Assembly (NCBI GenBank): GCA_003138365.1
Contig: PLFY01000159.1
Span: 2,914-53,159, forward strand
Reading direction: 5' to 3'
Length of the DNA stretch: 50,246 nucleotides
Source: Acidobacteriaceae bacterium
Lineage (GTDB): Bacteria; Acidobacteriota; Terriglobia; Terriglobales; Acidobacteriaceae
This document shows positions 1 through 50,246 of this stretch, piece after piece. The position numbers were made by a program, and so were the translations under genes. Below the pieces are notes generated by a model. It ran no database searches, was not told the DNA's origin, and saw only the letters and a list, made by a program, of their open reading frames with translations. Positions within the stretch are counted from its first letter, which is position 1. Every line of letters begins with the position of its first letter.

Positions 1-783
1 GGCACGGCCAAGCCCTCCGCCGAGGAGCGGGCGCGGATTACGCACCACTTGATCGACGTGGCCCAGCCAAACCAGCCATTCACCGCAGGCGAGTACAGCA
101 GGCGCGCGAGGGCGGCGTTGCGGGACATATCCGCGAGGGGACGGCTGCCCATAGTGACCGGCGGTACGGGACTCTACCTGCGCGCCATGACTGCCGGGCT
201 CTTTGCCGGGCCGGAGCGGCAGACTGAGCTGCGGGCGCGGCTCGAACTGAGCAGATACAAGCACACAGAAGGTTGGCTGCATCGCCTGCTCAAGCGGCTG
301 GACCCGGCGTCGGCGGCGCGGATTCACGCAAACGACACGCCCAAGCTGATTCGAGCGATCGAGGTCTGTCTGGCAGTTCGCAAGCCGTTTTCCGCAGTCC
401 TGGGCCGCGATCCGCTCACCGGTTTCCGGCTACTGCGCATCGGACTGAACCCGCCGCGGAAGGCGCTCTACGACCGCCTGAATCGACGAGCGGCGACGAT
501 GTTTGCTTCGGGGCTGATTGAGGAGGCGCGAGGCCTGCTTGCGCTCTATGGACTGGTGAAGGCGTTGGACTCGCTGGGCTATCGGCAGGCGATGGCCGTT
601 CTGGCAGGTACGTTGAGTGAAGAGGCCGGGATAGCAGCCGCCCAGCAAGGGCATCGCAACTACGCCAAGCGGCAGTTGACCTGGTTCAGGCGGGAACCGG
701 AGGTGCATTGGATCGAGGGCTTTGGCGACGAGCCAGAAACTCTGCGCAGAACTGCGGAGCTGGTTCAGGCCGGGCTGCGGTAA
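1..783 (+). CDS. miaA: tRNA dimethylallyltransferase, 5' end cut by the window
   Basis: The enzyme transfers a dimethylallyl group to A37 of tRNAs that read UNN codons. The frame is open from base 1, so the gene begins outside the window; about 260 codons are visible. The visible part starts with the family signature 'ITHHLIDV', followed by 'FTAGEY' and 'VTGGTGLYLRA', the conserved block of the DMAPP/tRNA-binding region. The later 'SLGYRQ' and 'YAKRQLTWFRR' motifs are typical of the MiaA C-terminal half. The N-terminal P-loop must lie upstream of the window. The gene stops at a TAA at 781-783. About 130 bp separate it from lpdA on the same strand, with no clear terminator between them. Confidence 0.95.
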   Translation, partial: GTAKPSAEERARITHHLIDVAQPNQPFTAGEYSRRARAALRDISARGRLPIVTGGTGLYLRAMTAGLFAGPERQTELRARLELSRYKHTEGWLHRLLKRLDPASAARIHANDTPKLIRAIEVCLAVRKPFSAVLGRDPLTGFRLLRIGLNPPRKALYDRLNRRAATMFASGLIEEARGLLALYGLVKALDSLGYRQAMAVLAGTLSEEAGIAAAQQGHRNYAKRQLTWFRREPEVHWIEGFGDEPETLRRTAELVQAGLR

Positions 784-914
784 GGCCGAAGGGGATTTCG
801 TCCGCCAAGAGGTCACTCACGAGTGATGAATGCGGCGGGCATTTAAACTGAACAGTGATGAGGCGGCGTGCCCCAAAGATAGCCCGCCGCGGAACGGAGT
901 TCCAGGTGGCAGAG

Positions 915-2327
915 ATGATTTACGACGTGGCAATTATTGGCGGCGGACCGGCAGGGTATACAGCTGCGATTCGCGGCGCGGAGTACGGCTTGAAAACTGC
1001 GCTGATCGAGAGTTCCGACAAGCTGGGCGGCACCTGCTTGCACGTGGGCTGCATCCCCACCAAGGCGCTGCTCTTCAACGCTGAAATCTGGGATCACCTG
1101 AAGCACGCCGCCGAATTTGGCATTGCGGGAATCGGGACACCCACGCTCGACTGGGCCGCGGTCCAGAAGCGCAAGAACGGCATCATCGCCAAGCACGTCA
1201 AAGGCCTGGAATTCCTGATGAAGAAGCACAAGATCGCCATGATCGCGGGCTATGGGCGGCTGACGGGACCTGCGCAGGACGGAATCCATGCGGTCGATGT
1301 CACGGCGCCGGGCGGCGAGGCGAGCCAGGTGAAGGCGAAAAACGTGATCCTCGCGACAGGTTCTGAGGCTAAACTGCTGCCGGGGCTTGAGGCGGACAGC
1401 CGCATTCTGACCAACATTGAGATTCTGGCCATGGATCAGGTGCCCAAGTCGCTGGTGGTTATTGGTGCGGGCGCCGTGGGAATGGAGTTTAGCTCGATCT
1501 TTCGCAGTTTTGGCACTGAGGTTTCGATCGTCGAGTTTCTGCCGCGCGTGGTTCCGGTGGAGGACGAGGAAGTTTCCAAGGAGATTACAAGGCTGTTCAA
1601 GAAGCGCGGTATCGACGTGAACACCGGCGCCAAAGTGGAGAAGGTGGAGAAGACCGACGACGGCGTGAAAGTGACGTTTACCGACTCGAACGGCAAGACC
1701 CAGGTCAAAGAAGCGGAAAAAGTCCTCGTCGCCGTAGGCCGCTCCGGCCGTACCGCCGACATCGGAATCGAGAAAACGAAGATCGAGATAGAACGTGGGC
1801 TTGTCAAAGTGAACGAGGCGCAGGAGACGGCGGAGCCAGGAGTTTTTGCCATTGGCGACATTGTGGCCGGGCTGCCGCAACTGGCGCACGTGGGCGCGAT
1901 GAGCGGGATGGTGGCCGTGGCCAAGATTGCCGGCCGCAAGTTCCGCCCGGTACGCCGAGACCGCATCCCAAGCTGCACCTATACCGAACCGCAAATAGGA
2001 TCAGTTGGCCTGACGGAGGCGCAGGCCAGGGAAAAGGGCTATGAAGTGAAGGTCGGCAAGTTTCCATTCGCGGGCAACTCGAAGGCCACGATTCTCGGCA
2101 GCCATGACGGTTTTGTGAAGATCGTCTCCGACGCGAAGTACGGCGAGATTCTAGGCGTCCACATCCTCGGCCCGCAAGCCACGGAGCTGATCGCTGAAGC
2201 AGTCGCAGTCGTGGAACTGGAAGGCACGGTAGAGGAGATGATGTTCACCATCCACGCGCATCCCACGCTCGCCGAATCGCTGCTCGATGCATATGGCTCG
2301 GTGGAGGGCATGGGCATCAATGCGTAG
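915..2327 (+). CDS. lpdA: Dihydrolipoyl dehydrogenase (E3)
   Basis: FAD-dependent E3 subunit that reoxidises lipoyl groups of 2-oxoacid dehydrogenase or glycine cleavage complexes. The 470-residue product has the FAD fingerprint 'IIGGGPAGYTAA' at the N-terminus, the redox-active disulfide in 'GGTCLHVGCIPTK' (Cys41, Cys46), the NAD-binding 'VIGAGAVGMEF' and the catalytic His449/Glu454 pair in 'HPTLAE'. The ATG at 915 is preferred over an in-frame upstream ATG at 855 because AGGTGG (904-909) lies 5 nt before it and the FAD fold begins immediately. No E1 or E2 gene is adjacent, so the complex it serves cannot be told from context. Its 3' end overlaps the convergent kinase-like gene by 11 nt. Confidence 0.96.
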   Translation: MIYDVAIIGGGPAGYTAAIRGAEYGLKTALIESSDKLGGTCLHVGCIPTKALLFNAEIWDHLKHAAEFGIAGIGTPTLDWAAVQKRKNGIIAKHVKGLEFLMKKHKIAMIAGYGRLTGPAQDGIHAVDVTAPGGEASQVKAKNVILATGSEAKLLPGLEADSRILTNIEILAMDQVPKSLVVIGAGAVGMEFSSIFRSFGTEVSIVEFLPRVVPVEDEEVSKEITRLFKKRGIDVNTGAKVEKVEKTDDGVKVTFTDSNGKTQVKEAEKVLVAVGRSGRTADIGIEKTKIEIERGLVKVNEAQETAEPGVFAIGDIVAGLPQLAHVGAMSGMVAVAKIAGRKFRPVRRDRIPSCTYTEPQIGSVGLTEAQAREKGYEVKVGKFPFAGNSKATILGSHDGFVKIVSDAKYGEILGVHILGPQATELIAEAVAVVELEGTVEEMMFTIHAHPTLAESLLDAYGSVEGMGINA

Positions 2328-2859
2328 GCCGGGCGTCCCATTCGGGCAATGTATCCCGTATTGCCTTCCGAACCATTTCGACATTCTCGTTCAATGAATT
2401 GGCTGCTGTATCGAGCACGATGTGCTCGCGGTTCCAAGGTACATACTCACGAGACATGACTTCATCCCAGGTAGGCAGTCTGTGTCCGGGAATATCCGAT
2501 ACACGCGATTCCACCCGGCGCCGATGTTCGTCGACATCTGAGCACATGACCTCAATTTCAATTGCGGGGACGCCTGCGTGCGCGGACACGTCGATCCAGG
2601 CATCGCGCGTGAGTTGGATCGGATTCACCGAGTCGGCAATCACAGTCAGGCCAAGTCGCAAGTTATCTTCGGCCACCGCGTATGCCACGCGGTACCCCGC
2701 GTCGTCAAGAGAAGTGGAAACCGCCTGAGATCTCCACATGGCCTGCTCAATCGAATCGATGCGCAGGTGAACCGCGCCGATCTGGCTGGCCAATTCGCGC
2801 GCAATAGCAGTCTTGCCAACTCCAGGCAATCCGCTCAGGATAATAATCATCGTACCCAA
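2317..2859 (-). CDS. Small P-loop kinase-like (AAA_33-type) protein
   Basis: The 180-residue product starts with a hydrophobic strand and a Walker A motif 'GLPGVGKT' (about residues 10-17), followed by a helix and 'LRIDSIEQAMWRS'. This is the layout of small nucleoside/aminoglycoside-kinase-like P-loop proteins (AAA_33, zeta/APH-like). A likely Walker B-like strand is 'LTVIADSV'. The substrate is unknown. A second in-frame ATG three codons downstream is an equally good start. It converges on lpdA with an 11-nt 3' overlap and lies just downstream of thrS on the same strand. Confidence 0.7.
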   Translation of the reverse strand: MGTMIIILSGLPGVGKTAIARELASQIGAVHLRIDSIEQAMWRSQAVSTSLDDAGYRVAYAVAEDNLRLGLTVIADSVNPIQLTRDAWIDVSAHAGVPAIEIEVMCSDVDEHRRRVESRVSDIPGHRLPTWDEVMSREYVPWNREHIVLDTAANSLNENVEMVRKAIRDTLPEWDARPTH

Positions 2860-2917
2860 CCGGCTGGCTTTATCGAAACTGCCACTCGAACGTTGTCCGC
2901 CAATTGTTGGAGCATTG

Positions 2918-4954
2918 CTATAACTCCGTCGATTGGCTGCTTACTAACTCCTTGGCCTTGGCGATGAAATCGATTAACGGAATCGCCCCTTGGTCGCCCT
3001 TGCCCCGCGTCCGGACACTAACTGATTCTGTAGCCTCTTCCTTATCGCCGAAGACCAGAATGTATGGCGTCTTATGGTTGGCGAAGTCGCGGATCTTGCC
3101 GTTCATCTTTTCGTTGCGGTCGTCGGTCTCGACGCGGAGGCCGGCGGCTTTGAGTTCGGCTTCAACCTTTTTGGCGTAGGCGTGATGGCGCTCGCTGATG
3201 GGAACAAGGCCGATCTGCACGGGCGCGAGCCACAGCGGGAAGGCGCCGGCGTAGTGCTCGATCAGCACACCAAAAAACCTTTCGACAGACCCGAACAGCG
3301 CGCGATGCACCATCACCGGCTGATGGCGCTCGCCGTCTTCACCGACATACTCAAGCTCGAAACGCGCGGGCAGATTGAAATCGAACTGCACCGTGGATAG
3401 CTGCCACAACCGGCCGAGCACGTCGACGAGTTTCACGTCGATCTTGGGCCCGTAAAAAGCGGCTTCACCGGGAATGGTTTTGTAGGCGATGCCCTTGCGG
3501 TCGAGGGCGCGCTGTAACGAACCAACCGCCAGATTCCAGTTATCGTCGGAGCCGGCGTAGTGGGCGCGATCGTCCGGATCCCAGGTCGATAACTCAACCT
3601 TGAACTCCGCGAAACCGAAAGTTTTGAGCACAGCTTCGGCAAAATCGATGCAGGCTACAACCTCATCCTCAATCTGGCCGGGGGTGCAGAAGATGTGGGC
3701 GTCGTCCTGCGTGAAGCCGCGGACGCGCAGCAGGCCGTGCATGGTGCCGGAGCGCTCATACCGATAGACATTGCCTAACTCGGCAAGGCGCACGGGTAAG
3801 TCGCGGTAACTCTTGGGCGAGTTCTTGTAGATAAGAATATGTCCGGGGCAATTCATCGGCTTCAGGCGATACTCGGCATCGTCCAGTTCCATGGGCGTAT
3901 ACATGTTGCTGGAGTAGAAGCCCTCATGGCCGCTGATCTTCCACAGCTCACGGCGCATAACGTGAGGAGTGAAGACGAGCGAGTAGCCGCGGCGCAGGCA
4001 TTCCTCGCGCATCCAATCTTCCATGATCTTGCGGATGATGCCGCCCTTGGGGTGCCAAAAGATAAGTCCTGCGCCGGCGATCTCCTGAATGCTGAACAGG
4101 TCAAGCTGCTTGCCGAGCAGGCGATGATCGCGCTTGGCCGCTTCTTCAAGGCGCGCAAAGTGAGCGTCCAACTCTTTTTGCGAGAAGAACGCAGTGCCGT
4201 AGACGCGCTGCAGCTGCGGATTCTTCTCGTCGCCGAGCCAGTACGCGCCGGCGAGCGAGAGAACTTTGAATGCCTTGACGCGACCGGTCGAAGGCACATG
4301 GGGGCCACGGCAGAAATCGACGAAAGAACCGTTGCGATAGAAACTGACCTGAGAGCCGGGCTCGGTGAATTTAGTCACGAAGTGGGTCTTCATGAAGTCG
4401 CCGTCGCGGTCGAACTGCGCCAGCGCCTGCTCGCGAGGCTCATGTTCGTGGACAAACTTTTCATCGCGCGCGACCACCTGGGCCATTTTGGCCTCGATAG
4501 CTGCCAGGTCTTCGGGCGTGAAGGGCTTCTCGCGATGGAAGTCGTAAAAGAAGCCGGCGTCGGTGGCCGGGCCGTGGCCCAGCTTTGTCTCCGGGAAGAG
4601 CTCGAGGACCGCAGTGGCCAGCACGTGGGCGGCGGAGTGGCGCACTACCTTCAGCGCTTCGGGGTCCTTCTCCGTGATCAGTTCCAGGCGCGTGTCCGCC
4701 GTGAGCGGAGTCGCTAGATCCACCAGGCGGGTCGCGGCCGAGTCTTCGGCGGCGTACATGGTGGCTTCCGCCGATGAGCCATCGGGAGCGGAGCTTTCCT
4801 TGATTGCGCCGCCAACCGGAGTCAGGCGAGCGACAACGGCTACCGCGGCAAGCCGAGGCGAGATCGAGTTGGCGATGTCGAGGGGCGTTGTGCCGGAAGG
4901 CACTTCACGAATGGCCCCATCGGGAAGGTGTACAGCAATTGTCTGCGTGCTCAT
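2918..4954 (-). CDS. thrS: Threonyl-tRNA synthetase
   Basis: Class II aminoacyl-tRNA synthetase that charges tRNA-Thr. The 678-residue product has an N-terminal TGS domain ('VHLPDGAIREVP'), the second additional domain with 'HSAAHVLATAV' and 'GPATDAGFFYDF', then the catalytic core with 'FWHPKGG', 'MNCPGHILIY' (zinc Cys) and 'RGFTQDDAHIFC', and a C-terminal anticodon-binding domain ('LAPVQIGLVPIS'). The ATG at 4954 is chosen because it begins directly at the TGS strand; an upstream in-frame start at 5068 would add 38 residues without family similarity. No T-box-like leader was recognised in the roughly 215 bp up to the cold-shock gene, which lies upstream on the same strand. Confidence 0.95.
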   Translation of the reverse strand: MSTQTIAVHLPDGAIREVPSGTTPLDIANSISPRLAAVAVVARLTPVGGAIKESSAPDGSSAEATMYAAEDSAATRLVDLATPLTADTRLELITEKDPEALKVVRHSAAHVLATAVLELFPETKLGHGPATDAGFFYDFHREKPFTPEDLAAIEAKMAQVVARDEKFVHEHEPREQALAQFDRDGDFMKTHFVTKFTEPGSQVSFYRNGSFVDFCRGPHVPSTGRVKAFKVLSLAGAYWLGDEKNPQLQRVYGTAFFSQKELDAHFARLEEAAKRDHRLLGKQLDLFSIQEIAGAGLIFWHPKGGIIRKIMEDWMREECLRRGYSLVFTPHVMRRELWKISGHEGFYSSNMYTPMELDDAEYRLKPMNCPGHILIYKNSPKSYRDLPVRLAELGNVYRYERSGTMHGLLRVRGFTQDDAHIFCTPGQIEDEVVACIDFAEAVLKTFGFAEFKVELSTWDPDDRAHYAGSDDNWNLAVGSLQRALDRKGIAYKTIPGEAAFYGPKIDVKLVDVLGRLWQLSTVQFDFNLPARFELEYVGEDGERHQPVMVHRALFGSVERFFGVLIEHYAGAFPLWLAPVQIGLVPISERHHAYAKKVEAELKAAGLRVETDDRNEKMNGKIRDFANHKTPYILVFGDKEEATESVSVRTRGKGDQGAIPLIDFIAKAKELVSSQSTEL

Positions 4955-5103
4955 GGTGGGTTCGAGTCCAATGGGGCCGCGACTTAAAAAGGCGGCCAAC
5001 ACATTGAGGATAGAAGGAGGACGGGCGTCACGTCGAGCGCCGCACGGCGTTCCCGTATCCCCCGACAAGAGTTTGGGCTGAACAAAAGACGCACAGGAGC
5101 AAA

Positions 5104-5131
5104 CGAGGGCTTGGATTGCTCCCAGCCCTCG
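5104..5131 (-). terminator. Hairpin downstream of the cold-shock gene
   Basis: The arms CGAGGGCT (5104-5111) and AGCCCTCG (5124-5131) form a perfect 8-bp stem with a 12-nt loop, 40 nt past the stop of the cold-shock gene. In the minus-strand transcript the stem is followed by TTTGCTCC, so the U-tract is weak. It may act as a terminator or a 3' stabiliser. Confidence 0.45.
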
Positions 5132-5170
5132 CGCGTGTTTGCTGGATTCTGCCGGAATCTGGCTTGGAGG

Positions 5171-5371
5171 TTAGAGCGGCTGCACGTCGGCAGCCTGCCA
5201 GCCTTTGGGCCCCTTCACCACGTTGAACTGCACGGCTTGACCTTCCTGCAAACTCTTGAAACCGCTGGAGTTGATTGCAGAGTAGTGCACAAAGACATCT
5301 TCGCCGTTCTGACGCGAGATAAAGCCGAAGCCCTTCGCGTCATTAAACCACTTCACAGTGCCTTGTTCCAT
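5171..5371 (-). CDS. Cold-shock domain protein (CspA family)
   Basis: A 66-residue single cold-shock domain, the usual size for this RNA-chaperone family. It starts '[18 protein letters not shown]' and carries both RNA-binding motifs, RNP1 ('KGFGFI') and RNP2 ('DVFVHYS'), and ends '[10 protein letters not shown]'. The ATG at 5371 matches the family N-terminus exactly; the frame stays open upstream to 5617, but that extension has no cold-shock character. AGGAAA lies about 10 nt upstream. Cold-shock genes often have long regulatory 5' UTRs, and the long gene-free region upstream would allow one, though no specific element was recognised. Confidence 0.95.
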
Positions 5372-5531
5372 TTTGGTCGTATTTCCTGGATTGAATTGCG
5401 CTGGATGAATCGGAGCGGCTGCTGGCAGAATCTTGCTTTGTTGGGCGAGTGCTGCTGACGCCCGGTTCGGGTCTAACGCTGCCGATAGTGTACCATTCCT
5501 CTGAAAAATGGGCGCATGGAATTCTCGGTAG

Positions 5532-5555
5532 ATGAATATCAATCTTGTTCCGGCA
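5532..5555 (+). repeat. 24-bp direct repeat, copy A
   Basis: The 24 bases at 5532-5555 recur without mismatch at 5948-5971. They begin ATGAATATCAATC and end TTCCGGCA. The bases just upstream of both copies are also related ('AATTCT' followed by a short variable stretch), so the true repeat unit is somewhat longer. This copy lies upstream of the cold-shock start. Confidence 0.85.
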
Positions 5556-5886
5556 ATCGGGGCGTGCGACGCCGAAAATAACCGGGCAAACGGGCTGAAA
5601 TTCCCACATTGCGACACGATGGGTAGCGTTCCTCTGCATGGCTTTCCGGCGCAATCCTTTGATTCTGCTTCTGTTATTCTCCAAGAAGCGCAGGGTTTCA
5701 GAGCTTAAAGGTAAACCCCCGAGGGTGGGGCTATCCGCACCTGGACCACCCTCTGCGGCAGTTTGCCATCTGACGTGCGCCTGGGGGGAGGGGGTGGGGG
5801 GATTATTTAAATGGTAACTACCGGGCAGATGCCTGACAGATTGGGCCGGGGACATGTCTAGCTGATTTCGTGGTTCGGAATTGGCG

Positions 5887-5948
5887 TGGCTTCTCCATTT
5901 GTCCTCTATGAACCATTTTGCGCCGGGTGACCGTTAAATTCTGCAAAA
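5887..5948 (+). repeat. Dispersed ~62-bp repeat, copy 1
   Basis: This stretch matches 24776-24837 in the same orientation. In the core 5905-5948 against 24794-24837, I count 39 identities in 44 positions; the preceding 18 bases are also related but weaker. Both copies are in intergenic DNA, which suggests a dispersed non-coding element. The 24-bp repeat copy B begins at its last base. Confidence 0.8.
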
Positions 5949-5971
5949 TGAATATCAATCTTGTTCCGGCA
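5948..5971 (+). repeat. 24-bp direct repeat, copy B
   Basis: Exact second copy of the 24-bp sequence at 5532-5555. It abuts the end of the longer dispersed repeat at 5887-5948, so composite units may be involved. Confidence 0.85.
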
Positions 5972-6086
5972 GGCGGCGTTGCAAGGGCGAAAGGGTGGCT
6001 TTGAAAGTGGAATATTCCCTCGGGGGCGAAACGGGCTGCGGAAAAAGTGAGAAGAGCGGACGAAACGCCCGAAGAGCTTCCCTCGG

Positions 6087-6141
6087 GGGCTGAAGCCCGA
6101 CCTTTATTTTGTTGCATTTGCGGCACGGCTGAAGCCGTGCC
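6087..6141 (+). repeat. REP-like palindromes with a GA-loop
   Basis: Two short palindromes share the centre CTGAAG. The first is GGGCT-GA-AGCCC (6087-6098). The second is GGCACGGCT-GA-AGCCGTGCC (6122-6141), a perfect 9-bp stem. The second is followed by 'CTTTCAAAG'; read on the other strand it resembles the element at 31698-31723. CATTTGCGGCACG at 6115-6127 recurs at 6196-6208. These look like members of one interspersed palindromic family. Confidence 0.75.
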
Positions 6142-6330
6142 CTTTCAAAGCAAAGAGTTTTCCCGTAGCCTGTAAAGCCCACATTTATTTTCAGCCATTT
6201 GCGGCACGCGACCTAGGGGTGTCCCTGGGTACCCCGGTCGTGCCCTAGAAAGAAACAAGATCCCGATTGTGCTGCAAGTTGAACAATCTAAACGGAAACA
6301 GTGTGTTCGGGCGAAAAGCGGCGAGTTAGC

Positions 6331-6346
6331 CCCCGCTGAAGCGGGG
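6331..6346 (+). repeat. REP-like palindrome, third member
   Basis: CCCCGCT-GA-AGCGGGG forms a perfect 7-bp stem with the same GA loop as the elements at 6087-6141 but with a different stem sequence. A short tandem duplication, GGCAAGTT twice, follows from about 6350. Confidence 0.7.
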
Positions 6347-6537
6347 ATGGCAAGTTGGCAAGTTAGCGGCGGCATCGCTGGACGCAGTTTCATCCCCTGT
6401 GGGTCGGCGAAGCCGGTGGACGACTGACACAAAGCCTTCACCGCTGGCGCCATGCCTGAGCAAGATTGAGATTCATCTCTCGGCATTCGTTCCAATCCGT
6501 GAATCCTGATTCTGGAACCTGTTGACCGATATGGGTT

Positions 6538-6543
6538 TATAAT
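6538..6543 (+). promoter_or_regulatory. Candidate -10 box for the PLP-decarboxylase operon
   Basis: A perfect TATAAT lies 35 nt upstream of the ATG at 6578. TTGACC at 6522-6527 is only 10 nt away, too near to serve as its -35; no good -35 is seen at the normal 16-18 nt spacing. The -10 is convincing by sequence only. Confidence 0.4.
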
Positions 6544-6577
6544 CGCATGTCTAGCTTTGATCCAGGGAGAGGCGGCC

Positions 6578-7987
6578 ATGGTCCACGATCCTGTTCCCAG
6601 CCTGCTGGCCCGCGCCACCGAGCAGCTTGAGGCGGAGTTCGGGGCTTTGCCGGCTTTTGAGATCGGCGTGGACACGGGGGCGATTGCCAAGGTTCTGCAG
6701 GCGACGGCGCACCGGCTGGGCGACAACTACCCTTATTTCCATCCCCTCTATGCCGGACAGATGCTCAAGCCGCCTCATCCAGTGGCGCGGGCGGCCTATG
6801 CGCTGGCCATGACGGTGAATCCGAACAACCATGCGCGGGACGGAGGCCGGGCCAGCTCGGAGATGGAGATTGAGGCCGTTCATGAGATTGCCGGGATGTT
6901 TGGTTGGACAGACTACCTGGGCCACCTGACTTCAAGCGGGACGCTGGCCAATCTGGAGGCGCTGTGGGTGGCTGGGCAGTTGGCGCCGGGGCGGCGGATT
7001 GTGGGGTCGGAGCAGGCGCACTATACCCACAAACGCATCTCCGCCGTGCTCAAACTGGAGTATGCGAGCATCCCGGCCGACAACCGTGGACGCATGAGCG
7101 TGGAGGCTCTGGAGACCGAGTTGCGCAAGAGCGATGTGGGCATGGTGGTGGTCACGCTGGGCACAACGGCCACAGGCGCTATTGACCCTCTGGACGAGGT
7201 GCTGGCGTTGCGTGAGCGGTACGGCTTCAGGGTGCATGTGGATGGCGCATACGGGGGTTATTTTCGGCTGATTCCAGAGGCATTGGAAGAGCCGGCCCGG
7301 AGGGCTTACGCGGCGATGGGTGAGGCCGACTCGATCGTGATCGATCCGCACAAGCATGGGTTGCAGCCCTATGGGTGCGGATGCGTCTTGTTTCGGGACC
7401 CCGCCGTAGGGCGCTTTTACAGGCACGAATCGCCTTATACCTATTTCACTTCAAAGCAGTTGCATGTCCACCCGAGCGAGCACAAATCGCTCGCCGGGGA
7501 CCCCGTGCACCTGGGCGAGATCAGCCTGGAGTGCTCGCGAGCCGGAGCCGCGGCGGTGGCATTGTGGGCCACGCAGCGGCTTTTGCCGCTCTCGCCAGGG
7601 GGAGAGTTTGCGCGGGGGCTGGCGCGCGGACGGGCTGCGGCCTTGGAACTGGACCGGCGGTTGCGTCAAGATAGACGCTTCGAGCCGCTGGCCGCCGGGG
7701 AGCCTGAGCTTGATATTGTGGTGTGGAAGCTGAATGCTGAGACGAAGGAACTGGCCTCCGGGCTGGCGCAACGTGCTTTTGTAGCCTGCGCCGCACGGGA
7801 TTTGCATCTGGCCCTTGTAGAATTGCCGGTGGCATGGTTTCAGCCGGTGGGCGGCAAGGCAGGTGAGGTTGAAGCCGGAATGGTGACCTGTCTGCGCTCG
7901 GTTTTGATGAAGCCGGAACATGAGGCGTGGCTGGACAGGATTTGGGACCGATTGAGCGCAGCCTGCGTGGATGTGCTTGGAGAATAA
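6578..7987 (+). CDS. PLP-dependent group II decarboxylase-like protein
   Basis: The 469-residue product belongs to the fold-type I, pyridoxal-phosphate-dependent decarboxylase family (glutamate, aromatic or diaminobutyrate decarboxylase relatives). The cofactor lysine is Lys259 in 'DPHKHGLQPYGCG'. Other family blocks are 'TSSGTLANLEAL' (phosphate contact), 'VVTLGTTATGAIDPL' and 'VHVDGAYGGYF', with the PLP-ring Asp. The substrate cannot be told from sequence. The ATG at 6578 is preferred over an upstream TTG because GGGAGAGG (6565-6572) sits 5 nt before it. It ends 5 nt before the epimerase-like gene, suggesting one transcript with that gene and galK. Confidence 0.88.
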   Translation: MVHDPVPSLLARATEQLEAEFGALPAFEIGVDTGAIAKVLQATAHRLGDNYPYFHPLYAGQMLKPPHPVARAAYALAMTVNPNNHARDGGRASSEMEIEAVHEIAGMFGWTDYLGHLTSSGTLANLEALWVAGQLAPGRRIVGSEQAHYTHKRISAVLKLEYASIPADNRGRMSVEALETELRKSDVGMVVVTLGTTATGAIDPLDEVLALRERYGFRVHVDGAYGGYFRLIPEALEEPARRAYAAMGEADSIVIDPHKHGLQPYGCGCVLFRDPAVGRFYRHESPYTYFTSKQLHVHPSEHKSLAGDPVHLGEISLECSRAGAAAVALWATQRLLPLSPGGEFARGLARGRAAALELDRRLRQDRRFEPLAAGEPELDIVVWKLNAETKELASGLAQRAFVACAARDLHLALVELPVAWFQPVGGKAGEVEAGMVTCLRSVLMKPEHEAWLDRIWDRLSAACVDVLGE

Positions 7988-7992
7988 GGCGG

Positions 7993-8997
7993 ATGCTAGT
8001 GACGAGTACGGTTGTCGGCGTAAAAGAAAACGTTCTCATTGAGGCCGGGGATTGTTCTGTGACGATCCTGCCCCACCTGGGCGGCAAGATCGCGTCCATT
8101 CGTTTGCGCGGCCGTGAGCTTCTGCAAGCCCCGCTCGCTCCCTACGGCCCACGCACCCGGACCATGCCCTTCGATGAGGGCGATGCCAGCGGCTGGGACG
8201 AGTGCCTGCCTTCGGTTGCCGCTTGCACTGTAGAGACCGCTGGCGGGACGGTGTCGATTCCCGATCATGGCGACCTGTGGCGGGTGGCGTGGCAGCCGGT
8301 GGCTGCCAGTGGTCAGTGGTCAGTGGTCAGCGATCAGTTGCCCGGGGGCGCGTGTGCGAGTTCCGCTACGTTTCGCGGAGAATGCTTTTCGCTGCCGCTC
8401 AGGCTGGAGCGGACGGTGGCGCTGACGGAAACGGGCAAGGGATGGCAACTGAGCCTGGACTACACGGTGACCAATACTGGCGCCGACCCCATGCCCTGGT
8501 CCTGGGCGGCGCATCCTTTATTTGCTGTGGAGGCGGGAGATCGCGTTGTGCTGCCCGATTCCATTCGCGCGCTGCGTCTGGAGGGTTCTGGCGGCGGCAG
8601 GCTGGGAAAAGGTGGCGACCGGGTGAGCTGGCCAGTGGCTATGTTGGCCAATGGCGCTCGAACCGACCTGAGCGTGGCCCAACCACCCGCGTCGGACATC
8701 GGCGACAAGCTGTTTGCCGGCCCGCTCAGCGAATTGGAGAGTTGGTGTGCGCTGGAGCGGCCCAAGGCGGGTGTGCGGATCAAAGTGAGTTTCGACGCGG
8801 ATGCGACGCCGTACCTGGGACTGTGGATCTGTTATGGCGGCTGGCCGGAGCGGCCGGGACCGAAGCAGATGTGTGTCGCGCTGGAGCCGGCCACCGCGCC
8901 GGTGGACTCGTTAGCGCAAGCTGGACCGTGGTCGCGCATTTTGGCTCCCGGCGAATCCTGTTTCTGGCCCATGGTTGTTGAGATTGAATCCATATAG
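7993..8997 (+). CDS. Aldose-1-epimerase / galactose mutarotase-like protein
   Basis: A 334-residue protein with the galactose mutarotase-like beta-sandwich pattern: 'TILPHLGGKIASIRLRGREL' near the N-terminus, 'GWDECLPSV' and 'IPDHGDLWR' in the middle, and a late 'LGLWICYGGW' strand. Such proteins interconvert sugar anomers or bind hexoses. Its position directly before galK fits a mutarotase that feeds alpha-galactose to galactokinase, but that is inferred from context. The ATG at 7993 follows the decarboxylase stop by 5 nt, with AAGGCGG just before it. A heptanucleotide repeat at 8307-8334 is translated in frame as 'SGQWSVVSDQ', a probable non-native insertion. Confidence 0.8.
   Translation: MLVTSTVVGVKENVLIEAGDCSVTILPHLGGKIASIRLRGRELLQAPLAPYGPRTRTMPFDEGDASGWDECLPSVAACTVETAGGTVSIPDHGDLWRVAWQPVAASGQWSVVSDQLPGGACASSATFRGECFSLPLRLERTVALTETGKGWQLSLDYTVTNTGADPMPWSWAAHPLFAVEAGDRVVLPDSIRALRLEGSGGGRLGKGGDRVSWPVAMLANGARTDLSVAQPPASDIGDKLFAGPLSELESWCALERPKAGVRIKVSFDADATPYLGLWICYGGWPERPGPKQMCVALEPATAPVDSLAQAGPWSRILAPGESCFWPMVVEIESI
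8307..8334 (+). repeat. In-gene heptanucleotide tandem repeat
   Basis: CAGTGGT occurs three times in tandem (8307-8327), followed by a degenerate unit CAGCGAT (8328-8334). It lies inside the epimerase-like gene and adds a short Ser/Val/Gln/Trp loop without breaking the frame. The same heptad array is found between rlmH and cobO (37162-37312). Confidence 0.9.
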
Positions 8998-9011
8998 GGG
9001 TGTTCACTGAC

Positions 9012-10181
9012 ATGCATGATCCTGCCGTTTTCCGTTCCGAGCATCTTGCGCGCTTTCAGGCCGAGCCGACAGTCTTTGCGGCGCCGGGCCGGGTTAACCT
9101 GATTGGCGAGCATACCGATTACGCCGAAGGCTTTGTAATGCCAGCGGCGATCAATTTTGCCACCCTGGCCGGCATCTCGCCGCGTTCTGACGGAAAGATT
9201 GCGATCTACTCAGAGAACTACGGAGAAGAGAGGTATTTTGAGGCGGCAGATTTGCCCGCGAAGGCCAGCCGGCACTGGACAGACTACCCGCTTGGGGTGG
9301 TGGCAATCCTGGCCGGGGAGGGCCTCGCCATTCCCGGTTTCAGCCTTAGCGTGTGGGGCGACATTCCGCTGGGGTCGGGCTTGTCGAGTTCGGCTTCCGT
9401 CGAGGTGGCAACGGCGCTGGCGGTGCTGGAGGTGAGTGGGGCTAGCTATCCAAGTTCGGCAATGACCGGGCCCATGCTGGCTCGGCTTTGCCAGCGGGCA
9501 GAGAACGAGTTCGTGGGCGCCAATTGCGGCATCATGGACCAGTTCATCTCGGCCAACGGCGCCAAGGACCATGCTCTGCTGTTGGATTGCCGCGATTTGA
9601 GCTTTAGGTTGGCGCCGATTCCGGCAAATGTGGCGCTGGTGATTGCGAACACGATGGTGAAGCACTCCGTGGCCGGGGGCGAATATACCACGCGCCGCGC
9701 TGAGGTGGAAGCCGCTTGTGCCGTGATTGCCAGCCATCGTCCGGAGGTGCGGTTTCTGCGCGATGCGACGGTGCAAGACCTGAATCGGTGGGGCTCGGAG
9801 ATGACGCCGAACTCACTCAAGCGAGCTCGCCACGTGATTACAGAGAATTTGCGCACCGTGGCCGCTGCGGATGCACTGGCGAAGGGTGATTTGGCCGAGT
9901 TGGGTCGCCTGATGGCCGAGGCGCACGCAAGCTATAGCAAGGATTTTGAAGGCAGTTGCGCGGAGGCTGACACCATGGTGGCCCTGGCGCAGGATTTGCC
10001 GGGACTGATTGGCGCGCGGCTGACGGGGGGGGGCTTTGGCGGCTGCACCATCAACCTGGTGGAACAGAGCGAGGCTCAAGACTTTGTAGAAGCGCTGGGC
10101 GGCCGTTACGCCGCCCAAGTGGGGATTGTGCCGCAGATTCACATCTGCCACGCCTCAGGGGGCGCTCACCGGTTGGAATAG
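9012..10181 (+). CDS. galK: Galactokinase
   Basis: Phosphorylates alpha-D-galactose to galactose 1-phosphate with ATP, the first committed step of the Leloir pathway. The 389-residue product shows the galactokinase signature 'GRVNLIGEHTDY' (residues 26-37), the GHMP ATP-binding motif 'LGSGLSSSAS' (about 118-128), the likely catalytic Asp176 in 'GIMDQF', and the GHMP motif 3 'LTGGGFGGCT' (about 337). The ATG at 9012 is preferred to an in-frame GTG at 9000; GGGGTG (8997-9002) sits 9 nt upstream. It follows the epimerase stop by 14 nt. galT and galE are not in the window. Confidence 0.95.
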   Translation: MHDPAVFRSEHLARFQAEPTVFAAPGRVNLIGEHTDYAEGFVMPAAINFATLAGISPRSDGKIAIYSENYGEERYFEAADLPAKASRHWTDYPLGVVAILAGEGLAIPGFSLSVWGDIPLGSGLSSSASVEVATALAVLEVSGASYPSSAMTGPMLARLCQRAENEFVGANCGIMDQFISANGAKDHALLLDCRDLSFRLAPIPANVALVIANTMVKHSVAGGEYTTRRAEVEAACAVIASHRPEVRFLRDATVQDLNRWGSEMTPNSLKRARHVITENLRTVAAADALAKGDLAELGRLMAEAHASYSKDFEGSCAEADTMVALAQDLPGLIGARLTGGGFGGCTINLVEQSEAQDFVEALGGRYAAQVGIVPQIHICHASGGAHRLE

Positions 10182-10504
10182 AGCATCCCTGCGGTTTCTT
10201 GACGCAATAGGGCCTGGTCGCCCTGCCAGGGCGAATGTGTTGATAGCACAGAACTGATTCACGCAAAACGTGCGCAGGGTGAAAAACGGACGGCGCGTAC
10301 CCTTTTGGGTAACAACGTCTGGCACACCCTCGATTACGAATGACCCGAACGGGCAAGCGTATTTTATAAGCGTTCCTTGTTAAAATCGAATGAGTTTGCC
10401 CCGATAAAGACTGGGTGGGACACTTTTTACCCGGTCGGCTTCACGCAGTTCAATTCCCAGATCGTCGCTTCGATCGTTGGAAGCGCCGCGGAGATGCAAG
10501 AGCC
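10182..10504. other. Gap between galK and the phosphorylase gene
   Basis: About 320 bp without a gene. It holds the hairpin at 10219-10233 and an A/T-richer stretch at 10370-10390 (TTTTATAAG, TTAAAAT) that could be a promoter for the phosphorylase, but no paired -35/-10 boxes can be assigned. The phosphorylase frame stays open upstream to a GTG at 10415. Confidence 0.5.
10219..10233 (+). terminator. Hairpin after galK
   Basis: CGCCCT-GCC-AGGGCG forms a 6-bp GC-only stem 38 nt past the galK stop. No T-run follows, so as an intrinsic terminator it would be weak. Confidence 0.35.
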
Positions 10505-12268
10505 ATGCAACCGACATCGTCCAAGCCGTTCTCATACGAAACCTTCCCCAGTGCGGGCGTGGTGGCGTACTTCTCAATGGAGATCGCAATCAATCCAGGG
10601 ATGCCCACCTACTCCGGCGGTCTGGGAGTTTTGGCTGGCGATACGCTGCGCTCTGCCGCCGACCTGGGAGTTCCGCTGGTGGCCTTCACGCTGGCGCACC
10701 GCAAGGGCTACTTCCAGCAGCGTTTGGACCTCAAAGGTGTGCAGAGCGAAGAGGTTCAGCAGTGGAATCCGTCGGACTTCTGCATTGAGGAACCGGCCCG
10801 GGTTACGGTCTCAGTGGAAGACCGCATCGTGACGGTGCGGTGTTGGCGCTACGATCTGATTGGGCGCTCCGGGCATGTTGTTCCGATTTACCTGCTGGAC
10901 ACGGACCTGGAGGGCAATTCGGGATGGGATCGCGGCCTGACCGATCACCTTTATGGCGGCGACACGAACTATCGCTTGCAGCAGGAGATTGTGCTGGGCA
11001 TGGGCGGCGCGCGGATGGCGAATGCTCTAGGCCACAGAGTGAATGTTCATCACATGAACGAGGGCCACGCAGCACTGCTGACACTGGCGCTGCTGGAGAG
11101 CCTGTTGGGCGGCGGACCGCTGGGGGCGCCCACCGAAGCGGATCTGGCCCTGGTGCGCCAGGCGTGTGTGTTTACCACCCACACGCCGGTTCCAGCCGGG
11201 CATGATCGCTTCTCCACGGAGCAAACCATTCGCATTCTAGGAGGCGACAGGACGGCGCGGCTGGAAAAGCTGGGTTGCTTTCGCGACGGCATGCTCAATA
11301 TGACGCAGTTGGCGCTGCGCTTCTCGCGCTATGCCAATGGCGTGGCCTTGCAGCATGCAAAGGTCTCCCGCGCGATGTTTCCGGAGTTTGCGATCGACTC
11401 GATCACGAACGGCGTTCACGCGCCGACGTGGGTATCGGAGCCGATCCAGGAGATGCTGGACGCGAACTTTTCCCCGTGGCGGCGCGACAATCTTTACCTG
11501 CGCAATGCGATCGACCTGCCGGAGAAGGAGATTCTTGCGGCACACGCCCGCGCCAAAGACGAGTTGCTGGCTGAGGTTGCGGCGCGCACCGGCCAAGTGC
11601 TCAATGCGAAGGTGCTGACGCTGGGCTTTGCCCGCCGCGTGGCCACGTACAAGCGGGCGACGCTGCTTTTCAACGATCCCGAGCGGCTGTTGGAGATCGC
11701 CACCGCGGCGGGCGGGTTGCAGATTATTTACGCCGGCAAGGCGCATCCGCAAGATGAACCCGGGAAGGCGCTGATCCAGCAGGTGATCGAGGATGCCGCC
11801 AAGTTCTCGAATCACGTGCTGCGGATCGTTTATCTGGAGAACTACGACTGGGGACTGGGCGCGCTGCTGACTGCCGGAGTGGATGTGTGGGTGAACACGC
11901 CAAAGCGGCCATACGAGGCTTCAGGCACCAGCGGAATGAAGGCCGCGCTGAACGGTGTGCCGAGCCTGTCGATTCTGGATGGGTGGTGGATCGAGGGCTG
12001 CATCGAAGGGTTCACGGGTTGGGCGATTGAGGATGGCGCCGACGATGTGGAGGAGGCGGCTTCACTCTACAAGAAGCTGGAAACTGCCGTGGTTCCGCTG
12101 TATCTTGCAGCTCCGGAGCAGTGGGGGCGCCTGATGCGCAACACGCTGGCGTTTAACGGCTCCTACTTCAACACGAACCGCATGGTGAAGCAGTACACGC
12201 GGAATGCGTATTATCCGGTGAAGCTGATTGAACAGGCCAAGGTGGAAGAAGAGGCATTTGCGGACTGA
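10505..12268 (+). CDS. Alpha-glucan (glycogen) phosphorylase, short GT35 type
   Basis: Releases glucose 1-phosphate from alpha-1,4-glucans using PLP as cofactor. The 587-residue product is the short bacterial form of family GT35, smaller than the roughly 800-residue GlgP. It begins with the characteristic 'VAYFSMEIAINPGMPTYSGG' segment, continues with 'HMNEGHAALL' and 'VFTTHTPVPAGHDRF', and carries the PLP lysine at Lys479 in 'EASGTSGMKAALNGV'. The ATG at 10505 is preferred over a GTG 90 nt upstream because family similarity starts there. The product would supply glucose 1-phosphate, complementing the galactose genes upstream. The next genes downstream converge on it. Confidence 0.92.
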   Translation: MQPTSSKPFSYETFPSAGVVAYFSMEIAINPGMPTYSGGLGVLAGDTLRSAADLGVPLVAFTLAHRKGYFQQRLDLKGVQSEEVQQWNPSDFCIEEPARVTVSVEDRIVTVRCWRYDLIGRSGHVVPIYLLDTDLEGNSGWDRGLTDHLYGGDTNYRLQQEIVLGMGGARMANALGHRVNVHHMNEGHAALLTLALLESLLGGGPLGAPTEADLALVRQACVFTTHTPVPAGHDRFSTEQTIRILGGDRTARLEKLGCFRDGMLNMTQLALRFSRYANGVALQHAKVSRAMFPEFAIDSITNGVHAPTWVSEPIQEMLDANFSPWRRDNLYLRNAIDLPEKEILAAHARAKDELLAEVAARTGQVLNAKVLTLGFARRVATYKRATLLFNDPERLLEIATAAGGLQIIYAGKAHPQDEPGKALIQQVIEDAAKFSNHVLRIVYLENYDWGLGALLTAGVDVWVNTPKRPYEASGTSGMKAALNGVPSLSILDGWWIEGCIEGFTGWAIEDGADDVEEAASLYKKLETAVVPLYLAAPEQWGRLMRNTLAFNGSYFNTNRMVKQYTRNAYYPVKLIEQAKVEEEAFAD

Positions 12269-12332
12269 GGTCGGTTCACGGAGTAGGAGATTCGGTAATG
12301 AGTCAGTTTGGTTTGTCGAGCAGATCGATGCA

Positions 12333-12806
12333 CTACCTGAGGACTTCCCAAATCAGATGGTGTGGGTCCCAGAATACGACTTGATAAACACCCTCTCTGA
12401 AAATTCCCCAAATCCTCTCTGCCCCAGACAATCGCAGCGTCCAGAGTTGATCTTCACCCGGCATATTGTCTTCCATCCATTTTCGCGCTTGGGGGCATTT
12501 CAGTTCCGAGACAGGCAGAGGGTGATTGCGGCGTTTATCTTGGACGAAGATTTCGTTCCAAGTTCTTTGCTCAAATTCAGAGAGCTTTTTGTGGACATAT
12601 TCGATCTTGTCTGTGGGCAGCTTCCGCCAACTGTACGGGTCTATCAGTTGCATCCGATTTATGCGCCATGCCGCCTTCAAGTGCCCATACGAAACATCTT
12701 CGACGGTCCGCGGCTGTTTCTTGCCTGAAACGTCCTGAATTGAACTCGGATGCTTTCCGCCGAAAACCTCTTCTGAGGTTTTCGGCCTCTTCTCGTTCTT
12801 CTTCAT
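12333..12806 (-). CDS. Unknown partner of a Panacea antitoxin (candidate toxin)
   Basis: A 157-residue protein I do not recognise by family. Its start codon overlaps the stop of the upstream Panacea gene by one base (TAATG), so the two are probably translationally coupled. Residues 8-44 contain three degenerate 12-residue repeats ('KTSEEVFGGKHP', 'SSIQDVSGKKQP', 'RTVEDVSYGHLK'). The C-terminal 40 residues ('LRLSGAERIWGIFREG', 'QVVFWDPHH') look like a beta-hairpin core rich in aromatic residues, of the kind found in small RNase-like toxins. That function is inferred from position beside an antitoxin, not from motifs. It converges on the phosphorylase gene with a 64-bp gap. Confidence 0.6.
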   Translation of the reverse strand: MKKNEKRPKTSEEVFGGKHPSSIQDVSGKKQPRTVEDVSYGHLKAAWRINRMQLIDPYSWRKLPTDKIEYVHKKLSEFEQRTWNEIFVQDKRRNHPLPVSELKCPQARKWMEDNMPGEDQLWTLRLSGAERIWGIFREGVYQVVFWDPHHLIWEVLR

Positions 12807-13237
12807 TAAACTAAGCTTCCGTAGTAGTCAGCCATAGATAGGTGAGTGATTTCCCGATCCCCCAATTGTCCAGGTGCAAGTCCCTTCCTTGCTTCCATCC
12901 AGGGCCGCTCTTTGTGCGTGAGTTCGCTGAGGTAGAAACCGGTCTTTGGCCCGTAGAATTTAAGCACTGCTTCAACAGTCTGCTTTTCTCTGGGATTCAA
13001 CGCGTCCTTATTCCCATATCGTGCCTCAGAGACCTTGTACTGGCCCTGATATGCCTTGAAGACCTCTCGAACAACGGGACCGTTAGCCCACGCCTCGATT
13101 TTAGAGGGGAAAAGCGGGCGACTATCCCAAACAAGCGACCATGCCTGTGAATAGTACAGAAGCTTCTGCAGCTTCATAGCGTCCACAGATCGAAGCCGGA
13201 AGATGATGTACGCTGCAACATCATGCACCTTCGCCAT
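12806..13237 (-). CDS. Panacea-domain (DUF4065, SocA/GepA-like) antitoxin
   Basis: A 143-residue protein that is essentially one Panacea/DUF4065 domain. Diagnostic blocks are 'MKLQKLLYYSQAW' (residues 21-33), 'IEAWANGPVVREVFKAYQG', 'LSELTHKERPW' and the final 'MADYYGSL'. Proteins with this domain include SocA of Caulobacter and the antitoxins described as hyperpromiscuous neutralisers of varied toxins. The start is well supported by GAGGAGG about 8 nt upstream. The stop overlaps the partner gene's start (TAATG). No convincing sigma-70 promoter could be assigned; the gene directly follows the truncated PIN gene on the same strand. Confidence 0.8.
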   Translation of the reverse strand: MAKVHDVAAYIIFRLRSVDAMKLQKLLYYSQAWSLVWDSRPLFPSKIEAWANGPVVREVFKAYQGQYKVSEARYGNKDALNPREKQTVEAVLKFYGPKTGFYLSELTHKERPWMEARKGLAPGQLGDREITHLSMADYYGSLV

Positions 13238-13329
13238 AAATTCGCCTCCTCAATATACTATGATAACGCGATACTGGCGCCTCTGGCACTTGTTTTCTAT
13301 GTCAAATATCGACCAACTTCACCAATTCC

Positions 13330-13647
13330 TCAATCGACCAAACTTAATAAAAGGTCGGGATCGTGGCAAGGCGGGTCGACAACAGACAGGTCGGAAAGAT
13401 CGACTACAAACATAAGTGAATGCCGCCGTATCGTCGCGACAAAGGCACGGCGCGACTCCCGAGTGCGATAGCGGTCGAACTTTCCGCGATCCAGAACCCG
13501 CTCCAACTCAGCCAAAGTCTCAACGCTTGCGCAAAGGTCAAAGGATTCCAGCGCTTTCGACAGGGCTTGACCGGGTATGGACCCCATGCAAAGTGCTGCG
13601 CTCACCGGCGTACTTGTATCCAGCACGACACGCTGGCTGCGGCTCAC
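13330..13647 (-). pseudogene. Truncated PIN-domain toxin (VapC-like)
   Basis: A 105-residue PIN-family RNase fragment. It keeps the first acidic residue in 'VVLDTSTPVSA' (the usual Asn after DT is replaced by Ser), the central 'ETLAELERVLDRGKFDRY', and the third acidic site in 'CHDPD', then diverges at once and stops after 'LLLSLVD'. The fourth acidic position ('SGD' in full-length relatives such as the PIN protein at 38836-39246) and about 30 more residues are missing. It overlaps the Phd antitoxin stop by GTGA and is followed by the Panacea operon. It is probably inactive, possibly cut when the Panacea module arrived. Confidence 0.65.
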
Positions 13648-13931
13648 CGCAATTCATGGACCATGCGAACCACATCCTCGTCGGTCAACGCCGCCGCCGC
13701 CGCCGCCTGATCCGGTGTTTGGCTGCTCTTGGCTGAAGCGCTCCATTCCTCAAACTCTGCCGCCGCTGCCCTGCGGCGACGCTTTGCACCCAGGATCTCC
13801 TCCATATCCCGTGGCGAGACGACGAAGGCCGTGGGACGCCCATGCCGCGTAATCGCAACTGCCTCACGCTGTACGGTATCCAGCAACTTCCCAAAACTGT
13901 TTTGGGCCTCAACAGATGTCAGGGTAATCAT
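13644..13931 (-). CDS. Phd/YefM-family antitoxin
   Basis: A 95-residue antitoxin with the Phd/YefM DNA-binding N-terminus: 'ITLTSVEAQNSFGKLLD', then 'AVAITRHGRPTAFVVSP' and 'MEEIL'. The C-terminal half is an Arg/Ala-rich linker ('AKRRRRAAAAEFEEW') and a short neutralising tail. The ATG at 13931 is preferred to a GTG three codons upstream because GAGGTG (13938-13943) sits 6 nt before it. The stop overlaps the PIN gene start (GTGA). A palindrome immediately upstream (13950-13973) is a likely autoregulatory operator. Since the toxin looks truncated, the antitoxin may now be an orphan. Confidence 0.85.
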   Translation of the reverse strand: MITLTSVEAQNSFGKLLDTVQREAVAITRHGRPTAFVVSPRDMEEILGAKRRRRAAAAEFEEWSASAKSSQTPDQAAAAAALTDEDVVRMVHELR

Positions 13932-13949
13932 CGTTTGCACCTCAAGGTC

Positions 13950-13973
13950 TAGCTAATTTAGATAATATAGCTA
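13950..13973 (-). promoter_or_regulatory. Palindromic operator/promoter of the phd-PIN module
   Basis: TAGCTA at 13950-13955 and 13968-13973 form an inverted repeat with a 12-bp A/T-only-rich spacer that contains TATTAT-like -10 sequence on the minus strand. It lies 18 bp before the antitoxin ATG, where Phd-type repressors usually bind. Confidence 0.55.
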
Positions 13974-14006
13974 CTTTCGATGACTGGCAATATCTGTCCT
14001 TGTCGC

Positions 14007-17000
14007 TCAGTCGCCGGGCGCTTCCTCGAGCTCTTGCCCAACCCGGCGCAGCTTCATGAACTTCCATTGCAGGCGGTCGAAGAAGAGGTAGACGACCGGG
14101 GTGGTGAAGAGGGTGAGCATCTGCGAGACGATGAGGCCGCCGACGATGGTAATGCCAAGCGGCTTGCGCAGTTCAGAGCCTACGCCCATGCCGATGGCCA
14201 GCGGGAGGCCGCCGAACAGAGCGGCCATTGTTGTCATCATGATGGGCCGGAAGCGGAGCAGGCAGGCTTGATAAATGGCTTCCACAGGCGGCAGACCCTG
14301 TTCGCGCTCAGCCTGCAGGGCAAAGTCGATCATCATGATGGCGTTCTTTTTCACGATGCCTATGAGCAGAATGATGCCGATGAGGGCGATGATGCTGAGG
14401 TCGGTTCCGGTGAGCAGCAAGGCAAGGATGGCTCCAACGCCGGCCGGGGGCAGCGTGGAGAGAATGGTCAGCGGATGGATGAGGCTCTCATAGAGAATGC
14501 CGAGGACAATGTAAACGGCGACAACCGCGGCGAGGATCAGATACGGCTCGTTTTTTAGCGAGTCCTGGAAGGCTTGCGCGGTCCCTTGGAAGGTGGCGTG
14601 GATGGCGCTGGGCATGCCCATCTCTCTCTGGGCCTTTTCGAGCGCAGTCACTGCGTCGCCTAGCGCCACGTTGGGAGCAAGGTTGAAGGTAAGAGTGATG
14701 GCGGGGTACTGACCCTGGTGGTTGACCTGGAGTGAGGTGCGCTGCTCTTCATAGTGGGCGATGGCGGAGAGGGGGACCATGGCGCCTGTGGAGGACTTGA
14801 TGAAGATGCCGTTGAGCGAGTCGGGGCTAAGTTGGTATTTGGGATCGACTTCCATGACCACAAAGTACTGGTTGAGCGCGGTGTACATGGTGGAGACTTC
14901 GCGCTGCCCGAAGGCGTCGTAGAGGACGTTGTCGATGGCGGCGGCGGTGATCCCGAGGCGGGAGGCGGTGTCGCGATCGATGACGAGGTCGGCGGCGAGG
15001 CCCTGGTTCTGCTGGTCGGTGGAGACGTCGCGGAGTTGGGACAGGGCTCTCATGCGGGCCTGGAGTTGCGGCGCCCAGCTATTGAGCTCATTGAGGTTTT
15101 CGTCGGAGAGCGTGTACTGGTATTGGGCGTCGGAGCCGCGGCCGCCGACCTGGATGTCCTGCTGAACCTGGAGGAAAAGGGTAGCGCCTGGGACGCTCGT
15201 AAGCTTTCTGCGCAGGCCATTGACCACATCGTCGGCGGAGACGTGGTCGGGGTGGAGATGGAGCATCTTGCGCAGTCGATTGACCCAATCATCGGCGGGG
15301 ACGCGGTAGGGGCGCTGGCTGAGGGGCTTGAGAGCAATAAACATCCGGCCGACGTTGGAGCTGCCGCCGCCGGGACCGTTGCCACCGACAAAAGCGGTGA
15401 CCGAGGCAATAGACGGATCGTCGAGCACCATCTGCGCAAGTTTGCTCTGCTTGAGTTCCATCGCGTCGAAGCTGATGTCCTGGGCGGCGCGCGTGGAGCC
15501 GCCCATACGGCCGGTGTCCTGCTGCGGAAAGAAACCCTTGGGCACAATGATGTAGAGGTAGATGTTGAGAAATGCTGTGGCGATGGTCACGCAGAGCATG
15601 AGAGTCTGGTGGCGCAGCACCCAGCGCAGACCCGCGTTGTATTCGTAGTGCAGCCGCAGAAAGAGATTCTCGCTGGCGCGGTAGATGCGGCCGTGGCGGC
15701 TTTCGTCCCGGGACTTGAGGAACTGGGCGCAGAGCATGGGCGTGGTGGTGAGCGACACCAGCAGAGAGACAGCGATGGCCACGCTGAGGGTAACTGCGAA
15801 CTCGCGGAAGAGCTTGCCCACGATGCCGCCCATTAACAGGATGGGAATGAAGACGGCGACGAGAGATGTACTCATGGAGAGCACGGTGAAACCAATCTCC
15901 TTGGAGCCCTTCATGGCTGCGTCGAAGGGCGTCATGCCCATCTCGAGGTAGCGGGTGATGTTCTCGATGACGACGATGGCGTCATCGACCACGAAGCCGG
16001 TGGCGATGGTGAGGGCCATCAGGGACAGATTGTCAATGGTGTAGCCGAGCAGCCACATGACGCCGAACGTGCCGACCAGTGAGAGCGGCACGGCGATCGA
16101 CGGAATGATGGTAGCCCAGACCTCGCGGAGAAACAGAAAGACGACCAGCACCACGAGCAGGACGCTGATCATGAGCGAGATTTCGACGTCATGAACGCTG
16201 GCGCGGATGGTGGTGGTGCGGTCAACGGCGACGTCGATCTTGATGGTGGGAGAGATGGCGGCCTGGAGGCGCGGCATCTCGGCCATCACGGCGTCTACGG
16301 TATCAATAACGTTGGCGCCGGGAATCTTGAAGATGACGATCAGGACCGCGTCTTTAAGTTTGCCGGGCGGCTGGTTGGGAAGGTTGATGCCCGAGACACC
16401 GGCGGTGCGAATGTCGGCGACGCTATCGGTAACGGCGCCCAGGTCGGCGACGCGCACCGGAGCGCCGGACTGGGGGTTATAGCCGGCGATGATGGGCGCG
16501 TAGTCGACGGCATGGAAGATCTGGTCGTTGTCGTTGATCTGCCAGCGATGGCCTGAATCCTGGAAAGCGCCCTTGGGGCGGTTGGCATTGGCGCCGGCGA
16601 GGGCGGCGCGAACGGCCTCGAGGCCGACGCCGTTGCTGCCCAACTGCATGGGGTTCAACTCTACGCGCACGGCGGGGCTTGAGCTTCCGCCAACAAACAC
16701 CTGTCCCACGCCCTGAATCTGCGATATTTTCTGGGCGAGGATGGAATCAGCCATGTCGTAGATTTGCGGCTTGGGCACCACGTCGGAGGTGAGGGTGAGG
16801 ATGAGGATGGGGGCTTCGGCGGGATTGGCCTTACGGTAGCTTGGATTCTGCGGCAAGTAGGAGGGCAACTGGCTTCGGGCCGCGTTGATGGCGGCCTGCA
16901 CGTCACGAGCGGCAGCGTCGATGTTGCGATTGATGTCAAATTGCAGAGCGACTGAAACCGAGCCCAGTGAACTGGACGAGGTCATCTGGTTGACGCCGGC

Positions 17001-17222
17001 GATGCGTCCGAACTGGCGTTCGAGCGGTGTGGCGACAGACGAAGCCATGGTCTCAGGGCTGGCGCCGGGCAGGCCCGCGCCCACGCCGATCACGGGAAAG
17101 TCGACATTCGGGAGGGAGGCTACGGGCAGCAACGAATAGGCCACCGAACCGGCCAGCAGGAGGGCCAGGCTGAGCAGCGAAGTGGCTACCGGGCGCTGAA
17201 TAAAGGGTGCGGAAAGATGCAT
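14007..17222 (-). CDS. RND efflux permease, second subunit (MdtC/MuxC-like)
   Basis: Inner-membrane proton/drug antiporter of the hydrophobe/amphiphile efflux (HAE-1) RND family. The 1,071-residue product has an N-terminal TM helix after '[11 protein letters not shown]', two large periplasmic loops, and the proton-relay 'VDDAIVVIEN' in TM4 with its double Asp. It is a diverged paralogue of the permease encoded just upstream, matching it in length and in motifs such as '[20 protein letters not shown]'. The 93-bp spacing suggests one operon with a two-permease pump of MdtABC/MuxABC type. The C-terminus ends in a short charged tail. No outer-membrane factor is adjacent. Confidence 0.93.
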   Translation of the reverse strand: MHLSAPFIQRPVATSLLSLALLLAGSVAYSLLPVASLPNVDFPVIGVGAGLPGASPETMASSVATPLERQFGRIAGVNQMTSSSSLGSVSVALQFDINRNIDAAARDVQAAINAARSQLPSYLPQNPSYRKANPAEAPILILTLTSDVVPKPQIYDMADSILAQKISQIQGVGQVFVGGSSSPAVRVELNPMQLGSNGVGLEAVRAALAGANANRPKGAFQDSGHRWQINDNDQIFHAVDYAPIIAGYNPQSGAPVRVADLGAVTDSVADIRTAGVSGINLPNQPPGKLKDAVLIVIFKIPGANVIDTVDAVMAEMPRLQAAISPTIKIDVAVDRTTTIRASVHDVEISLMISVLLVVLVVFLFLREVWATIIPSIAVPLSLVGTFGVMWLLGYTIDNLSLMALTIATGFVVDDAIVVIENITRYLEMGMTPFDAAMKGSKEIGFTVLSMSTSLVAVFIPILLMGGIVGKLFREFAVTLSVAIAVSLLVSLTTTPMLCAQFLKSRDESRHGRIYRASENLFLRLHYEYNAGLRWVLRHQTLMLCVTIATAFLNIYLYIIVPKGFFPQQDTGRMGGSTRAAQDISFDAMELKQSKLAQMVLDDPSIASVTAFVGGNGPGGGSSNVGRMFIALKPLSQRPYRVPADDWVNRLRKMLHLHPDHVSADDVVNGLRRKLTSVPGATLFLQVQQDIQVGGRGSDAQYQYTLSDENLNELNSWAPQLQARMRALSQLRDVSTDQQNQGLAADLVIDRDTASRLGITAAAIDNVLYDAFGQREVSTMYTALNQYFVVMEVDPKYQLSPDSLNGIFIKSSTGAMVPLSAIAHYEEQRTSLQVNHQGQYPAITLTFNLAPNVALGDAVTALEKAQREMGMPSAIHATFQGTAQAFQDSLKNEPYLILAAVVAVYIVLGILYESLIHPLTILSTLPPAGVGAILALLLTGTDLSIIALIGIILLIGIVKKNAIMMIDFALQAEREQGLPPVEAIYQACLLRFRPIMMTTMAALFGGLPLAIGMGVGSELRKPLGITIVGGLIVSQMLTLFTTPVVYLFFDRLQWKFMKLRRVGQELEEAPGD

Positions 17223-17315
17223 CGCTTGTGGAACCTGATGAACAATATCGGTTGAGGTTCGATGATTCCCACCCTAGCCGCAAAAACAAGAACGCGGCGA
17301 GGCTGGGGCACCCAG

Positions 17316-20300
17316 TTAAGCGCTGATGACGGGGGCTGTTTCCTGATCCCGGACCCCTGATCCCTGATCCCTGATCTCCCGCGGTTTCATGCGCTGGGCC
17401 AGCTTGTCGAAGTAGAGATAGATGACCGGCACGGTGTAGAGAGTGAGCGCCTGCGACATCAGCAGTCCACCGACGATGGTGATGCCAAGCGGCATGCGCA
17501 ATTCGGCGCCGACGCCTCCTCCAAGAGCCAGCGGCAGACCACCCAGCAGCGCGGCCATTGTGGTCATCAGGATGGGCCGGAAACGCAGTTGGCACGCCTG
17601 GAAAATGGCAGCCTCGGCGGGTTTGCCCTCGTTGCGCTCGGCCTGCAGGGCAAAGTCGATCATCATGATGGCGTTCTTCTGCACGATACCGATGAGCAGG
17701 ATGATGCCGATGAGCGCAATCACACTGAATTCCGTGCGCGTAATCAGCAGGGCAAGGAGGGCCCCGACGCCGGCCGAAGGCAGCGAGGAGATGATGGTGA
17801 TGGGGTGGATGTAGCTCTCGTACAAGACGCCGAGTACGATGTAGACGGTGACGAGCGCGGCCAGAATCAAGAGCGGCTCGTTGGCGAGCGAGGTTTGGAA
17901 TGCCGCGGCAGTTCCCTGGAAGCTGGCGTTGATGGAGGTCGGCATCTGGATGCGCTGTTCGACGCGGTTGACGGCTTTGACGGCGTCGCCGAGAGCCTTG
18001 CCCGGAGCAAGGTTGAAGCTGACGATGGTGGAGGGAAACTGTCCCTGGTGGCCTATGGAAAGCTGAGCGCGCGACTGCTCCCAGTGCGCCAACATGCCAA
18101 GCGGGACTTGGGTTCCGTTGCTTGACTTGACGTAGAGGTTATTCAGCGTCGACGGATCGGTCTGGAAGTTCTGCGCAACTTCCATCACGACGTGGTACTG
18201 GTTGAGCTGGGTGAACATGGTGGAGACCTGGCGCTGGCCAAAGGCGTCGTAGAGTGTGTTGTCCACGTCGGCCATGGCGATGCCCAGCCGCGCCGCGGTA
18301 TCGCGGTCGATGACCAGGCTGGCGCCCAGTCCCTGGTCCTGCAGGTCGCTGGCCACGTCGGTCACGACGTTTTCCTTGCTCAGTTCGCTGACCATCAGGC
18401 GTGTGTACTTCGCCAGTTCAACCTGGTCGGGATCTTCGAGAGAGTACTGGAACTCGGTGCGGCTCACGCGGTCTTCTACCGTGAGGTCCTGGAGCGGCTG
18501 GAGGAAGAGTTGGATGCCTTCAACGCCCTCGAGCTTGGGCTGCAAGCGGCGAATCACTTCGGTGGCGGAGATTTTGCGAACGTCGAGCGGCTTGAGGTTG
18601 ATCTGGATGCGTCCTGAGTTGAGGGTGGTATTGGTTCCGTCCACACCGATGAAGGATGAGATGTTATCGACGGCTGGATCCTGGAGAAGGATATCGACAA
18701 GCTTCTGCTGGCGCTGGGCCATGCTGGCGAAGCTGACGGTCTGGGGGGCTTCACTGATGCCGAGAATTACGCCCGTGTCCTGGACGGGGAAGAAGCCCTT
18801 GGGAATGACAACGTAGAGCAGGAGGGTGGCCACCAGGGTGCCGATTGTGACCATGAGGGTGATGAAGCGATAGCGCAAAACAACCTGCAAGGTCCGGCCA
18901 TACCAGGCGATGACGGAATTGAAGACCTTCTCCGACCAGTAGTAGAAGCGGGTCTGTTTGGCAACCTTCTTATCCTTGAGAATGCGCGAGCACATCATGG
19001 GCGTGAGGGTAAGCGAAACGAACGCGGAGACCAGGATGGTAACAGCAAGGGTGATGGCGAACTCGCGGAATAGCCGGCCCACCACATCGCTCATGAAGAG
19101 CAGCGGGATGAGCACCGCGATGAGGGAAACGGTAAGCGACATGATGGTGAAGCCGATCTGCTCGCTGCCCTTGAGCGCGGCGTGCATGGGGCTGTCGCCT
19201 TCTTCAATGAAGCGCGAGATGTTTTCGATCATCACGATGGCGTCGTCTACCACGAAGCCCGTGGAGATGGTGAGCGCCATGAGGGTGAGGTTGTTGAGGC
19301 TGTATCCGAGCAGGTACATGACGCCGAAGGTGCCCACGATGGAGAGCGGGACCGCGACCGAGGGGATGATCGTGGCCGCCAGGTTGCGCAGGAAGAGGAA
19401 GATGACCATCACGACCAGGGCGACTGTGAGCATGAGCTCAAATTCGACGTCCCTCACAGAGGCGCGGATGGTAATGGTGCGATCGGTGAGCACCTTGACC
19501 TGCACGGTGGCCGGCATACTGGTCTGCAACTGCGGCAGCAGCTTTTGGATGCGGTCAACAACGGCGATGATGTTGGCGCCGGGCTGGCGCTGGATATTGA
19601 CGATGACCGCCGGCTGGCGCCCCATCCAGGCGGCCTGCTGAGAGTTTTCGGCGGCATCGACGATGGTGGCGACATCGGAGGCGCGGACCGCGGCCCCATT
19701 GCGATAGGCAATGACGACTGGCCCGTAATCGCTGCTCTTCAGCAACTGATCGTTGGCGCCGATGGTGTAGGACTGGCGGTTGCCGTTGAGGGTGCCCTTG
19801 GCCTGGTCAACGTTGGCCGCGGCGAGGGCGGTGCGCAGGTCTTCGAGGCTCAGGTTGTAGGCGGCCAACTGCGCTGGATTGGCCTGAATGCGAACGGATG
19901 GCTTTTGGCCTCCGGCAATGGAGACCATGCCGACACCGGTAACCTGGGAGATCTTCTGCGCCAGGTTGGTATCGGCCGCGTCCTCAATCTTGTCCAGCGG
20001 CAATGAGTCGGAGTAGAGCGCCAGCGTCATGATCGGCGCATCCGCGGGGTTGACCTTGCTGTAGATGGGCGGATTCGGCAGATCGGTTGGGAGGAAGCTG
20101 TTGGCCGCATTGATGGCCGCCTGCACTTCCTGCTCGGCCACGTCAATGTTCTCGTCCAGATTGAATTCAAGAGTAATGACCGAGCCGCCGCCGCTGCTGA
20201 CCGACGTCATTTGCTTGAGGCCCGGCATCTGGCCAAACTGGCGCTCCAGAGGCGCCGTGACCGAGGAGGCCATCACCTCAGGTCCGCCACCGGGGTAAAA

Positions 20301-20453
20301 GGTGAGTACCTGGATGATCGGATAATCCACTTCGGGAAGGGCGGAGACCGGCAACTGCAGATAGCCCACAAAGCCAGCCAGCAGGATCGCCGCCATCAGC
20401 AGCGACGTGGCAACCGGGCGCAGAATAAAGGGCCGGGAAGGACTGAGGCTCAC
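17316..20453 (-). CDS. RND efflux permease, first subunit (MdtB/MuxB-like)
   Basis: The 1,045-residue RND permease begins '[19 protein letters not shown]', then the porter-domain segment '[19 protein letters not shown]', the TM4 proton-relay '[10 protein letters not shown]' and '[17 protein letters not shown]'. It starts with GTG in a GTGA overlap with the adaptor stop, so it is probably translationally coupled. Its last roughly 25 residues are encoded in part by a heptanucleotide tandem repeat (17343-17377) that yields '[13 protein letters not shown]', a tail foreign to the family. It would form a heteromeric pump with the next permease, the adaptor and an unlinked TolC-like channel. Confidence 0.94.
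17343..17377 (-). repeat. Heptanucleotide tandem repeat in the permease C-terminus
   Basis: Five 7-bp units lie in tandem on the plus strand: CTGATCC, CGGACCC, CTGATCC, CTGATCC, CTGATCT. They are translated on the minus strand within the C-terminal tail of the first RND permease, just before its stop. The unit differs from the CAGTGGT heptad at 8307 and 37162 but shares the period. Confidence 0.9.
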
Positions 20454-21880
20454 TGCTGTTCCCTCTTAGGATGCTTGCTGTCGGAGTTGGCGCCGGAGGA
20501 TGAAGCTGCGCCCGCTTGCGTACCGGACTGCGGAGCTGCGGAGGAGCGGGTGAACGGACCGCTTGCCTGGCCCGATGCTTGACCTGCGCCGTGGCCTTGT
20601 CCCTTTTGAGATGCGGACGAGCCGCCGCCTTGGCCACTGCCGCCCTGGCCCGCTCGCTGGTGTGCCGTGGTCGCGATCACGGTCTGTTTGTCGCGGAGCC
20701 GGTCCGCTCCATCCACCACCACGCTCTGCCCCTTTTGCAGGCCGCTATCCAGGATGGTTACCTGTCCCTCCGCCAATGCCACATTTACGGGCTGAATCCG
20801 GGCAGTCGCAGTTCCGTTCGCATCGGTATCGACGACCCACACATACGATCCCTGCACGCCGCTCTGGATGGCCGAGGACGGCACTACGATCGCATTGGGC
20901 CGGGTTTCCAGCACCAGGTGGATATTGACGAACTGGTTGGGAAACAGCGACTCGTCCTTGTTGTCAAAGACAGCCTTCAGCTTGTCGGTTCCCGTGGTGG
21001 TGTCGATCTGGTTGTCGGCGGTGAGCAGCAGCCCGCTGGAGAGCTGTTTCACGTCGTCCCGGTCATAGGCATCCACGGGCAGACGCCTCTCCGCGCCCAG
21101 CTTGTGCAGCACCTCGGGGAGCAGATTCTCGGGCAGAGTGAAGTAGACGGCGATGGGTTCGAACTGGTTGATGATGACCAGATTGGTGGTGTTGGCGGTG
21201 ATGATATTGCCGGGGTCCACCAGGCGCAGGCCGATGCGGCCGTTGATAGGCGACTGGATTGAACACCAGTCGAGCTGCAACTGGGCGGCTTCAACGGCAG
21301 CCTTGTCGGCCTCGATGGCGCCCAGGTACTGGCCCTGGGTGGCTGCATCCGTGTCCAGCGTCTCTTTGGAGGTGACGCCTGCGTCGTAGAGCGCCTTATA
21401 GCGAGCATATTCCGCCTGGGCGTCCTTGAGCAGCGCCTCATCGTGCGCCAGGGTGCCTTTGGCCTGGTCGAGAGCGGCCTTGTAGGGCCGGGAGTCGATC
21501 TGCATGATCGTCTGCCCCTGCTTCACCTGTTGGCCCTCAGTGAACTTGACCGGCAACAGCTCGCCGCTGACACGTGCCTTCACCGTGACGCTCATGTAGG
21601 GCGTGACCGTGCCCAGTGCCGTGAGGAAGATCGGCATGGGCTGCTGCTGAGCGGCGGTCACCTGCACGGGAACGGGCCGGCTCTGCAAGGCTGCCGCCTG
21701 GCTGGCGGTGCTTGCCGCAGCCTGCTTCTGGTTCTGATAGATGCGCCAGACGATAAAGGCCAACGCGCCCACCAGCACCACATAAATGAGGATGCGTATC
21801 CAAAAACCCTTGCGCGCGGGCGGCTGTTCAGAAGCGCCGATTGTGGACAGATTGGATTCTGGAATGCCTTCGATAGACAT
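20450..21880 (-). CDS. RND efflux periplasmic adaptor (MdtA/MuxA-like)
   Basis: Membrane-fusion protein that links the RND permeases to an outer-membrane channel. The 476-residue product has one N-terminal membrane anchor (about residues 27-46, '[19 protein letters not shown]'), a lipoyl/barrel-sandwich half-motif '[20 protein letters not shown]', a coiled-coil hairpin rich in Ala/Lys, the second lipoyl half '[16 protein letters not shown]', and a beta-barrel. Residues from about 405 are a Gly/Ser/Gln-rich low-complexity tail. The ATG at 21880 is preferred to a TTG 30 nt upstream. Its stop overlaps the permease start. Confidence 0.92.
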
Positions 21881-22762
21881 GATTTCGTTTCCCGTCGTAT
21901 TCAATTTCAATGGTATGAACGCCCAAAAGGGCCAAATGCGGTCCCGCCGGGCAAAGGTGATGCTGCCCGTTTACGTTTAAATGGACGCTGCCGTTTCAGA
22001 GGAAGTTTCGCTCGCTCCGTCGCGGTTCAGGGACAGATCTTCCAAAGAAATAGCTTGGAACTTACACCCATGTTGGATGCAAGCCGCAATCATTGTATGC
22101 GAAACGGGCGCTGCCGGGTAATGTCGGCTCGCCAGGCAACCAGGTGCACCAGATATGCATCGCCGGAGGCGTGGCGTTCCTTGGCGAACTACCGGCCAAT
22201 TGGGCCAGGCCTCGACACCCGAGGAGAGCGGAGCACTCGGCGAATGTTGCGGCGTTTGAGGTTCGACAGAAGTGGATTGCTCTTGCCGGGACAACTTCAT
22301 GCGGACGCACCGGTCGGGACCTCAGCCGGTTTGTGCCGAAGGTAGATCAGTCCTGCGGTGACACCCATAAACTGCGCACAGGCTCTGGGGGCAAGCAACA
22401 CAGGGGGAGAGAAGGCCGACGATAGGATCTTTCCCAATCGCCCGCAATGCGAAGGGCAGCGTGCCGAGCAGGAAGGCGGCTAGTTCTTTGGCCGTATGAA
22501 AATGTCCCTTTTGGAAATATAGCGCCGGCCTCCCGGCCCACGTTCGTTCATTGGATAGAACATCTTCATCCGGTCACGGACCTAGCACAAGCGCCGACAT
22601 AGGGTAAGAAAGCTCGATGGCCTGAGCGCATGCCACCGGAAACGAATTGTGGTCACCAGACATCTCCAGAATGCGGTCGCGGCGAAACGCGGCGGAGTAA
22701 GTGTCAAAAGAGTCGATGATGGATAGTCCCACCGGTAAGTACACCCGGCAGGGCCGGGGGAA

Positions 22763-22787
22763 CTCCCGTTGCATTCGTTGACGGGAG
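22763..22787 (+). other. Stem-loop upstream of trpC
   Basis: CTCCCGT (22763-22769) pairs with ACGGGAG (22781-22787) across an 11-nt loop; GGCC-GGGGC-GGCC follows directly. No U-run follows, and there is no adjacent leader peptide with tryptophan codons, so attenuation is not supported. Confidence 0.3.
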
Positions 22788-22890
22788 GCCGGGGCGGCCT
22801 TCGATCTGCTGGGTTTGTGGTACAGGTTGAGGCATCGGCGCTCTTATGGTCGCAAGGCAGATTGCTGAAGGTTCTGGCTGCCATCCCCCT

Positions 22891-22896
22891 TATACT
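22891..22896 (+). promoter_or_regulatory. -10 box of a probably leaderless trpC transcript
   Basis: TATACT ends 11 nt before the trpC ATG at 22908. A start site at normal distance would fall about 5 nt before the ATG, leaving no room for a ribosome-binding site, and none is visible. No clear -35 box was found. Confidence 0.4.
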
Positions 22897-22907
22897 CTAC
22901 CCACGGT

Positions 22908-23834
22908 ATGTCTACGCACCTTGACACAATTCTGGCCATGACGCGATCCACGGTGGATGCGGCGAAGGCGCGTGTGCCTGTGGCCGAGTTGGAGCGGCGG
23001 GCGGCAGCGCATCAGCCTCGCGGCTGGGCAGCGGCCTTGCGGCGGCAGGCGGCGGTCAGGCCGGCGGTGATTGCGGAGATCAAAAAGGCTTCGCCCTCCA
23101 AGGGGCTGATTCGCGAGGATTTTGACGTGGCCTGGCTGGCCGGCCGCTATCAGGCGGGAGGAGCGGCAGCGCTTTCGGTGCTCACCGATGAGCCGTATTT
23201 CCAAGGCAGCCTGCGCAATCTGGAACTGGCTTCGGCGGCAGTCGCGCTGCCCTGCCTGCGCAAGGATTTCACGGTGGACGAGTACCAGATCGTGGAGGCT
23301 CGCGCTCACCAGGGGGATGCGATCTTGCTGATCGCCGCTGCGCTGACTGATGGCGAACTCGGGCGCTTTGCCCGCGTGGCTCGCGGGCTTGAGATGGATG
23401 TGCTGGTCGAAGTACACACGGCAGGGGAGCTTGACCGGGTGCTGGACACGCTTGGGGAGAGCGGGGCGGATGCGATCGGTGTGAACAATCGCGATTTGAA
23501 GACCTTTGAAGTCAGGCTGGAAACCTCGCTTGAGTTGGCGGGGCGGATACCGAGCGGCGTGGTTCGAGTGGCCGAGAGCGGCATTTCGACGGCGGAGGAC
23601 ATCGCGCGGCTGCGGGAGGCGGGGTTTGACGCCTTCCTGATTGGAGAATGCCTGATGCGGCAAGCAGACCCCGGCGCGGCGCTGGCAGGGTTGCTGACGA
23701 GCGCCAGTTGGAAGCCATCCTTTCATGAGCTTCCTGCATCTATGCCGAACATCGGCTTGGAATCGAGTTTTGAGCAGAGACCTGAACCAGGCCGTGGGCA
23801 CTCGATGGATGACGAGCCTTGGACCGAGCCATGA
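22908..23834 (+). CDS. trpC: Indole-3-glycerol phosphate synthase
   Basis: Converts CdRP to indole-3-glycerol phosphate in tryptophan synthesis. The (beta/alpha)8 core shows the expected catalytic blocks: 'AEIKKASPSKG' (residues 56-66), 'CLRKDFTVDEYQI' (Lys119), 'VLVEVH' (Glu168), 'GVNNRDL' (Asn194) and 'AESGI' (Glu223, Ser224). The family core ends near residue 264; this protein continues to 308 with a hydrophilic tail not typical of IGPS. The ATG at 22908 matches the family start ('LDTILA'). Its stop overlaps trpF in ATGA. No ribosome-binding site is visible. Confidence 0.95.
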   Translation: MSTHLDTILAMTRSTVDAAKARVPVAELERRAAAHQPRGWAAALRRQAAVRPAVIAEIKKASPSKGLIREDFDVAWLAGRYQAGGAAALSVLTDEPYFQGSLRNLELASAAVALPCLRKDFTVDEYQIVEARAHQGDAILLIAAALTDGELGRFARVARGLEMDVLVEVHTAGELDRVLDTLGESGADAIGVNNRDLKTFEVRLETSLELAGRIPSGVVRVAESGISTAEDIARLREAGFDAFLIGECLMRQADPGAALAGLLTSASWKPSFHELPASMPNIGLESSFEQRPEPGRGHSMDDEPWTEP

Positions 23835-24502
23835 GCCTCTGGATCAAGATCTGCGGCAACACCTCGCTGGAGGACACGCGGCTGGCCGTGAAGGCTGGCG
23901 CCGACGCGGTGGGGTTTGTGTTTGCGCCCAGTCCGCGGCAGGTGACCGTGTCAGAGGCGGCAGCCATTGTGGCGCATTTGGCTGCGCCGGTGGAGAAGAT
24001 CGGCGTCTTTGTGGATGCTGTGCTGGACGAAATCTACTCGGCCGTTCGGGTGTGCGGACTGACGGGCGTGCAACTGCACTCCGAGGCTGGGCCGGAGTTG
24101 CCTGCAAAACTGCGCGCACTGCTGGGGCCGCAGTTGAGTATCCTGCGCGTGGTGCACTTTGACGCCGGAGCTGCGCAACAGATGGCGAATCAGATTGCCG
24201 AACACGGCCGCAACCCGAACGTGGATGCGGTGCTGGTGGATTCGCGCACGGCCACGGCAGCGGGCGGCACTGGCGTGACGTTCGACTGGGCAGAGGCAGG
24301 GAAGACCGTCTTCGGCGATGCTGGAAAGCTCAAGCTGATTGTGGCGGGCGGGTTGAACCCGGCGAATGTGGCCGAAGCGATTGCAACGCTGCGGCCGTGG
24401 GGAGTGGATGTGGTCTCGGGCGTGGAAGCTGCGCCGGGGCGCAAGGATGCGGAGAAGGTGCGTGAGTTTGTGACTCGCGCGCGGGCGGCGGATCGGGAGT
24501 AG
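23831..24502 (+). CDS. trpF: Phosphoribosylanthranilate isomerase
   Basis: Catalyses the Amadori rearrangement of PRA to CdRP, the step before TrpC. The 223-residue TIM-barrel protein begins 'MSLWIKICGNT' with the catalytic Cys at position 8, and has the catalytic Asp in 'VLVDSRT' followed by 'GGTGVTFDW' and the phosphate-binding 'VAGGLNPANV' and 'GVDVVSGVE'. The ATG at 23831 overlaps the trpC stop, so a TTG 12 nt upstream is unlikely to be used. trpB and trpA would be expected next; instead about 3.6 kb of accessory DNA follows. Confidence 0.95.
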   Translation: MSLWIKICGNTSLEDTRLAVKAGADAVGFVFAPSPRQVTVSEAAAIVAHLAAPVEKIGVFVDAVLDEIYSAVRVCGLTGVQLHSEAGPELPAKLRALLGPQLSILRVVHFDAGAAQQMANQIAEHGRNPNVDAVLVDSRTATAAGGTGVTFDWAEAGKTVFGDAGKLKLIVAGGLNPANVAEAIATLRPWGVDVVSGVEAAPGRKDAEKVREFVTRARAADRE

Positions 24503-24689
24503 GGTTGCGGAATTGGGATTCAATGGAAGTCGATCCTGCTCTGGCGTGCGGGATGCGAGGTCGAAACTGCCGCAATTCTGATGCAGAATGAGGCGTTTCT
24601 TCGGCTTTTGTTTGATGTAAAACAGGCCTAACATATTTTTGTTTCATTGTGTTACGCGAAAAAGTTGGGAGGGGTGGGCATGCGTTTTT

Positions 24690-24710
24690 TGCGTCGGCTT
24701 GACGCATTTT
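24690..24710 (+). terminator. Candidate intrinsic terminator after trpCF
   Basis: TGCGTC-GGCTT-GACGCA (24690-24706) forms a 6-bp stem followed directly by TTTT. It sits about 190 nt past the trpF stop and before the accessory block. Confidence 0.5.
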
Positions 24711-24775
24711 CCATCGCAAGAGCCAAGAACTGACCCCCGCCCAAACGAGCAAAAGCCGCTCGCTGGCGACCACGC

Positions 24776-24837
24776 TGGCTCCTCGATTCGCGTTCTATGA
24801 ACCATTGTGCGCCGGGCGACGCATAAATTCTGCAAAA
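24776..24837 (+). repeat. Dispersed ~62-bp repeat, copy 2
   Basis: Same-orientation copy of the element at 5887-5948; 39 of 44 bases match in the core (24794-24837). It lies in the trpF-higB gap, about 40 bp before the stem-loop repeat at 24880. Confidence 0.8.
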
Positions 24838-24879
24838 GGCATTGGGGGTCAAACTCCCAACGGCTTGGAGAGCCAGGTT

Positions 24880-24914
24880 CCACATCTCAAAATCGAGATG
24901 TGGGGCGCCCGGCT
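24880..24914 (+). repeat. Stem-loop direct repeat left of the HigBA module
   Basis: CCACATCTC-AAAATC-GAGATGTGG forms a perfect 9-bp stem with a 6-nt loop. With the next dozen bases (GGCGCCCGGCT) it forms a 35-bp unit that recurs at 25712-25746; 30 of 35 positions agree. The two copies flank the toxin-antitoxin genes. Confidence 0.85.
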
Positions 24915-24957
24915 AGATTGCCGCTGTAATCCCTATTGCGCATAATGCTCTTTATGG

Positions 24958-24963
24958 CATAAT
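24958..24963 (+). promoter_or_regulatory. -10 box close to the HigB-like start
   Basis: CATAAT ends 6 nt before the ATG at 24970. If used, transcription would begin at or next to the start codon. A ribosome-binding site is absent. Confidence 0.35.
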
Positions 24964-24969
24964 TGTTCC

Positions 24970-25317
24970 ATGAGTTGGTCCGCCTACTTCCATCCGAGGT
25001 TCGAGGCCGAGGTCAATGAGCTGTCGGATGCGGTGCAGGATGGACTGGCCGCCGCCCTCGCGCCACTTCGGAAGTTCGGGCCATCTTTGGGACGGCCCGA
25101 TGTAGACACGCTGAATGGATCGAAGTTCGCGAACATGAAGGAACTTCGCTTCAGGGCGGATGGGGGAGTCTGGCGGGTCGCCTTCGCCTTTAACCCGCGG
25201 CGAAATGCAATTCTGCTCGTGGCCGCCGACAAATCGGGCGTGAGCGAAGCGAAGTTTTATAGGCGGCTTATCGACAAGGCCGACAGGCGGTACAAGGAAC
25301 ACCTCGACGATCTTTAA
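24970..25317 (+). CDS. HigB/RelE-type toxin (phage Gp49-like)
   Basis: A 115-residue RelE-superfamily toxin of the Gp49-like/HigB branch, expected to be a ribosome-dependent mRNA interferase. Family blocks are 'DTLNGSKFANMKELRF', 'GGVWRVAFAFNPRRNAILLV' and 'DKSGVSEAKFYRRLI'. The toxin-first gene order and the XRE antitoxin 18 nt downstream are typical of higBA operons. Copies of a 35-bp stem-loop repeat lie on both sides of the pair. No ribosome-binding site is seen; a -10-like CATAAT is very close to the ATG. Confidence 0.88.
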   Translation: MSWSAYFHPRFEAEVNELSDAVQDGLAAALAPLRKFGPSLGRPDVDTLNGSKFANMKELRFRADGGVWRVAFAFNPRRNAILLVAADKSGVSEAKFYRRLIDKADRRYKEHLDDL

Positions 25318-25335
25318 TCAAGAGGAGCGGCTACC

Positions 25336-25695
25336 ATGCGTGGAATGATTTCTGTTGATGACTGGATTGCCACTTTGCCAATAGAGCGGCAAAAGGCTAT
25401 TGAAGCGAGGGGAAAAGAGCTGATCGCCAAGGTGCAGCGGCGCATGACCCTGGCGGAGCTGCGCAAGGGGCGCAAGATTAGCCAGGCAACGGTTGCGGAG
25501 GCTCTGGGAATCGGCCAGATGCAGATTTCGCGGCTGGAGAAGCGTAAGGACCCGCGCCTGTCTACGATGGCGCGCACCGTGGCGGCGATGGGCGGGCAGC
25601 TGACGATGATTGCAACCTTCCCGGACCAGGAGCCGGTGGTGCTCATCCCTTTGCAGCTTGCTGAGAATGCCGCGCGCAGCAAGAAAAGAGCCTGA
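25336..25695 (+). CDS. HigA-type XRE antitoxin
   Basis: A 119-residue antitoxin with a central helix-turn-helix ('LAELRKGRKISQATVAEALG', then 'GQMQISRLEKRKD') that neutralises the toxin and represses the operon. The N-terminal 35 residues form an amphipathic helical region; the C-terminus is short and basic ('AARSKKRA'). AGAGGAG (25321-25327) is 8 nt before the ATG. It is 18 nt downstream of the toxin gene. Confidence 0.88.
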   Translation: MRGMISVDDWIATLPIERQKAIEARGKELIAKVQRRMTLAELRKGRKISQATVAEALGIGQMQISRLEKRKDPRLSTMARTVAAMGGQLTMIATFPDQEPVVLIPLQLAENAARSKKRA

Positions 25696-25711
25696 CTGGG
25701 AGCTTGCTATC

Positions 25712-25746
25712 CCACATCTCAAAATCGAGATGCAGGGCACCCAGCA
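25712..25746 (+). repeat. Stem-loop direct repeat right of the HigBA module
   Basis: Second copy of the 35-bp unit at 24880-24914. The left arm and loop are identical; the right arm has two changes (GAGATGCAG), so the stem is weakened. It begins 17 bp after the antitoxin stop. Confidence 0.85.
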
Positions 25747-25782
25747 GGTCATCTTTACCTCCCCGTGAGAGGGGCAAACACT

Positions 25783-26637
25783 ATGAATCAGATTGGTTTT
25801 GACAAAAGATTTAGCTTACTCGCTCAAGAAGCACATCTGGCCAAGAATACGCTTTTGTCAGGATTTGACCTTCTTTTAAAAGCCAATTTCTTTCAAGATA
25901 AAGACGGTTACTTCTATTCAGCCTTCTTCCATATCTCTATTGGCGTGGAAAGAATCTTGAAGTTAGCGGTCGTCACACACTATATGCTCGCGAATAACTA
26001 CCAGACACCAACTATCAAACAGTTGAAAAAGGACTTTGGACACGACATCAGGACGCTATACGGCGAGTGCCAGAAATTGATGAGTCAATATCGCCGCAAT
26101 CCTTCGACACTGACAGAAAGAACGAAGTCCGATGATGCCTTGATCGATTTCTTCACTGACTACGGGGTTGGATCACGATACTTCAATCTTAATGAAGTTT
26201 GTGAAGCCAAGATGGAAAGAGGTCCTTTGAGCAAGTGGCTGGATATTTCCATAGCAGTCTATGAGGAGTACACGCCCCATCAAGTGAGGCAGAGATCAGC
26301 ACTCAACCTGATGTACAAGATGGACAGGGAAGGCAGGCCAAACCAATTCACGATGGACATCAACGAAGAAGGGCACCCCATGACGGTATTTGACTGTCTT
26401 CATCGTCAGTATGTCATTGAGAAGAGCGCTCCGCTTATCATCTGGCGGATTATCGAAAATCTTCAGCCAATCCATTTCCTACTCGAAGGAATGGCCAATA
26501 GAGCCGCAGACTATGAGACAGCAAATAATATTTCTTCTATGGTAATTCCACACTACGAGGATTTCTTCTATTTTCTTTTGGCTGACAAGGTAACCATCAA
26601 GAGAAGGAAGAAGTGGCTAGATATATTCAACAGTTAG
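25783..26637 (+). CDS. Unknown AT-rich protein, HEPN-like N-terminal region
   Basis: A 284-residue protein I cannot assign to a named family. The N-terminal helices 'YFYSAFFHISIGVERILKLA' and 'LKKDFGHDIRTLYGECQKL' resemble all-helical HEPN-like domains in which an Arg/His pair may act, but a canonical RX4-6H motif is not obvious, so nuclease activity is not claimed. The rest is mostly helical with aromatic-rich segments ('HYEDFFYFLL') and a basic C-terminus ('KRRKKWLDIF'). The DNA is clearly AT-richer than its neighbours, suggesting transfer. AGAGGGG (25768-25774) supports the ATG at 25783. The position between toxin-antitoxin modules suggests a defence or abortive-infection role, by inference only. 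Confidence 0.7.
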   Translation: MNQIGFDKRFSLLAQEAHLAKNTLLSGFDLLLKANFFQDKDGYFYSAFFHISIGVERILKLAVVTHYMLANNYQTPTIKQLKKDFGHDIRTLYGECQKLMSQYRRNPSTLTERTKSDDALIDFFTDYGVGSRYFNLNEVCEAKMERGPLSKWLDISIAVYEEYTPHQVRQRSALNLMYKMDREGRPNQFTMDINEEGHPMTVFDCLHRQYVIEKSAPLIIWRIIENLQPIHFLLEGMANRAADYETANNISSMVIPHYEDFFYFLLADKVTIKRRKKWLDIFNS

Positions 26638-26721
26638 TGGCGGATGGCCAAGTCGGAAGCGTACCCAATCGTTTGACAAGGATGGAAGATGCGGGCTTCC
26701 CGCCCCCCTGGCACACGAGAG

Positions 26722-26746
26722 GGCTTCCTATTTTTTTGTGGAAGCC
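26722..26746 (+). other. Stem-loop just before the trpB stump
   Basis: GGCTTCC (26722-26728) pairs with GGAAGCC (26740-26746) over an 11-nt T-rich loop. It lies immediately before the AGGAGG of the trpB remnant. It may be a leftover of an old control region or a terminator for the upstream gene. Confidence 0.35.
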
Positions 26747-26749
26747 AGC

Positions 26750-26933
26750 AGGAGGCCCGATGGCATCGATCATTCTTCCAGCTTCCAGCAAGGCAAATGG
26801 ATTCATCTGAATCGCGCTCCGGCCGCTTCGGCATTTATGGCGGGCGGTATGTGCCCAGGCGCTGATGGCGGCGCTGGTGGAGTTGGAGCATGAGTACGAC
26901 CTGGCCCGGGTGGATGCGGCGTTTCATGCCGAA
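26750..26933 (+). pseudogene. 5' stump of a second trpB gene
   Basis: The stretch matches the beginning of the intact trpB (28080-28263) from the ribosome-binding site onward: AGGAGGCCCG then ATGGCATCG. A 22-bp block at 26834-26855 is identical to 28160-28181. Translated in pieces it gives 'ESRSGRFGIYGGRYVP' and, after a 1-base deletion near 26857, '[20 protein letters not shown]', both clear TrpB N-terminal sequence. A stop (TGA at 26808-26810) and frame changes make it non-functional. It ends after about 60 codons in AT-rich DNA. Many differences from the intact copy are synonymous, so it diverged while still a working gene. Confidence 0.85.
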
Positions 26934-27018
26934 TAATTATTTCGATTGTTGCGTTTATTTCGTATATATGTGATTATGGCTGGGTACACAAAGGCTCGTT
27001 GCCTACTTTGGAGGACTT

Positions 27019-27477
27019 ATGACCACATCCATGCTCGATCCGATTTCGATTCCGAATTCTCAGCAGGAACAGGTCCAGGAACTCCAGAAGTTGATGCAGA
27101 GGGAAGGAAAAGCCTCTTTGGTTGGCAGGGGGGGAGAACAGGCATTGGAGCTGCCCGATGTTGTCTACTCGCTCCTGCTGAGGATTCTCCAGAATATGCA
27201 GGAAGGCAAGGCTATCTCAATCGTTCCTGTGATGCAGGATCTGACCACGCAAGAGGCGGCGAACTTCCTGGGCGTTTCCCGGCCCTTCTTCGTCAAACTG
27301 CTGGAGACGGGCAAGATGCACTATCACATGACGGGAACGCATCGGCGGGTCTACCTGAAGGATTTGATGGACTACAGGCAGCACCGGGACCAGGACAAGA
27401 TTGATGCGATCAATCGGATTGCTCAATTTGAAGAGGATGCAGGATTGTACGATAAGGTGTTGCTTCCGAACGGATAA
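27019..27477 (+). CDS. Excisionase-type HTH protein, likely antitoxin
   Basis: A 152-residue protein whose middle carries a MerR/excisionase-type helix-turn-helix: 'LTTQEAANFLGVSRPFFVKLL' region (about residues 74-95) followed by the wing 'MTGTHRRVYLKDLMDY'. Such DNA-binding proteins are known as antitoxins of PIN toxins. GGAGG (27010-27014) lies 4 nt before the ATG. Its stop overlaps the PIN gene start (TAATG), indicating coupled expression. The upstream 80 bp are AT-rich and may hold the promoter, though boxes cannot be assigned firmly. Confidence 0.82.
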   Translation: MTTSMLDPISIPNSQQEQVQELQKLMQREGKASLVGRGGEQALELPDVVYSLLLRILQNMQEGKAISIVPVMQDLTTQEAANFLGVSRPFFVKLLETGKMHYHMTGTHRRVYLKDLMDYRQHRDQDKIDAINRIAQFEEDAGLYDKVLLPNG

Positions 27478-28022
27478 TGCCTGGCTACCAAGTCATTCTG
27501 GATGCTTGCGTTCTTGTAAATGCCGCGCTTCGCGATACTCTGTTGCGCATCGCGGAGCCGCCTCGTCTTTACCTGCCGCGCTGGTCGGAAGAGATTATGG
27601 CTGAGACCAAGCGAACACTCGAAACCAGGCTGGGAGTGACGCAAGAACAGACCGCGCACCTGGTCGGCGAGCTGCGAAAGCACTTTGAGGATGCCTGGGT
27701 AGAAGGCTACGAGTCGCTCATCCCAATCATGGCGAATCATCCCAAGGACCGCCATGTTCTTGCCGCCGCTGTGCGCTGCGGCGCACAGACTATCGTGACG
27801 CTCAATCTGAAAGATTTCCCGGAAGCTGCACTATCGCCATGGGACGTGGTGGCGCAAAGCCCCGATGAGTTCCTGGTTCATCAGTACCACCTTGCGCCGG
27901 AAGTCGTGGCTCTAAAACTGCATGAACAGTCTGCAAGGCATGGAGGCCTGGAGCGGCTGCTTTCCATACACAACAAGATTGCCCCTGAATTTGTTGCTCT
28001 GATCCGCGAACGCTCGGTGTGA
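27477..28022 (+). CDS. PIN-domain toxin
   Basis: A 181-residue PIN-like RNase. The acidic positions are present: 'VILDACVLVNA' (Asp9), 'EEIMAETKRTL', 'NHPKDRHVLAAAV' and 'TLNLKDFP'. It is longer than simple VapC proteins because of a helical C-terminal extension ('ALKLHEQSARHGGLERLL'). Paired by TAATG overlap with the HTH protein upstream, it forms a complete toxin-antitoxin module that ends 70 bp before trpB. Confidence 0.85.
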   Translation: MPGYQVILDACVLVNAALRDTLLRIAEPPRLYLPRWSEEIMAETKRTLETRLGVTQEQTAHLVGELRKHFEDAWVEGYESLIPIMANHPKDRHVLAAAVRCGAQTIVTLNLKDFPEAALSPWDVVAQSPDEFLVHQYHLAPEVVALKLHEQSARHGGLERLLSIHNKIAPEFVALIRERSV

Positions 28023-28042
28023 TGGCTCCGCCGCAGCCCTAG

Positions 28043-28085
28043 TACACTGAAAAGTTCCCCTATTCTTGGGCAGTTGAGCGGGAGG
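28043..28085 (+). promoter_or_regulatory. Candidate promoter and Shine-Dalgarno of trpB
   Basis: A -10-like TACACT (28043-28048) and a strong GGGAGG (28080-28085), 7 nt before the trpB ATG, lie in the short gap after the PIN gene. A -35 box is not evident. A local promoter would be needed because accessory genes now separate trpB from trpCF. Confidence 0.35.
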
Positions 28086-28092
28086 CCCCAAA

Positions 28093-29319
28093 ATGGCATC
28101 GGTGATTCTACCATCAGGACATCTGGCACCATCCGAGTCGCGGCCGGGGCGGTTTGGCGTTTATGGCGGGCGGTATGTGCCGGAGACGCTGATGGCGGCG
28201 CTCGTCGAGCTGGAGCGCGAGTACGACGCCGCGAAAAATGATGCGGCGTTTCAGGCGGAGCTGGCGGGGCTGCTGAAGGATTATGCGGGGCGGCCTACGC
28301 CGCTCTACTTTGCGAAACGGCTGACGGAGCAACTGGGCGGGGCGAAGATTTATCTGAAACGCGAAGACCTGCTGCATACCGGGGCGCACAAGATCAACAA
28401 CGCGCTGGGTCAGGGGTTGCTGGCCAGGCGGATGGGCAAGAAGCGCGTCATAGCGGAGACTGGCGCGGGGCAACATGGGGTGGCGACGGCGACGGTGTGC
28501 GCGCTGCTCGGCCTGGAATGCGTGGTCTACATGGGCGATGTCGACATGGAGCGGCAGGAGCTGAACGTGCTGCGCATGCGGCTGCTTGGCGCTGAGGTGC
28601 GGGGGGTTTCGGCGGGGTCAAAGACGCTGAAGGACGCCATCAGCGAGGCGATGCGGGACTGGGTGACCAACGTCCGGACTACCTATTATCTGTTGGGCAG
28701 CGCGCTGGGGGCGCACCCTTATCCGACCATGGTGCGGGACTTCCATCGCTGCATCAGCCGCGAGATGAAGGAACAGATTCTTGAGAAAGAGGGCCGGCTG
28801 CCTACCGCCGTGATCGCCTGCGTGGGCGGCGGGTCGAATGCAATTGGCGCGTTCTATGAATTCATTCCCGATACTCAAGTGAGGCTGATCGGCGTGGAGG
28901 CAGGCGGGCGCGGGACGGCGCTGGGCGAGCACGCGGCACGGTTCTCGGGCGGTGCGCCGGGGGTGTTGCAGGGGACATATTCCTACGTGCTGCAGGATGA
29001 GGATGGGCAGATTGCGCTGACGCACTCTGTCTCTGCCGGGCTGGATTATGCGTCGATTGGGCCAGAGCACGCGGCGCTGCACGACTCGGGGAGGGCGGAG
29101 TACACCTCGCAGGACGATGCGGCGGCGCTGGATGCGGTGGTGAGGCTGGCGCGGACGGAAGGGATACTGCCGGCGCTGGAAAGCGCACACGCGGTGGCCG
29201 AGTGTTTGCGCCTTGCTCCGACGATGGCGGCCCATGACATACTGGTGGTGAATCTTTCTGGACGCGGCGACAAGGATATGGGGATTTTGGCGCGCGAGTT
29301 GAATATCCAGGGAGCGTGA
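28093..29319 (+). CDS. trpB: Tryptophan synthase beta subunit
   Basis: PLP enzyme that condenses indole and serine to tryptophan. The 408-residue product has '[16 protein letters not shown]' near the N-terminus, the cofactor lysine in '[15 protein letters not shown]', '[13 protein letters not shown]', the phosphate-binding glycine loop '[10 protein letters not shown]', and '[11 protein letters not shown]'. It is the common TrpB1 type. The stop overlaps an in-frame GTG that is an alternative start for trpA. A decayed second copy of its 5' end lies 1.3 kb upstream (26750-26933). Confidence 0.97.
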
Positions 29320-29348
29320 CCGTAGAATCCCGGAACCCTGAGACTTGG

Positions 29349-30131
29349 ATGGCGATTCTTTTTGAGCGCAAACCCGGACTGGTCGTTTATTTGACGGCTG
29401 GTGACCCGAGCCTTGAGGTCACGGGCGCGATTGCGCTTGAGGCCATCGATGCGGGCGCGGATGTGATTGAGCTGGGCGTGCCGTTCAGCGATCCGCTGGC
29501 GGATGGGCCGGTGATTCAGAGAGCCATGGAACGGGCATTGGCCAGGGGGACGCGGCTCAAGGACGTGCTGGCATTGGCTGCGGAGATTCGCGCGGCGCGG
29601 CCGGCGGCGGGGCTGGTGATCTTCAGCTATCTGAATCCAATATTGCGGTACGGCATGCACAAGTTTGCCGATGAGGCAGCGGCGGCCGGCGTGGACGGAG
29701 TGCTGGTGCTCGACCTGATTGTGGAAGAGGCGGGTGAGTACCTGGCCGAGATGGAGCGAGTGAAGCTGGCGCCGATTTTTCTGGCTGCGCCGACGAGCCC
29801 CGATGAGAGGCTTGAGGCGATCGCTACTCATTCAAAGGGATTTGTTTATGCGATCTCGCGGGTTGGGATCACCGGCACGCAGCAGAGCTTGACGGCCGAG
29901 GCCGCTTCGCTGGTCGCTCGGATCCGGCGATGGACCCAGCTGCCGGTAGCCGTGGGGTTCGGCATCAGTAACGCGGAACACGTGGCCCAGGTGGCGGAAT
30001 TCGCGGATGCCGCGGCGATCGGCAGCGCGATTGTGGAGTTGATTGAGAAGTCGACTCCCGAGGCAGCGCCCGGCGCAGTGGCTCGATTTATCAAGGGCCT
30101 GCACCTGCCTGAGGCGGCGCTGGCCCGGTAA
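29349..30131 (+). CDS. trpA: Tryptophan synthase alpha subunit
   Basis: Cleaves indole-3-glycerol phosphate and passes indole to TrpB. The 260-residue TIM barrel shows 'LVVYLTAGDPSLE', the catalytic Glu and Asp in 'IELGVPFSDPLADGP', 'FVYAISRVGITGTQ' and the phosphate-binding 'VGFGISNAEH'. The ATG at 29349 is preferred because family similarity begins there; a GTG at 29316 in GTGA overlap with the trpB stop is the alternative and would add 11 residues. A small hairpin (30144-30160, GCGGC/GCCGC) follows the stop. Confidence 0.95.
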   Translation: MAILFERKPGLVVYLTAGDPSLEVTGAIALEAIDAGADVIELGVPFSDPLADGPVIQRAMERALARGTRLKDVLALAAEIRAARPAAGLVIFSYLNPILRYGMHKFADEAAAAGVDGVLVLDLIVEEAGEYLAEMERVKLAPIFLAAPTSPDERLEAIATHSKGFVYAISRVGITGTQQSLTAEAASLVARIRRWTQLPVAVGFGISNAEHVAQVAEFADAAAIGSAIVELIEKSTPEAAPGAVARFIKGLHLPEAALAR

Positions 30132-30257
30132 AACACCCCAAGCGCGGCATTCAACGCCGCATGGACGGATTTCGACTCTTGCTCCTATGCGTTGACGAGG
30201 CAGTGGTCTTTGAAGAAAGGCCGGCCCGGCGAGTGAGGGGCGCAACACGAGGATGGG

Positions 30258-30611
30258 ATGACGCTGGAAGAATTGCGAGACCAAATTGATGTTCTGGACC
30301 GGCAGCTTGTGGAGTTGCTGAGCGAGCGGGCACGGGCTGCGCAGCGGATCGGTCACCTGAAGGTTGCTACGTCGCTGCCGGTCTACGAGCCGGCGCGCGA
30401 GAAGGTGATCTACGCCAACATTCGCGCGGCCAACAAGGGTCCATTGCCGGACATCGAACTGACGCATATCTACGAGCGCATCATCGACGTGATGCGGGCC
30501 CTGCAGAGGGATGAGTTGGCATCGGAGAGGAACGCCCAGGCGCACGCGCTGGGCCACGGCACTGGCGCAGAAACACAAGCAGACGCGCCCGAGACAGGGA
30601 ACAAGCGATGA
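30258..30611 (+). CDS. Chorismate mutase (AroQ type)
   Basis: Converts chorismate to prephenate for phenylalanine and tyrosine. The 117-residue protein has the all-helical AroQ pattern: 'LEELRDQIDVLDRQLVELLSE' helix with the active-site Arg, 'AQRIGHLK' with the conserved Lys, and 'EPAREKVIYANI'. The last 25 residues are a hydrophilic tail. GAGG lies 4 nt before the ATG. Its stop overlaps aroF in ATGA. Linked AroQ and DAHP synthase often form a complex in which the mutase helps regulate DAHP synthase; here they are separate but coupled genes. Confidence 0.9.
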   Translation: MTLEELRDQIDVLDRQLVELLSERARAAQRIGHLKVATSLPVYEPAREKVIYANIRAANKGPLPDIELTHIYERIIDVMRALQRDELASERNAQAHALGHGTGAETQADAPETGNKR

Positions 30612-31624
30612 TTGTAGCCATGCAGGAGAGGGCCACGGAAGACCAGATCGATGCAGTGATCGATGCGATGGTGGAATCCGGGGTCAATGTTCATCGAACT
30701 ACGGGCGCAACCCAGACCATCCTGGCCGGAGTGGGACCCACCGCCGGCGTGGAGCTGAGAAGGTTTGAGCTGCTGTCCGGCGTGCTCTCTGTACACAGAA
30801 TCACTTCACCTTACAAGCTGGCCGGGCGCGCATTTCGTCCGGAAGGCACGGTGGTGGAGTTTGCGAACGGAGCCAAGATAGGCGGCGAGCAGGTTGGGAT
30901 CATCGCCGGGCCGTGCGCCATTGAGAATCGCGAACAGATCTTTGCAACTGCCGCGTGCGTGAAGGCTGCGGGAGGCGGTTTTTTGCGCGGAGGCGCCTTC
31001 AAGCCGCGCAGTTCGCCGTATGCATTTCAGGGCTTGGGAATTCCTGGGCTGCAACTGATGCACGAGGCCGCCGAGGCAAACGGCCTGCTCACGGTGAGCG
31101 AGGTCATGGAGATTTCGCAGATCGAGGCCATGCTGCCTTATACCGACTGCTTCCAGGTGGGCGCGCGCAACATGCAGAACTTCAACCTGCTGCGCGAGTT
31201 GGGCCAGGTGCGCAAGCCGGTTCTGTTGAAGCGCGGCATTGCGGCCACCATCGAGGAGTTGCTGCTTTCGAGCGAGTACATCATGTCCGGCGGCAACTAC
31301 GATGTGATCCTGTGCGAACGCGGCATTCGCACCTATGAGACCTCGACGCGGAACACGATGGATATCGCGGCGATTCCGGTGGTGAAGAAGCTGTCGCACC
31401 TGCCCATCGTGGCCGACCCGTCGCATGGCACGGGCCGTCGCGACATGGTTCCCGCGATGGCAAAGGCCGCGGTAGCAGCGGGAGCGGACGCAATTCTGGT
31501 GGAGATTCACCCCAACGCGGACAAGGCTGCCTCCGACGCGGCGCAGACCCTGTATCTCGATCAGTTTGAGAAACTGGTTGGGGAGCTGAGAGTGATTGCC
31601 GCGGCAGTGGGACGGAGTTTGTAG
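30608..31624 (+). CDS. aroF: DAHP synthase, type I-beta
   Basis: First enzyme of the shikimate pathway, condensing PEP and erythrose 4-phosphate. The 338-residue product has a roughly 75-residue N-terminal ferredoxin-like regulatory domain ('MIVAMQERATEDQIDAVI', 'TILAGVGPT') and a catalytic barrel with 'IAGPCAIENREQI', 'GGAFKPRSSPYAFQGLG', 'VGARNMQNFNLL', 'LLKRGI' and 'DPSHGTGRRDMV'. This layout and length match the Thermotoga-type enzyme, which is feedback-controlled through the N-terminal domain. It is the last gene of the trpBA-aroQ-aroF run, joined to the mutase by an ATGA overlap. Confidence 0.95.
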   Translation: MIVAMQERATEDQIDAVIDAMVESGVNVHRTTGATQTILAGVGPTAGVELRRFELLSGVLSVHRITSPYKLAGRAFRPEGTVVEFANGAKIGGEQVGIIAGPCAIENREQIFATAACVKAAGGGFLRGGAFKPRSSPYAFQGLGIPGLQLMHEAAEANGLLTVSEVMEISQIEAMLPYTDCFQVGARNMQNFNLLRELGQVRKPVLLKRGIAATIEELLLSSEYIMSGGNYDVILCERGIRTYETSTRNTMDIAAIPVVKKLSHLPIVADPSHGTGRRDMVPAMAKAAVAAGADAILVEIHPNADKAASDAAQTLYLDQFEKLVGELRVIAAAVGRSL

Positions 31625-31697
31625 CGGAGTTGGCGGAGTTGGCAAAAGACCAGCCGCGCTCGTGGTGTCCGGCCCACAGATGGGCATGTATTTGCCT

Positions 31698-31726
31698 TGA
31701 AAGGGCGCGGTTTTAGCCGCGCCACT
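31698..31726 (+). repeat. REP-like palindrome between aroF and rsfS
   Basis: TTGAAAGGGCGCGG continues into TTTTAGCCGCGCC; arms GGCGCGG (31704-31710) and CCGCGCC (31717-31723) form a 7-bp stem. The element matches the reverse complement of 6122-6141 and its flank (GAAAGGGC and the central TTNAGCCG pattern), so it is the same family. Confidence 0.75.
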
Positions 31727-31807
31727 CGGATGGACGGGCTAAATCAACTGGCTTGCCCCCTCCCAAAACGAGGGTCTACGATTGAGATTGGAGACAATTT
31801 TCACCGA

Positions 31808-32407
31808 ATGACGACATCGCAAACACACCAGCAAACCCGCATCCAAACCCGCAACCTGGTTCAGGCCGCAGCCCAGGTCTGTCTAGACAAGAAGGGCGAA
31901 GACACCCGCATCCTCGAACTCGACCCCATCGACGCCGGCCTCTCGGATTTCTTCCTCGTGACCTCCGCCTCGAACGACCGCCAGGCCATCGCCATCGCCG
32001 ATGAGATCGAGCATCGCCTCAAGAAGGAGTTCGGCGCATTGCCCAACTCCGTGGAGGGCCGCCGCCAGGGCCACTGGATTCTGCTCGACTACGTGGACTT
32101 TGTGGTCCACGTCTTTCTCGCCGAGCGCCGTGCCTTCTACGACATCGAAAGGCTGCGCAAGTCCGCCCGCCCGCTCACCCCGGCCGAGTTCGACGCCGAG
32201 TTGAAGGCCGCTCTCGCCGCCAAGACACTCGCCGCCCGCAGCAAGGCGTCCGCCAAGGCCGCCGTTCAGGCTAAGACAAAGAAGGCGGCAAAGAAAGCAG
32301 TGGCTGGCGCAAAGGCCGCTCCAGCGAAGAAAGCGGTTGCAAAGCCCGCTGCAAAGAAAGCAGCCGCAAAGAAGGCTTCGCCCAGGAAAGCCGCCGGGAA
32401 GAAGTAG
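31808..32407 (+). CDS. rsfS: Ribosomal silencing factor with a Lys/Ala-rich tail
   Basis: RsfS (YbeB) binds ribosomal protein L14 and blocks subunit joining in poor conditions. The family domain covers residues 15-125: 'DPIDAGLSDFFLVTSASNDRQ', 'GHWILLDYVDFVVHVF' and 'RAFYDIERL'. It is followed by about 60 residues of repeated Lys/Ala ('KKAAAKKASPRKAAGKK'), a histone-H1-like basic tail rare in this family. The ATG at 31808 is chosen because the frame's upstream extension has no family similarity; GGAG is 14 nt away, rather far. rlmH, its usual neighbour, is 4.3 kb downstream, separated by the TonB-receptor gene. Confidence 0.92.
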   Translation: MTTSQTHQQTRIQTRNLVQAAAQVCLDKKGEDTRILELDPIDAGLSDFFLVTSASNDRQAIAIADEIEHRLKKEFGALPNSVEGRRQGHWILLDYVDFVVHVFLAERRAFYDIERLRKSARPLTPAEFDAELKAALAAKTLAARSKASAKAAVQAKTKKAAKKAVAGAKAAPAKKAVAKPAAKKAAAKKASPRKAAGKK

Positions 32408-32470
32408 GGGCCGCACCCGCGACTCTCAGATTCGCTCTAGGAACGCTTGTCACCCTCCTCTGACCGTTGC

Positions 32471-32514
32471 CACAAACAAAGGGGACCCGCCGCGGCGGGT
32501 CCCCTTTGTTTGTG
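32471..32514. terminator. Perfect 44-bp palindrome, bidirectional terminator
   Basis: The 22-bp arms 32471-32492 and 32493-32514 are exact reverse complements with no loop bases. The arms have an AAACAAA/TTTGTTT outer part around a GGGGACCCGCCG core, so both transcripts have a GC stem followed by a T-rich stretch. It lies between the convergent rsfS and TonB-receptor genes, a classic site for a shared terminator. Confidence 0.85.
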
Positions 32515-32527
32515 CGGTTGAGCGGTC

Positions 32528-35500
32528 TTAGAAGGTGAAGTGAATGCCCAGGCGAATGTTCCGGCTGAGCTGATACAGGTAGGGCTTGCCGTACTCGCTG
32601 TTGATCGTAATCGGGCCGCCGGCAGAGCTCCCGAGGGGAGACGCATTCATCTCGGCCAGGTAGTTGTACTTGTTCATGGCTCCCGCATAGAAAGCTGGAC
32701 CGTCCGCGATCCAGCAGGACGAAGAAGGGAGACCGTAGTTTGCCTTGTTGTAGGCGAGACACCCGGAGGTCGTTGGTGAAGCATAGTTGTCCGCATAGTT
32801 GGAGTCGATCTGCTGGCCAAACGAAGTCACCGCATGTTGGTTCAGAACGTTGGTAAAGGTTGCGTCAAAGGCAAGAGTCTTCGACTCCCCGAGCTTCACG
32901 TTCTGCTTGAAGTTGAAATCCGTGTCGGTATACCACGGCGTGCGCTTGGTGTACGGCGCGCTCGCGGTGATCAAGCCGCTCGTCGCGCTCTGGGTGACGT
33001 CAATCCACTTTCCGCGATTGACAATGTCGGTCGGGAAGGCGCCTGGGAAGGCGTAGCCCACATCCAGGTAGCTGGTCAGCGGGGTGCCGCTGTAAGCCGA
33101 CTGGAAGACGCCGAAGTCGGTTGCGAACTTCCGGGCCCAAGGCAGATCGTAATACACATATCCCTTGAGCGCGTTGGGGCGATCGGTGGGCAGCAGCCCG
33201 CTTGAAGACCCGCCATTGGCGTTCCACGAGAAGTACGGCTCGTCAAAGGAGCGGCTGTTGTTTGGTGAGTTGCGGCCGCCGCCGCCGTCGGCTACGTCCG
33301 AACTGGTCAGGCCGGGGTAGTTGCCGCGGAGGTTGCTGTAGGTGTACGAGATCATGCCCATCCAGTGCTGGCTGACCGATTTCATCAACCGGGCCTCTAT
33401 GCCGTCATAGCTGCGGGCGGCCGGAATGGTCGTGTTGGGCGGGCATCCGTCGGAGCAGTCCGCAGGGGTGCCGTACAGGAAGTTGTAGAAACCCGTGAAA
33501 GTGGAGTTAATCCCCTGGCCGGGGTTCACGATCACAAACGTTTCGCCGACCGCGGGATTGTAGATGGCCGAGTCCTCGATGACATGGTCGAGTCGCCTGC
33601 GATCCCATCGTGCTTCGAATGCCATCGTGGGCGAGATCTGGTAGTCAATGCCAAAGTTCGAGTCGTGCTGTGCGTAGGGCTTCAGTCCAGGAGCCGTGCC
33701 TTCTTCCGTTGCGCTGCAAGTGGAGCAGGTGGTAGGCCAGGCGCGGTTGTTGATGTTCTCCAGGAAGTTCAGTCCACCCGGCGTTCCGCCGCCTGCGAAA
33801 GTGGCCTGACTGGCGGAGTTCTGACCCTCGCAGTACCGGTTGTTGCTGTCATAGCTGGGAACGATGCCCGTGAGAGTGGGTGTGTTCAGTGCATACCAGC
33901 ATTCCTGCCAATACTGGCCGCCGTAAGAACTGATGGCCACGTTCAGCTTCATCTGATCGAAGTATTCGCCGTAGCCGCCGAATACCTTCATCTTCCCATT
34001 CTTGAAGACATCCCACGCCACGCCGATACGCGGAGCGACTTTGTCTCCCCAGCCGAAGTTGATCGGCCTGGTGATCTTCGCGGTCGAGGGCTGGTCCTCA
34101 GCCGGCAGATACTCGCGCTCGACGCGCAGGCCGGCGTTGATGGTGATGCCCTTCCCCAGCGTCCAGCCATCCTGGGCAAACAAGCTGTGGTTGAAGCCGA
34201 TGGCCGCGCCGCCGCTGCCGAAGTCGTTCACGTTCACGGTGCCGTATTGGCCCATGCAACCGTAGTTCTGCGGTGCACCACCGACGTAATTGCTAGCCGG
34301 CTCGTTGGCCATATATGCGTTCTCGACCGCTGTGCAATTGTTCACGCCTACCTTCCCTTGCGGATTATAGGCGTTCGTGGTGCCGGGATAGACCTCAACA
34401 AGTGGCGCGTTGTAGGCCTGGAAGATGGAGTTGGAGTTGCGGTGCAACTGGTAGCCGAACTTGAAGTTGTGGGTACCACCCGCGCCGGCGTGGAACCAGG
34501 CCATATCCTCATCGAACTGGACGGCCTTGTTGGCGTTGTAGTGGGTAAAGTTCTGGTCAACGGCCTGGCTTTGGAAGCCGCCGCCCTGAGCCAGAGCAGA
34601 CGGCAGGGGAGCGCCATTGGTGTCTGTGTTGCCAGATGCGGCCGTGCCGCTGGCTTCAAAGAAATAAGTTGGGTTGGCGGTCGGGTACCCATAGTCGTGG
34701 TAGTTCTCAAAGTAGTAGCCGAACCGCGTGGTGGATACCAGGGCGTTGGTAAGGGTGATATCCGCACCCGAATTCAGCGTCATATTGGGCGCCGTGTAGC
34801 CGATGTCGTGAGCAAATGCGGTCGGATTGACGTAATTGCCGCTGCAGTTGAACGATGAGCCCGTCCCTTGGCAGCCCGTATAGACGTTGTAAAGTCCCGA
34901 GGCCGAGTCGGGGGTGGGCAGCGACTCACCGGCCTGACGTTGACCCTGGACGAGCCATGAGCCAAAGACGCGAATCTTCTGCGTCACCTCCGCATCGATG
35001 CGGGCGTAGCCGTAATCGGTATGGGTGTTCTGGCTGAACGGTAGGATTCCGCCGTTCGGGCCATAGTTCAGCTTGGTCTCGTAGGCGTTGAACTCAGGGT
35101 TGTAGCCCGCAAACAGGCTGATGCGATCCCGCATGGCCTTGTAAACGGAATCCGGAACGCCGTAGATCCTTGGAAACAGATCCACGAGCGGGCCGCCGAC
35201 GGTAACGCCGGGGAAAAAGTCGCCTGAGTGCGGCCGGACCGGCTGGTAGTTCTGATAGGTCGGGTCGGTCTGCCCCCAGCTGGTGGGGGTTCCGCTGGAG
35301 TTCGGATCGTAGCGGGAGAATGCGTTCGGCGATCCGTTCATGGCGCCGTTCTGGTAGGAGCTGAACACCGCGCCATGCCATTTGTTGGTGCCTTTGTCCA
35401 TGATCACGTTGATCACGCCGCCCAATGCGCCGCCATACTCGGCCTCAACGCCCGAGGTCTTCATCTGTACTTCCGAGATGAAGTCGAATGGAACGTTGGT

Positions 35501-36187
35501 GTGGGAGTAACCGCCGATGATGTTGGCCGTCTCCTGGCCTTCAACCAGGTAGGAGTTCTCAGAGTCGGCGCCGCCGCCGATCGAGAAGCCGAAGGCGCCA
35601 CCGGAGCTGCCGTTACCGGGAGAAGTGCCGCCGCTGCCGTTGCTGAGCTGGGCGCCGCCCTCAAGCGGCTCATTGCGCGCCGCCGGGGCAAACTGAATGA
35701 CAGACTGGAACGAAGTCCCGTGAGGAACATCCTGGAGCACGTCTTCCGGGATATTGGTCAGCGTGCTGTTGGTGGTGGTATCGATCATCGGCCCCTCGGT
35801 CTTGACCTCAACCACGGTGCTGACCGCGCCGATTTTCAGCGTAAGGTTGATGGTGGGGAGGTGGCCGACCTCAAGCGTCAGCCCTGACTGCTTGAGGGTA
35901 TCGAAGCCCTGCGCCTTGACCACGAGCGTGTAATCGCCGGGAGGCAGGTTGGCAAAACGGTAATAGCCCGCGGCATCCGTGCGGGTCTCCTTGGAACCGA
36001 CCAGGGTCGGAGTCGTGGCAACGACATCGGCCCCGGCAACCACGGCGCCTGACGGGTCCTTCACGGTGCCTTGAAGACCACCGGTTGTCTCCTGCGCAAG
36101 AATGCATGGGGCAAACAGCACCAGAAGGGCCACAGCGAGCCACTGCGGGGTGGCGAGACGCTTCAGTTGTTCGGTCCAATTTCTCAT
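32528..36187 (-). CDS. Oar-like TonB-dependent receptor
   Basis: A 1,219-residue outer-membrane protein. Residues 1-32 are a signal peptide ('WLAVALLVLFAPCILAQ'). Residues 36-120 are a carboxypeptidase-regulatory-like/Cna-B beta-sandwich ('GTVKDPSGAVVAGADV', 'AGYYRFANLPPGDYTLVV'). A plug domain follows ('DVLQDVPHGTSFQSV', 'YLVEGQETANI', 'EAEYGGALGGVINVI'), then a beta-barrel with many Tyr/Gly/Asn-rich strands, ending in Phe ('GIHFTF') as expected for BAM-dependent insertion. These receptors are greatly expanded in acidobacteria and are thought to import plant-polymer fragments or other large ligands; the ligand here is unknown. The ATG at 36187 follows GGATGGAAG. Confidence 0.93.
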   Translation of the reverse strand: MRNWTEQLKRLATPQWLAVALLVLFAPCILAQETTGGLQGTVKDPSGAVVAGADVVATTPTLVGSKETRTDAAGYYRFANLPPGDYTLVVKAQGFDTLKQSGLTLEVGHLPTINLTLKIGAVSTVVEVKTEGPMIDTTTNSTLTNIPEDVLQDVPHGTSFQSVIQFAPAARNEPLEGGAQLSNGSGGTSPGNGSSGGAFGFSIGGGADSENSYLVEGQETANIIGGYSHTNVPFDFISEVQMKTSGVEAEYGGALGGVINVIMDKGTNKWHGAVFSSYQNGAMNGSPNAFSRYDPNSSGTPTSWGQTDPTYQNYQPVRPHSGDFFPGVTVGGPLVDLFPRIYGVPDSVYKAMRDRISLFAGYNPEFNAYETKLNYGPNGGILPFSQNTHTDYGYARIDAEVTQKIRVFGSWLVQGQRQAGESLPTPDSASGLYNVYTGCQGTGSSFNCSGNYVNPTAFAHDIGYTAPNMTLNSGADITLTNALVSTTRFGYYFENYHDYGYPTANPTYFFEASGTAASGNTDTNGAPLPSALAQGGGFQSQAVDQNFTHYNANKAVQFDEDMAWFHAGAGGTHNFKFGYQLHRNSNSIFQAYNAPLVEVYPGTTNAYNPQGKVGVNNCTAVENAYMANEPASNYVGGAPQNYGCMGQYGTVNVNDFGSGGAAIGFNHSLFAQDGWTLGKGITINAGLRVEREYLPAEDQPSTAKITRPINFGWGDKVAPRIGVAWDVFKNGKMKVFGGYGEYFDQMKLNVAISSYGGQYWQECWYALNTPTLTGIVPSYDSNNRYCEGQNSASQATFAGGGTPGGLNFLENINNRAWPTTCSTCSATEEGTAPGLKPYAQHDSNFGIDYQISPTMAFEARWDRRRLDHVIEDSAIYNPAVGETFVIVNPGQGINSTFTGFYNFLYGTPADCSDGCPPNTTIPAARSYDGIEARLMKSVSQHWMGMISYTYSNLRGNYPGLTSSDVADGGGGRNSPNNSRSFDEPYFSWNANGGSSSGLLPTDRPNALKGYVYYDLPWARKFATDFGVFQSAYSGTPLTSYLDVGYAFPGAFPTDIVNRGKWIDVTQSATSGLITASAPYTKRTPWYTDTDFNFKQNVKLGESKTLAFDATFTNVLNQHAVTSFGQQIDSNYADNYASPTTSGCLAYNKANYGLPSSSCWIADGPAFYAGAMNKYNYLAEMNASPLGSSAGGPITINSEYGKPYLYQLSRNIRLGIHFTF

Positions 36188-36675
36188 GTGACTTCCATCC
36201 TCGATTAATGAATTTGCCGGTTCCGTGCTATGGATCATCGCATCTGGTGATTTTGAAGGCATCACCTGCGCAATCCGTGTAGTGTGGTTCGGCGTCTCGG
36301 TCAGGGGAATGGGCCCGGTCCGCAGTTGAGATTCAAAAAAGACAGAAAAACGTTAAAACGAGACGTGAGACCAGGCTTCGACCCTGCAGATACCATGGTG
36401 CAGAACACTGTCCCCCTGCAATGCTGAAGACAGCTTATTGGTGTGCATACTGCATGACGGGTGCCAATCTCAACGAATCGCAAAAAGAATTCGTTCGTTA
36501 TTGAAACTAAACGATTTACTCATATTCTTGTTGCCCTGCATTTATAGACGGAATATGAAAATATGTAGAATTAAGCCTTCGTATTCCAAAAATGGGCAGT
36601 ACCTCTTGTTTTTGGGGAATCTCGCGACAACCCCACATATGATCAACGTAGTCCTGTTGGAGTATCCTCCTGCCC
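36188..36675. other. Divergent gap between the receptor and rlmH
   Basis: About 490 bp with no credible gene. It is AT-richer from 36480 to 36620. It should hold the promoters of both flanking genes; TATGAT (36638-36643) and TATCCT (36663-36668) are possible -10 boxes for rlmH. GGGG-AATCTCGCGACAA-CCCC (36614-36634) could form a weak stem. Confidence 0.45.
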
Positions 36676-37158
36676 ATGAACCTCACACTCGCCCATATCG
36701 GCGCACAGGGCCGCGGCAAATCCGGCTCGCCGGCCAAGTCTCAAGGTGGATTCGACTTGCTCACTCAAGTCTATCTCGACCGCTGCTCGCCCTTTGCGCA
36801 TTGTCAGTCCGAAGCATTTCGCACCGAGGAAGCGATGCTCGAGTGGCTTGTTCGGCTTGATCGGCAGCAGGGCCGCACCAGGGCTGTGCCTGTGCTGCTC
36901 GACAGCCGCGGCCGGCAAATGACCTCGGAAGTTTTTGCCGCATGGTTGGGAGCGCGCCGTGACGAGGGCGCCCAGCACATCGTCTTCGCGATCGGTCCGG
37001 CCAGTGGATGGTCTGAAGCGGCTCGCGCGCGGGCTCAATTGCTGCTCTCGCTCGGGCCCATGACGCTGGCTCACGCTCTTGCCCGCCTGGTAGTAGCCGA
37101 ACAACTATACCGGGCATTTACAATTCTCTCTGGCCACCCGTATCACGCAGGACACTGA
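36676..37158 (+). CDS. rlmH: 23S rRNA (pseudouridine1915-N3)-methyltransferase
   Basis: SPOUT-class enzyme (YbeA) that methylates pseudouridine 1915 of 23S rRNA. The 160-residue product has 'VPVLLDSRGRQMTSEVFAAW', the cofactor-knot segment 'IVFAIGPASGW' (most homologues have GG in place of GP), and the signature end 'LGPMTLAHALARLVVAEQLYRA' followed by 'HPYHAGH'. The usual homologues end shortly after HPYH, so the length is normal. It normally sits next to rsfS; here the receptor gene has come between them. Confidence 0.93.
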   Translation: MNLTLAHIGAQGRGKSGSPAKSQGGFDLLTQVYLDRCSPFAHCQSEAFRTEEAMLEWLVRLDRQQGRTRAVPVLLDSRGRQMTSEVFAAWLGARRDEGAQHIVFAIGPASGWSEAARARAQLLLSLGPMTLAHALARLVVAEQLYRAFTILSGHPYHAGH

Positions 37159-37161
37159 AAG

Positions 37162-37312
37162 CAGTGGACAGTGAACAGTGGTCAGTGGTCAGTTGTTAGG
37201 CTGCAACTGGCGCCAGCAACTGATACTCTACCGAAGCCGAAATGGGCAACCAAAGAGCAATCGCCGCTTCTTAACCGAATACTGACAACTGATCACTGAC
37301 TACTGACCACTG
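37162..37312. repeat. Inverted arrays of a heptanucleotide repeat
   Basis: Five 7-bp units run from 37162 to 37196 (CAGTGGA, CAGTGAA, CAGTGGT, CAGTGGT, CAGTTGT). Four units in reverse orientation run from 37285 to 37312 (ACAACTG, ATCACTG, ACTACTG, ACCACTG). They enclose 88 bp of unique sequence. The pair can form a long imperfect hairpin and occupies almost the whole rlmH-cobO gap; the last unit ends 2 bp before the cobO ATG. Confidence 0.9.
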
Positions 37313-37314
37313 TT

Positions 37315-37851
37315 ATGACCGATTCGCGTCAAGGACTGATCCTGATCAACACCGGCCCCGGCAAGGGCAAGACCACCGCCGCCATGGGCACGGCCCTGCG
37401 CGCCGTGGGCAACGGCATGAGGGTGCTCATGCTTCAGTTCCTCAAGGGCTCCTGGCACTACGGCGAGTTGGATGCCGTCCAGGCCTTTGGACCGAACTTC
37501 GTCCTCAAGCAGATGGGCCGCGGCTTTGTGAAGATCGGCGGCGCCGAGGCCGACCCCGAAGACATTCGCCTGGTGCAGGCGGCATGGGCCGAGGCCCGCG
37601 ATGCCATCTATTCAGGGGAGTGGGATATGGTCATCCTGGACGAGATCAACTACGCCATCGGCTACGGCATGCTGGACCCCGCTGTGGTAGCCGAAGCTCT
37701 CCGCGGGCGTCCGGAGATGGTGCACGTCATCCTCACCGGCCGCAATGCCCACCCGCTATTGGTTGAGCTGGCCGATACCGTTACCGAGATGCGCGAGGTA
37801 AAACATGCTTACCAGAAAGGCATTCTGGCCCAGCGCGGCATAGAATATTGA
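37315..37851 (+). CDS. cobO: Cob(I)yrinic acid a,c-diamide adenosyltransferase
   Basis: Adenosylates cob(I)alamin precursors using ATP (CobO/BtuR/CobA family). The 178-residue product begins 'LILINTGPGKGKTTAAMG', with a P-loop at residues 14-21 typical of this family, then 'LMLQFLKGSWHYGELDAV', 'WDMVILDEINYAIGYGML' (Walker B-like) and 'VILTGRNAHPLLVELADTV'. It ends with the conserved 'VKHAYQKGILAQRGIEY'. No other cobalamin gene is nearby. The ATG lies 2 bp after the heptad repeat array and no Shine-Dalgarno is visible there. Confidence 0.94.
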   Translation: MTDSRQGLILINTGPGKGKTTAAMGTALRAVGNGMRVLMLQFLKGSWHYGELDAVQAFGPNFVLKQMGRGFVKIGGAEADPEDIRLVQAAWAEARDAIYSGEWDMVILDEINYAIGYGMLDPAVVAEALRGRPEMVHVILTGRNAHPLLVELADTVTEMREVKHAYQKGILAQRGIEY

Positions 37852-37937
37852 AGCGACGGTAACTTTGCGGGGCAAGACCTTCCCCCAGGATGTTGACCGG
37901 CGCATCGAATCCGCACCGAGTTTGAGAAAGAGTTCGA

Positions 37938-38816
37938 ATGTCCTGGTTCAAGAGAGAAAACGGCGACTACGAATCCGGTTCCGGCCCCGAGAATGCTGCT
38001 GACTCGGCGGAGAGAACTGTTCGCACAGAAGGCCTGTGGATCAAGTGTGTGGGATGCCGGGCGGTCATTTTCAAGGCCGACCTTGAATCCAACCTGAATG
38101 TCTGCCCAAAGTGCCAGCACCATTTCAAGATCGGCGCCCGCGCGCGCATCGACCTGCTGCTCGAACCCGGTTATGAACTTGTGGACGGCGGCCTGCGTTC
38201 AACCGACCCGCTGAACTTTACCGACGTAAAGCCCTACAAGAGGCGGCTCCGCGCTGCGCAGGAAGCTACCGGCCTCGACGATGCCATTCTCAACGCCATC
38301 GGCCAGTTGGGGACACACTCGGTCGTTCTAAGCGCCATGGAGTATGCCTTCATTGGCGGTTCCATGGGCGCAGTGGTCGGCGAGACAATTGCCCGCGCCG
38401 TAGACCGCGCGCGGATTGGCCGCAAGCCGCTCATCGTCGTTGCCGCCTCAGGAGGCGCACGCATGATGGAGGGCGTGGTTAGCCTGATGCAGATGGCCAA
38501 AATATCCTCCGCGCTGGCCCAGTTGGACGACGCCCACGTGCCTTACATCTGCGTGCTCACCGATCCCACCACCGGCGGCGTCACCGCCAGTTTTGCCATG
38601 CTGGGCGACCTGAACATCGCCGAACCCGGCGCCCTCATTGGTTTCGCCGGCCCTCGCGTGATCGAGCAAACCATCCGCCAGAAGCTCCCCGAGGGCTTTC
38701 AGCGCTCAGAGTTTTTGCTCGAGAAAGGTTTCCTCGACGCGGTCGTGCAGCGCCGCAACCTGAAGAGCTATTTGATCCGCGCGTTGGATTTTTTGAAGGC
38801 GCCGGCGGTGGCGTGA
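37938..38816 (+). CDS. accD: Acetyl-CoA carboxylase carboxyltransferase, beta subunit
   Basis: With AccA it transfers the carboxyl group from biotin to acetyl-CoA to give malonyl-CoA. The 292-residue product has an N-terminal zinc ribbon (Cys37, Cys40, Cys56, Cys59 in 'CVGC' and 'CPKC'), then the crotonase-like core with 'YAFIGGSMGAVVGE', 'VVAASGGARMMEG', 'TDPTTGGVTASFA' and 'IGFAGPRVIEQT'. The ATG at 37938 matches the family 'MSWFKR' start. About 86 bp separate it from cobO. folC lies 4.9 kb further on; accD-folC is a common neighbour pair in bacteria, here interrupted by accessory genes and dnaN. Confidence 0.96.
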   Translation: MSWFKRENGDYESGSGPENAADSAERTVRTEGLWIKCVGCRAVIFKADLESNLNVCPKCQHHFKIGARARIDLLLEPGYELVDGGLRSTDPLNFTDVKPYKRRLRAAQEATGLDDAILNAIGQLGTHSVVLSAMEYAFIGGSMGAVVGETIARAVDRARIGRKPLIVVAASGGARMMEGVVSLMQMAKISSALAQLDDAHVPYICVLTDPTTGGVTASFAMLGDLNIAEPGALIGFAGPRVIEQTIRQKLPEGFQRSEFLLEKGFLDAVVQRRNLKSYLIRALDFLKAPAVA

Positions 38817-38835
38817 TGGGCTGCCGGTTCAAGAA

Positions 38836-39246
38836 TCAGTCCGCGTGCAATTCTGTAGTCTCAAGGAACTGCCTGACGGTGAGAATCCTGATTCCGGCAT
38901 GAGATCTAAGCTTGAGCAGATGACGGTCGCCGCTGACAACAAACTTTGCATCGCCGGCAACAGCGCATTCTAAAATGCGATTGTCGTCCGGATCATCTGG
39001 AACTGCATTCAACAGAAAATTGGGGCTCACCACTCTTGCCGTGCTCCTGAGCAGCAACTGAACGGTCAGCGCTTTGCTCTCTGGCACCGCGAACTTGACC
39101 CGCAGCTTTTCGTCCAGCTCGTCCAAGAGCGGCGTTGAGATCACCAAAGTTAACTTGCCTACAAGAACGAAATTTAGAAATGCGCCCGGCAACCCTCCGA
39201 ACATGAGGGCTGAGATGAGAACGTTTGTGTCCGCAACAACGCGCAC
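38836..39246 (-). CDS. PIN-domain toxin of an RHH/PIN module
   Basis: A 136-residue PIN-family toxin (COG1569-like) with all expected acidic sites: 'VVADTNVLISA' (Asp6), 'LLDELDEKL', 'DDPDDNRILECA' and 'FVVSGDRHLL'. It should act as an RNase freed when its antitoxin is degraded. It starts with GTG, overlapping the antitoxin's TAG stop by one base (TAGTG). The gene lies 19 bp from the accD stop in convergent orientation. Confidence 0.88.
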   Translation of the reverse strand: MRVVADTNVLISALMFGGLPGAFLNFVLVGKLTLVISTPLLDELDEKLRVKFAVPESKALTVQLLLRSTARVVSPNFLLNAVPDDPDDNRILECAVAGDAKFVVSGDRHLLKLRSHAGIRILTVRQFLETTELHAD

Positions 39247-39509
39247 TATCGGCCTGCGGCCTGGAGTTTTTCCTGCCGGAACTCATTGGAGAGCCGCTCC
39301 ACATCCGCCTCTGTGGTAATACCAAGCTCCTTGCCGATCGCTCGCGTCTCCCTTAAGAGGGATTCCCACGCTGGATCGATCGGCCTGTAACGGCGCAGCG
39401 CTTCGCGGAAAAGTTCGCTGATCGTCCTGTGCTCGCGTTCGGCAATCTCCTGTGCCTTGACCAATAACTCAGGAGGAAGAGTGATCGAGATAGTCTTCGC
39501 GGTGCGCAT
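39246..39509 (-). CDS. Ribbon-helix-helix antitoxin
   Basis: An 87-residue CopG/RHH protein: strand 'KTISITLPPELL', then helices 'VKAQEIAEREH' and 'TISELFREALRRY'; the C-terminal half would bind the PIN toxin. The ATG at 39509 is chosen over a GTG at 39518 because that GTG lies inside the predicted -10 box. The predicted transcript start is next to the ATG, so the mRNA may be leaderless. A strong palindrome upstream (39510-39536) is the likely operator. Confidence 0.87.
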   Translation of the reverse strand: MRTAKTISITLPPELLVKAQEIAEREHRTISELFREALRRYRPIDPAWESLLRETRAIGKELGITTEADVERLSNEFRQEKLQAAGR

Positions 39510-39544
39510 ACTTGTCACTATAAAACAATGACAAGTATTGTCAA
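39510..39544 (-). promoter_or_regulatory. Promoter overlapped by an RHH operator
   Basis: On the minus strand TTGACA (39539-39544) and TATAGT (39517-39522) are separated by 16 nt, a near-consensus sigma-70 promoter. Half-sites of TTGTCA/TGACAA occur at 39512-39517, 39529-39534 and 39538-39543; ACTTGTCA/TGACAAGT (39510-39517, 39529-39536) is a perfect 8-bp inverted repeat. Binding by the RHH antitoxin would cover both promoter boxes. The ATG begins 7 nt after the -10. Confidence 0.7.
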
Positions 39545-39599
39545 TGTCGACTTGGTCAAATCTGGAGAGCTATCGCAGTTCTTGCAACCCAGAAACAGC

Positions 39600-39625
39600 A
39601 CGGCCCAGCATCTCTGCCGGGCCGT
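39600..39625 (-). terminator. Hairpin downstream of dnaN
   Basis: ACGGCCC (39600-39606) and GGGCCGT (39619-39625) form a perfect 7-bp GC-rich stem 20 nt past the dnaN stop. In the minus-strand transcript it is followed by GCTGTTTCT, a weak U-tract. Confidence 0.5.
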
Positions 39626-39644
39626 CGCTGACTTGCTGCCTTCC

Positions 39645-40766
39645 TCAGATCCGCATCGGCATCAGCACATAGCGGTACTTGTACTCCGCATCCGGATCCT
39701 CGGGCCGCATCTGGCCGGCCGATTGCGAGTCCTTGAACTCCAGCCGCACCTCGCCCTCGTTGTTCAGGGCCTTCAGAAAATCCAAAATGTAAACCGAGTT
39801 GAAACCCACCATGATCGGGTCGCTTGAGTACGGTGTATCGATGGTGTCTTCGCTCTCGCCGGATTCTGTCGAACTGGAACTGATCTTCAGTTCATTGCCC
39901 TCAAGCCGCAGCCGGATGGCGCCGGAGCGCTCGTCCGCGAACTGGGCCACGCGCTGAATGGCTGCGGAAAGCTCGCTCGACCGCACCACTGCAAACTTTG
40001 TGTTGTCGCGCGGCATCACTGCCTCAAAATTTGGAAACTGCCCCGACAGCTTGCGTGTGCTCAACGTCCGATGGCCCACGCGGAAGAACAGCGTGTGCTC
40101 GTCGTCGGCAAACTCCACCTTCTCCGCGTCGGAAGCCGACAGTAGTTGCTGCAGCTCCTGCAAGGCCTTGCGCGGAATCAGCACACGCTTCTCGCCGCTG
40201 ATGCCCTCTAGAATTTCATTTGGCTTTTCGACAAAGGACAGCCGGTGGCCGTCAGTAGCCACCATGGCTAGCGACTCCGCCTTGATCACCAGAAGCGCGC
40301 CGTTCAGCGTATAGCGCGACTCCTCGTTGGAGATGGCGAAGATGGTGCGCGCAATGAGTGTCTTTAGGGCCAATGTGGAGATACTTGTAACCGCTACGGT
40401 AGGGAACTCCGGGACCTGAGGGTAGTTGGCGCGCGCCATGCCCACCATCTTCGTGTTTGACCGGCCGGAGCGAATCTGCACCCAATGGTTCTCCAGCAGC
40501 TTGATGGAGATGTCGCCTTCCGGCAGCAGCTTGACGTAGTCGTAGAGTTTGCGCGCCGGAATGGTGCAAGCGCCGGGCTTCTTTACTTTGGCCTCTGCAC
40601 TGGTGCGGATCGCCTGATCGAGATCTGTCGCGGTGATGTTCAGGCGGTCGCCCTCAGCCTCGATCAAAAAGTTGGACAGAATCGGGATGGTGGTCTTCCG
40701 CTCCACCACGCTTTGCGTAGCGGTAAGCTCCTTGACCAGGTCCTGGCGACTAACGGTAATCTCCAT
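39645..40766 (-). CDS. dnaN: DNA polymerase III beta subunit (sliding clamp)
   Basis: Processivity clamp of the replicative polymerase. The 373-residue product starts 'MEITVSRQDLVKELTATQ' and continues through three clamp domains, with 'VVERKTTIPILSNFLIEA', 'LPEGDISIKLLENHWVQIRSG', 'SFVEKPNEI' and the C-terminal 'YRYVLMPMRI' (hydrophobic-cleft region). The ATG at 40766 fits the family N-terminus and is preceded by AGGGGGC about 5 nt away. An in-frame ATG at 40817 would add 17 residues and is a possible alternative. dnaA is not adjacent, unlike the common dnaA-dnaN order. Confidence 0.94.
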   Translation of the reverse strand: MEITVSRQDLVKELTATQSVVERKTTIPILSNFLIEAEGDRLNITATDLDQAIRTSAEAKVKKPGACTIPARKLYDYVKLLPEGDISIKLLENHWVQIRSGRSNTKMVGMARANYPQVPEFPTVAVTSISTLALKTLIARTIFAISNEESRYTLNGALLVIKAESLAMVATDGHRLSFVEKPNEILEGISGEKRVLIPRKALQELQQLLSASDAEKVEFADDEHTLFFRVGHRTLSTRKLSGQFPNFEAVMPRDNTKFAVVRSSELSAAIQRVAQFADERSGAIRLRLEGNELKISSSSTESGESEDTIDTPYSSDPIMVGFNSVYILDFLKALNNEGEVRLEFKDSQSAGQMRPEDPDAEYKYRYVLMPMRI

Positions 40767-41582
40767 CGCTGCCCCCTGCGCGGCCGGCTTCTCCACTTCA
40801 CTTTCCACGATCGGCATAAGCTTACCTTCGCTCTCGAAGCCAAATTCCTGCACTGGCCACACTCTACAACACATTGCCGTTTGGCGGAAGTGGCTGTCTT
40901 TTCTTCTTCTTGATTGTATTCATCCCGGCGTACGAGTGCGCGTGGAAAACAAGGCCGGTTCTCTGGATTCCCTGCTCTCTATTCCAGCCGCGTTCCCGTT
41001 TGAATGAATGAACAGCGGTTTGGCCTAAGGACAATCCCCTGCCAATGGCTGTTTTTGTGAGTTTGCCCGCACTGTGTGACGGGTACTAAGGAAAAGAGTA
41101 GGAGATTAAAAGAAAAGACAGTAGTACCCGTAGTTCAGTTAGGAAAAGTGGATATTCCAGCGAAGTTATTGTGGGGTATGGACTTGAGAGGTTGCCGGGT
41201 TTTCTAAATTCAAGCTGTGCAATTCAGGAGTTTTGGAAATCTAGCTTGAGAAAGGAGTAATCGTACCCATGTTTCCCACGTCTCCCACAGACACTCGCAA
41301 AAAGCCTGTGCAAAGCAGACGGTTTATGTGAAAAGCGCGCCCAAGATGCAGGAGTGCAAGCATTTGGAGAAGACCTGTCGTGCACAGAAGGCTTGCCTTC
41401 GGCAAAGCCGTCAGGGAAAGTTCGAGAGGAGGAAGGTCTACATCCAGCCAGGTCGATTCCCGTCGCCAACACAAGACCAAACGTCTTCCCGTTCCTGTAC
41501 TCGATTTGCATGGATACTTCTCATTTCTCGATGAACGAATTGGACTAACTCTTAGACTTGAATTCAGCCGGGAGCCTTGGTC
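40767..41582. other. 0.8-kb divergent gap with a stem-loop
   Basis: No convincing gene between dnaN and the DUF4145-like gene; short overlapping frames near 41330-41590 have no ribosome-binding sites and no family resemblance. The clearest structure is a perfect 10-bp inverted repeat, ACGGGTACTA (41079-41088) and TAGTACCCGT (41122-41131), around a 33-nt loop with only four pyrimidines. Promoters for both flanking genes are expected here but none could be assigned. Confidence 0.5.
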
Positions 41583-42395
41583 ATGACCATCGACATTGCG
41601 CGTCTGGAAGACCAACTCCTGCAGATGTCTACTGAGGGTGCGCCGGGACGGGAGTTCTGCGAAGCGATCTCGGAGCTGGCAAGCACCGGGCGTTTTGCAC
41701 AATTGCGAGATGTTTTGCCAGGTATTGTGTACGACGAACTCTACGCCCGCTACCAGCAAAATCCAGTAGCCTTTGTGGCTGGCTGGCGAATGCTGGCCCA
41801 GGAGATGCGGCAGGGTTTCATTCAACACGCGCGGCAGAGGCTCACCTCGCTTACCCGGCTACAGCAAGCCGATAGCGGCGGGTACACCCCGGCATGGCAG
41901 GAGATACAACGTGCTCTCGATGGGCAACAGAACGATTTGCTGCGCGCCGCTTTCGCGATAGAGCTGCTGCAGATGGTCGAGCCGGCTGTGTTACGCGCCA
42001 CCCACCTGCGCGAATGTGTTGTGGCCGCGGCAAGCTCCGAAGAGGCCGACCGCTATCTGGACGAGGCTACTCGCTGCTACTTCCTGGGTCTATTCACCGC
42101 GTGTGCCGTCATGTGCCGCTCGGTGCTTGAAGAGGCCATCAAACAGAAAATCCCCACCACACTCAGCCGTCTTGTGCGCACTCGCTACCGCAACGCCGCC
42201 ACCTTGGGCAATTTGCTCCACGAGGTGAATAATAATTTGATCCTCACCGGCATCGATCCCGATTTCCCTCGAGTGGCTAACCAGGTAAACGATGCCGGCA
42301 AGAAGGCTGTACACCAGGGGCTGCTTTCAGAAGATGAGGCGCGGGCTTGCCTGCAGGACGCGCGCAAAGCCCTGCAACTGCTGTTGAGTTCTTGA
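41583..42395 (+). CDS. Unknown protein with a DUF4145-like C-terminal region
   Basis: A 270-residue, mostly helical cytosolic protein. The C-terminal half resembles DUF4145/HEPN-like helical domains: 'EATRCYFLGLFTACAVMCRS' followed by 'VLEEAIKQKIP', then 'LGNLLHEVNN' and 'VNDAGKKAVHQGLLSEDEAR'. The N-terminal half ('MTIDIARLEDQLLQMST', 'RFAQLRDVLPGIVYDELYA') is not recognised. DUF4145 occurs alone and fused to restriction or helicase domains; the function is unknown. GGGAG (41570-41574) lies 8 nt before the ATG at 41583, which is preferred over a TTG at 41577. Confidence 0.7.
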   Translation: MTIDIARLEDQLLQMSTEGAPGREFCEAISELASTGRFAQLRDVLPGIVYDELYARYQQNPVAFVAGWRMLAQEMRQGFIQHARQRLTSLTRLQQADSGGYTPAWQEIQRALDGQQNDLLRAAFAIELLQMVEPAVLRATHLRECVVAAASSEEADRYLDEATRCYFLGLFTACAVMCRSVLEEAIKQKIPTTLSRLVRTRYRNAATLGNLLHEVNNNLILTGIDPDFPRVANQVNDAGKKAVHQGLLSEDEARACLQDARKALQLLLSS

Positions 42396-42412
42396 TTCAG
42401 CCACAGTTGGAA

Positions 42413-42428
42413 CGGTCCTCCAGGACCG
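42413..42428 (+). other. Short palindrome after the DUF4145-like gene
   Basis: CGGTCCT-CC-AGGACCG is a 7-bp inverted repeat 18 bp past the stop. With no T-run it is a weak terminator candidate or an interspersed palindrome. Confidence 0.35.
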
Positions 42429-42469
42429 CACTATACTTGACAGGACCGAGTACTTGTTGAAAAAGGGCA

Positions 42470-42751
42470 TCAAGCCTTGCTTTTCGGTTTTGGCATTTCC
42501 GTGACGTTCTTGTTTATTTGATCGTTTTCCGAGAAGATCGGAAAAACTGATGCAATCTGATCTCTTGTTACCCCTTCTTTTTTAGCTAGTTCCCAAAGGG
42601 CATCAACCAGAACATCATTCATTGTGCTGCGGTTGCTGCCCCTTCGTCTCCGCGCCGCGCCGATCAACTGAATGGCGAGTTTATCCTCCCCCGTCAAGGC
42701 AATTGTTGTTGAACGAGCATGCGCCGGAATATGTCTTTCTTTTGGACACAT
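42470..42751 (-). CDS. Small RHH-like protein, possible regulator
   Basis: A 93-residue protein of unknown family. Residues 14-60 ('STTIALTGEDKLAIQLIGAA' and 'NRSTMNDVLVDALWELAKKE') follow the strand-helix-helix pattern of ribbon-helix-helix DNA-binding proteins. The C-terminal 35 residues are charged ('MPKPKSKA'). It is transcribed away from the DUF5678-like/retropepsin pair and shares a palindrome-rich region with it. No ribosome-binding site stands out, so the start is uncertain; an ATG further in at codon 44 would cut the RHH motif. The role as regulator is inferred from fold and position. Confidence 0.55.
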   Translation of the reverse strand: MCPKERHIPAHARSTTIALTGEDKLAIQLIGAARRRRGSNRSTMNDVLVDALWELAKKEGVTRDQIASVFPIFSENDQINKNVTEMPKPKSKA

Positions 42752-42766
42752 AGGCCAGGAATCCGC

Positions 42767-42821
42767 TTGACAATATTATCGTGTAAGCACATTATCACGT
42801 TATCATATTGTAACACGATAA
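42767..42821. promoter_or_regulatory. Palindromic control region between divergent genes
   Basis: TTATCGTGT (42776-42784) and ACACGATAA (42813-42821) are perfect inverted arms. Between them TTATC recurs at 42792 and 42800, so four half-sites lie within 46 bp. A plus-strand promoter, TTGACA (42767-42772) and CATTAT (42790-42795) 17 nt apart, overlaps the sites and points to the pair at 42871. This suits a multimeric repressor such as the divergent RHH-like protein. Confidence 0.6.
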
Positions 42822-42870
42822 ACCGTGCATGTCTGTTAGGTAGCGTCGTATGATTTGAGGGGGGGTAATC

Positions 42871-43104
42871 ATGGCGGTGGCATCCCCGTTAGAATCCGAG
42901 CTCAGAGTATTCGAGGCTAACCGTTGGAAGTGGGCTCAGTCTCATCTCGGAAAGTTCGTTGTGATCCGAGAGGACACCATTGTGAAGGGATTCTTCGATG
43001 AGTACGAGGACGCATTCAGGGCTGGGATACGGCAGTTTGGTGCCGACCGAAACTTTCTAATCAAACAGGTTTGGAAGACCGAACCTGTATATTTCGTGGC
43101 ATAG
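42871..43104 (+). CDS. DUF5678-like small protein
   Basis: A 77-residue protein. The segment 'HLGKFVVIREDTIVKGFFDE' followed by 'YEDAFRAGIRQFG' resembles DUF5678, a short domain that I recall lying next to retropepsin-like genes in other bacteria; that assignment is by eye. The Shine-Dalgarno is unusually strong (GAGGGGGGG, 42857-42865, 5 nt before the ATG). Its stop is 2 nt before the start of the protease-like gene, so the two should be made together. No function is known. Confidence 0.65.
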   Translation: MAVASPLESELRVFEANRWKWAQSHLGKFVVIREDTIVKGFFDEYEDAFRAGIRQFGADRNFLIKQVWKTEPVYFVA

Positions 43105-43106
43105 GC

Positions 43107-43553
43107 ATGGCTACGTTCCAATTCCCGTGGAATCCATTTGATCCTGGGGATCCCGGGCCATGCATCAAGTTTTCCGTGACGAGATATGTAGACGAAGTTG
43201 AATATGGCACGAGCATCGGACTAGAATATGCTGAACCTCCGATCCCTACAGCCTTAATAGACACGGGATCACCATTCACAATTATCAGTAAGGTGCTTGC
43301 CAAGAATTGCAGTCTTTCCCTAACGAACCCTGCATTTCCAATCAGGACCATGAACGGAGATTGTGAGTGCGAAGAGTATTGTGGCTCAATTAGCTTCCCG
43401 GGCTCTGGACTCCCACGCATAGCGGCGGTACAAATCCTTGCAAGGGACTTCTATAAAGAATCATCCTACGCATGCATAATCGGAAGGAATGTCCTGAAAC
43501 GGTGGGACATTCGCTTCGATGGCCAAAGTAGGACGGTAACGATCAAAGGTTGA
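43107..43553 (+). CDS. Retropepsin-like aspartic protease
   Basis: A 148-residue single-domain protein with the clan AA active-site motif 'ALIDTGSPFTIIS' (Asp-Thr-Gly at residues 52-54) preceded by a hydrophobic strand, and the matching C-terminal 'CIIGRNVLKRWDIRFDG' (the ILG/IIGR signature of retroviral-type pepsins). One catalytic Asp per chain implies a homodimer. Cysteines are frequent in 'NGDCECEEYC'. No signal peptide is seen, so it should be cytosolic. The start ATG at 43107 follows the DUF5678-like stop by 2 nt; an upstream ATG at 43071 would overlap that gene. Target proteins are unknown. Confidence 0.75.
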   Translation: MATFQFPWNPFDPGDPGPCIKFSVTRYVDEVEYGTSIGLEYAEPPIPTALIDTGSPFTIISKVLAKNCSLSLTNPAFPIRTMNGDCECEEYCGSISFPGSGLPRIAAVQILARDFYKESSYACIIGRNVLKRWDIRFDGQSRTVTIKG

Positions 43554-43660
43554 TAGGAGCATCCGCTGGGTGGGTGGCCTCGATGGTTGCCCCGAACAAA
43601 TCAAGGCCGGGTTACAGGCCAATCTCACGCCACTTCCCGCACAGCCCCCAATCCGCCTTT

Positions 43661-43666
43661 TATACT
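43661..43666 (+). promoter_or_regulatory. -10 box close to the folC start
   Basis: TATACT ends 9 nt before the folC ATG (43676), followed by GTAGCTTCC. No Shine-Dalgarno is visible; the spacing suggests a leaderless or nearly leaderless transcript, as at trpC and at 45871. Confidence 0.4.
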
Positions 43667-43675
43667 GTAGCTTCC

Positions 43676-45019
43676 ATGTCTTATTCCGCGGCCGTCGATC
43701 AACTGAATGCCATGGCGCCAGAGCTCTACGTGAGCCAAGGCCAGCCGCGGCGCAAATTCTCGCTGGACGAGATTCGCATCCTGCTGGCCGCACTGGGCAA
43801 TCCGCACCGCCGCTTTCCATCTGTTCTGATTGCGGGAACCAACGGCAAGGGCTCCACGGCGGCTACGCTGGCCTCGATCCTGACGGCGTCTGGCATCCGC
43901 ACCGGCCTCTATACCTCGCCCCATCTTGCCAGAGCCAACGAGCGCATTCGCCTGGATCGCGCCGAGATTGCCGACGATGCTTTTGCCAGCCTCTACTTTC
44001 GCGTCCACGACGCAGCGCGGCAACTCGTGCTGGACGGCCAGCTTCCCCAACTCCCCAGCTACTTTGAGGTACTCACCGCACAGGCGTTCTTGCATTTCGC
44101 CCAGAAGCGCGTCGACATCGCGGTGCTCGAAGTGGGCATGGGTGGAAGGTTGGACGCGACCAACATCGTCGATCCTCTGCTCTCCGTCATCACCGATATC
44201 TCGCTCGACCACACCGAGTGGCTGGGCTCAACCATCGCCGCCATTGCGCGTGAAAAGGCCGGGATTCTGCGCCGTCGCGGAACCATGATTACCCTCCCAC
44301 AGCATCCTGAGGCCAACCAGGTTCTTGGCGAGGTCGCGGCGGAACTGGGCGTGCGCGGGGTCAATGCGGCCTCATTTCTGCCGCCTGCCGCCGTGAACGC
44401 GGATGGCTCCTATTGCGTTCGGGCTCTCGGCGGGACTGTGCGGGTGGATTCGCCGCTTTCCGGCGCCCATCAGCATCGCAACGTGGCGTTGGCCATTGCC
44501 GCCGCTGCTGAGTTGGCCGGCAAACATGGTTTTCGTGTTACGTCGAGGGCTATGGCCGAAGGCATTCGCAAGACTCTCTGGCCGGCCCGCCTCGAGCGGA
44601 TCGAGAGAGACGGCGTTGAATGGATTCTGGATGTGGCGCATAATCCCGCCGGGGCCTGGGCGCTGCGTGCCGGCCTGAGCCCGGACCTCAGCGGCCCTTC
44701 AGGAGTTGACAGGCCGCGCACCCTCATCTTCAGTTGCCTGCGTGACAAGCCCATCGCGGAGATGGCGCAAATTCTTTTTTCGCTCTTTGACCAGGTCATC
44801 ATCCCGCCCATCCACACCGCCCGCGCCGCTACTCTGGCCGACCTGTTGGCGGCAGCCCACGCCACGGGGACAGAAGCTGTCGGCGTCGATTCAGTCAGCC
44901 AGGCCCTGCACCTTGCAAAGCAGCGCGCGGAGGGCGGACTTGTGGTGGTCTCGGGTTCCGTATACCTGGTGGGCGAGGCGCGTACCCTGCTGCTCGCCGG
45001 AGAGGGGTTGCAACCGTGA
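43676..45019 (+). CDS. folC: Folylpolyglutamate / dihydrofolate synthase
   Basis: Adds glutamate to dihydropteroate or folates. The 447-residue Mur-ligase-fold protein has 'MAPELYVSQGQPRRKFSLDE' near the N-terminus, the P-loop 'IAGTNGKGST' (residues 52-61), 'YTSPHLARANERIRLD', 'LEVGMGGRLDATNIVD', 'ITDISLDHTEWLG' with 'REKAGI', and a C-terminal 'WILDVAHNPAG'. The ATG at 43676 is preferred: the frame runs open to 43550 but the extra segment lacks family similarity. Its stop overlaps the acyltransferase start in GTGA. Confidence 0.95.
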   Translation: MSYSAAVDQLNAMAPELYVSQGQPRRKFSLDEIRILLAALGNPHRRFPSVLIAGTNGKGSTAATLASILTASGIRTGLYTSPHLARANERIRLDRAEIADDAFASLYFRVHDAARQLVLDGQLPQLPSYFEVLTAQAFLHFAQKRVDIAVLEVGMGGRLDATNIVDPLLSVITDISLDHTEWLGSTIAAIAREKAGILRRRGTMITLPQHPEANQVLGEVAAELGVRGVNAASFLPPAAVNADGSYCVRALGGTVRVDSPLSGAHQHRNVALAIAAAAELAGKHGFRVTSRAMAEGIRKTLWPARLERIERDGVEWILDVAHNPAGAWALRAGLSPDLSGPSGVDRPRTLIFSCLRDKPIAEMAQILFSLFDQVIIPPIHTARAATLADLLAAAHATGTEAVGVDSVSQALHLAKQRAEGGLVVVSGSVYLVGEARTLLLAGEGLQP

Positions 45020-45810
45020 CACCGCGTCCCAATCCCTTGCCCCGGTTTTACCGCTGGCGCACCAATGTACTCCAGATCCCGGTGATGACTGTGGTTACGG
45101 CCGTCTGCGGTTCGATTTCCCTGCTCGCGTCATACGTGGAAAAGGGCGGCCGCGCGCAGCAACGCATTGCCCGCTTCTGGGCGCGAGCCCTGGTGCGTCT
45201 CTCCGGCTGCTCGCTCACCATCCGCGGGGCAGAAAACCTGCGCAAAGTTCCGGTTGCCGTCTACGCCTCCAACCACACTTCTTACTTTGATACGCCGGTG
45301 ATCTTTGCCGCGCTGCCGTTCCAGTTTCGCATTCTCGCAAAGAAGGAATTGTGGCCTATCGCGTTCATAGGATGGTACTTAGATCGATCAGGACAGATTC
45401 CAATCAACACCGCCAACCCCCGCGCTACGCTCTCCAGCCTCGCGGTCGGCGTCAAGGCCTTGCGGGCCGGAATGCCGCTGTTCATCTTTCCCGAGGGCAA
45501 GCGGACACCCACCGGCGCGTTGCAGGACTTTCTCTCCGGCGCAGCCTATCTGGCTATTCGCGCCCAGGTACCGCTGGTCCCTATCTGGCTGAGCGGGGTC
45601 TACGATCTACTGCCGATTCATACTCGCCATTTTTATTCAGGAAACCTGGAGCTAGCCGCAGGTGAGCCAATCGAGACAAAGGGAATGACCCCTCGCCAAA
45701 CCGACGAGCTGACAGCGCGACTGCGCGACGCCATTGAAAGCCTGAGCCGGTCAGGGAGGGTTAACGCGCAGGACTCAGTTGAACAAGCTGAGGTGCGCGC
45801 TGAAGTTTGA
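45016..45810 (+). CDS. 1-acyl-glycerol-3-phosphate acyltransferase (PlsC-like)
   Basis: Membrane-associated acyltransferase that would make phosphatidic acid from lysophosphatidic acid. The 264-residue protein has an N-terminal hydrophobic helix ('VMTVVTAVCGSISLLAS', about residues 23-39), the catalytic HX4D in 'NHTSYFDTP' (His87, Asp92), the glycerol-phosphate-binding 'FPEGKRTPTG' and 'VPLVPIWLSG'. It starts with GTG overlapping the folC stop. The C-terminal 60 residues are hydrophilic and less conserved. Whether it is the main PlsC of the cell cannot be told. Confidence 0.88.
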   Translation: MTPRPNPLPRFYRWRTNVLQIPVMTVVTAVCGSISLLASYVEKGGRAQQRIARFWARALVRLSGCSLTIRGAENLRKVPVAVYASNHTSYFDTPVIFAALPFQFRILAKKELWPIAFIGWYLDRSGQIPINTANPRATLSSLAVGVKALRAGMPLFIFPEGKRTPTGALQDFLSGAAYLAIRAQVPLVPIWLSGVYDLLPIHTRHFYSGNLELAAGEPIETKGMTPRQTDELTARLRDAIESLSRSGRVNAQDSVEQAEVRAEV

Positions 45811-45855
45811 CTCAAACCGGCCGCAAGGTTCTATCCGTAGAGCCGCATCTCTCAG

Positions 45856-45861
45856 TACACT
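45856..45861 (+). promoter_or_regulatory. -10 box close to the C26 peptidase start
   Basis: TACACT followed by GGTGCTTCC ends 9 nt before the ATG at 45871, almost the same layout as upstream of folC (TATACT, GTAGCTTCC). No Shine-Dalgarno is visible. Confidence 0.4.
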
Positions 45862-45870
45862 GGTGCTTCC

Positions 45871-46632
45871 ATGTCAGTCCGCATCGCAATTCCGGAACCT
45901 ACCGGCAGTGACCCCAGTTACAATCAGCGGTCGCTGCCACCGTATCTTGTCGCCTTGCACGCAGCCGGAGCAACGCCGATTGTTGTGCCCTTGCACGAGC
46001 GCCAGGATCGCGTTGCCAGGCTTCTCGCCGGAGTTCAGGGGATTCTGCTTCCTGGCAGCCTCTATGACATTGACCCGCAAAGGTTTGGCGAAGATCCAAT
46101 CCCGGAGTGCGGTGAGGCGGACCCCGCACGGACAGCCGTAGACGAGTTGCTGCTGCAGGACGCCTTCAACCTCCGCAAGCCGATCCTGGCAATCTGCCAC
46201 GGCGCCCAAGGCTTGAATGTCTGGCGCAATGGGTCGCTTATTCAGGATCTGAAGACAGTTGTGAATCACCGCCCCGGTCGCGAGGTCGTGGAGGCGCATC
46301 CCGTTCAAGTTTCTAAAGGCTCGAAGCTGGCCAAGCTTTTGTCCGTTGGACAGTCGCCTGAGCCTCAGGTGAACTCAAGCCACCATCAGGCAATCCGCTC
46401 ACCTGGCGACAATCTGCTGGTGAGCGCCATCTCTCCGGGGGACGGTGTCATTGAGGCAGTTGAGCTGGATTCAGCGGCCCACTTTGTTTTGGCGGTGCAA
46501 TGGCACCCGGAGCGGACCTATACCCAAAGCGCATTTTCCCGCGCCATCTTTGCTGCCTTTGTGGAGGCGGCGGAGAGGTGGGAACTACGCCGAATTGATG
46601 ATCCAGACGCCCAGCTTGAGTCGCGAGAATGA
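45871..46632 (+). CDS. Class I glutamine amidotransferase-like hydrolase (peptidase C26)
   Basis: A 253-residue protein of the gamma-glutamyl-gamma-aminobutyrate hydrolase/PuuD branch. The catalytic triad is visible: Cys109 in 'LAICHGAQGLN' (most relatives have CRG), His212 and Glu214 in 'AVQWHPERT'. A conserved 'NSSHHQAI' precedes the final domain. It hydrolyses a gamma-glutamyl amide; the substrate is unknown, and no polyamine gene lies nearby. Its stop is 9 nt before the ATG used for rsmG. Confidence 0.88.
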   Translation: MSVRIAIPEPTGSDPSYNQRSLPPYLVALHAAGATPIVVPLHERQDRVARLLAGVQGILLPGSLYDIDPQRFGEDPIPECGEADPARTAVDELLLQDAFNLRKPILAICHGAQGLNVWRNGSLIQDLKTVVNHRPGREVVEAHPVQVSKGSKLAKLLSVGQSPEPQVNSSHHQAIRSPGDNLLVSAISPGDGVIEAVELDSAAHFVLAVQWHPERTYTQSAFSRAIFAAFVEAAERWELRRIDDPDAQLESRE

Positions 46633-46641
46633 GTGTTCAGT

Positions 46642-47289
46642 ATGAGTGAAGGCTCCGACGGCGTCCGGTTGAAGCTCAACGCCTTGTTAAACGAGGCTGG
46701 CCTCGACCCGCTTGATCCGGCAATGCTCATCCGCTTTCAGGATTACCTTTCTCTTCTTCTTCGCTGGAATGCTCGCGTGAACCTGACCGCCATTCGGGAT
46801 GAAGACGGCATTCTCTCCCGGCATTTTGTCGAGTCGATCGCCTGTGCTGGCGCGCTTCCCCACGGGATCGCCACTCTTCTCGACTTCGGCTCCGGGGCGG
46901 GATTCCCGGGGATTCCTATCGCTCTGTGCCGCCCCGAGATAGCTGTAACCTTGGCCGAATCTCAAGGAAAGAAAGCCGCCTTTCTTCAAGAGGCGGTCCG
47001 TGTTCTTGGGATTTCCGCAACGATTTATCCCCATCGCGCGGAGTCGCTGACCGCTCAGTTCGATTGCGTGACGCTGCGCGCCGTGGACCGGATGCCGCAG
47101 GCGGTTGAGGCCGCAGCCAGGCTCGTCGCTCCTGGAGGCTGGCTTGCGGTGATGACCAGTCACGCTGGATTGGCCAGCATTCAAGCTTCAGCCGGAGGAA
47201 GCTTTTGCTGGGAAGCGGAGAGTCCGCTCCCTGGCGGCGACGCCCGTCTGCTTGCCGTGGGAAAGCAAGCAATCAGTTCGCCAGCTTGA
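46642..47289 (+). CDS. rsmG: 16S rRNA (guanine527-N7)-methyltransferase
   Basis: RsmG (GidB) methylates N7 of G527 in 16S rRNA; loss gives low-level streptomycin resistance in other bacteria. The 215-residue product shows 'FQDYLSLLLRWNARVNLTAI', the SAM-binding 'LLDFGSGAGFPGIPIAL', 'ESQGKKAAFLQEAV' and 'DCVTLRAVDRMPQ'. The ATG at 46642 is preferred over a GTG at 46633. It precedes parA-parB, the usual origin-proximal order, but a small minus-strand gene and the parS region lie between. Its 3' end overlaps that convergent gene by 17 nt. Confidence 0.94.
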   Translation: MSEGSDGVRLKLNALLNEAGLDPLDPAMLIRFQDYLSLLLRWNARVNLTAIRDEDGILSRHFVESIACAGALPHGIATLLDFGSGAGFPGIPIALCRPEIAVTLAESQGKKAAFLQEAVRVLGISATIYPHRAESLTAQFDCVTLRAVDRMPQAVEAAARLVAPGGWLAVMTSHAGLASIQASAGGSFCWEAESPLPGGDARLLAVGKQAISSPA

Positions 47290-47692
47290 TCGCAGCGAGC
47301 TTACGGACCGAAGCGAGGTCTTTTGTTGCCTTGACGATGAGCCGGACGCCGGTTCCCTCCGCGTAGCGCGGGGCTTCATCGAGCAATTTGAGTGTGGTTT
47401 TTGAGAGATCGCTTTGTCGGGCGGCCGCCACAGCCCTATCGCCAAGGACGAAGGCCACGCGGAAGCAACCTTCGCACGGGGCGAGATAAACGATGGTCCT
47501 TTTCTTGAGCTTGAGACGGAGAGACCAGCCGTACTTGGGTGAGGACGACTTCCATTCCTGATCGGCGACGCCTTGCTCCGCGAACCAGTGGAGTAACTGG
47601 TTCCACACATCGGCGGTTGCCCCCAGGGCCGCATCGATTTCGTTTTGTGTTGGCGGAGCGGTTTTGCCGATAAAAGCATTCGGAGTATCCAT
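47273..47692 (-). CDS. DUF3788 family protein
   Basis: A 139-residue protein of the DUF3788 family (function unknown). Typical segments are 'PNAFIGKTAPPTQNEIDAAL', 'KYGWSLRLKLKKRTIVYLAP', 'CEGCFRVAFVLGDRAVAAA' and 'DEAPRYAEGTGVRLIV'. It is transcribed toward rsmG and overlaps its 3' end by 17 nt. A similar gene is often found as a mobile accessory gene near housekeeping genes. The ATG at 47692 gives a normal-length protein. Confidence 0.85.
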   Translation of the reverse strand: MDTPNAFIGKTAPPTQNEIDAALGATADVWNQLLHWFAEQGVADQEWKSSSPKYGWSLRLKLKKRTIVYLAPCEGCFRVAFVLGDRAVAAARQSDLSKTTLKLLDEAPRYAEGTGVRLIVKATKDLASVRKLAAIKLAN

Positions 47693-47964
47693 GGTCTACC
47701 TTTCTGCACGGGTTAGCTGAGTGGTCAGGTCCGTGGCTGGGAATTTCTTGGGCGAGGAGAACATCTCCTGACTGCCTTATTGCTTCTCATTCCATCCAGG
47801 CAAATCCTTTTGTTTTGGAGAGATCGAGAGGCGCATGTATGCAGACGGGCTGAAATCGAAGGGAATTGTACTGCAACGGCAGAAGGTTCGCAGTGATGTA
47901 TGCGGAAGCGGGGATGAGGGAGGGGCAAATTCACCGGTTCCGAATTAAATGCAGGGATGGTTGT

Positions 47965-47980
47965 TGTTCCACGTGGAACA
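47965..47980. promoter_or_regulatory. parS site 1
   Basis: TGTTCCACGTGGAACA is a perfect 16-bp palindrome. It differs from the widespread chromosomal parS (TGTTTCACGTGAAACA) only at the symmetric T-to-C/A-to-G pair. It lies upstream of parA-parB with an identical second copy 43 bp on, so ParB binding is very likely. Confidence 0.9.
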
Positions 47981-48007
47981 TCCTGGGAACTCGGCCCAAA
48001 ATGGAAA

Positions 48008-48023
48008 TGTTCCACGTGGAACA
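48008..48023. promoter_or_regulatory. parS site 2
   Basis: Second identical copy of TGTTCCACGTGGAACA. Start-to-start distance to site 1 is 43 bp, about four helical turns, so ParB dimers on both could lie on the same face. Confidence 0.9.
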
Positions 48024-48109
48024 AAAACCGGTTTGGCCCAATTCGGGCACAGTTTCAATTCGGAACAACGCAATGAAAATGCCCCGCAACCCAACTAAAA
48101 ACCAGGGAG

Positions 48110-48250
48110 TTTTCCACCACGACACGCTTTCCGCAAGCCTCAATCTCCCGCCGCTCCTCCCGCCAAGAACTCCTTCCCTGTCAAGCGTTTGATCGGCACT
48201 CGACCCTTCCCCAATCAAAGGCTTTCCACAGTCGCGCCCCGTTCTCCACA
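48110..48250. other. Gap before parA with weak DnaA-box-like sequences
   Basis: The remaining part of the 0.6-kb gap between the DUF3788 gene and parA holds no gene. TTTTCCACC (48110-48118), CTTTCCACA (48222-48230) and TTCTCCACA (48242-48250) match the DnaA box TTATCCACA with two, two and one mismatches. There is no AT-rich unwinding region beside them. They may be chance matches. Confidence 0.25.
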
Positions 48251-48298
48251 GCGCAACTCCCTACCCTCAAACTCGCCTGCCCTTTACTCTTGATTGCC

Positions 48299-49153
48299 AT
48301 GGGCAAGATTCTCGGTGTTGTCAACCAAAAGGGCGGAGTTGGCAAGACCACAACAGCTATCAACCTCGCTGCATGCCTCGCACTCGAAGGCCTGAAGGTC
48401 CTCCTGGTCGACTGCGACCCCCAGGCCAACGCTTCCTCAGGTCTCGGCTTCCAGCGCGATGACAACCGGCACTCAATCTATGACGTGCTTATGGGAGATG
48501 CTTCCGCGGAACAGGTGATCCTACCCACTCAAGTCGATCTCCTCTGGCTCCTTCCTGGCTCAAAGAACCTTACCGGCGCGAACATCGAGTTGGCCGCGGC
48601 AAGCGACCGGGCCGGCCGCCTGCGCCAGGCGCTCCACCCAATTCAGGCCAACTACGACCTTGTGATCCTGGACTGTCCCCCGGCACTCGACCTGCTGACC
48701 CTCAACGCACTCGTCGCCGCCAACAGCTTGATCGTTCCGATGCAGGCCGAATACTTCGCTCTGGAGGGCATCTCCGAGTTGATATCAAACCTCGAACGGG
48801 TCCGCGCGGCCTTCAATCCGTCCGTCGCCATCGAAGGCGTTCTGCTCACCATGTACGACGATCGGACAAACCTGGCTCAACAGGTCACCGAGACCCTCCG
48901 CGAGTACTTCCGCGAACGCCTATACCGCACTGTGATTCCTCGCAATATACGCCTGGCGGAGGCGCCCAGCCACGGAAAGCCCGTCGCCCTCTACGATGCC
49001 CGTTCCCGAGGAACAGAGGCCTATTTCGAGCTTGCCGGGGAGTTTCTCGCACGCAACGGAATCGAGAGCCCGCGCAGCGCTGAACGTAAAGCTGCCGCAG
49101 CCATCCATCCAGAGAAAGTGGACAAGAGTGTCCGTTTCTGGCCATATTCCTGA
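48299..49153 (+). CDS. parA: Chromosome-partitioning ATPase ParA (Soj)
   Basis: Deviant Walker ATPase that moves parS-ParB complexes along the nucleoid. The 284-residue product begins 'MGKILGVVNQKGGVGKTT' with the signature lysine of the deviant Walker A box, then 'VLLVDCDPQANASSGLG', 'YDLVILDCPPALDLLTLNAL' (Walker B), 'VPMQAEYFALEGISEL' and 'VIPRNIRLAEAPSHGKPV'. The ATG at 48299 matches the family start; a TTG at 48290 is in frame but less likely. The last 25 residues are a variable tail. parB follows after 101 bp. Confidence 0.96.
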   Translation: MGKILGVVNQKGGVGKTTTAINLAACLALEGLKVLLVDCDPQANASSGLGFQRDDNRHSIYDVLMGDASAEQVILPTQVDLLWLLPGSKNLTGANIELAAASDRAGRLRQALHPIQANYDLVILDCPPALDLLTLNALVAANSLIVPMQAEYFALEGISELISNLERVRAAFNPSVAIEGVLLTMYDDRTNLAQQVTETLREYFRERLYRTVIPRNIRLAEAPSHGKPVALYDARSRGTEAYFELAGEFLARNGIESPRSAERKAAAAIHPEKVDKSVRFWPYS

Positions 49154-49254
49154 CGGCCGTCCTGAGTGAGGGCCCGCAACCAGTGCCTTGACTTCAGCAA
49201 ACCGCAGAAGTGAAGATTTCCGGCAGCTTTTGCCGGGACAGAGGATTTTGAACC

Positions 49255-50166
49255 ATGACCGTCGCCGCCCCCGAAACCAAGTTTGATCCAAAACGCCGCG
49301 CCCTGGGCAAGGGCCTGGATTCCCTTCTCCCTCGGGTGCAAGCCCCCACCCCCTCTCTGGCCGAGCCGGAAGGCGGTAAACCCCGCGAGATCCCTCTCGA
49401 TCAAATCGATCCCAATCCCTTCCAGACCCGCTCTCATGTCAACGAGGAGCAGTTGGCCGAGCTGGCCGCCTCCATCACCGCCAATGGCGTGGTACAGGCT
49501 GTATTGCTGCGTCCACTTGCCAATGGCCGCTTTCAGCTCATCGCCGGAGAGCGGCGCTGGCGAGCCTCCCAGCTTGCCGGCAAGGCCACCATCCCGGCCA
49601 ACCTCCGCCAGGTCTCCGACGAGCAGGCAATGGAGATCACCATCGTCGAAAACCTCCAGCGCGCCGACCTGAACCCGATGGAGCAAGCCCGCGCTTTTGA
49701 GCGCCTTTCGCGCGAGTTTCACATGACCCAGGAGCAGATGGCTCAGCGCACCGGCAAGGATCGCGCCTCCGTGGCCAACTTCCTCCGCCTGCTGCGCCTG
49801 CCTGCCTCGGTGCAGGCTAACGTCGAGTCCGGCCAGCTCAGCTTTGGCCACGCGCGCACATTGCTAGCCCTCGAACACGCCGAGGAGATCGAGAAGGCGG
49901 CTAAGCGGATCATAGGGCTTTCGCTTTCTGTTCGCCAAACAGAGACCTATGTCCAGGGCCTGCTGCATCCTGAGAAGGCGGCGAAGAAAGACCTCAAACC
50001 CGAGCCTCCCATCGACCCCAACGTCCGCGAAGTTCAGGACCGCCTGCAACGCGCCCTCGGCCTCAAGGTCCATATCGAAGACCACAACGGCCGCGGCAAA
50101 GTCATCATCGAATACGGCCGCCTTGAAGACTTCGACACGCTCCTCGAACAACTGGCGGGAGATTGA
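49255..50166 (+). CDS. parB: Chromosome-partitioning protein ParB (Spo0J)
   Basis: CTP-dependent DNA clamp loaded at parS. The 303-residue product has an N-terminal ParA-interacting segment ('RRALGKGLDSLLP'), the CTPase domain with 'IDPNPFQTR', 'GVVQAVLLRP' and 'IAGERRWRAS', 'ITIVENLQRADLNPMEQA', a helix-turn-helix ('MTQEQMAQRTGKDRASVANF') and a C-terminal dimerisation domain ('GKVIIEYGRLEDFDTLLEQL'). Two parS sites lie 1.2 kb upstream. The last 80 bp of the window after its stop hold no assignable gene; GATAAT near 50211 could be a promoter element for the next gene. Confidence 0.96.
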   Translation: MTVAAPETKFDPKRRALGKGLDSLLPRVQAPTPSLAEPEGGKPREIPLDQIDPNPFQTRSHVNEEQLAELAASITANGVVQAVLLRPLANGRFQLIAGERRWRASQLAGKATIPANLRQVSDEQAMEITIVENLQRADLNPMEQARAFERLSREFHMTQEQMAQRTGKDRASVANFLRLLRLPASVQANVESGQLSFGHARTLLALEHAEEIEKAAKRIIGLSLSVRQTETYVQGLLHPEKAAKKDLKPEPPIDPNVREVQDRLQRALGLKVHIEDHNGRGKVIIEYGRLEDFDTLLEQLAGD

Positions 50167-50246
50167 GGGGTTGCGCAGGTAGAGAATCTCGATAGGTCAA
50201 CGCAAAATCTGATAATATGAGCTACTTGCAAAATTCCACGGAGAGG

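Follow-up and report, generated by a model that had tools for sequence, protein, structure and literature searches.

The window analysed here is the whole stretch of 50,246 nucleotides at G000:C19:2914-53159, part of the 4.78-Mb draft genome of an Acidobacteriaceae bacterium. All features discussed lie on its forward strand. First comes a tryptophan unit formed by trpC (22908-23834) and trpF (23849-24502, PRAI), followed by a Gp49/RelE and HTH_3 gene pair, a gene of 284 aa and a broken 5' end of trpB, hereafter the stump. After the stump follow an HTH_17 and PIN_3 gene pair, an intact trpB (28093..29319; TIGR00263, 617 bits), trpA (29316..30131) and two further genes, which we name aroQ (30258-30611) and aroG (30608-31624). 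The last three genes, trpA, aroQ and aroG, are found together in all seven relatives whose downstream DNA was read. Besides the stump, the genome contains one whole trpB and one distant TrpB-like gene (36% identity).

When the 5' end of the intact trpB is compared with its own upstream DNA by blastn, the stump is the sole match, with an E-value of 2e-26. A frameshifted trpB start at 26750-26933, as proposed by an earlier reading of the sequence only, is therefore present, and the 22 bases at 26834-26855 are exactly those at 28160-28181, as that reading had noted. The coding part of the stump (26760..26933) is 174 bases long and corresponds to codons 1-56 of the intact gene, fewer than the 60 or so first estimated; a duplication and a deletion add a net six bases. 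Upstream of the coding part the likeness to the trpB leader continues through the ribosome binding site AGGAGG (26750..26755), at the same place as in relatives, to the position of the promoter element. Here the MAFFT alignment, and inspection by eye, show a decayed GCACACG for GTACACT at 26711..26717, 49 nt before the ATG. The stump is thus a trpB 5' end, comprising promoter region, ribosome site and 56 codons. It is probably functionless now, because its frame is broken and the promoter element has lost two conserved bases.

Two indels disrupt the stump when it is placed in register with the relative G003. The first is a 7-bp tandem duplication, TTCCAGC-TTCCAGC (26776..26789), identified from the sequence and the register against G003, which shifts the frame into a TGA at 26808-26810. 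The second is a 1-bp deletion at 26855..26856, which restores the frame and lies near two changes at positions that are invariant in 64 of 64 relatives. From there the frame is open until a TAA at 26934-26936, formed by the adjoining sequence, so that the last part of the stump is in the original frame (net shift +6) up to residue 56 of the intact-gene numbering. The stop codon and the 1-base deletion described earlier both exist; the stop, however, is a product of the 7-bp duplication and not an independent nonsense mutation.

Directly behind the stump lies a gene for an HTH_17/excisionase-family DNA-binding protein (27019..27477; PF12728, TIGR01764), a probable antitoxin, followed by a gene for a PIN_3-domain protein (27477..28022), a probable toxin. 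The PIN protein matches PF13470 with 27.9 bits, just above the cut-off of 27, and scores 104.3 bits against NF046100, the NCBIfam model of the RSP_2648 PIN family, which is below the cut-off of 170 for membership. The HTH gene precedes the PIN gene directly and the stop and start overlap at 27477, an arrangement like that of VapBC; the same order is found in nine of nine other loci inspected. Judged by domains and gene order, the region 27019-28022 is a probable VapBC-like toxin-antitoxin pair. An iteron-like putative operator of the module is found at 26938..26970; in G015 and G111, similar iterons can be made out by eye ahead of the HTH gene. The genome has another HTH/PIN pair (L178, G000:C81), whose PIN protein is 39% identical and whose PIN match contains a stop codon. 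The operator begins 4 nt behind the last base of the stump, and the PIN gene stops 19 nt before the promoter element of trpB; these tight edges hint that the edges of the module had a part in the event.

The other pair between trpF and the stump is HigBA-like, with a Gp49/RelE-type toxin (24970..25317; PF05973) and an HTH_3 antitoxin (25336..25695; PF01381), and a Gp49/HTH_3 pair occupies the same spacer in G022, G099 and G103. It is flanked by a 34-bp palindromic direct repeat (24880-24913 and 25712-25745, 88% alike), whose core is found at four places in the genome at up to three mismatches, both flanking copies included. The repeat is possibly the means by which the pair moves.

The 284-aa gene (25783..26637) belongs to no known family and looks like a cross-phylum transfer. 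Its GC content is 43%, against 64-66% for trpC, trpF, trpB and trpA, and among the 80 genus genomes it is present in G000 only. Its relatives are found at ten proteobacterial loci in nine genomes, with 52-81% identity (three are partial), and the protein is 77% identical to one from Nitrosomonas oligotropha. Further relatives occur in 138 plasmid records, of which 120 are conjugative and mostly enterobacterial; the best ten of the 138 are about 33% identical. Neither PADLOC nor a lenient Pfam search gave a match for this gene.

The intact trpB is preceded by a strongly conserved promoter-like element, GTACACT, at 28042..28048. The motif GTA[CA]ACT, picked after inspecting the leaders, occurs no more than 80 nt ahead of trpB in 58 of the 64 other genus loci, compared with 3 of 1932 control windows taken from further upstream. 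It starts 45-59 nt before the ATG in 57 of the 58 loci and 70 nt before it in the remaining one, and is absent from all five order-level loci. Sigma-70 and terminator scans of 24400-28200 gave nothing above shuffled sequences. The genes trpB-trpA-aroQ-aroG seem to be a transcription unit of their own with a putative promoter.

Comparison of the DNA between trpF and trpB, which had been suggested as a check, shows that the gap is variable across the genus. Of the 66 further genus genomes for which a trpB locus was available, 43 carry trpF on the same contig, upstream of trpB, and the gap measures 76-311 bp in 15 of these 43 and at least 420 bp in 28 (at least 600 bp in 26 of them). In G052, the sister genome, it is 165 bp. 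In another thirteen of the 66, G009 among them, the 4.4-6.5 kb of upstream sequence covered contain no trpF on the same strand. The other ten have too little sequence or no trpB start. The inserts differ: 13 of 19 hand-picked insert proteins, two of them from G027 where trpF is unlinked, matched a Pfam family at E 0.001 (one below its cut-off). Families include an AAA protein, a PfkB kinase, a Panacea antitoxin, a methyltransferase, a dehydrogenase, a GGDEF protein, a ferritin, a PIN-like protein and an acyltransferase. The trpF-trpB gap is thus an insertion-prone spacer across the genus, and insertions are probably tolerated because trpB has its own putative promoter. The earlier picture of an invaded trp operon is accordingly doubtful, as trpB-trpA-aroQ-aroG is apparently a separate unit and the gap a variable spacer. 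Among the papers listed in literature searches, which left subscription journals mostly outside, none is named as dealing with a trpF-trpB insertion site in such bacteria. Two other arrangements were seen: in G009 (L052) trpF and trpC are inverted upstream of trpB, and G035 has two separate trpC-trpF copies (L193, L206) in one genome.

The 64 other genus loci that include a trpB start, ten of them with less than 2 kb upstream, gave no stump-like copy ahead of trpB. Besides the window, this search gave only 20 matches, each of 51 bases or less and with an E-value of 2e-5 or weaker. An earlier search upstream of trpB in 53 genus and five order-level loci likewise gave no comparable stump; the longest match among the five order-level loci is 67 bases (E 4e-5). 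The region 26640-28092 matched 59 of 80 genus genomes, and no second trpB 5' copy was found among the 80, a weak absence given that about four candidates were scored per genome. The second matches in this search are pieces of leader or PIN, or short (30 bases in G055, 23 in G107, 34 in G011), and the one in G007 consists of adjoining pieces of one frame-broken trpB. Several loci contain trpB in two or three pieces, L080 (G028), L084 (G007), L081 (G017), L087 (G036) and L088 (G027), which are either assembly errors or real breaks; in G028 there are 368 bases between two matched pieces where 90 are expected. These counts bear on an ancient tandem duplication of trpB, broken in this lineage and lost elsewhere, which the sequence-only reading had offered as its alternative. 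Such a duplication would account for both copies diverging as working genes, but no second 5' copy was found upstream of trpB in the 64 loci and many independent losses would be required, which makes it very improbable.

To describe the divergence of the stump from the intact gene we used 46 codons, excluding three at the deletion as well as the variable ones at the N-terminus. Over these there are 17.3 synonymous and 11.7 replacement differences, with a dS of 0.80 and a dN/dS of 0.16. Most differences had been called silent; synonymous ones do prevail, although replacements are a good part of the total, and the rates of silent and replacement change are far from equal. For comparison, the intact trpB and that of G052 differ by eight synonymous and two replacement changes over the same codons (dS 0.27).

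The stump has on average 12.05 replacement differences to 64 relatives. Working genes, by the same measure, range from 7.6 to 36.7 with a median of 10.5, and 18 of 64 reach the level of the stump; some of the highest values probably stem from genes that are broken or in poor register. Under a simple decay model in which half of the changes are transitions, randomly decaying the intact gene until it is equally distant yields 28.1 (sd 2.2) replacement differences, and starting from G052 as a stand-in ancestor yields 23.0 (sd 2.0); in both cases 0 of 400 simulations are as low as the stump. Counting replacement changes against the starting sequence alone, 11.7 are observed and 21.0 simulated from the intact gene (0 of 400), while the result from G052 is weaker, 11.2 against 16.2 (sd 1.9), 5 of 400. 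At the ten sites where the intact gene differs from G052, the stump has the G052 base at eight, the intact base at one and neither at one.

A local duplicate that decayed in place is ruled out by the 0 of 400 simulations, by the sharing of only one of ten private changes of the intact gene, by the dN/dS of 0.16 and by the quartet site patterns below. The stump gathered most of its divergence while it was still a working gene and not yet cut, which upholds the sequence-only reading on this point. The same result weighs on the possibility that the HTH/PIN module inserted at codon 56 of trpB with a long target duplication, from promoter to codon 56. Both edges of the module are tight (4 nt to the operator, 19 nt from the PIN stop), and restriction-modification genes are reported (PMC3031569) to insert with long and variable target duplications. 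However, the two copies would initially have been identical and decay in place is rejected; the sole rescue is an extra event in which the intact copy was later replaced by the allele of a relative. We consider this explanation improbable.

Which of the two trpB copies is native was judged from gene trees and from dS. In the tree of the trpB body the sister is G052 (support 98/90), and likewise in the trpF tree (98/95). The rpoB tree of 20 genomes including G000, in which G052 is represented by 2.5 kb only and from which G024 and G022 are absent as they gave no rpoB, also has G052 as sister of G000 (84/95). The trpA tree gives G024 as sister (100/99) and the trpC tree G011 (97/92). Between G000 and G052, dS is 0.65 for trpC, 0.54 for trpF, 0.44 for trpB, 0.59 for trpA, 0.32 for aroQ and 0.52 for aroG, so the value for trpB lies within the range of 0.32-0.65 of its five neighbours. 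Because of these trees and the neighbour-like dS, nothing marks the intact trpB as having come recently from a sampled lineage; it is the stump that stands out. It had been proposed that the complete trpB came in from outside and that the stump is the end of the native gene; with the intact gene following the species tree (trpB, trpF, rpoB) and a dS like that of its neighbours, this direction is unsupported. An unsampled close relative is a possible donor of the intact gene.

In one form of that proposal, the stump is the end of the resident trpB, and a donor segment of HTH/PIN, promoter and trpB was joined illegitimately at codon 56 on the left and homologously in or beyond trpB on the right. 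A single event would then yield the stump, the insert and the whole gene, and such a donor is plausible as genes upstream of promoter and trpB are common in the genus. Gene pieces left behind by such a route have also been proposed for Vibrio effector arrays (PMC5361080). Against this, the intact trpB looks vertical by trees and dS, no stump-like ancestry is seen in the trpB body or trpA, and the other genus trpB loci read, some of them with little upstream sequence, gave no HTH/PIN match. The resident allele itself would need to be a foreign replacement. We regard this course of events as possible, though rather unlikely.

To place the stump, we summed quartet site patterns over 63 fourth taxa; these sums are descriptive, as shared history is counted many times. 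The patterns grouping the stump with the intact gene number 19, with G052 162 and with the fourth taxon 395. When control species are put in the place of the stump, the same patterns number 19, 162 and 456 for G044, 49, 79 and 328 for G051, and 49, 92 and 285 for G011, while G003 gives 118, 85 and 148 and G024 gives 170, 52 and 118. Since the stump gives patterns like those of an ordinary outside species, it has the behaviour expected of an allele that lies outside the G000-G052 pair. That it split from the intact allele before G000 and G052 separated is well supported but not formally proven, because there are so few bases: about 140-170 are alignable, and the formal tree tests use 138-171 columns.

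The tree of relatives that had been called for was built, and it does not settle the sister of the stump. In this 5' end tree, poorly resolved with 12 of 63 inner branches well supported, a set of the intact gene, G052, G024, G003 and G103 without the stump has support 93/89. The AU test gives p 0.267 for the stump with the intact gene, 0.371 for the stump with G003 and 0.258 for all three together, and rejects none. On 138 columns and 26 rows the values are 0.151 for the stump with the intact gene and 0.416 for the stump with G003, neither rejected. Grouping the stump with both the intact gene and G052 on the 138 columns has p-AU 0.018, but KH (0.096) and SH (0.287) do not reject it. The low p-AU partly concerns the pairing of the intact gene with G052, because the free tree on these columns pairs the intact gene with G024.

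The stump, G003 and the intact trpB have in common an N-terminal extension of three codons, which is missing in G052. This shared extension conflicts with a clean outside position of the stump. The stump is identical to G003 over CAAATGGATTCATC, and in the search of 80 genomes G003 is the closest genus match of the stump region (78%, query span 199 bases, E 2e-39). G051 is second (85% over 129 bases) and the own intact gene ranks far lower (73%). When the extension is left out, G051, G044 and G052 are closest by count. A search of 200 genomes of the family matched 88, the best outside the genus being 79% over 115 bases. G003 and G051 score best as kin, and neither resolves as sister in the trees; the stump is an odd piece nearest to these two. 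No donor genome was found among the 80 genus and 200 family genomes searched.

The explanation we favour, and hold to be somewhat more likely than not, is a xenologous origin of the stump: the 5' end of a trpB exchanged within the genus stayed behind, next to two toxin-antitoxin-like modules and the 284-aa gene. The history of the remnant differs from that of the resident gene according to site patterns and simulations, although the formal tree tests do not reject joining the stump with the intact gene. The trpB allele would have been functional while it evolved in a different lineage, most likely one of the same genus, and its truncation would be rather recent. DNA of this related species may have recombined at the spacer between trpC-trpF and the unit of promoter, trpB, trpA, aroQ and aroG, leaving the foreign 5' end in front of the resident unit. 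The stump could mark the broken end of the incoming piece, joined by homology at one end and illegitimately at the other, or a redundant second trpB may later have been lost through a deletion extending to the HTH/PIN module edge. No homology is seen by eye at the join of stump and HTH module, and no homologous junction was located. Under our preferred reading the nearly flush join with the operator is a coincidence.

An assembly artefact joining DNA of two strains might be suspected in a draft of 230 contigs with 2.86% contamination. Yet the join shows no misleading shared sequence by eye and lies inside an 87.8-kb contig, and if two trpB copies had been collapsed, a single hybrid gene would be expected in place of a stump plus a whole gene; an artefact is therefore the least probable of the explanations weighed here.

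More broadly, the trpB promoter and 5' end might be a recurrent recombination anchor in the genus for small selfish or defence-like units, by one-ended homology, tolerated as trpB keeps its own promoter, and sometimes dragging in the 5' end of a donor trpB. If so, the spacer would record which lineages exchanged DNA. So far one stump is known among the window and 64 other genus loci, and we think such a general role unlikely.

The stump is a real recombination scar, probably of exchange between related species, of a known and ordinary kind, and not a new kind of system. What is new here is the test that the pseudogene fragment is no decayed duplicate, and the corrected direction compared with the sequence-only reading; the stump also points to a genus-wide insertion-prone spacer between two tryptophan units. 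Several bacteria are described as joining DNA illegitimately with the help of homology at one side (PMC3240628), and for the effector-immunity arrays of the Vibrio T6SS a homology-facilitated route in which parts of older genes stay behind has been proposed (PMC5361080). As in these two accounts, part of a gene lies beside a functional one; the joining of one end by homology and of the other illegitimately is proposed there and inferred here. In contrast to them, we deal with a biosynthesis gene and a single scar, and the whole copy looks native. The locus also resembles the target duplication by restriction-modification genes (PMC3031569), with a small toxin-antitoxin-like unit between two copies of a target segment; here, however, the copies do not come from one recent duplicate. 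Finally, split trp operons are known, and splits described in PMC2395257 are of the form EGDC plus FBA. The trp genes of the window are likewise in more than one unit, but in contrast to those splits the break lies between trpF and trpB, and trpBA is joined to aroQ-aroG.
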